Assembly: GCA_026785945.1 (NCBI GenBank)
Contig: JAJAZD010000179.1
Span: forward strand, 1-33,263
Source: Pseudonocardia sp.
GTDB taxonomy: Bacteria; Actinomycetota; Actinomycetes; Mycobacteriales; Pseudonocardiaceae
Reading direction: 5' to 3'
DNA: 33,263 nt
Positions 1-33,263 of the stretch are shown piece after piece. Each line of letters starts with the position of its first letter. Within the stretch, counting starts at the first letter, position 1. The position numbers were made by a program, and so were the translations under genes. The notes under the pieces were generated by a model. That model was not told where the DNA came from and searched no databases. It was given only the letters and a program-made list of their open reading frames with translations.

Positions 1-118
1 CCCCCCCCCCCCCCCCGGGGGGGCCCCCCCCCGCGCGCGGCGGGGGGGCGGCCCCCCCCCGCGGGGCGGGGCCGCCCCGCCGCGGGGGGGGGCCCCCCCC
101 CGCCCCCCCGCCCGGGCG
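1..118. other. G/C-only low-complexity contig end
   Basis: The first 118 bases contain no A or T at all and consist of long C and G homopolymer runs. Normal coding-like sequence begins abruptly after it. I see no gene, promoter or structured repeat here. It is most easily explained as a low-quality read or assembly end, not as biology. Confidence 0.8.
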
Positions 119-248
119 TCGTCGGTACCCGTGGCCGGTGACGCCACCGTTCGCACCAGCGAAGGATTCCGCCCGGAACGCCACGCCGGTCCCCGGGGGA
201 TCTAGCGTCGTCACGACACCGATCCGGTGAACGACGAGGAGCAACTCC

Positions 249-1061
249 GTGACCGAGTCCCGACCCGTCCTGGACGCGCCGCGCGAGACGGCACGCGGTG
301 TCCGCCACGTCGTCACGGCCGTCGAGTTCGACATCCTGTGGGAACGGTTGGGGTTGGGCCCGACGCCCGTCGTCCTGCGGCTCCCCTCGCCCGGACGCAC
401 CGAGGCCGAGCGCCGCGAGGTGCGGGCAGCCGGCTGGCAGACACTGCGGGAGCGCGGGCTCGCTGGTCCGGCCGGTCCCGACCCTGAGCTCGTCCGGGTG
501 CTGCGCCTGCTCGCCCGCCCGGCCGAGCAGCTGGAGCTGCGCGGCACCTGGGGCCGCGCCGTTGTGGCCGTGGCCGCGGGACGGCCCGACGACGGGATGC
601 TCGCGGTGCGGCAGGACGCCACGGTCACGCTCGAATCCTGCGGCGCGTTACCGGCCGCCCTGCTCGGTGCCCTACCCACGGCGCCTCCGGGGCCGGGCCG
701 GGCGAGCACCGTGCCGACCTCGGTGCTCACCGCCGCACTCGGGGCGGGCGAGCCGGGGTTGCGTGCCGCGCTGATCGCCCGGGACGTGTCCCCCGGCGAG
801 GCCGGACTGCTGGCCCGGATGCTCGCCGGTGGTGGCGGGCGCGCGCAGATCGTCGCGCTGGCCACCGACGCGTCGGGCATCCCACACCGCTCGGGTGAGG
901 TCGTCGGCGTGATCGACAGCCCGGGCGGGCGCTACCTCATGACCCGTACCGTCGGCGACGACGGCGTCGAGTGGACCACCGTGGCGCCCACCGACCAGCG
1001 CGGGCTGCGCCACCGTGTCGTCCGGCTGCTCGCCGCAGCCGCGCGGGACGCGGTCGGGTGA
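249..1061 (+). CDS. EspG-family ESX secretion-associated protein
   Basis: A 270-residue protein resembling the EspG family, cytosolic chaperones that bind PE/PPE-type substrates of ESX (type VII) secretion systems. The recognisable parts are the N-terminal FDILWERLGLG followed by a PSPGRT segment (about residues 27-52), and the C-terminal part ending in GGRYLMTRT and the helix after TDQRGLRHRV. The length fits the family (about 250-290). The GTG start is chosen because GAGGAG lies at 236-241, 7 nt before it; a TAGCGT box at 203-208 may be the -10. No esx, PE/PPE or ecc gene is in view, so it is either an orphan chaperone or the edge of a locus lying to the left. The family call rests on motif recognition only. 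Confidence 0.8.
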   Translation: MTESRPVLDAPRETARGVRHVVTAVEFDILWERLGLGPTPVVLRLPSPGRTEAERREVRAAGWQTLRERGLAGPAGPDPELVRVLRLLARPAEQLELRGTWGRAVVAVAAGRPDDGMLAVRQDATVTLESCGALPAALLGALPTAPPGPGRASTVPTSVLTAALGAGEPGLRAALIARDVSPGEAGLLARMLAGGGGRAQIVALATDASGIPHRSGEVVGVIDSPGGRYLMTRTVGDDGVEWTTVAPTDQRGLRHRVVRLLAAAARDAVG

Positions 1062-1091
1062 CGGGTGGTCTCCGGCGGGCGGTTGCTCCCG

Positions 1092-1451
1092 TCAGTCCAA
1101 CCGGCTCGACGCCCGGTCGCGACCGGCGACGGCCCCGGCCACCCCGGCCACGACCGTGATCCCGGCCAACAGCACCGCCACCAGCCCGAGACCGCCCGCG
1201 AGCAGTCCGAGCACGGCCGATGCGGAACCCACGGCGAGGCCGGTCCGTGCGACGACGGGCCCGCCGCCCCCCCGCGTCACGAGCCGGGCGGCGCCGGCGG
1301 TGAGCAGGATCGCGAGCACGCCGCTCAACGGCGAGAGGAACACCGTCGGGGGCAGGAGGAAGAAGGCCGCGTCATCGACGTACTGCGCGCCGACCCCGGC
1401 GAGCAGCACGGCGCCGACGGGCACGCGGGACGTGGCAGGCATGATGGTCAT
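1092..1451 (-). CDS. Small integral membrane protein, unknown function
   Basis: A 119-residue, strongly hydrophobic protein with about three to four predicted membrane segments (roughly residues 10-25, 28-52, 65-85 and 85-106), rich in Ala, Gly, Leu and Val, with a charged tail ending in RDRASSRLD. I do not recognise a family. It follows the quinone reductase gene on the same strand after 112 nt and may be cotranscribed. The ATG start is supported by CAGGAT at 1458-1463, exactly 6 nt upstream, which can be read as a leaderless -10 box or, with the following AGGGA, as a ribosome binding site. High third-position GC supports coding on this strand. Confidence 0.6.
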   Translation of the reverse strand: MTIMPATSRVPVGAVLLAGVGAQYVDDAAFFLLPPTVFLSPLSGVLAILLTAGAARLVTRGGGGPVVARTGLAVGSASAVLGLLAGGLGLVAVLLAGITVVAGVAGAVAGRDRASSRLD

Positions 1452-1457
1452 TCCCTG

Positions 1458-1463
1458 ATCCTG
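1458..1463 (-). promoter_or_regulatory. Candidate -10 box (CAGGAT), leaderless start
   Basis: On the minus strand CAGGAT is followed by 6 nt and then the ATG of the small membrane protein. It matches the NANNNT -10 pattern seen before several other genes here. The adjacent AGGGA could instead act as a ribosome binding site, so the call is tentative. Confidence 0.3.
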
Positions 1464-1563
1464 CGTGCCCGGGACGCACCGGGAATCCGGGATGGCCCTG
1501 ATCCGACCCGGATGTCGGACACCGTCCCCGCGTCCGGGTCGCGCGGCCGCCGACCGGTCGAGA

Positions 1564-2967
1564 TCAGTCCAGGTCGCCGTGGCGCATCAACTGGCGGCCG
1601 GCCTCGGTGATCGAGCCGGACAGCGACGGATAGACCGAGAACGTGTAGGCCAGGTCGGCCACGGTCAACCCGTTCTGGACGGCCAGCGCGATCGGCAGGA
1701 TCAGCTCGCTCGCCACCGGCGCCACCACCACCCCGCCCACCACCACGCCCGTGGCCGGGCGGCAGAACAGCTTGACGAAGCCACGGCGCAGCCCCTGCAT
1801 CTTCGCGCGCGGGTTCGTCGACAGCGGCATCATGATCGTCCGTGCGGGCACCTCGCCGGCGTCGATGGCCCGTTGGCTGATGCCGACGGTCGCGATCTCG
1901 GGGCGGGTGAACACCGCCGCGGCCACCGTCTTGAGCTTGATCGGCGCGACGCCCTCACCCAACGCGTGCCACATGGCGATCCGCCCCTGCATCGCGGCGA
2001 CCGAGGCGAGCATGAGCACGCCCGTGCAGTCACCCGCCGCGTACACCCCCGGGACGCTGGTGCGCGAGACGCGATCGACGGGGATGAAGCCACCCCGGCC
2101 GGTCTCGACACCGATCTTCTCCAGGCCCAGACCGGTGGTGTTGGGCACCGATCCGACCGTCATCAGCGCGTGCGACCCGGTGACGGTGCGCCCGTCGGCG
2201 AGCGTGACGACCACGCCGTCGCCGTCCCTGCGCACCGACTCGGCCCGGGCATTGGCGAGTATCTCGACGCCGCGCTCGGCGAACACGTCCTGCAGCACCG
2301 CGGACGCGTCGGCGTCCTCACCGGGGAGCACCCGGTCGCGGCTGGATACGAGCGTCACCTTCGCGCCGAGTTCGACGTAGGCCGAGACGAACTCCGCGCC
2401 GGTGACGCCCGATCCGACGACGACGAGGTGTTCGGGCATCTCGTCGAGGTCGTAGAGCTGGCGCCAGGTCAGGATGCGCTCGCCGTCGGGCTTGGCGTCG
2501 TCGAGCAGGCGCGGGGTGGCGCCGGTGGCGATCAGGACGACGTCCGCCAGGAGGTCCTCGCGGCGTCCGTCGACCGTCAGCGCCTCGACGACGTGCGACG
2601 CCCGCGCCGCCGGCTCGTAACGGAACGTGGCGGTGCCGCGGACGATCCGTACGCCCTCACGCTCGACGCGGGCCCGCACGTCGGCGGACTGGGCGAGCGC
2701 CAGGCTCTTGACCCGGGCGTTGACCGTGGGCAGGTCGACACCGATGGCCTGACGGTCGGCGGTGAGGCCGAGTTCGGGGGCGCGGTGCAGGTCCACACGC
2801 ACACCCGCGGAGGCGATGAATGTCTTGGACGGCACGCAGTCGTCGAGCACGCAGGCGCCGCCGAGGCCGTCACGCTCGACGACGGTGACGTCACTGCCGT
2901 GCTGCGCGGCCACGAGCGAGGCCTCGTAGCCCGCCGGACCGCCACCCATGATCACGATGCGCGTCAC
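1564..2967 (-). CDS. lpdA: NAD(P)H:quinone reductase, LpdA-type flavoprotein disulfide reductase
   Basis: A 467-residue class I flavoprotein disulfide reductase. An FAD-binding GGGPAG lies near residue 8, the CVLDDC redox pair at Cys39/Cys44 followed by VPSKT, an NAD(P)-binding GSGVTGAE near residue 187, and the second FAD motif GVYAAGDCTG near 310. In true lipoamide dehydrogenases the C-terminus carries a catalytic HPTLSE; here the equivalent is YPSLSG (about 446-451), so the catalytic His and Glu are replaced by Tyr and Gly. That argues against lipoamide dehydrogenase and for the M. tuberculosis LpdA (Rv3303c) type, an NAD(P)H:quinone reductase. The GTG start has a GAGGGGG ribosome binding site about 5 nt upstream. 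It is divergent from the gene at 3039. Confidence 0.88.
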   Translation of the reverse strand: MTRIVIMGGGPAGYEASLVAAQHGSDVTVVERDGLGGACVLDDCVPSKTFIASAGVRVDLHRAPELGLTADRQAIGVDLPTVNARVKSLALAQSADVRARVEREGVRIVRGTATFRYEPAARASHVVEALTVDGRREDLLADVVLIATGATPRLLDDAKPDGERILTWRQLYDLDEMPEHLVVVGSGVTGAEFVSAYVELGAKVTLVSSRDRVLPGEDADASAVLQDVFAERGVEILANARAESVRRDGDGVVVTLADGRTVTGSHALMTVGSVPNTTGLGLEKIGVETGRGGFIPVDRVSRTSVPGVYAAGDCTGVLMLASVAAMQGRIAMWHALGEGVAPIKLKTVAAAVFTRPEIATVGISQRAIDAGEVPARTIMMPLSTNPRAKMQGLRRGFVKLFCRPATGVVVGGVVVAPVASELILPIALAVQNGLTVADLAYTFSVYPSLSGSITEAGRQLMRHGDLD

Positions 2968-3026
2968 GGGGCCCCCTCTTCGAGAAGTCTGAGTTCCCCG
3001 GCAACGGTACGCGGGGGCTCACGCTC

Positions 3027-3032
3027 TAGTCT
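3027..3032 (+). promoter_or_regulatory. -10 box TAGTCT of a leaderless transcript
   Basis: TAGTCT lies 6 nt before the GTG at 3039, and there is no purine-rich ribosome binding site between them. Transcription would start at or next to the start codon, the common actinobacterial leaderless layout. Confidence 0.55.
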
Positions 3033-3038
3033 GTCGCG

Positions 3039-3488
3039 GTGCCGTTGTACGCCGCCTACGGGTCGAACATGGACCCGGCGCAGATGAAGGAACGTGCCCC
3101 GCACTCGCCGACGGCCGGAACGGGGTGGTTGCAGGGTTGGCGCCTCACGTTCGGCGGCTCGGACTACGGCTGGGAGGGCGCCCTCTCCACCGTGGTCGAG
3201 GAGCCCGGCTCGCAGGTCTTCGTCGTGCTCTACGACGTGCCCGATCCCGACGCCGCCCAGCTCGATCGCTGGGAGGGCGGCGAGATGGGGATGCACAAGA
3301 AGCTCCGGCTGCGCGTGCACACCCTCGAAGGTGACGTCCTGGCCTGGATCTACGTTCTCAACGACTACGAGGGCGGCGAGCCGAGCGCCCGCTACCTGGG
3401 CGTGCTGGCCGATGCGGCCGAACAAGCAGGCGCACCGGACGACTACGTCGCGGCCCTGCGCAGCCGCCCGAGCAGCAAGTCCACCTAA
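3039..3488 (+). CDS. Gamma-glutamylcyclotransferase-like protein
   Basis: A 149-residue protein of the gamma-glutamylcyclotransferase (GGCT/AIG2-like) fold. The diagnostic YGSNM motif is at residues 7-11, where the family binds the gamma-glutamyl moiety, and a family-like pattern of short strands and a FVVLYDV segment follows. Members release 5-oxoproline from gamma-glutamyl compounds, but the substrate in actinobacteria is unclear. The GTG start is set by the TAGTCT box 6 nt upstream. Its position between lpdA and an amidohydrolase is the one I recall for Rv3304 in M. tuberculosis; that orthology is inferred from context and not tested. Confidence 0.75.
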   Translation: MPLYAAYGSNMDPAQMKERAPHSPTAGTGWLQGWRLTFGGSDYGWEGALSTVVEEPGSQVFVVLYDVPDPDAAQLDRWEGGEMGMHKKLRLRVHTLEGDVLAWIYVLNDYEGGEPSARYLGVLADAAEQAGAPDDYVAALRSRPSSKST

Positions 3489-3540
3489 CCCGCGAGTCGG
3501 GGTCCGCGTGCCCGCGAGTCGGGGTCCGCGTGCGCGAGTC
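3489..3540. repeat. 22-nt-period CGCGAGTC repeat array, left of the DUF559 gene
   Basis: Two perfect 22-nt direct copies at 3489-3510 and 3511-3532 are followed by a partial third copy. The core CGCGAGTC occurs at 3491-3498, 3513-3520 and 3533-3540. The array runs into the stop codon of the DUF559 gene (3539-3541). The reverse complement of the core, GACTCGCG, recurs three times with 22-nt spacing on the other side of that gene. Confidence 0.85.
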
Positions 3541-4495
3541 AGGCGGCCGGTCGGTCCCGGTGCCTCCGCCCTGCCAACGTTCCGACGAGGCGTCGGCTCA
3601 TGTCGACCCCACGGCAGGCGAAGGCATCGACGAGTTCCTGCTCGAACCGTGCCGGGCTCCTGAGATCGTCGGCTCGTACCGCGATCCGGATCCAGCCGCG
3701 CCTACGGAGATCCTCGGAACGAGCCTCGTCCTCGGCGGCCCGGCCGGCATGCGCGGCGTGCCCGTCGTACTCCAGCACGATCCGCAGGTCCGGCCAGGCG
3801 ATATCCAACCGGTAAACCTCCCGCCCGTGCGGACCGACCAGCGACCAGTTCACCTCGGGCACGGGGAAGCCGGAGTCAACGATCCGCCACAGCATCCAGC
3901 TCTCGGCCGGTGACTCGGCACGGCCTGTGGCAAGTCCGAGAAGCTGTGCGCCACGGCGCGTCCCTCGCGGGTCACGCCGCTGCGCCAACCGCTTCGCGAT
4001 CGTGGCGCGGAACTGCTCCCGCCGACCCGGTTCGATCATCGCCAGGGCCTCGTCGAGCACGGCGACCGCGTCGGGTGGACGCGCGGTGCACAGCATGTCC
4101 GTCATCGTGCGGTCGAAGCCCAGAACCGGCAGGTCGTTCACGTAGCCGAGATCGCCGGGCGTCAGCGGCCCGTTGTGCACCACGAGACCGGAACGGGACC
4201 GCAACCAGTGCCCGTACGGCGCGATGACGTGCACCGGCGTCGGCTCGACCGCCCGGCAGCCGTGCAGGTACGCCGCGGTCGGCCCGGCCAGCACGACGCC
4301 CGGGCCTCCGAGGCAGACGGCGGCGGACGCGAGCGTCAGCGGCTCGTCCGCCCGCACCGCCTCGACCAGGACACCCGACCACGGCGACGCCCACAACCCC
4401 GACTCCTGCGCCCGCCTGACCTCGTATCCCCCGAGACGCGTGATGGCGTCCCGTCGGGAAAATGCTCCGTGCCGCCCGAATTCGACGTTGCCCAT
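3539..4495 (-). CDS. AbiEi-like N-terminus plus DUF559 (PD-(D/E)XK) protein
   Basis: A 318-residue protein. The N-terminal part (about residues 10-110, with FSRRDAITRLGGYEVRRA and VVLAGPTAAYLHGC) resembles the winged-helix and following region of AbiEi-type antitoxins. The C-terminal part (about 195-300) resembles DUF559, a Vsr-like restriction-endonuclease fold, with an Asp in YRLDIAWPDLR, then VLEYDGHAAH and a closing positively charged segment. Such genes are common and variable in actinobacteria; whether they act in DNA repair, defence or as toxin-antitoxin pieces is not established. No AbiEii-type nucleotidyltransferase is adjacent. The gene is bracketed by inverted arrays of GACTCGCG repeats and preceded by two TGTGGACAA boxes. 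The ATG at 4495 has no clear ribosome binding site. Confidence 0.7.
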   Translation of the reverse strand: MGNVEFGRHGAFSRRDAITRLGGYEVRRAQESGLWASPWSGVLVEAVRADEPLTLASAAVCLGGPGVVLAGPTAAYLHGCRAVEPTPVHVIAPYGHWLRSRSGLVVHNGPLTPGDLGYVNDLPVLGFDRTMTDMLCTARPPDAVAVLDEALAMIEPGRREQFRATIAKRLAQRRDPRGTRRGAQLLGLATGRAESPAESWMLWRIVDSGFPVPEVNWSLVGPHGREVYRLDIAWPDLRIVLEYDGHAAHAGRAAEDEARSEDLRRRGWIRIAVRADDLRSPARFEQELVDAFACRGVDMSRRLVGTLAGRRHRDRPAA

Positions 4496-4546
4496 ACCTA
4501 TGACGGTGGGCTGTCCGGACCGCGGGCGGCACCCTCACCTCAGAAC

Positions 4547-4575
4547 TGTGGACAACTCACGGGCATTGTGGACAA
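4547..4575. promoter_or_regulatory. Two TGTGGACAA boxes (DnaA-box-like) 20 bp apart
   Basis: TGTGGACAA occurs at 4547-4555 and again at 4567-4575, in the same orientation, about two helical turns apart. Its complement TTGTCCACA is the consensus DnaA box of high-GC actinobacteria. The pair sits 50-80 nt upstream of the DUF559 gene. It could bind DnaA or be an autoregulatory site for the neighbouring protein. The sequence match is seen directly; any function is inferred. Confidence 0.5.
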
Positions 4576-4597
4576 CGGGCGGACGCGCTCAGAACGC

Positions 4598-4649
4598 GAC
4601 TCGCGCGCACCCACACCCCGACTCGCGCGCACGGAAAGCCCGACTCGCG
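4598..4649. repeat. 22-nt-period GACTCGCG repeat array, right of the DUF559 gene
   Basis: GACTCGCG occurs at 4598-4605, 4620-4627 and 4642-4649, spaced exactly 22 nt. The first two copies extend to GACTCGCGCGCAC. Spacer sequences differ between copies, unlike the left array. It is the inverted counterpart of the array at 3489-3540. Confidence 0.8.
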
Positions 4650-4669
4650 GGGAGGAGAGGTGCGGGCTG

Positions 4670-5905
4670 TCAGGAGGTGAGGGCTGTCAGCGCGGCTGTG
4701 GTCAGGATGCGGACGCCGACGGGCAGGGCGCGCTCGTCCAGGTCGAAGGTGGACTGGTGGAGGTCACGCATCGGGCCGTGACCGGGCCACACGCCCAGGC
4801 GCGCCAGTGCGCCGGGCAGGTGGTCGAGATACCAGGCGAAGTCCTCGCCGCCGGTGGACTGCTCGGCGTCCGTGGACGCGTCGGGGCCCAGTGTCGTGGC
4901 AGCGGCCGCGGCCAGCATGCCGCTGCTCACTGCATCGTTGACCACCGGCGGCACGCCACGTGTGTACTCCAGGGAGAAACCGATCCCGGCCGGGGCGAGG
5001 ATCGCCTCGATCAGCCCGCGGACCTTGCCCTCGAGCAGCATCCAGGTGGCGTGGTCGGCGGTGCGCAACGTCCCGCGGAGTATCCCGTGCCGCGGGATGG
5101 CGTTGGCCGCCTCGCCGGCCTGCACCGCACCCCACACCAGGACGGTGCCCGAGCGGGGGTCGACGTGGCGGGTGAGGAGCAGCGGAAGCTGCGTGACCAG
5201 CAGACCGAGCGACAGCACGAGGTCCGCGGTGAGGTGCGGACGGGCGGTGTGCCCGCCGGCCGAGGTGAGCGTCACCTCCAGCAGATCGCACGCCGAGGTG
5301 ATGGGACCGACGCGGGTGCCGAGCTTGCCGACCTCGAGACGCGGGTCGCAGTGCAGTGCGAAGATCCGCTGCACGCCCTCCATGGCTCCGTCCGCGACCA
5401 TGTCGACCGCCCCACCGGGCTGCACCTCCTCTGCGGGCTGGAAGATCAGCCGGACACGCCCGGGCAGCGACGGCGCCGAGGCGAGCGCGAGGCCGGCCCC
5501 GAGGAGCATGGCGGTGTGCGCGTCGTGCCCGCAGGCGTGCATGGCGTTCGGCACCGTGGACGCGAAGGCCAGGCCGGTGTCCTCCCGCAACGGGAGCGCG
5601 TCGAGGTCGGCTCGCAGGGCGACACAGCGGTCGCCGTAGCCGATGTCGCAGACCAGGCCCGTGCCACCGGGGAGCGTGCGGGGTTCCAGACCGACGGCCA
5701 TCAGCCGCCGCGCGACGAGTTCGGTGGTGCGGTACTCGGCGCGGCCGAGTTCGGGGACGGCGTGCAGGGAGCGACGCCAGGCGACCACGTCGGAGCGATG
5801 GGCGGCCAGCCAAGCGTCCAGCCAGGGCGGCCCGCTACCTGCGCCGAGGTCCTCGACCACGGGCTCGGAGGACAGGAGGTCCGTGTGTGCGTCCAGCAAG
5901 GTCAC
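4670..5905 (-). CDS. M20-family amidohydrolase (AmiA/AmiB-like)
   Basis: A metal-dependent amidohydrolase of the M20D group (hippurate hydrolase/N-acyl-amino-acid amidohydrolase type), 411 residues from the chosen start. Key motifs in order: RSLHAVPELG near the N-terminus, the metal-binding region ADLDALPL, HACGHDAH with its Cys and His ligands, QPAEEVQPGGA with the catalytic Glu pair, AGGHTARPH in the dimerisation domain, and STGGEDFAWY plus the C-terminal LHQSTFDLDE, where the last metal ligand is expected. The substrate cannot be told from sequence. In M. tuberculosis amiA1/amiB1 lie at the equivalent place, from memory. The GTG at 5905 is a best guess: a weak GGTGG precedes it, and the frame is open upstream to 5995. 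Confidence 0.82.
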   Translation of the reverse strand: MTLLDAHTDLLSSEPVVEDLGAGSGPPWLDAWLAAHRSDVVAWRRSLHAVPELGRAEYRTTELVARRLMAVGLEPRTLPGGTGLVCDIGYGDRCVALRADLDALPLREDTGLAFASTVPNAMHACGHDAHTAMLLGAGLALASAPSLPGRVRLIFQPAEEVQPGGAVDMVADGAMEGVQRIFALHCDPRLEVGKLGTRVGPITSACDLLEVTLTSAGGHTARPHLTADLVLSLGLLVTQLPLLLTRHVDPRSGTVLVWGAVQAGEAANAIPRHGILRGTLRTADHATWMLLEGKVRGLIEAILAPAGIGFSLEYTRGVPPVVNDAVSSGMLAAAAATTLGPDASTDAEQSTGGEDFAWYLDHLPGALARLGVWPGHGPMRDLHQSTFDLDERALPVGVRILTTAALTALTS

Positions 5906-6280
5906 TTGGCGCCACCGTTCCCGGTGGCCATCGAGTGACCTTCCGCGGCGCGTGTCACCGCGGGGGCGAGCGCTGCTGTGTCGTGCATCAGACAATGGTG
6001 CTCACCCGGACGGCGGTGTCCAAGCGGAATCGGCACAGTTCGGACAAGTGCTCGCCGAGGGGTCGCGGATCTGCTGCGGACGGGGGCAGCGTCGGTGACG
6101 AGCGGTCGATCGACTCGTGTCGGGGCCGCGTGTGGGCCGCTCGGCGCTGGTTGCACGTTCATCCTCGACGTCATGATTCCTGTGGTGCCCGATTCGATCG
6201 CGCCCGACACAATTCGGACCACCGTGTCACGATCGGGGGCCGACCGCGTCCGGTGATCGGTGTCCGGTCAGAATAGCCCG
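5906..6280. other. Intergenic region between amidohydrolase and kinase
   Basis: About 375 bases between two divergent genes, with visibly lower third-position GC in every frame than the flanking genes. It should hold the promoters of both. A minus-strand open frame (5902-6222) overlaps the amidohydrolase start by GTGA, but its codon use is not gene-like. I see no RNA gene or strong hairpin. Confidence 0.55.
6269..6274 (+). promoter_or_regulatory. Candidate -10 box CAGAAT for the kinase gene
   Basis: CAGAAT is followed by 6 nt and then GTG at 6281. It keeps the conserved A at position 2 and the AAT end of the -10 consensus. This favours 6281 over the in-frame GTG at 6260 as a leaderless start. 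Confidence 0.4.
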
Positions 6281-7945
6281 GTGTCGGACGGCAGCCCGGA
6301 GCGCGACCAGCAGCGCCGCATCGGCGGTCGCTACCTGCTGGGCGGTCAGCTGGGGGCGGGTGCGATGGGCACCGTGTGGTCCGGCTACGACGACGTGTTG
6401 CAGCGCCGGGTCGCCATCAAGGAGATGCGACTCCCGCCCGGTATGCCGGAGCGGGAAGCACTGGACATGCGCAAGCGCATCATGCGCGAGGCGCGGGCGC
6501 TCGGTGGGCTGTCGCACCCCAACGTCATCACGGTCTACGACGTGGTCGACGCGGACGGCGAGCCCATGGTCATCCTGGAGCTGGTGCCCTCGCGCAACCT
6601 CGCCACGATGATCGGCGACCAGGGGTCGCTGAGCGTCCAGCAAGCCGCCGTCGTCGGGTTCGCCACGGCCGGGGGGCTGCGCGCGGCTCACCGCAGCGGC
6701 ATCACCCACCGTGACGTCAAGCCCGGAAACGTACTGGTCGCCGACGACGGCCGCGTCAAGCTGACCGACTTCGGGATCGCCCGCAACGCTGCCGACGCCC
6801 CGATGACGAGCGCGGGTCTCGTCCTCGGCTCCCCCGCCTACATAGCGCCGGAGGTGGCGGCAGGTCAGCCGGTCACACCCGCCGCCGACCTGTGGGGGCT
6901 CGGCGCCACGCTGTTCGCCGCGATCGAGGGCCGTCCGCCCTACGACGTCCACGGCGACCCGGTATCGACCATCACCGAGGTCGTGGACGGGGAGGTGCCC
7001 CGCCCTCGCGGCGGCGGCCCGGTGGTCGACGTGATCATCGCTCTGATGGTCAAGGATCCCGACGGGCGGATGGCGCTCGACGAGGTGCGCCAACGCCTGC
7101 GCCCCTTGATCGACGACCCCGACGACCCGATGTACCCCGGTTCGCCCGACGCCCCGACGGTGACGGTGGGCATGATCTTCGTGCCCAGCCAGGCCCGGCC
7201 CGTCGAGTTCGCCCCGGCCGTGCGGGCGTCGGCGGCGTCGACACCGCTGGGTTCCGCCACCGCCGCCCGCCCACCGCCGCCCCTGGCTCCGCTTCCGGCT
7301 CCGCCCGCCTCCGCGCTGGCGGTGTCTCCCGGTCCGCTCCCGGTGCCGGCCAACTCCACCACATCCGAGGCCCGTCGTGTCGCCCCACCGGCCGGGCCGG
7401 TGCCGGCGCCGTCGTCCGGGTGGGTCGCCTCAGCCGCTCTCGTGGCCGCGGGCGCAGCGGTGGTCCTGGTCGGCCTGGCCGGGGGGTGGGCCGTCACGCG
7501 TGCGGTAGGCGGTCAGTCGCCGCTGACCACGATCAACGTCACGGTGGCGGGGTCGCAGACGTACACGCACCGCGACGAGCTCGGTTTCACGATGCCGATC
7601 CCTGTGGGCTGGACCGCGTTCCCGAACGAGCCGATCAATGGCGCGCGCTCGATGAGCTTCGTGAGCCCGGACGGGCGCGAGGAGCTCACCGTCGCCCGCG
7701 CCGCCTCGGCGGCGGCCGGAGCCACCTTGCCGGAGCCCGATGCCGAGGTGCTGGACACCACCGAGACCGGGAATGCCGCGGAGGTGGTCTTCCGCACCGA
7801 CTCGCGCATGTCGTGGCGGCGGATCGTGCCCGACCGCGCGGGTGTCTGGACGATCACCTTGACGGTCCCGCGCGACGGCGCAGGCGCGATCTCGGCCGGA
7901 CTCCTCGACACGCTCGCCGACGGCTTCGAGGTGGCTCCGGCCTGA
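6281..7945 (+). CDS. Membrane-anchored Ser/Thr protein kinase
   Basis: A Hanks-type (PknB-like) kinase of 554 residues. The cytoplasmic kinase domain (about 17-275) shows the glycine loop GAGAMG, catalytic Lys47 in [14 protein letters not shown] (Asp145), DFG (Asp163) and the APE segment YIAPEV near 188-192, so it should be active. A Pro/Ala-rich linker (about 300-378) leads to one membrane helix (about 381-405). A roughly 140-residue outer domain follows, beginning with [19 protein letters not shown]. It has no PASTA repeats, so the usual muropeptide-sensing architecture is absent; the outer domain is of unassigned type and may be the sensor. Substrates are unknown. An in-frame GTG at 6260 is an alternative start. 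Confidence 0.9.
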
Positions 7946-7981
7946 CTCCCGCGCGGCGCCGTGGGTGTCGGGGCCCCGACG

Positions 7982-7987
7982 TAGGCT
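7982..7987 (+). promoter_or_regulatory. -10 box TAGGCT, leaderless start of PNP
   Basis: TAGGCT ends 7 nt before the ATG at 7995, inside the 49-nt gap after the kinase gene. No ribosome binding site is present, so the PNP gene likely has its own leaderless promoter. Confidence 0.55.
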
Positions 7988-7994
7988 CCCGCTC

Positions 7995-8810
7995 ATGAGC
8001 GCTCCTGACGCCTCGGACCCGGCCACCCCCCGTTCCCCGGCGGCCGCGGCGGCCGCTCTCGCCACCGCCACCGGTGTGCGGAGCCACGACGTCGCCGTCG
8101 TCCTGGGCTCGGGCTGGCGCCCGGCGGCCGACGTGATCGGGCAGCCCACGCACGAGGTCGCGATGGCCGAGCTGCCGGGCTTCGTCGCCCCCACCGTCTC
8201 CGGACACGGCGGCACGATCCGCTCGGTCCCCGTCGGCGGGCGGCGTGTCCTGGTGCTGCTCGGGCGCACCCACCTCTACGAGGGCCACGGCGTGGGGCCG
8301 GTCGCCCACGGCGTGCGCACCGCCGCGGCGGCGGGTTGTCGCACCGTGGTGCTCACCAACGCAGCGGGCGGCATCCGTGAGGGCATGCAGGTGGGCGATC
8401 CCGTGCTGATCTCCGACCACCTCAACATGACGGCCGCGTCGCCGCTGGTCGGGGCCAGCTTCGTCGACCTCACCGACCTCTACTCCCCGACACTGCGCGC
8501 GCTGGCCCGCGAGATCGACCCGTCGCTCACCGAGGGCGTCTACGCCGGGCTGCCGGGCCCACACTTCGAGACCCCCGCCGAGATCCGGATGCTGCGCGGC
8601 ATGGGTGCCGATCTGGTCGGGATGTCGACGGTGTCCGAGGCGATCGCGGCCCGCGCGGAGGGCGTCGAGGTGTTCGGGCTGTCCCTGGTGACGAACCTGG
8701 CCGCGGGGATGACCGGCCGGCCCCTCGATCACCACGAGGTGCTCGCCGTCGGTGCGGCGTCGGCGGGCCGAATGGGTGAGCTGTTGCGCGAGCTGGTCAT
8801 CCGGGCGTGA
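7995..8810 (+). CDS. deoD: Purine nucleoside phosphorylase (trimeric class)
   Basis: Cleaves purine (deoxy)ribonucleosides with phosphate to base plus (deoxy)ribose 1-phosphate. The 271-residue length fits the trimeric PNP class. Motifs: GSGW at 38-41 (phosphate site), [39 protein letters not shown] and LVTNLAAG, the last carrying the purine-contacting Asn region. The ATG at 7995 is preferred over an in-frame GTG at 7965 because TAGGCT lies 7 nt before it. Its stop overlaps the GTG of the phosphosugar mutase (GTGA), so the two are probably translationally coupled. The symbol deoD follows mycobacterial usage; punA would suit the class equally. Confidence 0.92.
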
Positions 8811-10465
8811 CCCCCACAGGAGCGGAGTCGACGTCCCGCGAGTCGACGACGCGGTATTCGACGTCCCGGGAGGCCGCGCTCCGCTGGATCGCCGACGATC
8901 CCGACCCCACGACACGGGCCGAGCTGCAGGCGGTCGTCGACGCGGCGGCGGCGGGCGCGGACGGTGCGGATCGTGAGCTCGCCGACCGGATGTCGGGGAT
9001 GCTCCGCTTCGGCACCGCGGGACTGCGGGGTCCGGTGCGCGCCGGGCCGGCGGGGATGAACGTGGCCGTGGTCCGGCGTGCGACGGCCGGGCTGGCCGCC
9101 TGGCTGGGGCGTGCCGGCGAGCGCGGGACGGTCGTGGTCGGTCGTGACGCGCGGCACGGCTCGGAGGCGTTCGCCGCGGCGGCGGCGCAGGTGCTGGCGG
9201 GGGCCGGGTTCGGCGTCGCCACGCTGCCCCGGCCGCTACCCACACCCGTGCTGGCCTTCGCCGTGCGCGAGCTCGGAGCCGTCGCGGGTGTGCAGATCAC
9301 CGCGTCGCACAACCCGCCCGCGGACAACGGCTACAAGGTCTACCTCGCCGACGGCGCGCAGCTGGCACCCCCGTCCGACGCCGAGATCGAGGTGGCCATC
9401 GGCGCGGCGCCGCCGGCCGTCGCCGTACCCACCGGTGGCGACATCTCGGCCGGCGACATCTGCACCGTGGACGTCACCGGGTCCTACCTGGAACGGGTCG
9501 CCGCGCTGCCGTGCGGTGGCGCCCGCACGCTGCGGGTGGTGCTCACGCCGATGCACGGTGTCGGCGGCGACACGGCGGTACGTGCGCTGCACGGCGCCGG
9601 GTTCACCGACGTGCACGTCGTCGCCTCCCAGGCCGCCCCCGACCCCGACTTCCCGACCGTGGCGTTCCCGAACCCGGAGGAGCCGGGCGCCACCGACGCC
9701 CTGCTCGCCCTGGCCGCCGAGGTGGACGCCGACCTCGCGATCGCGCTCGACCCGGACGCCGACCGGTGCGCGCTGGCCGTCCCGACGTCGCAGGGCACGT
9801 GGCGGATGCTCTCCGGTGACGAGACCGGCGCCCTGCTCGGTGACCATCTCCTGCGGTCCGGTGGGCACACCGATCCACTGGTCGCGACGACCGTGGTGTC
9901 GTCGTCGATGCTGAGTGCGATCGCCACCGCGCACGGAGCCCGCTACGCCGAGACGCTCACCGGGTTCAAGTGGATCGTGCGCGGTGGGCCGGGTCTGGTC
10001 TACGGCTACGAGGAGGCACTGGGTTACTGCGTCGACCCGGACGCCGTGCGCGACAAGGACGGCATCGCCGCGGCCGTCGTCGCCTGTGATCTCGCCGCCG
10101 GGCTGCGAGCCGCGGGCCGGGGGCTGCTCGACCGGCTCGACGAGTTGGCCGTCGCCCACGGGGTGCACCTGACGGCGGGGATGTCGCTGCGGATGGAGCC
10201 CGCGACGCGCGACGCGGCCGTCGAGCGGCTGCGGTCCGCGCCGCCCGCGGGCTGGTCGGTCGAGCGACCCGCACCCGACGTGCTGGTGCTGCGACGGACC
10301 GGTGAGCGGCTCGTGGTCCGGCCGTCGGGGACGGAGCCCATGCTCAAGGCCTACCTGCAGGTCGTCGAGCCGGTGCCCGCCGGGGACGCGCTCGCCGCGG
10401 CCCGGGCGGCGGCCGGGCGACGGCTCGACCGGCTGCGTGCCGACGTACACGGGTTGCTCGGATGA
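8807..10465 (+). CDS. pmmB: PGM2-like phosphosugar mutase, possible phosphopentomutase
   Basis: A four-domain alpha-D-phosphohexomutase of 552 residues. The active-site Ser loop is [16 protein letters not shown], the metal-binding loop [11 protein letters not shown], the sugar-binding loop [10 protein letters not shown], and the C-terminal phosphate-binding loop [15 protein letters not shown]. The [12 protein letters not shown] stretch after the active site resembles the PGM2/PgcA subgroup, which includes vertebrate PGM2, a phosphopentomutase. M. tuberculosis pmmB occupies the same place after deoD (from memory). The GTGA overlap with the PNP gene, and the lack of any deoB here, make ribose/deoxyribose 1-phosphate a plausible substrate; phosphomannose or phosphoglucose remain possible. 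Confidence 0.85.
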
Positions 10466-10541
10466 ACCGTCGCATCCGGGCTGGCACCGCGTGTACTCGC
10501 TGTTCGGTGGCAAGGCCGGGCTGCTGACAGCCCTGCGCTGA
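10466..10541 (+). pseudogene. TetR-family DNA-binding-domain remnant
   Basis: Immediately after the mutase stop, one frame reads VYSLFGGKAGLLTALR and then a stop. This closely resembles the end of the TetR_N helix-turn-helix, where the recognition helix is followed by YxxFGxKxxLL. Nothing else of a TetR protein is recognisable on either side, so it would be a decayed fragment of about 15-20 codons. Chance resemblance cannot be excluded for so short a match. Confidence 0.4.
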
Positions 10542-10547
10542 TCGCCG

Positions 10548-10626
10548 GCGCCGTGCCCCCCGACCACGCCCACGCCCCCCGTCGACGAGGAGCGTCGGCC
10601 GCACGAGGGGAGCACCGGCACGGCGC
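10548..10626. terminator. Candidate bidirectional terminator between pmmB and upp
   Basis: GCGCCGTGCC (10548-10557) and GGCACGGCGC (10617-10626) form a perfect 10-bp inverted repeat between two convergent genes. The 59-nt loop is long and there is no T tract, so its strength as a terminator is uncertain. The right arm touches the upp stop codon. Confidence 0.35.
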
Positions 10627-11249
10627 TAGACGGCTCCGAACTGCCGGTCCCCCGCGTCGCCGAGACCGGGGACGATGAACGCCGAGTCGTTGAGGCGCTC
10701 GTCGACGCTCGCCGTGATCACCCGCACCGGGAGACCGCTCCCGGCCAGGTGCGCGATGCCCTCCGGGGCGGCGAGCACGCAGATCGCCGTGACGTCGGAC
10801 GTGCCGCGCTCGGTGAGCAGCCGGATCGTGTGCTCCATCGACCCGCCCGTGGCGAGCATCGGATCCAGGACGAACACCGGACGCCCGTGCAGTGATTCGG
10901 GCAGCGACTCCATGTAGGGCGTCGGGCGGTGCGTCTCCTCGTCGCGTGCGAGCCCCACGAATCCCATCTGTGCCTCGGGCATGAGCGCCTGCGCGGCGTC
11001 GACCATGCCCAGGCCGGCGCGCAGCACCGGCACCAGCAGCGGCGGGTTCGCCAGCCGATAGCCCGTGGTGCGCGCGACGGGGGTGTGCAGCGGCGCGGTG
11101 ACGACGGGCGCGTCGCGGGTGGCCTCGTAGATCAGCATCAGGGTCAGGTCGCGCAGCGCGGCCCGGAACGTCGCGTTGTCCGTGCGCGCGTCGCGCATGG
11201 TGGACAGCCGCGCCTTGGCCAGTGGGTGGTCGACGACCCGCACATCCAT
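10626..11249 (-). CDS. upp: Uracil phosphoribosyltransferase
   Basis: Converts uracil and PRPP to UMP. The 207-residue length is typical. Motifs: the N-terminal [23 protein letters not shown], the PRPP-binding [12 protein letters not shown] (about residues 126-137), and near the C-terminus [25 protein letters not shown], where uracil is bound. It converges on pmmB. Upstream on the same strand, 49 nt away, lies the metallophosphoesterase gene, but upp has its own leaderless promoter with TAGCCT 6 nt before the ATG. It could salvage the uracil released by the nucleoside phosphorylases of this region. Confidence 0.96.
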
Positions 11250-11255
11250 GACCAG

Positions 11256-11261
11256 AGGCTA
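11256..11261 (-). promoter_or_regulatory. -10 box TAGCCT, leaderless start of upp
   Basis: On the minus strand TAGCCT is followed by 6 nt and the upp ATG. There is no ribosome binding site, so transcription likely begins at the start codon. Confidence 0.6.
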
Positions 11262-11297
11262 GGTGGACACGGCGGGTGCGGCGGAGGTGACCGGTCC

Positions 11298-12914
11298 CTA
11301 CGGCACCCGGCGGGCGGGGGTCTCGCTCGTCCAGGTCCATCGACCGTCGGTTCGGCGGGTGGCGCGCACGCGGTCCTCGCACGCGGGGTCGTGCTCGTGT
11401 TCGCGGCAGCCCGTGGCCGACCAACAGCTCAGCACGATTTCCTCGCTCGTGGCGTCGAGGCGCAGGAAGCTCTTGAACTGCGGCACGGCGTTCGAGTCGA
11501 ACAGCAGCGACATCAGGTTGTGGGCGGCCGTGATGCCGCGCGCGGGCAGCGGGTACACGCGCTCGGCGGCCCGGCGCGCCCGCGCGTCCGGGTGCGCGGA
11601 GCCCGGACGGGGCGGGTCGATCCCGAGCCGCTCGGCCATGATCGCGGTGGCGTCGTCGGGGGAGATCGCGAGCCGGCCGAGACCGAGTCCGAGCACGGCG
11701 TCGTAACGACGGCTGAAGTGCGCCAGGGAGTCGCCGCGCAGCGGGTAGCAGCGGAACGCGTCCTCGTACGCGGCGGGCGCGAGGCGGTCGACGTTCGGGA
11801 TCTGGTGGGTCGCCGACAGGTATGCTCCCGACCCGCCCGCGACGAGGTACTGGACCGTGCGCCCGTCGCGTTGCAGCACCGGGTAACGCTGGTAGTTGTG
11901 GTCGTCGCCGCCGATCGCCGCGACGTAGTTGAACGCGGGGTCGGTGACGATCTCGTTGACGTCACCCCCGCCCTCGATCGGGCATCGCTGGAGCTCACCG
12001 CAGGTGTAGAGCGGCTTGCCGGTGAGCAGGATCTTGGGTTTCGCACCCGCGGACACCGCACGGAGCCACTCACCCTGGTCGCGGTCGAGGCCCCCGGCCA
12101 TCCCGGTGTCGATCAGCACCAGCCGCACCGGGCCGGCGTCGATCGCGCAGTACGGGCCGGGCTGGACGGCCTGTTGCGACTCCGCGTCGCGGTACCAGCG
12201 CATGGCGGCGACGTCCTCGACGGTCCCCTTCGGCGCCCGCCGCCACAGCAGCCGCCGCAGGGCGCGCTTCCAGGCCGGGCCCGGGCCGGGGACCTCCGGC
12301 ACGCCGGAGTCGGGCGGTGCGTCGCAGAACGCGGTCATGAAGCCGGTGAGGCCGTCGAACCAGTCGTGGTTGCCGGGCAGCGCGTAGATCGGGCCCGGGT
12401 AGTCGGCGTACGGGCGGTAGAAGCGGTCGGCGTAGGGGCGGACCCCGCCCGCCGGGTAGATCACGTCGCTGCAGACGACGGCGAGGTCGGTGTCGGCGGC
12501 GACGCGCTCGAACACGGGCACCACGACGTACTGCGACGCGTCACCCTCACCGGGGTCGCCCAGCACGGCCACGGAGATCGCGTCCCGGTCGGCGAAACGG
12601 GTGACGAGCCGGTCCCGCGGCGGGGGCGCGACGCCGACGGCCCGCGCATACCGGTCGAGCCGGCGCAGCCACTCCCGGCGCATGTCGTCGGTGGGATCGC
12701 CGAGCAGGCGGGCGAGCACGGCGTTGCGGGACGCGATCAGCGGGCCGGGTCGCAGCCACGAGAACCGGCTGGTCCGCGGCGCGAGACCGGCACCCACGCC
12801 GAGCTCTCGGCACCCCCACCCGGCCGCCCTCACCGAGCTTCGCGACGGCCCGGGGTCGTCGTCACGGCCCGCCGGGACGGCGACGAGGCCCGGGCGGGCG
12901 CCGGGACCGGTCAC
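11298..12914 (-). CDS. Metallophosphoesterase
   Basis: A calcineurin-like phosphoesterase of 538 residues from the chosen start. Metal-binding blocks: LGDPGEGD (Asp120), CSDVIYP (Asp150, where GD is usual), LPGNHDW (Asn182-His183-Asp184), and GGDDHNYQRYP late in the domain in place of the usual GHxH. A long C-terminal part (about 420-538) is of unknown role. The GTG at 12914 overlaps the stop of the upstream hydrolase as GTGA, which suggests translational coupling; an in-frame GTG at 12797 (499 residues) would skip a Gly/Pro/Arg-rich leader. The substrate is unknown. In M. tuberculosis the phosphatase gene sapM lies beside upp, from memory, but this protein belongs to a different family. Confidence 0.75.
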   Translation of the reverse strand: MTGPGARPGLVAVPAGRDDDPGPSRSSVRAAGWGCRELGVGAGLAPRTSRFSWLRPGPLIASRNAVLARLLGDPTDDMRREWLRRLDRYARAVGVAPPPRDRLVTRFADRDAISVAVLGDPGEGDASQYVVVPVFERVAADTDLAVVCSDVIYPAGGVRPYADRFYRPYADYPGPIYALPGNHDWFDGLTGFMTAFCDAPPDSGVPEVPGPGPAWKRALRRLLWRRAPKGTVEDVAAMRWYRDAESQQAVQPGPYCAIDAGPVRLVLIDTGMAGGLDRDQGEWLRAVSAGAKPKILLTGKPLYTCGELQRCPIEGGGDVNEIVTDPAFNYVAAIGGDDHNYQRYPVLQRDGRTVQYLVAGGSGAYLSATHQIPNVDRLAPAAYEDAFRCYPLRGDSLAHFSRRYDAVLGLGLGRLAISPDDATAIMAERLGIDPPRPGSAHPDARARRAAERVYPLPARGITAAHNLMSLLFDSNAVPQFKSFLRLDATSEEIVLSCWSATGCREHEHDPACEDRVRATRRTDGRWTWTSETPARRVP

Positions 12915-13822
12915 CGGATCGACGCCACGAACCGGGCCACCTCGGCGGCGAGCGCGGGCCCGGCGTCCTCCTGCAGGAAGTGCCCGGCCCCGGTGATCGT
13001 GGGGTGTTCGCGACCGGCGGCTCCCGGCATCGCCGCGCGCAGCACCGGTCCCATGGCGGCGGTGATCGGGTCGCCGTCGCTGAACGCGCACAGGAACGGG
13101 ATGTCGATGTCGGCCCACGCGGCCCACGCGGCCCGGTTGGCCATCGTGGCGGGGTCGTCGGGCCGGGTGGGCACCAGCGTCGGCATGGCCCGAGGACCCG
13201 CCTTGTAGGACTCGTCGGGGAACGGAGCGCCGTAGGCGGCCAGCACGTCGGGCGGGAACGGCGTGCGGCAGCCGGACTGCACCAGCCGCGCCACGTCCAG
13301 CGTCTGCGCCTTCTCCACGGCCCGCCGGAACTGCCACCACACCGCCGGCATGTCGTCCTCGCCCGTGGGGAGTCCGGTGTTGGCGGCGACGACCGCCGCG
13401 AACCTGTCGGGATGCTCCGCCACCAGTCGCAGCCCCAGCAGGCCGCCCCAGTCCTGCCCCACGAGCGTGACGTCGCGCAGGTCGAGCGCGTCGAGCACGA
13501 GGGACCGCACCCACTCGACGTGCCGCGCGTAGCTGTGGTCACCGATCTCGGCCGGCTTGTCGGAACGGCCGAACCCGACCAGGTCCGGTGCCACGGCGCG
13601 CAGGCCCGCGTCGGCGAGCACCGGGATCATCGTCCGGTACAGGAACGACCAGCTCGGCTCACCGTGGAGCAGCAGCACGACCGGCCCGTCCGCCGGACCG
13701 TCCTCGACCCACGCCATGCGCAACGTGCCCCCGTCGCCGTCGGGGACCTCCGCGTAGTGGGGTGCGAGGTCGAAGCCGGGGAGGACGGCGAACCGCTCGT
13801 CGGGGGTGCGGAGGGTGCGCAT
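12911..13822 (-). CDS. Haloalkane dehalogenase-like alpha/beta hydrolase
   Basis: A 303-residue alpha/beta-hydrolase. The oxyanion region is LLHGEPSW, the nucleophile elbow GQDWGG (Asp124 with the following Trp, a halide-stabilising residue in haloalkane dehalogenases), and the catalytic His is in GAGHFLQED near 281. The N-terminal region RTLRTPDERFAVLPGFDLAPHY is typical of dehalogenases of the DhlA/DhmA subgroup. An Asp nucleophile beside Trp argues against an ordinary esterase; physiological substrates of such chromosomal enzymes are usually unknown. The ATG at 13822 is preceded by CAGGAT 6 nt upstream (leaderless -10, or AGGA as ribosome binding site). Its stop overlaps the next gene. Confidence 0.82.
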   Translation of the reverse strand: MRTLRTPDERFAVLPGFDLAPHYAEVPDGDGGTLRMAWVEDGPADGPVVLLLHGEPSWSFLYRTMIPVLADAGLRAVAPDLVGFGRSDKPAEIGDHSYARHVEWVRSLVLDALDLRDVTLVGQDWGGLLGLRLVAEHPDRFAAVVAANTGLPTGEDDMPAVWWQFRRAVEKAQTLDVARLVQSGCRTPFPPDVLAAYGAPFPDESYKAGPRAMPTLVPTRPDDPATMANRAAWAAWADIDIPFLCAFSDGDPITAAMGPVLRAAMPGAAGREHPTITGAGHFLQEDAGPALAAEVARFVASIR

Positions 13823-13828
13823 GACCCG

Positions 13829-13834
13829 ATCCTG
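13829..13834 (-). promoter_or_regulatory. Candidate -10 box CAGGAT of the dehalogenase-like gene
   Basis: CAGGAT on the minus strand is followed by 6 nt and then ATG 13822. AGGA within it could serve instead as a ribosome binding site, so the two readings cannot be separated by sequence. Confidence 0.3.
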
Positions 13835-13888
13835 GCACCCGCACGGTCCCCGGTGCACCGTCCGACCGGTGGGGCCTGTGCGACAAGA

Positions 13889-14974
13889 TCATTGAAGGGG
13901 GAACGGGGGCTGCCACCACCACGGCTCCTCGACCACCTCGATCGCGACCACCCACTTCACCCACCAGAACCCGCGCCGGCCGGGGGCCACGAGCCGTGCC
14001 GGGCCGCCGTGCCCGACCGAGAGCGGGCGCCTGGCGGCGTGCGTCGCGAGCAGGAGGGCGTCGGCGTCCGCGGCGGGGAAGCGGCGCCGGTATCCCGTGG
14101 CCGACACGACGTCGAGCGACGCGCCGGGCGGCAGCCCCAGTGCCGAGAGCGGGACACCTCGCCACTCCTGCTCGGCGTACCAGCCGCCGGTGCAGTCGAG
14201 CACGGCGCGGTCGGTGCGTTGCGGCAGCGCCGCGAGGGCGGCCGCATCGCGCGGCTGTGCACCTACGCCCTGCCGCGTGACCTGCAGCCGCCAGTCCGCC
14301 GCCGGGATCCGCGGCACCAGGTCGAACAGCCACTGCGTCACCGGCATCAGCGTGGGATCCCCGGACCCCACGTCGTGCGAGCCGGTGAACCGGCGCTCCC
14401 GGCCGGGCGCCACCGTCCACAGTGCCCCCGTCCACAGAGCCGCCGCACCCACCACCAGCAGCGCGCCCCGCAACGCGATGCGCCGGTCCAGGTCGGTGCG
14501 TCCCGGGCCGGTGCGTGGCAGCAGTGGCCGCCACCGCATCCGGCGCAGGTGGTGGGCGAGGACGTGCGCGACGAGGAGGACGACCACACCCACCGCGGAC
14601 CCGACGTGGATCTGCATCGGCAGCAGCCCGACGAACGGCGCGAAGCCGCCGACGGCGTGCAGGAGGCCGCTGCCGACCGCGAGCAGGACCAGTGCGGTGA
14701 ATGCGGAGCTGACCGCCTTCCGCGGCCGACCGGGCCGTCGCAGCCCCCGCCGCGCGATCGCGGTCTTGGCGGGAGCGAGGAGCAACAGCCCCAGACCGGC
14801 CCCGCCGTGCACGGCGACGACCACGCCCGAGCCGGGCTCCGCACCCGCCGCGAACGCCAGCACACCGCTGGTCGTCGCGATCACCAGGAGTGTCAACAGG
14901 GTCACGTTGACCGGTCCGGTCCACCGGTTCATGCGCTCACCGTCCCGTGTCCCCCACCGCCAGTGATCGTTCAC
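13889..14974 (-). CDS. Five-TM molybdopterin-dependent oxidoreductase
   Basis: A 361-residue membrane protein. Five hydrophobic segments lie at about 24-44, 49-68, 87-107, 119-139 and 166-185; several contain His residues (VHGG, LHAVGG, IHVGS, AHVLAHH) that could bind heme as in cytochrome b. A soluble sulfite-oxidase/YedY-like molybdopterin domain follows (about 195-361), with Cys261 in LDCTGGWY as the expected Mo ligand and a C-terminal segment rich in Trp. An Arg pair (DLDRRIALRG, about 164-165) stands just before TM5, which fits proteins whose last TM is handed to Tat. Partner and substrate are unknown. The GTG at 14974 has AGGGTGAG upstream; ATG 14932 is the alternative start. Confidence 0.78.
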   Translation of the reverse strand: MNDHWRWGTRDGERMNRWTGPVNVTLLTLLVIATTSGVLAFAAGAEPGSGVVVAVHGGAGLGLLLLAPAKTAIARRGLRRPGRPRKAVSSAFTALVLLAVGSGLLHAVGGFAPFVGLLPMQIHVGSAVGVVVLLVAHVLAHHLRRMRWRPLLPRTGPGRTDLDRRIALRGALLVVGAAALWTGALWTVAPGRERRFTGSHDVGSGDPTLMPVTQWLFDLVPRIPAADWRLQVTRQGVGAQPRDAAALAALPQRTDRAVLDCTGGWYAEQEWRGVPLSALGLPPGASLDVVSATGYRRRFPAADADALLLATHAARRPLSVGHGGPARLVAPGRRGFWWVKWVVAIEVVEEPWWWQPPFPLQ

Positions 14975-15054
14975 CGTTCTCACCCTGGCCCGAACGGGTG
15001 GTCTGCCACGAACACTGTCACGCCGGGCCGCCCGCGACGCTCTACTGGGAACAC

Positions 15055-15065
15055 GAGGAGGTGAT
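15055..15065 (+). promoter_or_regulatory. Strong ribosome binding site (GAGGAGGTGAT)
   Basis: A near-perfect anti-16S match ends 3 nt before the ATG at 15069 and fixes the start of the small gene. It contrasts with the leaderless starts that dominate here. Confidence 0.8.
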
Positions 15066-15068
15066 CCG

Positions 15069-15305
15069 ATGCCGGAGAACAGGACTTCCGAAGACGCGAC
15101 ACTGGTTGCCGCGGCCGAGAAGCTCACGCAGTGCGACGGCTACGTCGTGCTGGCCGTGGACCCCCAGACCGGTGAGATCGACGCCCACGGGCCGTTCGAC
15201 GGGTTGACGGCCACGGTCAAGGCCGACCAGCTGCGCCGCGACTTCGACCGCGGCGGGCTCGAGGACGTCACCGTCGGCGTCGTCCGGCTGCACAACTCCA
15301 CCTGA
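15069..15305 (+). CDS. Small conserved-looking protein, unknown function
   Basis: A 78-residue soluble protein, mildly acidic, with no signal peptide or membrane segment. It reads as an N-terminal helix (SEDATLVAAAEKLTQ) followed by alternating strands (YVVLAVDPQTGEID, a Gly-Pro turn, then DVTVGVVRLHNST). I do not recognise a family. It has one of the strongest ribosome binding sites of the window. It is divergent from the Mo oxidoreductase, with about 95 nt between the two start codons, and precedes deoC by 32 nt; deoC has its own -10 box within that gap. Confidence 0.65.
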   Translation: MPENRTSEDATLVAAAEKLTQCDGYVVLAVDPQTGEIDAHGPFDGLTATVKADQLRRDFDRGGLEDVTVGVVRLHNST

Positions 15306-15325
15306 TCCGGCCCGCACCGGATGCC

Positions 15326-15331
15326 TAGACT
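15326..15331 (+). promoter_or_regulatory. -10 box TAGACT, leaderless start of deoC
   Basis: TAGACT is followed by 6 nt and then the deoC GTG at 15338, with no ribosome binding site. Confidence 0.6.
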
Positions 15332-15337
15332 GGGGCC

Positions 15338-16315
15338 GTGACGAGGACCGTTCCCGCCCCGCGGGCCACCGCCGAGAGCACCGGTGGGTTCGCGGGTGTC
15401 GGCCGTGACGAGGCCTCCCTGCGGCGCTTCCTGTACGGGCTGCCCGGTGTCGACCAGGTCGGGCTGGAACGCCGAGCGGCGACCCTCGCCACCCGCAGCA
15501 TCAAGAAGGGCTCGAAGCTCCGCGCCATCGACCTGGCGATATCCATGATCGACCTGACGACGCTGGAGGGCTCCGACACCCCCGGCAAGGTCGCGTCGCT
15601 CTGCGCGCAGGCGCGGCGCCCCGACGCCGAGTACCCCGACGTGCCGCCGGTGGCCGCGGTCTGCCTCTACCCCGACCTCGTCCGCGGTGCGGTGGAGCGC
15701 CTCGCGGGCAGCGGAGTGCAGGTCGCGGCGGTGGCCACGGCGTTCCCGTCGGGACGGTCGTCGCGGGCGGTGAAGCTCGCCGACACCGCGCTGGCGGTCG
15801 ACAGCGGGGCAGGCGAGATCGACATGGTGATCGACCGCGGCGCGTTCCTGACCGGGCGTTACGGCAAGATCCACGACGAGATCGTCGCCGTCAAGCAGGC
15901 CTGCGGGAACGCCCACCTCAAGGTCATCCTGGAGACCGGCGAGCTGGCCGGCTACGACGACGTGCGCCGGGCGTCCTGGCTCGCGCTGCTCGCGGGCGGC
16001 GACGTCATCAAGACCTCGACGGGCAAGATCGCCCCCGCCGCCACTCTCCCGGTGGTGCAGGTGATGCTGCAGGCCGTGCGCGACTGGCACCGCCTCACCG
16101 GCGAGTACCGCGGCGTCAAGGCCGCCGGCGGCATCCGGTCCACGAAGGACGCGATCCGCCACCTCGTCGCCGTCAACGAGGTGGCTGGGCCCGCGTGGCT
16201 CACCGCCGATCTGTTCCGCTTCGGTGCGTCCTCCCTGCTCGCCGATCTGCTGCGCCAGCGCCGCACGCAGGTCGAGGGCCACTACGCCGGCACCGAGTAC
16301 ATCGGAGCGTCCTGA
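15338..16315 (+). CDS. deoC: Deoxyribose-phosphate aldolase
   Basis: Cleaves 2-deoxyribose 5-phosphate to glyceraldehyde 3-phosphate and acetaldehyde, the last step of deoxynucleoside breakdown. At 325 residues it is the long type (like eukaryotic DERA) with about 65 extra N-terminal residues before MIDLTTLEG. Visible: VCLYP, VATAFPSG, GAGEIDMVID, the Schiff-base Lys225 in GGDVIKTSTGK, and the proton-relay Lys261 in GVKAAGGI. The GTG start is supported by TAGACT 6 nt upstream. The stop overlaps the aldehyde dehydrogenase start (TGATG), which fits direct oxidation of the acetaldehyde product by the next enzyme. Confidence 0.95.
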   Translation: MTRTVPAPRATAESTGGFAGVGRDEASLRRFLYGLPGVDQVGLERRAATLATRSIKKGSKLRAIDLAISMIDLTTLEGSDTPGKVASLCAQARRPDAEYPDVPPVAAVCLYPDLVRGAVERLAGSGVQVAAVATAFPSGRSSRAVKLADTALAVDSGAGEIDMVIDRGAFLTGRYGKIHDEIVAVKQACGNAHLKVILETGELAGYDDVRRASWLALLAGGDVIKTSTGKIAPAATLPVVQVMLQAVRDWHRLTGEYRGVKAAGGIRSTKDAIRHLVAVNEVAGPAWLTADLFRFGASSLLADLLRQRRTQVEGHYAGTEYIGAS

Positions 16316-17748
16316 TGGACCCCTGGACCTACGCCCCCGCGCCCGAGTCGGCGTCGCTCGCCGAGGTGGCGCCGTCGTACCGGCCGTTCATCGACGGGGC
16401 CTTCGTCGACGGTGGTGGCGAGCCGCTCAAGACGGTCAACCCGGCCACGGAGGAGGTGCTCGCGGAGGTCGGCACGGCGTCCCCGCAGGACGTCGACCGG
16501 GCCGTCGCCGCCGCCCGCCGCGCGCACGAGAAGACCTGGGGCCCGATGTCGGGCGCCGAGCGCGCGAAGTACCTGTTCCGGATCGCGCGCATCCTCGCCG
16601 ACCGCTCCCGCGAGCTCGCCGTGCTAGAGACGCTCGACAACGGCAAGCCGATCCGCGAGTCTCGCGACGTCGACGTGCCGACCGCCGCGGCGCACCTGTT
16701 CCATCACGCCGGCTGGGCCGACAAGCTCGCGTTCGCGGGGCTCGGCCCGGACCCGCGCCCCCTCGGCGTCGTCGGCGCGGTGATCCCCTGGAACTTCCCC
16801 CTGCTCATGGCCGTGTGGAAGATCGCGCCCGCCCTCGCCACAGGCAACACGATCGTCCTCAAGCCCGCCGAGACGACGCCGCTCACGGCCCTCGTGCTGG
16901 CCGAGATCGCCGCCGAGGCCGGCCTTCCCGCCGGTGTGCTCAACGTGCTGCCGGGAGCCGGCGACGTCGGCTCCGCGGTGGTCGGACACTCCGATGTGGA
17001 CAAGGTCGCCTTCACCGGCTCCACCGACGTCGGCAAGGAGATCGGGCGCCGCCTCGCCGGCACGGGCCGGCGGCTCACCCTCGAGCTCGGCGGCAAGGCG
17101 GCCAACATCGTCTACGACGACGCGCCGCTGGACCAGGCCGTCGAGGGCGTCGTCGACGGGATCTTCTTCAACCAGGGCCACGTGTGCTGCGCGGGTTCGC
17201 GGCTCCTGGTGCAGGAGTCGATCGCCGAGGAGTTCGGAGAGCTGCTCCGCGCCCGGATCGAGACGCTGCGCGTGGGCGACCCGCTCGACAAGAACACCGA
17301 CGTCGGCGCGATCAACTCCCGCGTACAGCTGGACCGGATCGTCGACATGGCCGCGGCCGGTGACGCCGAGGGCGCCGTCCGGTGGACCAGCTCGTGCCCG
17401 CTGCCCGAGCGCGGCCTGTTCTTCCCGCCGACCGTGTTCACCGGCGTCGAGCAGTCGATGCGGGTGGCGCGCGAGGAGATCTTCGGCCCGGTGCTGTCGG
17501 TGCTGACGTTCCGCACACCCACCGAGGCTGTCGCGAAGGCGAACAACACCCCCTACGGCCTGTCCGCGGGGATCTGGACGGACAAGGGCTCCAAGGCACT
17601 GTGGACGGCGCAGCGGGTGCGCGCCGGCGTGGTGTGGATCAACACCTTCAACCGCTTCGACCCGACGGCTCCGTTCGGCGGCTACCGCGAGTCCGGCTTC
17701 GGCCGGGAGGGCGGCCGGATCGGCCTGGACGCCTACCTGCACGTCTGA
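16315..17748 (+). CDS. NAD(P)-dependent aldehyde dehydrogenase, full length
   Basis: A complete ALDH-superfamily enzyme of 477 residues. Visible: PWNFPLL with the oxyanion Asn160, NTIVLKPAE for cofactor binding, FTGSTDVGK, LELGGKAANIV with the general base Glu257, NQGHVCCAGSR with catalytic Cys291, and EEIFGPVLSVL. Its ATG overlaps the deoC stop (TGATG), so the two are translated together and acetaldehyde is the natural substrate guess. A second, non-catalytic ALDH-like gene lies 668 nt downstream on the same strand. Together they resemble the two domains of ALDH16, with this gene as the active N-terminal half. Confidence 0.93.
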   Translation: MDPWTYAPAPESASLAEVAPSYRPFIDGAFVDGGGEPLKTVNPATEEVLAEVGTASPQDVDRAVAAARRAHEKTWGPMSGAERAKYLFRIARILADRSRELAVLETLDNGKPIRESRDVDVPTAAAHLFHHAGWADKLAFAGLGPDPRPLGVVGAVIPWNFPLLMAVWKIAPALATGNTIVLKPAETTPLTALVLAEIAAEAGLPAGVLNVLPGAGDVGSAVVGHSDVDKVAFTGSTDVGKEIGRRLAGTGRRLTLELGGKAANIVYDDAPLDQAVEGVVDGIFFNQGHVCCAGSRLLVQESIAEEFGELLRARIETLRVGDPLDKNTDVGAINSRVQLDRIVDMAAAGDAEGAVRWTSSCPLPERGLFFPPTVFTGVEQSMRVAREEIFGPVLSVLTFRTPTEAVAKANNTPYGLSAGIWTDKGSKALWTAQRVRAGVVWINTFNRFDPTAPFGGYRESGFGREGGRIGLDAYLHV

Positions 17749-17860
17749 GTGCAGCACGCAGCCGTGCGCGCCGAGGTCGGCGTCGCCGTTCGCCGCCACC
17801 AGCTGGGCGGGCTCGGCTCAGCGGCACTGCACGGACCAGCAGCGCGGACGGGACCTTCGA

Positions 17861-18109
17861 TCAGAGGCGGTCGAACTCGCCGTCCAGGACGCCCGCCACG
17901 AATGCGGACCACGCGGCCGCGGCAGGGAGGTGCGGGGGCACGGTGCGGTCCTTCGTGTCGCGCACGGCCACCTGGCCGCGATCGAGAAACGCCACCTCGA
18001 TGCAGCCTTCCCCGTTGCCACCGCTGAAGCTGCTCTTCCGCCACCGGGTGCCGAACGCGCCGCCCGCCGAGAATGTCCGGCTCGGCGAGGACGACCGGTT
18101 CCTCGCCAC
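17861..18109 (-). CDS. DUF397 domain protein
   Basis: An 82-residue protein whose body matches DUF397: RWRKSSFSGGNGEGCIEVA, then VAVRDTKD, and the C-terminal W-S-AFVAGVLDGEFDRL. DUF397 proteins are abundant in actinomycetes, usually beside an XRE/DUF5753 regulator, and some act as its partner or antagonist. No such regulator is seen on either side, so this one is an orphan. It lies on the opposite strand between the two ALDH genes. The GTG start at 18109 is a guess; the frame is open to 18328, but the upstream part has no family similarity. Confidence 0.75.
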   Translation of the reverse strand: MARNRSSSPSRTFSAGGAFGTRWRKSSFSGGNGEGCIEVAFLDRGQVAVRDTKDRTVPPHLPAAAAWSAFVAGVLDGEFDRL

Positions 18110-18416
18110 CGCACACGAGCTCGCCCAGCTGTCGGGAGTCGTTCCTGCCCTGCTCGCCGCGCACGTGGCCGGTGCCGACGGGCGGTGCCGCGGCTGCCCG
18201 TCGGCCCGCTGCGCCGCGCCCCGCCGGCCGTGCCTGCTTGCGGCTGCTTGCCGCGCACGCGAATCGAGCCGAGCCCCGGTGAGGCCGACGTGGTTGACTC
18301 TGGCCCGTGGACAGAAGATCGGCGGCACGGATCGACACCACGTTCACCCAGGTGAGCGGGCTCGCGAGCGGGTCCTCGACCCGGCGCCCGCGCGCCCGAC
18401 GCCACGAGGGAGTGCG
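18110..18416. other. Non-coding stretch before the second ALDH-like gene
   Basis: About 300 bases with open frames on both strands but no recognisable protein. It must hold the promoter of the DUF397 gene. TTGACT at 18294-18299 resembles a -35 box on the plus strand, but no convincing -10 follows at 16-18 nt. GAGGGAG at 18406-18412 is the ribosome binding site for the ATG at 18417. Confidence 0.45.
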
Positions 18417-19301
18417 ATGAGCCTGTCCCCGCCCGTCGACGGCCGCCTCGGCGTCGCGAAGACCTTCAAGCTCTACATCGGCGGCGCGTTCCCGCGGTCG
18501 GAGTCGGGCCGCAGCTACCCCGTCACCGACACGAAGGGCCGGTTGCTGGCGCACGCCGCGCTCGCGTCCCGCAAGGACGTCCGCGACGCCGTGAGCGCTG
18601 CCCGCACCGCCGGGGCGGGCTGGTCGGGGGCCACGGCCTACAACCGCGGGCAGGTCCTCTACCGGGTCGCGGAGCTGATGCAGGCCCGCCACGAGCAGTT
18701 CGTCGACGACGTCGTGGCCGCCGAGGGCGGGACGCGCCGGAAGGCGTCCGGGCTGGTGGACGCCGCGATCGACCGGTGGGTCTGGTACGCGGGTTGGACC
18801 GACAAGATCGCCACCGTGCTGGGCTCGGTCAACCCCGTCGCCGGGCCGTTCCTCAGCTGGTCCGCACCCGAGCCGACCGGGGTCGTCGGGGTGCTGGCGC
18901 CGCAGGCGTCGTCGCTGCTCGGGCTCGTCGACGTGCTCGCGCCGGTGCTCGCCACCGGGTGCACGGCGGTCGTCGTCACCTCGCAGGAGCGGCCGCTGCC
19001 CGCTGTCGGGCTGGCCGAGGTGCTGGCGACGTCCGACGTGCCCGCCGGGGTCGCGAACCTGTTGACCGGACGCGTCGCGGAGCTCGCCCCGTGGCTCGCC
19101 GCGCACGCCGAGGTCCAGGCGCTCGACCTCATCGGCGCACCCGCCGAGCTGGCCGTCGAGCTCGAGCGTGCCGCGGCCGGGACCGTGAAGCGGGTACTGC
19201 CGCGACCGGGCACCGAACCGGACCCGACACGCCCGCCCGGCCTGACCCGGCTGCGCGCGTTCACCGAGATCAAGACGGTGTGGCACCCGGTAGGTCGCTG
19301 A
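18417..19301 (+). CDS. Half-length aldehyde dehydrogenase homologue lacking catalytic residues
   Basis: A 294-residue ALDH-superfamily protein aligning only with the first part of the fold: a KLYIGGAFPRSESGR start, VSAARTAGAGWSG, a WYAGWTDK segment and GVVGVLAPQASSLLGLVDVLAPVLATG, where active ALDHs have PWNFP. It ends in a short TEIKTVWHP tail. No LELGG Glu and no catalytic-Cys motif exist, and the gene is not broken: start, ribosome binding site and stop are all clean. It matches the non-catalytic second domain of ALDH16-type proteins, where that domain helps dimerisation. I infer a subunit partner of the ALDH encoded upstream. Truncation by decay is the alternative. Confidence 0.8.
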   Translation: MSLSPPVDGRLGVAKTFKLYIGGAFPRSESGRSYPVTDTKGRLLAHAALASRKDVRDAVSAARTAGAGWSGATAYNRGQVLYRVAELMQARHEQFVDDVVAAEGGTRRKASGLVDAAIDRWVWYAGWTDKIATVLGSVNPVAGPFLSWSAPEPTGVVGVLAPQASSLLGLVDVLAPVLATGCTAVVVTSQERPLPAVGLAEVLATSDVPAGVANLLTGRVAELAPWLAAHAEVQALDLIGAPAELAVELERAAAGTVKRVLPRPGTEPDPTRPPGLTRLRAFTEIKTVWHPVGR

Positions 19302-19314
19302 CCGGAGGGGGTCA

Positions 19315-19320
19315 TAGGCT
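19315..19320 (+). promoter_or_regulatory. -10 box TAGGCT of the Rv3311-like gene
   Basis: TAGGCT is followed by 7 nt and then GTG 19328. This selects 19328 as start although the frame is open much further upstream. Confidence 0.6.
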
Positions 19321-19327
19321 CACCGCC

Positions 19328-20566
19328 GTGGCCAGTGACATCGTCCCGATCCAGCTCTCGCTCACCGAGGGCGACCTCGTCACGCTGTGGGCGCCCAGAT
19401 GGCGTGAGGACGGCGAGGAGTGGGAGGCCTTCCTCGGCGACGACGACGCGCTGTTCGGGTTCCCGGAGGTCGCGGAGCTGGCCGCGTTCGTCCGGACGGT
19501 GCGCGAGCACGACCTCGTCGACCACCCCGCCTGGTCGGTGGTGCCGACGCTGTCGGTCGCCGAGCTGACGCCGGAGGAGACGCAGCGCTACGACATCATC
19601 GGCCTGCCCGAGATCGCCGCCGAGGATGCCGACACCTGGACCATCGGTGAGCTCGCCGAGATCACCGAGATGGTGCGCTCGATCGCGGACGTCTGCGAGC
19701 TCGACGTCGTCATCGAGGTGCTCGACTCGGCGCCCGGGTTCGCCCTGCTGCGCCAGGGCACGTTGCCGTTCGTCGGGCGGGAGGGCGCGCGGCTGTGGAA
19801 GCAGATGGTGGAGGTCGTCGCCGAACGCTGGGATGAGGTCATCGACGCGCTCGACGACCTCATCGACACCCCCGACGTCGACCCCGCGGCGCTCGCGGCG
19901 GCCGAGAAGGAGGTCGTGGTCCTCGACGCCGAGGTGGTGGTCCTGGGTCGCACCGACGATGCCGACGACGACGACGAGGACGACGAGGACGACGCGGGTC
20001 CCGGGTTCTGGGAGGAGATCGGCATCGACCCGATCCGGATCACCACCCGCGACGGTGAGTTCGTCACGCTGCGCTGCTACCTCGACGACAAGCCGGTGTT
20101 CCTCGGCTCCGGCGGGCGGATCGAGGTGTTCACCTCGGACCGGGCGCTGGCGCGCTGGATCGGCCAGGACGGCGACGAGGGCGGCGCGGAGGGCCACGAT
20201 CTCGACGGCGTCTCGACCTGGGCCGAGGTCGTGGAACGCACCGCGGTCGGTGAGCTGGAGGTGGAGGTCGACGAGCTGAACGCCTACACCCTGACGGGGC
20301 TGGACCACGACATCGCCGAAGGCACCCTGGCTGTCGACGCCTCCCAGCTGGAGCTCGCCACCGAGCTGCTGCTCGACGTGGGCGAGTGGGCCGGCGACCC
20401 CGAGCCGCGCGAGGCGCTCGCCGAGAGCCAGGCCCTGGGCTGGCTCGTGTCCTTCGTCGTCCGGCCGGACCCGACCCGCCTGGCCCCCAGCGCCCCCTTC
20501 GAGGCGGAGGCGGCGAAGTGGCGGGAGCTGGTCGAGGACCTCACCGCGCGCCTGCACTCGCGCTGA
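19328..20566 (+). CDS. Conserved actinobacterial protein, Rv3311-like
   Basis: A 412-residue acidic soluble protein. The N-terminus (DIVPIQLSLTEGDLVTLWAP, then WEAFLGDDDALFGF) and the overall order resemble the mycobacterial protein Rv3311, sometimes annotated as a primosomal protein without evidence. Near residues 210-225 there is a run of Asp and Glu (about 19960-19997), encoded by GAC/GAG repeats, separating two halves that each contain a strand-rich block followed by a helical block (WTIGELAEITEMV and STWAEVVERTA). The repetition of VTLWAP and FVTLRCY-type segments hints at an internal duplication. The function is unknown. The GTG start is set by the TAGGCT box; there is no ribosome binding site. 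Confidence 0.75.
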   Translation: MASDIVPIQLSLTEGDLVTLWAPRWREDGEEWEAFLGDDDALFGFPEVAELAAFVRTVREHDLVDHPAWSVVPTLSVAELTPEETQRYDIIGLPEIAAEDADTWTIGELAEITEMVRSIADVCELDVVIEVLDSAPGFALLRQGTLPFVGREGARLWKQMVEVVAERWDEVIDALDDLIDTPDVDPAALAAAEKEVVVLDAEVVVLGRTDDADDDDEDDEDDAGPGFWEEIGIDPIRITTRDGEFVTLRCYLDDKPVFLGSGGRIEVFTSDRALARWIGQDGDEGGAEGHDLDGVSTWAEVVERTAVGELEVEVDELNAYTLTGLDHDIAEGTLAVDASQLELATELLLDVGEWAGDPEPREALAESQALGWLVSFVVRPDPTRLAPSAPFEAEAAKWRELVEDLTARLHSR

Positions 20567-20614
20567 CACCTCGCCCGCTCCGGGGGAGGCCGCCGGGCGG
20601 GCGCTCGCCGAGGC

Positions 20615-22560
20615 TCACCGTCGAGGCGCCACAGCGGTGCCCCGCATCGGCTGCAGGTTGTCCGCGATCCGATCGGCCCAGCTGTCTGCAGGACGAGCAA
20701 CCGAGTCGAGCAACGTGAGGCACGCCGCCGGTTCCGCCCGCAGCCACGCCCCGTAGGCCCGCAGCACCGACGTCAGACGGGACCCGGCCGTGAAGCGCCA
20801 CTCCGACTCCGGCAGTTCGCTGTCGGCCCGCTCGGCGAGCGTCGTCATCCGCCGGTAGTCGCCCTCCTTCGACGCGGCCGACCCGAGGACGGCGATGGAG
20901 CGGGCCGCCAGGTAGCCGTGCTGCTGACGGCGTGCGCGGTCCAGAACCGACTCCGCGAGGGCCCGGGCGTCGCCGAGACGACCTGCCGTCACCAGGGCGA
21001 GGGAACGGTTCAGCTCGACCATCGACGTCAGACCCTGCTCGTCCTGCGCCGGGCCGGGACCGGACCCCGCTGTACCCCGCTCGACGACGTGGGGCGTCGG
21101 CGACAACCACGAGGAGGGGCCGCCGGTCAGCTCGGCGTACCTCGATCGGACCAGCCCGGCCAGGGCGACCAGGGCCGCACCGGGTTCGGGCGGCCACGCC
21201 GCGTCGGCCTGACGCAGGTGCTCGGCGGCCTCCGCGACGCCCCCACCCTCCGGGCGGCGAGCGCTGCGACCAGGACGAACCACGCGTCGGCACCGACGTG
21301 CTCGCCCAACCACGACACGTTCGTGCGCACGGCGGCGTGCTGCCCGCTCGAGACGAGGGCCACACCGTGACGCCGCAGCAGCCGCGCCACCCCCGCACGG
21401 TCCGCGGCCTGGCGGGCGTGGTTCAGGGCCCGCACCGGCTGGAGCTGCTCGGCGAACCAGGCGGCCGCTCTCCGGTGCAGCTCGGCGACGAGGTCCGGGC
21501 GTTGGCGATGCAGGTCGGCGTGCAGGTGCGACCGGAGCAGCGGGTGGACGCGGTACCGGACCGGACCCGCCCCCGAGCGCAGGACGAGTGCCGTCTCCTG
21601 TTCGAGCGCGTCCAGCAGCTCACCCGCGTCGGAACGGTCCGACAGGGCCGCGGCCAGCTCCACGGAGAGCTGGTCGCAGATGCTGACCGACCGCAGCAGG
21701 AGACGAACCTCCGGCGCCATCCGCGACAGGATCTCCTCCACCAGGTAGTCCGAGATCGCCGTGCTGTTGCCGACCAGGTCGGACAGGAGCCCCTCGACGT
21801 CGGACGAGCCGCGCAGCGACAACGCGGCCAGGCGCAACCCGGCCGGCCACCCCTCGGTCTGGGCGATGAGCAGCCGGACCTGGTCGGGCCGCACGGACAC
21901 CTGTGCCGCCGCGAACATGTCGGCGGCCTCCGCAGGGGAGAACACCAGGTCGTGGGCCCGGACCTCGCACAACTCACCGGCCAGGCGCAGCCGCGCCACG
22001 GGCAACGGTGGATCGATGCGACCGGCCAGGACGAGCCGCACCCCGGGCGACCGGTTGCGGACCAGGAACCCCAGCCCGTGCAGCGGCCCGGGTGCGGTGA
22101 GCTCGTGCACGTCGTCGAGCACCAGCCGGATCGACTCCGGCAACCGGTCACAGGCGTCCAGCACCGCGGCCAGGAAATCCGCGTCGGCACTCGCCGCGGC
22201 AGGGATGTGGATGCGGTCGAAGAGGCCGCGTTCGTCCACGACCGCGCAGGACCCGACAGCGGTGAGGACGGAGGCCCAGAAACGGTGGTCGTCGTTGTCG
22301 TCCTCGTCGAGCGACACCCACGCGGTGTGCGACGGCCGAGCGGCCGCCCACTCGGCGAGCAGCAGGGTCTTGCCGTACCCGGCGGGCGCGCTCACCAGGG
22401 TCACCTGGCGCTCGCGCGCCCGGTCGAGCACCGTCAGCAGCCGGGGCCGGTGCAGATGGCCCAGCGAGAGCCGTGGGATGGCCGTCTTCGATCGCGGGAC
22501 TCCCGGGCGAGCTCCGCCCGGGTATGCCGCCGTGCCCGTCGGCCTCACGAGGTACAACAT
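20615..22560 (-). pseudogene. MalT/LuxR-type ATPase regulator, frameshifted and lacking its HTH
   Basis: The first part (22560 down to about 21250) encodes a MalT-like STAND ATPase: VPRSKTAIPRLSLGHLHRPRLL, Walker A APAGYGKT, Walker B LVLDDVHEL, then LAGRIDPPLPVARLR and LIAQTEGWPAGLRLAAL. At a run of five G (minus strand, near 21245-21255) the frame is lost. Continuity resumes in another frame as GGGVAEAAEHLRQADAAWPPEPGAALVALAG, a helical TPR-like region, ending at 20615. One extra G in that run would restore a single frame of about 648 residues. Typical relatives have about 900 residues with a C-terminal LuxR helix-turn-helix, which is absent here. The indel could be a sequencing error, but the missing C-terminus could not. 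Confidence 0.75.
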
Positions 22561-22643
22561 CACGGCGGTCGAGAGATCGGCGCGACCGGATCGGACGGAC
22601 CCACGGCGGTCGGGGTCCGTCGACCGACGGCGGACCGGATCGG

Positions 22644-23732
22644 TCAGGACCGCAGCGCCGCGTACCCGGGCTTGATGACGTCGTTGATCAAGGCGAGGCG
22701 CTCGTCGAAGCGGATGAAGGCGGACTTCATCGCGTTGATCGTGAACCACTGCATGTCGTTCCAGTCGTAGCCGAACGTGTCGGCCAGCGCCGTCATCTCG
22801 CGGGTCATCGACACATCCGACATCAACCGGTTGTCGGTGTTGACCGTGACCCGGAAACGCAGGTCGGTGAGCAGGCCGATCGGGTGGTCGGCCAAGGACT
22901 TCGCCGCGCCCGTGTGCACGTTGGACGTCGGGCACATCTCCAGCGGGATCCGCATGTCGCGAACGTAGGCGGCGAGCAGGCCGAGCACGGGCGTGCCGTG
23001 CTCGTCGACCGTGATGTCGTCGACGATGCGGACGCCGTGGCCGAGCCGGTCGGCGCCGCACCACTGCAGCGCCTCCCAGATCGACGGCAACCCGAACGCC
23101 TCGCCGGCGTGGATCGTGAAATGCGCGTTCTGCTGGCGCAGGTACTCGAACGCGTCGAGGTGACGGGTGGGGGGGAACCCGGCCTCTGCGCCCGCGATGT
23201 CGAACCCGACCACGCCGACGTCGCGGTAGCGGATGGACAGGTCGGCGATCTCGCGCGACCGCGCCGCATGACGCATCGCGGTGAGCAGGCAGCCGACACG
23301 GATCCGACGGCCCCGTCCCGCGGCACGCGCGCAACCGACTCGGAAGCCCTCCAGCACCGCCTCGACCACGGCGTCGAGCGCCAGCCCCTCCTCGACGTGG
23401 AGCTCGGGGGCGAACCGCACCTCGGCGTAGACCACGCCGTCGTCGGCGAGGTCCTCGGCACACTCGGCGGCGACTCGCACCAGTGCGTCCTCGGTCTGCA
23501 TCACCCCGACCGTATGGCCGAAGCCCTCGAGATAGCGCCCGAGCGACCCGGAGTGCGACGCGGTGAGGAACCAGCCGCCCAGCTCCGAGGCGTCGGTGCT
23601 CGGAAGCGCGCCGTAGCCCGCCGCGTCGGCCAGCTCGATGACCGTGGCCGGCCGCAGCCCGCCGTCGAGGTGGTCGTGCAGCAGTACCTTCGGCGCGTCG
23701 CGGACGGTGTCGAGGTTCAACGGCGCAGGCAC
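22644..23732 (-). CDS. add: Adenosine deaminase
   Basis: Deaminates (deoxy)adenosine to (deoxy)inosine. A metal-dependent hydrolase of 362 residues. Visible: zinc-binding [10 protein letters not shown] near the N-terminus, [23 protein letters not shown] with the third His and catalytic Glu region, [20 protein letters not shown], and [12 protein letters not shown] with the zinc-binding Asp. The GTG at 23732 is chosen over one three codons upstream because TAGCGT stands 7 nt before it. The deoxyinosine produced can go to the PNP encoded at 7995. M. tuberculosis has add in the same neighbourhood, from memory. Confidence 0.94.
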
Positions 23733-23739
23733 CGGGCAC

Positions 23740-23745
23740 ACGCTA
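23740..23745 (-). promoter_or_regulatory. -10 box TAGCGT, leaderless start of add
   Basis: On the minus strand TAGCGT is followed by 7 nt and then the GTG at 23732. No ribosome binding site is present. Confidence 0.5.
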
Positions 23746-23795
23746 GAACACGCGTCCGGACGGATCGGGACGGGTCAGCCACCGTTGCACCGAAC

Positions 23796-23810
23796 GGGTA
23801 GGATTTACCC
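23796..23810. promoter_or_regulatory. Palindrome GGGTA-N5-TACCC
   Basis: A perfect 5-bp inverted repeat with a 5-bp spacer lies in the divergent gap between add and the coiled-coil gene. It contains TAGGAT (23799-23804), a possible -10 box for the rightward gene. It could be an operator or a promoter coincidence. Confidence 0.3.
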
Positions 23811-23904
23811 GAAAGGGAGCCCCGGGCGTGTGATCCACAGCTGTCGTTACCCTCGGAGTCGCCCCGGTCCTCGTGTTCAGCTCTTCAGGAAGCTCCCCGC
23901 CGCC

Positions 23905-24966
23905 ATGAGCAATGAATCCACCCTGTCGTTCGACCGCATGCGTGGCATGCTCGTGCGCGCCGCCGAGATCCGTGACAGCGAGCAACAACAGATCTTCGAC
24001 TCGCTCGACGAGATCCACGCCCGCCTGGCCGCCCTCGACGCACTGGGCTCCATGCGCAAGCGGCTCACGGAGCTGCCCGACCGCACCGAGGTCAGCGTCC
24101 TGGCCGAGCGGCTCGACGAGACCGTCGCCAAGCTCGACGCCCAGGACGCCACCCTCGCATCGGTGATGCGCGCGGTGGAGGCGCTTCCCGACAAGCTGGC
24201 CAAGCCGTTCGCGCAGCTCGACGGGCGCCTCGACGGGATGGCCGGGCGCTTGGAGGGTGTGTCGGGCCGCATGGACGGGCTCGACGACCGGCTCGGCGGC
24301 CTGCACAAGCGGCTCGACGAGCTCGACAGCCGCCTCGACCGCCACGAGATGCGCCTCGACGCCATGCCCACGGCCGTCGGGAACCCGATCCGGGAGCGGA
24401 TCGACGGCGTCGAGCGCACGGTGACCGAGCAGATCGAGGCCACCACCCGCGCGTTCAACGAGACCGGCGAGGGTCTGCGCAACCTCCTGGGCGACACCGG
24501 CATCGGCCTGCACCGCCGACTCGAGGACCTCGCCGCCCGTCCCGCCGTCGACCCCACCGAGCCGCTCGACGGGCTCGCAGCGCGGCTGGAGTCGCTCGCC
24601 GGGCGCCTCGACGGCGTCACGAACCGCCTCGACTCACTCGACGAAGGCTTCGGCGGCAAGATCGGCAGCCTCGACGGCAGCATCCAGGAGAAGCTCGGCC
24701 GTCTCGACTCCGTGCTGGCGGAGCGGCCCGACGCGAACGCGCTGCGCGCGCTCGTGGAGCGGGCCAACGAGGAGTCCGAGCGCCGCAACGCCGGGCAGCT
24801 CGACGAGGCCATGGCCACCTTCGCGGAGCTGATCCTGGGCCGCGGCGGGAACGCCCAGACGCCGCCACCCCGCCCGGCCCAGCGCCGTGGCCGCAAGGTC
24901 ACGGTGAGGTCGGGCAACGGCGTTTCCGCGAGCGACACGGTCACCGACGACCCCGACGACGACTAA
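23905..24966 (+). CDS. Long coiled-coil protein, unknown function
   Basis: A 353-residue, highly charged protein made mostly of helix. From about residue 50 to 310 it is built of imperfect repeats such as RLDGM, RLEGVSGRMDGLDDRL and KRLDELDSRLDRHE, with Leu/Ile/Met spaced as in coiled coils and apolipoprotein-like helices. The N-terminus (MSNESTLSFDRMRGMLVRAAEIRDSEQQQ) and a basic then acidic tail (RRGRKVTV, ending in DDPDDD) flank it. There is no signal peptide or membrane helix. The family is not recognised; a structural or scaffolding role is a guess. The ATG at 23905 has AGGAAG 12 nt upstream, rather far. The gene is convergent with deoA, 19 nt away. Confidence 0.78.
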   Translation: MSNESTLSFDRMRGMLVRAAEIRDSEQQQIFDSLDEIHARLAALDALGSMRKRLTELPDRTEVSVLAERLDETVAKLDAQDATLASVMRAVEALPDKLAKPFAQLDGRLDGMAGRLEGVSGRMDGLDDRLGGLHKRLDELDSRLDRHEMRLDAMPTAVGNPIRERIDGVERTVTEQIEATTRAFNETGEGLRNLLGDTGIGLHRRLEDLAARPAVDPTEPLDGLAARLESLAGRLDGVTNRLDSLDEGFGGKIGSLDGSIQEKLGRLDSVLAERPDANALRALVERANEESERRNAGQLDEAMATFAELILGRGGNAQTPPPRPAQRRGRKVTVRSGNGVSASDTVTDDPDDD

Positions 24967-24985
24967 CCGACCCCTCAACCCGCTG

Positions 24986-26260
24986 TCAGGGGCGGATCGT
25001 GGCGTGGAGCAGGGTGGGGCGGGGCTTGGGGTCCTCGGATACCACCAGACCCTGGGCCAGTGCGGCGCGTGCGCCTGCGACGGCGTCAGGGGTGTCGGTG
25101 TGCAGCTCCAGCAAGGGTTGCCCGGCCACCACCTGGTCCCCCGGCTCGACGAGGAGCAGCACCCCGGCGGCCGCCTGTACGGCGTCCTCCTTGCGGGCCC
25201 GTCCGGCCCCCAGCCGCCACGCGGCGACCCCGACGGACAGGGCGTCCACGTCCACCACACCGGAGCGGTCGGCCACCACGGCCTCGACGTGTGTCGCCGC
25301 GGGGAGCGGCGCGGACGGGTCGCCGCCCTGGGCCGCGATCATCCGCTCCCACACCGGGTAGGCGGCCCCGGACGCGAGCACCGCGGCCGGGTCCACATCG
25401 GACACGCCAGCGAGTGCCAGCATCTCCCGCGCGAGCGCCACGGTGAGCGCGACGACGTCGGCCGGCCCGCCGCCGCGCAGCACCTCGACGGACTCGGCGA
25501 CCTCCAGCGCGTTGCCCACGGCGCGGCCCAGCGGCACCGACATGTCGGTGATCAGCGCCGTGGTCGCCAGCCCGTGCGCGCCACCGATCCGCACCATCGT
25601 CTCGGCCAGTTCCCGCGCCCGAGGAGCGGTCTTCATGAACGCTCCGGACCCGACCTTGACGTCGAGCACGAGCCCTCCGGTCCCCTCGGCGATCTTCTTG
25701 CTCATGATCGAGCTGGCGATCAGCGGGATCGACTCGACGGTGCCGGTCACGTCACGCAGCGCGTACAGCTTGCGGTCGGCGGGGGCGAGCGTGGGCGTCG
25801 TCGCACAGATGACCGCGCCCACGTCTGCGAGCTGGGCGGTGATCTCCTCCAGCGTCAGCGAGGCGCGCCAGCCGAGGATCGACTCCAGCTTGTCCAGCGT
25901 GCCGCCGGTGTGGCCGAGCCCGCGTCCCGAGAGCTGCGGCACCGCAGCCCCGCACGCCGCGACGAGGGGCGCGAGCGGCAGCGTGATCTTGTCGCCGACC
26001 CCACCGGTGGAGTGCTTGTCCACCAGCGGACGCCCGACGCCCGAGAAGGAGAGGACCTCCCCGGAGTCGATCATCGCCTGGGTCCAGCGGGCGGTCTCCC
26101 CGCCGTCCATCCCCTGGAGCAGGATCGCCATCGCGAGTGCAGCCATCTGTTCGTCGGCGACGTCACCGCGTGTGTACGCGGCGAGCACCCAGTCGATCTG
26201 ATCGTCGGTGAGCCGGCGGCCGTCCCGCTTGGTCGCGATCACCTCGACTGCGCTGAACAT
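24986..26260 (-). CDS. deoA: Thymidine phosphorylase
   Basis: Phosphorolyses thymidine and deoxyuridine to base plus deoxyribose 1-phosphate. At 424 residues it is a typical class II pyrimidine nucleoside phosphorylase. Visible: the phosphate-binding KHSTGGVGDK near residue 82, SGRGLGHTGGTLDKLE near 110, VKVGSGAFMK near 200, and a C-terminal domain containing the family's hammerhead-like fold. The ATG start has a perfect AAGGAGGAT ribosome binding site 2 nt upstream. It is the last gene of the nucleoside operon, 48 nt after cdd. Its deoxyribose 1-phosphate product needs a phosphopentomutase before DeoC can act. Confidence 0.95.
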   Translation of the reverse strand: MFSAVEVIATKRDGRRLTDDQIDWVLAAYTRGDVADEQMAALAMAILLQGMDGGETARWTQAMIDSGEVLSFSGVGRPLVDKHSTGGVGDKITLPLAPLVAACGAAVPQLSGRGLGHTGGTLDKLESILGWRASLTLEEITAQLADVGAVICATTPTLAPADRKLYALRDVTGTVESIPLIASSIMSKKIAEGTGGLVLDVKVGSGAFMKTAPRARELAETMVRIGGAHGLATTALITDMSVPLGRAVGNALEVAESVEVLRGGGPADVVALTVALAREMLALAGVSDVDPAAVLASGAAYPVWERMIAAQGGDPSAPLPAATHVEAVVADRSGVVDVDALSVGVAAWRLGAGRARKEDAVQAAAGVLLLVEPGDQVVAGQPLLELHTDTPDAVAGARAALAQGLVVSEDPKPRPTLLHATIRP

Positions 26261-26262
26261 CG

Positions 26263-26271
26263 ATCCTCCTT
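26263..26271 (-). promoter_or_regulatory. Strong ribosome binding site of deoA (AAGGAGGAT)
   Basis: On the minus strand AAGGAGGAT ends 2 nt before the deoA ATG, fixing that start. Confidence 0.8.
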
Positions 26272-26308
26272 CGTCGGACCCGTACGCGGGAGTCGTCGCG
26301 GGAACACC

Positions 26309-26701
26309 TCAGGTGCGCACGGGCAGTTGCTCGGGGCCGAAGGCGTCGGGGAGGACGTCGCGCAGCGGCCGGGGTCCGTGCGGGGTGTCGATCAGGCACT
26401 CGGGTCCGCCGAACTCGTAGAGGACCTGGCGGCAACGCCCGCACGGCATGAGGAGCTCACCGGTGCCCGCGCGGCACGCGACCGCCACCAGCCGCCCGCC
26501 ACCGGAGAGCCGGAGCTGGCCCGCCATCGTGCACTCCGCGCAGAGGCCCAGCCCGTAGGAGGCGTTCTCGACGTTGCATCCGGTGACGACCCGCCCGTCG
26601 TCGCAGATCGCCGCGGCACCGACCTGGAGCCGCGAGTAGGGCGCGTAGGCGGACGCGGCCGCGGCGACGGCACTGGCCCGCAGCGCGACCCAGTCAGTCA
26701 C
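26309..26701 (-). CDS. cdd: Cytidine deaminase
   Basis: Deaminates cytidine and deoxycytidine to uridine and deoxyuridine. The 130-residue length fits the small tetrameric class. Visible: CNVENASYG for substrate binding, the zinc ligand and catalytic pair Cys54-Ala-Glu56 in LCAECTMAG, and the other two zinc ligands Cys87 and Cys90 in PCGRC. The GTG start overlaps the end of the permease gene by 8 nt, with GGAAGG and GAGG upstream inside that gene, so it is translated within the operon. Its product feeds DeoA encoded next. Confidence 0.95.
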   Translation of the reverse strand: MTDWVALRASAVAAAASAYAPYSRLQVGAAAICDDGRVVTGCNVENASYGLGLCAECTMAGQLRLSGGGRLVAVACRAGTGELLMPCGRCRQVLYEFGGPECLIDTPHGPRPLRDVLPDAFGPEQLPVRT

Positions 26702-27956
26702 CCTCGCCCTTCCGGTACTCCTCGCCCACCGCCGCCGGCGGGCGCAGCCGCTGCGACGCCACGGCGAGGACCAGCAGCGTGACGAGCTGCGGGGCGTAGG
26801 CGGCGAACTCACGCGGGACGGTGTCGATGGTCTGGTAGAGGCCGTACACGACCGCACCCGCGACGAGCGCCACCACGGCCGGACGCCACTGCCGCCGCGC
26901 CACCCACAGCACCGCGAGCGCGACGGCGAGAATGGTGGCGCCGTAGAGCAACGCGTGCACCGCCTCGCCACCCGCGCGCAGCTGCACGCCGTCGACGTAG
27001 CCGAACAGCGCAGAACCCGCGAGCAACCCGCCCGGCCGCCAGTTCCCGAAGATCATCGCGGCGAGGCCGATGTAGCCGCGCCCGCCGGTCTGGCCCTCCA
27101 GGTAGCCGAGCTGACCCGGGTTCAGCGTGAGCGCCGCGCCGCCGAGCCCGGCGAGCGCACCCGAGGCGACCACGGCGATGTACTTGTAGGTGACCACGGC
27201 GACGCCGAGCGACTCGGCCGCCACCGGGTTCTCCCCGGTCGAGCGCAGCCGCAGCCCGAACCGGGTGCGCCACAGCACCAGGTAGCTGATGGGCACCAGC
27301 GCGAAGCCGAGGACGACCAGCGGGGTGAGCCCGCTGACCAGCCCACCGAGGATCCCGGCCGCGTCGGACAGCAGCACGCGCTGCTCGGCCTCCACGGCGG
27401 CGAGCCCGTCGGACAGCGGCTGCACCGAGTACGTGTCGAAGCCCTCGACGCGCGGGCTCTGCCGCGGGTTCTGCGAGACGGGCAGGAACAGCAGCGTCGA
27501 CAGGTACTTGGTGACGCCCAGGCCCAGCAGTGTGATCGCGACCCCGGACACGATGTGGTTGACCGTGAACGTCACGGTCGCGACGGCGTGCAGCAGCCCG
27601 CCGAGCGCTCCGAAGATCAGCCCACCGAGCACGGCGGCCCACGGTCCCCACTGGTAGCCGGCCCACGCCGCACCCCAGGTCCCGAGGATCATCATGCCTT
27701 CGAGACCGATGTTGACCACACCCGCGCGCTCGGCCCACAGCCCGCCGAGCCCGGCGAACAGGATCGGCAGCAGCAGCAGGACGGCCGCCTGCGTGGTGCC
27801 CCGCGAGGTGAGCTGGAGCTGCCCCGTGAGCGTGGCGGTGACCGAGAGGATCACGAGCCCGGCCGCGACGACGAGCATCGTGCGCGCCCAGCCCGGCACG
27901 CGACGGCGCCGCGCGGCGGGCGGGGACACGGTCGGCCGGGCGGCTGTCGCGGTCAT
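26694..27956 (-). CDS. Nucleoside ABC transporter permease (second subunit)
   Basis: A 420-residue BPD_transp_2-type permease with about nine to ten membrane segments, starting after a basic, Pro-rich N-terminus. Landmarks are ERAGVVNIGLEGMMILGTW, GVAITLLGLGVTKYLS and RSTGENPVAAESLGV, all typical of the second permease of BMP-family nucleoside importers. The loop after helix five (QNPRQSPRVEGFDTYSVQPL) would face outside. Its ATG overlaps the stop of the first permease (ATGA) and has GGAGGTGAGG just upstream. Substrate assignment to nucleosides rests on the family and on the cdd and deoA genes that follow. Confidence 0.9.
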   Translation of the reverse strand: MTATAARPTVSPPAARRRRVPGWARTMLVVAAGLVILSVTATLTGQLQLTSRGTTQAAVLLLLPILFAGLGGLWAERAGVVNIGLEGMMILGTWGAAWAGYQWGPWAAVLGGLIFGALGGLLHAVATVTFTVNHIVSGVAITLLGLGVTKYLSTLLFLPVSQNPRQSPRVEGFDTYSVQPLSDGLAAVEAEQRVLLSDAAGILGGLVSGLTPLVVLGFALVPISYLVLWRTRFGLRLRSTGENPVAAESLGVAVVTYKYIAVVASGALAGLGGAALTLNPGQLGYLEGQTGGRGYIGLAAMIFGNWRPGGLLAGSALFGYVDGVQLRAGGEAVHALLYGATILAVALAVLWVARRQWRPAVVALVAGAVVYGLYQTIDTVPREFAAYAPQLVTLLVLAVASQRLRPPAAVGEEYRKGEGD

Positions 27957-29044
27957 GACCTCACCTCCTGTTGCTCCGGGACCGGAACCGCCCGCAGCTG
28001 CGCGGAGACCCGGCGCTGCTCGGCGGCCAGCTCGTAGCGGCGCACGATCTCGTACGCGACGACGACCGACAGGACGACCGATCCCTGCATGATCAGCACG
28101 ATCTCCCGCGGCACCCCGACGTTGTCCAGAGCCAGGGCCGACTTGTCGAGGAACGCCCACAGCAGCGCTCCGAGCGCGATGCCCACCGGGTGGTTGCGGC
28201 CGAGCAGCGCGACCGCGATGCCGGTGAAGCCGTACCCCTGCGGCGAGGTGAGGGTGTAGGCGAAGTCGCGGCCGACCAGTTCGGGGATGCCGACCAGCCC
28301 CGCCACCGCACCCGAGAGCAGCAGCGCGATGATCACCATCCGTCGTGCGTCGACACCACCTGCGGTGGCCGCCGTCGGCGACTCCCCCGACGCCCTGAGC
28401 TCGAACCCGAACCGGGTGCGCCCGAGCATGTACCAGTACCCGACGCCGAGCAGGGCCGCGACGAACACCATCCCGAAGATCGTGCCGCTGGACCCGAAGG
28501 AGATGCCGGGGAACCGGCCGCTCTCCGGGATGGGTGCGGTCGAGATGTTGTTGCCCTGCAGCAGCCCGAAGGTGTCGCGCCGGATGAGGAAGGCGATGAG
28601 GCCGGTGGCGATGAAGTTCAGCATGATCGTGGAGATCACTTCGCTGACGCCCCGGTAGGCCTTGAGCAGGGCTGCGATGCCGGCCCAGAGTGCGCCGACC
28701 GCGGCGGCGACCAGGATGATCACGATCGTGTGGATCACCGGCGGCAGCACGAGCGCCCCGCCGACGATCGCGGCCACGCAGGCCGCGAGCCGGAACTGGC
28801 CCTCGATGCCGATGTTGAACAGCTTCATCTGGAAGCCGATCGCGACGGCCAGGGCCGCGACGTAGTAGATCGCCCCGCTGTTGATGATGTCGACGGCCGT
28901 GGTGCCCTCACCCACCTGGGTGATCATCGCGCCGAGCGCGGTCAGCGGCGAGTCGCCGCTGATCACCAGCGCCACGGCGCACAGCAGGGCCGCGAAGACG
29001 ATCGCCAGCGCCGGGGGCAACAGGACGCTGCGGATACGCTTCAC
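27953..29044 (-). CDS. Nucleoside ABC transporter permease (first subunit)
   Basis: A 363-residue permease of the BPD_transp_2 family with about nine to ten membrane segments. The motif FQMKLFNIGIEGQFRLAA near residue 70 and YRGVSEVISTIMLNFIATGL near 130 are characteristic of the first permease in BMP-type importers, as is the later LRASGESPTAATAGGV, the likely coupling segment that contacts the ATPase. The GTG start overlaps the ATPase stop (GTGA) and its own stop overlaps the next permease, so the three are made in a coupled way. It forms the heterodimeric channel with the 26694-27956 product. Confidence 0.9.
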   Translation of the reverse strand: MKRIRSVLLPPALAIVFAALLCAVALVISGDSPLTALGAMITQVGEGTTAVDIINSGAIYYVAALAVAIGFQMKLFNIGIEGQFRLAACVAAIVGGALVLPPVIHTIVIILVAAAVGALWAGIAALLKAYRGVSEVISTIMLNFIATGLIAFLIRRDTFGLLQGNNISTAPIPESGRFPGISFGSSGTIFGMVFVAALLGVGYWYMLGRTRFGFELRASGESPTAATAGGVDARRMVIIALLLSGAVAGLVGIPELVGRDFAYTLTSPQGYGFTGIAVALLGRNHPVGIALGALLWAFLDKSALALDNVGVPREIVLIMQGSVVLSVVVAYEIVRRYELAAEQRRVSAQLRAVPVPEQQEVRS

Positions 29045-30675
29045 CGCGCGCCCTGGCCAGGGTGCGCCCTGCGATGTGTTCCGGTGGCACCCGCGTCGGT
29101 CGTGGCTGTTGCGGTCCCCGCCGCACCTGTCGTGGCCGCACCTGTCGTGGCCGCACCTGTCGTGGCCGCACCTGTCATGGCGCTGCCCAGCTGCTCGGGA
29201 GTGACGGTCGACGGGTCGGCGTCGGCGACCAGCCGCCCGCGGAACATCACCTTGATCGAGTCCGACAGCCCGATCAGCTCGTCGAGGTCGGCGCTGATCA
29301 ACAGGACCGCGAGGCCTCGGGCGCGGGCGCGGGCCAGCACGTCCCAGATGCCGGCCTGCGCGCCGACGTCGACACCGCGGGTGGGGTGGGAGGCGATGAG
29401 CAGCACCGGGTCACCGGAGAGCTCACGTCCGACGACCAGCTTCTGCTGGTTGCCACCCGACAGTGCCGCGGCGGCCACGTCCGGGCCGGGCGTCCGGACG
29501 TCGAACTCGGCGATGATCCGTTCGGTGTCGCGCCGGGCGGCACCGCGGTCGAGCAGGCCCAGGAACCCGCCGCGCGCCACGGGCGGGCGGCTCTGGTAGC
29601 CGAGCATGCGGTTGGCCCACAGGGGCTGGGTGGCGAGCAGGCCGTAGCGCGTGCGGTCCTCGGGTATGTAGCCGACGCCCGCCTCCCGGCGCGCCAGGGT
29701 GCTCGCACGGCTGACGTCGCGGCCGCCCACCACGACGGTGCCACCGGCCCGGCGGATCCCCATGATCGCTTCGACGAGCTCGGTCTGGCCGTTGCCCTCG
29801 ACACCGGCGATCCCGAGCACCTCACCTGCGTGCACGACGAGGTCGACGCCGGCGAGCAACGGGCATCCACCGCCGTCGCCGGCGAGCTCCAGCCCTTCGA
29901 CGCGCAGCACCTCGCGGTCGGTGACGGTGGACTCGCGGGTCTGCGGGCTGGGCAGTTCGCTACCGACCATCATCTCGGCGAGCTGCCGCGTGGTGACGGT
30001 CCTGGGGTCCGCCGTGCCGACGGAGGTGCCGCGTCGGATGACCGTGATCTGGTCGGCGATGGCGCGCACCTCGTCGAGCTTGTGGGAGATGAACAGGAAC
30101 GTGAAGCCTTCGGCTCGCATGCCGCGGACGGTGTCGAACAGCTCGTCGACCTCCTGGGGCACCAGGACGGAGGTGGGCTCGTCGAGGATGATGGTGCGTG
30201 CGCCGCGGTAGAGGACCTTGACGATCTCGACGCGCTGGCGGTCGGCCACCCCGAGACTCTCGACGAGCACGCCGGGATCGGTCTCGAGGCCGACCACGTG
30301 AGCGAGCTCCGCGATCCGCTTGCGGGCGCCGCCGCCGATGCCGTGCAGGGCCTCGGCGCCGAGCAGGATGTTCTCGGCGACGGTGAGGTTGTCGGCCAGC
30401 ATGAAGTGCTGGTGGACCATGCCGATGCCGGCCTTGATGGCGTCCGACGGCGAGCGGAACCCGACCACCGCACCGTCGACGGAGATCGTGCCCTCGTCCG
30501 GCTGCTGGATGCCGTAGAGGATCTTCATGAGTGTCGACTTGCCGGCGCCGTTCTCCCCGCAGATGGCGTGCACCTGGCCGCGGCGCACCCGCAGCGCGAT
30601 GTCGTCGTTGGCGACCACGCCCGGGAACCGTTTGGTGATGCCGGCCAGCTCGACCGCGAACTCGGATTCAGGCAT
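29041..30675 (-). CDS. Nucleoside ABC transporter ATPase, two NBDs
   Basis: A 544-residue double-NBD ATPase of the sugar/BMP-nucleoside importer type. NBD1 (about 5-240) has Walker A GENGAGKST (40-48), a divergent LGVADRQ signature and Walker B IILDEPT. NBD2 (about 255-500) has a degenerate Walker A (GVEGNGQTE, lacking GKS/T), an intact LSGGNQQK and an altered Walker B (LLIASHPTRG). Asymmetry of this kind is normal for the family: composite sites with one degenerate Walker A. The C-terminus carries an added Ala/Thr/Gly tail with a pentapeptide repeat. The ATG lies 84 nt after the lipoprotein gene, across a large hairpin. Confidence 0.92.
   Translation of the reverse strand: MPESEFAVELAGITKRFPGVVANDDIALRVRRGQVHAICGENGAGKSTLMKILYGIQQPDEGTISVDGAVVGFRSPSDAIKAGIGMVHQHFMLADNLTVAENILLGAEALHGIGGGARKRIAELAHVVGLETDPGVLVESLGVADRQRVEIVKVLYRGARTIILDEPTSVLVPQEVDELFDTVRGMRAEGFTFLFISHKLDEVRAIADQITVIRRGTSVGTADPRTVTTRQLAEMMVGSELPSPQTRESTVTDREVLRVEGLELAGDGGGCPLLAGVDLVVHAGEVLGIAGVEGNGQTELVEAIMGIRRAGGTVVVGGRDVSRASTLARREAGVGYIPEDRTRYGLLATQPLWANRMLGYQSRPPVARGGFLGLLDRGAARRDTERIIAEFDVRTPGPDVAAAALSGGNQQKLVVGRELSGDPVLLIASHPTRGVDVGAQAGIWDVLARARARGLAVLLISADLDELIGLSDSIKVMFRGRLVADADPSTVTPEQLGSAMTGAATTGAATTGAATTGAAGTATATTDAGATGTHRRAHPGQGAR
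29121..29180. repeat. Four-copy 15-bp tandem repeat in the ATPase gene
   Basis: The 15-bp unit CCGCACCTGTCGTGG is repeated at 29121-29135, 29136-29150 and 29151-29165, with a fourth copy at 29166-29180 differing at one base. On the coding strand it gives repeated A-T-T-G-A residues in the C-terminal tail. Because the unit is a multiple of three, copy number can change without a frameshift. Confidence 0.9.
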
Positions 30676-30684
30676 GCCACCATC

Positions 30685-30694
30685 TTTCGCGAAA
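30685..30694. promoter_or_regulatory. Perfect palindrome TTTCGCGAAA
   Basis: A 10-bp perfect palindrome lies 9 nt before the ATPase ATG, between the large hairpin and the start codon. It is AT-richer than its surroundings. It may be an operator or a small RNA hairpin that affects translation of the ATPase. Confidence 0.3.
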
Positions 30695-30698
30695 CGCG

Positions 30699-30761
30699 TA
30701 ACGGGCAGAGGGGGGCCGGTCCGCGTGGCGGTACCGACCCCCCGGTGGCTGGAGCCCGTTA
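30699..30761 (-). terminator. Large intercistronic hairpin after the lipoprotein gene
   Basis: TAACGGGC (30699-30706) pairs with GCCCGTTA (30754-30761), which includes the lipoprotein gene's TAA stop codon. Inside it, GGGGGGCCGGT (30710-30720) pairs with ACCGACCCCCC (30733-30743) with one mismatch. There is no U tract, so it likely protects the upstream mRNA or terminates only partly. That would give more binding protein than ATPase and permeases, as is common for ABC importers. Confidence 0.6.
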
Positions 30762-31907
30762 GGAGGTGGGCTCGGTGTCGACCGTGATCTGGCCGCTGAT
30801 GATCGCGGCCTTGTAGGCGTCGAGGTCGGTGGCGATGTCGTCGACCTTGCCGCCCGACACGGCGTACCCGACACCGTCCACCGAGAGGTCGAAGATCTCC
30901 GGCAGGGTACTGGTGTCACCGGCCGCCACGGCGTTCACGTAGTCGAACACCGCCACGTCCACGCGCTTGAGCATCGACGTGAGGATGACGTCCTTCACGT
31001 CGGCGTACGCAGGCACGTTGTACTGGTCGGAGTCCACACCGATGGCCGACTTGCCGGCGGCCTTCGCGGCCTGGAACACGCCCTGACCGGACGCGCCCGC
31101 GGCGTGGTAGACCACGTCCGCACCCCCGTCGAACTGGCCTGTCGCCACGACCTGACCCTTGGCGGCGTCGTTGAAGCCGGAGAAGTCCCCGGCCGGGCTG
31201 AGGTACGTGGAGTCGATCTGGATCTCGGGCGCGACCGCCTTGGCGCCCTGCTCGAAACCGGCCTGGAACTTCTGGATCAGAGGCTGCTCGACGCCGCCGA
31301 TGAAGCCGACGCTGCACGCCTGCGTCTTGAGCGCCGCGGCCGCGCCGACGAGGAACGAACCCTGCTCCTCGGCGAAGATCAGCGGGGTGACGTTCGGTGC
31401 CTCGACCGTGCTGTCGTCGACGATCGCGAACCGCACGTCCGGGGACTCGGCCGCGACCGTGCCCAGCGCGGTGGCGTACTTGAAGCCCACCGCGACGATC
31501 GGGTTGTAACCCTCGGCGACCAGCTGACGCAGGCGTGTGGCGGCGGCGTCCTCGCTCTCGTTGACGGCAGCGGCGAGCTCCTTGGTGTTCTCCTTGACGA
31601 CGCCCAGTTCGGCGATCGTCTTCTCCAGGCCCGCGGCGGCGGCGTCGTTGAACGACCCGTCGCCACGCCCGCCGATGTCGTAGGCCAACCCGACCTTCAA
31701 CGCGCTGGCGTCGGCGTTCGGCAGTGCGGGCACCGCCGTGGCCGCCGCACCGCCGGCCGCGGCCGGAGCGGGATTCCGGGCGCACTCGCCCGCTGCCGCG
31801 TCGCCACCCGCCGCGGGCGGGGTGGTTCCGGTGTCGCGGGCACAGCCCACCAGCACCACGGCACTGGCCAGCAGCGCTGCCAGCGCCAAAGCTCGTCTGT
31901 TGCGCAC
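30759..31907 (-). CDS. BMP-family nucleoside-binding lipoprotein
   Basis: A 382-residue substrate-binding lipoprotein of the BMP (PnrA/TmpC) family. The N-terminus is a lipoprotein signal: MRNRR, a hydrophobic stretch, then LVGC with Cys22 as the acylation site, followed by a long Ala/Pro/Gly linker. The mature domain starts with KVGLAYDIGGRGDGSFNDAAAAG, the classic BMP opening, with DDSTVEAPNV, FAEEQGSFLVGAAAAL, GFIGGVEQPLI, VVYHAAGASGQGVFQAA and IGVDSDQYN, the last two lining the ligand cleft. Nucleosides are the expected ligand. The GTG start has AGGAAGG 9 nt upstream. First gene of the six-gene operon with transporter, cdd and deoA. Confidence 0.93.
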   Translation of the reverse strand: MRNRRALALAALLASAVVLVGCARDTGTTPPAAGGDAAAGECARNPAPAAAGGAAATAVPALPNADASALKVGLAYDIGGRGDGSFNDAAAAGLEKTIAELGVVKENTKELAAAVNESEDAAATRLRQLVAEGYNPIVAVGFKYATALGTVAAESPDVRFAIVDDSTVEAPNVTPLIFAEEQGSFLVGAAAALKTQACSVGFIGGVEQPLIQKFQAGFEQGAKAVAPEIQIDSTYLSPAGDFSGFNDAAKGQVVATGQFDGGADVVYHAAGASGQGVFQAAKAAGKSAIGVDSDQYNVPAYADVKDVILTSMLKRVDVAVFDYVNAVAAGDTSTLPEIFDLSVDGVGYAVSGGKVDDIATDLDAYKAAIISGQITVDTEPTS

Positions 31908-31964
31908 TGCAGAACGCCTTCCTGTTGCGACCGATCCTGACCCCGACCGGCACGATGACGGGGA

Positions 31965-31992
31965 ACGGTAACCGACGAGTGCACCAGTTCAC
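31965..31992 (-). promoter_or_regulatory. Candidate promoter of the nucleoside operon
   Basis: On the minus strand GTGAAC (31987-31992) and TACCGT (31965-31970) are 16 nt apart and would start a transcript with a leader of about 50 nt before the lipoprotein GTG. Matches to the -35 and -10 consensus are partial. Confidence 0.3.
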
Positions 31993-32052
31993 ATGATCGT
32001 CCCCGGGCGTGACCGAATCGTCGGCTCCGTTGGGTGAGGACCGGTTCACCGC

Positions 32053-32079
32053 TCGCACACGTCGGGGCACCGTGTGCGA
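32053..32079. promoter_or_regulatory. 9-bp perfect inverted repeat TCGCACACG-N9-CGTGTGCGA
   Basis: Perfect 9-bp arms with a 9-bp spacer lie in the divergent region between the nucleoside operon and the carboxypeptidase gene. Arm centres are 18 bp apart, which would suit a dimeric regulator binding across nearly two helical turns. It lies roughly 80-100 nt upstream of both predicted transcription starts. It may be an operator of either gene. Confidence 0.4.
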
Positions 32080-32141
32080 CGTCAGACCAGCGCACCGCTC
32101 GACTGTTGACCGAGCGTGGCGAGTGGGCGGCACCCGTCTCC

Positions 32142-32147
32142 TAGGGT
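32142..32147 (+). promoter_or_regulatory. -10 box TAGGGT, leaderless start of the carboxypeptidase gene
   Basis: TAGGGT is followed by 6 nt and then GTG 32154; no ribosome binding site lies between. Confidence 0.55.
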
Positions 32148-32153
32148 TGAGCG

Positions 32154-33263
32154 GTGTCGTGGACAGCCACCCTTGTGCTCGTCGCGGCGCTGACCGCTCC
32201 TGCCGGCCCCATCGGCTGCCCGGGGCAACAGGCCCCGCCCGCACCGCCGGCCGTCGCGGAGACGGCGGCCCCCGCACTCGATCCCCTGCCGTGGCCCGCC
32301 GAACCCGTCGGCGGCCCGGCGCTGGGTGCGTGCGGTGACATCGGACCGCCGAGCGCGCTGCCCGTGGACGCCACGGTGATCGGGGCCGCGTCGTTCGTCC
32401 TCGCCGATCTCGACACCGGCGCCGTCCTGCTGGCCCGGGCCCCGCACGCGCGGCACAGGCCCGCGTCGGCGTTGAAGGTGCTGACGGCGCTGGTGGCGTT
32501 GCGCGAGCTCGACCTGGCCACGGTGGTGGACGGCACGGTCGAGGACACCCGGATCGAGGGCAGCCGTGCAGGCATCGGGCCCGGCGGCCGGTACACCGTC
32601 GCACAACTGCTGGACGGGCTCCTGCTCAACTCCGGCAACGACACAGCCCATGCCCTGGCCAGGCAGCTCGGGGGGGACGCGGCGATGGTGGCCGCGATGA
32701 CCGCCGCCGCCCGCGAGGTGGGCGCGCTCGACACCCGGCCTGCGACCCCGGCCGGACTCGACGGGCCCGGCATGGCGTCCTCCGCCTACGACCTCGCGGC
32801 GCTGTTCCGCGTCGCGATGCGGGACACGCGGTTCGCCGCGATCGTCGGCACCCGGTCGGTGCGGTTCCCCGGCTACGCGGGAACGGCCGATTTCGAGTTG
32901 TCCAACAGCAACCGGTTGCTGTCGAACTACCCGGGGGCGCTCGGCGGCAAGTCGGGTTTCACCGACGCCTCCCGGCACACGCTCGTCGGCGCCGCGGAGC
33001 GTGACGGTCGGCGGCTCGTGGTGGCGATGGTGCGCGGAGAGCAGACCCCGTTGCCGATGTGGCAGCAGGCGGGCGGGTTGCTGGACTGGGGCTTCGCGCT
33101 CCCTGCCGGGACCGCACCGATCGGCACGCTCGTCGACGAGGCGGCCCCGCCGGTGCCACCCGCCCCCGCGGCGACCGACCCGCTGCCCGGCCCGCCGGGT
33201 GCGACCGCCGCGGTGACCCCCCCGGCGGCGGCCGCCCCGCCCGGAGCCGGCCCACCCCAGTGC
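32154..33263 (+). CDS. D-alanyl-D-alanine carboxypeptidase, 3' end outside the window
   Basis: A low-molecular-mass penicillin-binding protein of the S11 family that trims the terminal D-Ala from peptidoglycan stem peptides outside the cell. A short hydrophobic N-terminus (LVLVAALTAPAG, cleavage expected soon after) leads to a Pro/Ala-rich stretch. The serine-peptidase motifs follow: S105-A-L-K108 (nucleophile Ser and Lys), S160-G-N162 and K266-S-G268. From about residue 325 it becomes Pro/Ala-rich, the usual linker to a C-terminal anchor. The frame is still open at the last base (370 codons), so the end is missing. The GTG start is set by TAGGGT. M. tuberculosis dacB1 lies in the same general chromosomal area, from memory. 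Confidence 0.9.
   Translation, partial: MSWTATLVLVAALTAPAGPIGCPGQQAPPAPPAVAETAAPALDPLPWPAEPVGGPALGACGDIGPPSALPVDATVIGAASFVLADLDTGAVLLARAPHARHRPASALKVLTALVALRELDLATVVDGTVEDTRIEGSRAGIGPGGRYTVAQLLDGLLLNSGNDTAHALARQLGGDAAMVAAMTAAAREVGALDTRPATPAGLDGPGMASSAYDLAALFRVAMRDTRFAAIVGTRSVRFPGYAGTADFELSNSNRLLSNYPGALGGKSGFTDASRHTLVGAAERDGRRLVVAMVRGEQTPLPMWQQAGGLLDWGFALPAGTAPIGTLVDEAAPPVPPAPAATDPLPGPPGATAAVTPPAAAAPPGAGPPQC

Follow-up and report, generated by a model that had tools for sequence, protein, structure and literature searches.

A nuclease-like gene of a DUF559 subfamily and the cognate 22-nt repeats dispersed over the genome probably form one REPtron-like system in the soil bacterium Pseudonocardia, in which the protein would bind, cut and spread the repeat arrays. 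The gene was found in a contig of 33,263 nt from Pseudonocardia sp. (JAJAZD010000179.1 of assembly GCA_026785945.1), hereafter referred to as the window. As judged by sequence comparison, the arrays are associated with the gene, in period and in orientation, and the dialect of the dispersed arrays matches that of the element with three misfits.

Organization of the DUF559 element

The DUF559 gene is placed between the 3′ ends of the AIG2-like and M20 peptidase genes, and is the only gene between the two arms in the window (Table 1). The three cores per side in opposite orientation that had been noticed in the initial annotation (3491-3540 and 4598-4649) were confirmed, the left cores CGCGAGTC being at 3491-3498, 3513-3520 and 3533-3540, and the right cores GACTCGCG at 4598-4605, 4620-4627 and 4642-4649. 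The right cores are exactly 22 nt apart, as had been described, and the left ones 22 and then 20 nt apart, which makes the left array somewhat irregular. The left array does merge into the stop codon of the gene, since the innermost core overlaps the TCA at plus-strand 3539-3541. The lone 8-mer core showed no clear enrichment in the window (11 matches; shuffle mean, 7.66; 11 reached by 18 of 100 shuffles), while the period-22 signal on the two sides of the gene was 23.5 and 21.5 against the maxima of 9.5 and 10.0 in 200 shuffles. What goes beyond chance is the regular spacing of cores, not their frequency. The contig start (window 1-118) consists of long G/C-only blocks and seems to be a contig-end artefact of sequencing or assembly.

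Table 1. Location of the DUF559 element, its parts and its neighbours in the window
Feature	Position	Strand	Description
Left arm	3491..3541	-	Three units (GACTCGCG on minus strand), spacing 22 + 20; outermost core 2 nt past the AIG2 stop codon
DUF559-subfamily gene, 318 aa	3539..4495	-	Predicted AbiEi-like N-terminal part and Vsr/I-Bth0305I-like nuclease part
Nuclease part, residues 193-297	3605..3919	-	E198, D231, E242, H249 and D256 invariant in 12/12 aligned relatives
AbiEi-like part, residues 1-190	3926..4495	-	
TTGTCCACA site, presumably DnaA-box-like, 5′ of the DUF559 gene	4547..4555	-	
Second TTGTCCACA site	4567..4575	-	Same strand, 20 nt from the first
Right arm	4597..4649	+	Three units CGACTCGCG, spacing 22/22; GGG after outermost core
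AIG2-like (gamma-glutamyl cyclotransferase-like) gene	3039..3488	+	Neighbour outside the element; one side of the usual slot
M20 peptidase gene	4670..5905	-	Neighbour outside the element; other side of the usual slot

The protein is predicted to fold into an AbiEi-like part followed by a nuclease part resembling Vsr and I-Bth0305I, of which the putative catalytic residues are invariant (Table 1). Pfam search of 12 members with E up to 1 gave only MTES_1575, DUF559, AbiEi_1 and DUF2726, and Y1 HuH transposase (Y1_Tnp) was absent from these matches. For DUF559 (PF04480), the window protein scored 17.6 bits against the cut-off of 20.6, and 10 of the 12 members matched at E up to 1 (best, 3.7e-6). 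Among defence families the window protein matched AbiEi only (best, 1e-8), and Pfam detected no DUF1814 toxin gene beside the DUF559 gene, the neighbours in the window being AIG2 and M20 only. The gene evolves fast, its relatives being 46-67% identical to the window protein as compared with 78-83% for the 30 best M20 relatives.

Bracketing of the DUF559 subfamily by 22-nt arrays

An alignment of syntenic DUF559 proteins was searched in 7 genomes and separated 9 close-subfamily places from 31 distant ones. Arrays were present at 6 of the 9 close places, at different loci, and GACTCGCG arrays at none of the 21 distant loci examined out of the 31; the idea that any DUF559 gene may be an array partner was rejected on this ground. 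With a refined alignment we identified 43 subfamily genes in 34 of 46 genomes, mostly as a single copy (none in 12 genomes, one in 26, two in 7 and three in 1), and the 42 genes other than the third copy of G012 were examined. Outward arrays or cores of the GACTCGC type, with one core mismatch allowed, were found on both sides of 28 and on one side of 8 (some of these at contig ends), and a wrong-way array of this type within 700 bp at none of the 42. The remaining 6 also carry 22-nt arrays, four (G009a, G019a, G032a and G071) with a related, AACTCGCC-like core, as exemplified by GGCGAGTTTGCCGCTGCCGCCC of G009a, and two with wholly different units, built round TTCAGTGGGTTTGGCACGC in G012b and CGAGTGTCGAACGCTCAGGTCC in G347, which belongs to another genus.

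A dialect-free test for period 22, in which the signal had to exceed all 200 shuffles, was positive on both sides of 26 of the 42 genes, on one side of 11 and on neither side of 5 (G083, G005a, G031, G011 and G032b); by core search, cores or short arrays were located on both sides of four of these five genes and on a single side of the fifth. The same test gave 0 both, 1 one-sided and 18 none for distant DUF559 genes (n=19, two of the 21 having no gene call), and 0, 12 and 199 for ordinary genes (n=211). The period is specific: with 100 shuffles, 22 was positive at 68 of 84 flanks, the double period 44 at 45, each of the periods 18-21 and 23-25 at 1-13, and 33 at 4. The view that the arrays are ordinary repeats unrelated to the gene, taken because other array-flanked genes looked like housekeeping genes, was overturned by this subfamily comparison.

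In G030 (L398, 3581-4536), tblastn detected the subfamily gene in two frames, so that it may be broken or misassembled, with the arrays kept on both sides. Sites like the two TTGTCCACA sequences, which we take to be DnaA-box-like, are present also upstream of 7 of the 19 distant DUF559 genes (L345, L348, L350, L354, L355, L357 and L362), often paired 20 nt apart, and are perhaps a trait of the wider DUF559 family.

Genomic context of the subfamily genes

AIG2 and/or M20 adjoin 28 of the 42 copies, including those of G351 (M20) and G347 (AIG2). Another common neighbour is found near 7 copies and a third near 2, four are in contexts met once, and G012b lies in the wider neighbourhood of the AIG2/M20 slot, indicating that the gene is mostly stable but was moved or copied several times. 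Three genera in all carry bracketed subfamily genes. In G347, a single unit serves both the brackets and the dispersed arrays; it gave 130 two-unit matches in that genome, and 10 of the 18 distinct dispersed places inspected have two arms in the layout of the gene, with a short centre replacing it. At L447, L460 and L470 of G347, some arrays meet outer end to outer end round CTCGCGAG, like a junction of two elements.

AIG2 and M20 are directly convergent, without a DUF559 gene, in some genomes (for example L087 and L093). In G031 another DUF559 allele, inverted in orientation, occupies the slot; the flanks are 94-96% identical to those of G025 and G076, with the similarity ending at the outermost cores. 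The proposal that gene and arrays move together as a unit stands as far as the unit is concerned, given the outward GACTCGC-type arrays or cores at both sides of 28 of the 42 close relatives and at one side of 8, the other 22-nt units of the remaining 6, and the recurrence in a number of contexts and in two further genera; that gene and arrays move jointly is a possibility, and no clean empty site was found.

Distribution of dispersed arrays

Each unit consists of a 9-nt core, CGACTCGCG, followed by a 13-nt spacer, and arrays with species-typical spacers recur across Pseudonocardia. A two-core pattern (two 9-mers separated by 6-18 nt) gave 86 matches in the 4.46-Mb genome that holds the window and 0 when read backwards; this genome-wide occurrence excluded that the arrays are private to the window gene. 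Reading of 41 loci, on contigs up to C322, identified 58 arrays of 2 to 6 units each. A two-unit match was found in 30 of 60 genomes (own included), with up to 291 matches; three of the 30 are outside the genus with one match each, the two displayed being short-spaced. The named matches, among the matches listed, include many Pseudonocardia species, Actinophytocola, Saccharothrix, one Nocardioides and two metagenome-assembled genomes labelled as other phyla. A three-unit pattern was positive in 4 of 298 genomes of the order, namely our own, G074 (same genus), G351 (another genus) and G210 (one match), and its reversed control over the same 298 gave 22 matches in G347, which proved to be another array family, and one in G173.

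Same-core arrays in other genera were observed at L143 (Nocardioides sp. zg-DK7169), at L223 and L250 (Saccharothrix yanglingensis) and at L140, L152, L204, L208 and L243 (Actinophytocola gossypii); in these stretches, of up to 8 kb each, a search at E 1e-20 detected no protein related to that of the window. Several other origins were considered and rejected: a phage-borne array, since no two-unit pattern match was found among the viral contigs of IMG/VR; a plasmid-borne element, with one distant match of 29% identity; and a signal of replication direction, as no obvious strand skew was seen by eye along G071. A conserved small hairpin per unit was seen, by eye, in some dialects only.

Location of arrays relative to genes

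Of the 58 arrays in our genome (G000), 33 have a stop codon and 7 a start codon within 25 nt; counted by neighbourhood, 36 of 54 at 3′ ends and 7 of 41 at 5′ ends are within this distance. In the retrieved regions of three other genomes, to which the counts of this section for them refer, stop codons are as near to 28 of 51 arrays in G009, 16 of 30 in G071 and 13 of 22 in G072, and start codons to 3, 4 and 1, respectively. The 3′-end arrays of G000 mostly read CGCGAGTC in the sense of the gene (27 of 30 neighbourhoods within 25 nt; median, 7), as do those of G009 (21 of 32; median, 13), while those of G072 are in the opposite sense (13 of 16; median, 8) and frequently form two arms round a short centre, and those of G071 are less close (11 of 22; median, 64). 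At L114-L123 of G072, the arrays are often two inward arms with a centre of about 21 nt that seemingly has its own short palindrome, in an orientation to the gene opposite to that in our genome.

Array positions are partly common between species. For the 80 array-adjacent genes of G000, the reciprocal best hit was also array-adjacent for 7 in G071, 4 in G072 and 1 in G009, against 5, 1 and 0 for 410 non-adjacent control genes. At L047 6531-6971 (G000) and L126 10592-11593 (G071), a small gene, the same in both genomes and DUF167-like by eye, lies between arrays in a slot without DUF559, and the 1054-aa gene beside it looks by eye like isoleucyl-tRNA synthetase. Arrays behind M20 at places lacking the DUF559 gene were found in G035 and G011. 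After comparison over 100 kb of three relatives, some slots were found to carry arrays of other dialects or unrelated hairpins, and at one common slot the unit of G034 differs from those of its relatives G072 and G022. A slot with a two-arm array in G072 is occupied by a long hairpin (TTCAGGAAAGCC...) in G034 (L296, 1415-1477) and by a different hairpin in the G022 counterpart (L307); it looks as if palindromes behind genes are interchangeable at this slot.

Co-variation of array unit and protein

For the 37 of 42 elements with a usable unit, the consensus unit differed by 0.164 between the arms of one element and by 0.436 between elements, and the distance between units correlated with that between proteins (Mantel r=0.474; reached in 0 of 5000 permutations). 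Among 12 elements from genomes with two copies, the unit was nearer to that of the closest protein relative elsewhere in 9 cases, to that of the same-genome copy in 2, with 1 tie. This co-variation of unit and protein supports recognition of the arrays by the DUF559 protein, but only indirectly; the initial annotation had offered recognition by the PD-(D/E)XK domain as one possibility, and here the predicted fold suggests instead that the DNA would be read by the AbiEi-like N-terminal part and not by the nuclease domain.

When 10 usable elements from 9 genomes were compared with the dispersed units, typed from the first matches listed, 7 matched the unit of their own genome with 0-3 mismatches of 22, the mean to other genomes being 8.6. 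The three misfits were G009a, G071 and G072. Among the 37 elements, the dispersed unit of G071 comes nearest to the element of G083, a close relative (1 mismatch), and the dispersed unit of G072 to the element of its relative G022 (2 mismatches), as if, from these sequences, G071 and G072 had lost the cognate gene.

The presence of the gene and the abundance of arrays were compared in 44 genomes, 24 of which are array-rich (at least 20 two-unit matches). The subfamily gene is present in 23 of the 24 and in 9 of the 20 others (Fisher p 0.0003, no kinship correction), and class 1 genes, defined after seeing the data as those with a model match reaching position 314 or beyond, are present in 19 of the 24 and in 2 of the 20 (Fisher p 4e-6, no kinship correction). 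The exact two-unit match was absent in 11 of the 44, a count in which other dialects can be missed (G080). Two genomes go against the association: G083 has a class 1 gene but 7 matches, and G071 has 62 matches without class 1. The single array that was compared is decayed in G083. A gene needed for the spread of arrays, not for their upkeep, would fit the pattern of G083 and G071. The initial annotation had named, as the outcome against its own reading, arrays scattered over the genome as general intergenic repeats with no link to DUF559 genes; the search of genome and relatives that it proposed gave half of this, the arrays being scattered, but linked to the close DUF559 subfamily and not to distant DUF559 genes.

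Discussion

In the system that we consider probable, the AbiEi-like N-terminal part would bind the 22-nt units, which are two helical turns apart and so all on one face of the DNA, and the part resembling Vsr and homing endonucleases would cut at the array. Repair or recombination might then spread arrays, as one or two arms and with or without the gene, to places behind genes where they are tolerated; the gene itself mostly remains beside AIG2 and/or M20 and has been relocated a few times. Such a system would work like a REPtron, a RAYT transposase with its REP repeats, from an unrelated protein and unrelated repeats.

The arrays could alternatively be genome-wide binding sites of a host function, such as transcription ends or chromosome layout, with the DUF559 protein an autoregulated binder that moves nothing and has a secondary or inactive nuclease part. 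The position of arrays behind stop codons (36 of 54 3′-end neighbourhoods, or 33 of 58 arrays) agrees with this, as do the positions common to species (7, 4 and 1 of 80 against 5, 1 and 0 of 410) and the description, in the accessible part of PMC7319586, of AbiEi-family antitoxins binding 23-bp repeats in their own promoters. We regard it nevertheless as rather unlikely, since all 12 aligned relatives share the putative catalytic residues, the unit of G034 differs from those of G072 and G022 at a common slot, G000 and G072 differ in how the arrays are oriented to the gene, and an exact two-unit match is missing from 11 of 44 genomes, even if other dialects can be missed.

That some other machinery spreads the arrays, the DUF559 gene being a passenger settled between them at hot spots, appears improbable. 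Bracketing is found again in a number of contexts and in two further genera, with other units, the unit follows the protein, wrong-way arrays were not found and none of 211 ordinary genes is bracketed on both sides; these observations stand against the array-rich genomes without class 1 (G010, G019, G020, G071 and G072), the unrelated hairpins at some slots in other species and the arrays behind M20 without the gene (G035 and G011), which the passenger role would accommodate. Still more doubtful is a defence or addiction module, in which the nuclease is held back by binding to chromosomal arrays and attacks array-free DNA: AbiEi-like and nuclease parts do reside in one protein and the gene evolves fast (46-67% identity against 78-83% for M20), but no known defence family beyond AbiEi was matched (best, 1e-8) and no toxin partner was found among the scanned neighbours.

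The REPtron-like reading may be compared with known systems. REPtrons, in the accessible parts of PMC2817692, PMC3116915 and PMC8266576, consist of a gene between two inverted repeats that are also dispersed, the gene being mostly single-copy and without evidence of its own mobility. The DUF559 gene likewise lies between inverted repeats (28 of 42 on both sides, 8 on one, 6 with other units), its cognate repeats are dispersed (0-3 mismatches of 22 for 7 of 10 elements, but not for the other 3), and it is mostly a single copy per genome. In contrast, the protein here is AbiEi-like plus Vsr-like instead of a Y1 HuH transposase, and unlike REP the repeats, arranged in one or two arms, are non-palindromic 22-mers in tandem and have no GTAG head (by eye in nine dispersed consensus units). 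The AbiEi-like part is shared with AbiEi/Rv2827c antitoxins, but unlike AbiE type IV toxin-antitoxin systems, no adjacent DUF1814 toxin gene was detected by Pfam in the window. The predicted catalytic fold resembles that of Vsr and of the homing endonuclease I-Bth0305I; unlike the latter, the gene is between, not inside, the presumed sites, and cutting is a prediction. Multiple 22-bp sites are a feature of Tn7-type ends, and here too several sites of about 22 bp are present at each end in inverted orientation; unlike Tn7, there is no DDE transposase and the arms enclose a single gene, both in the window and in those tabulated neighbourhoods of relatives that have the two arms close by.

In the open-access literature, among the matches listed, nothing was found of such a system of nuclease gene and 22-nt arrays; the accessible part of PMC12907096 names DUF559, and that of PMC10448857 has nothing on Vsr or DUF559. 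On the open-access literature among these matches, we rate the system as categorically new. We lean, by a little, to the view that it represents a new selfish or domesticated class of repeats, in which a one-protein nuclease, an AbiEi-type reader fused to a Vsr/homing-type cutter, keeps and spreads lineage-specific 22-nt arms through actinobacterial genomes, as an independent counterpart of REPIN/RAYT whose specificity for binding can be traced through the joint change of protein and repeat.

HuH-type transposases are known to be matched with dispersed repeats in bacteria. If our reading is true, the present system would be a second, unrelated solution, implying that such partnerships of gene and repeat arose more than once. 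It would also give the close DUF559 subfamily a testable DNA target, provide dozens of natural protein/site pairs for studying how an AbiEi-type domain reads DNA, and account for a class of intergenic repeats across Pseudonocardia and some of its relatives.
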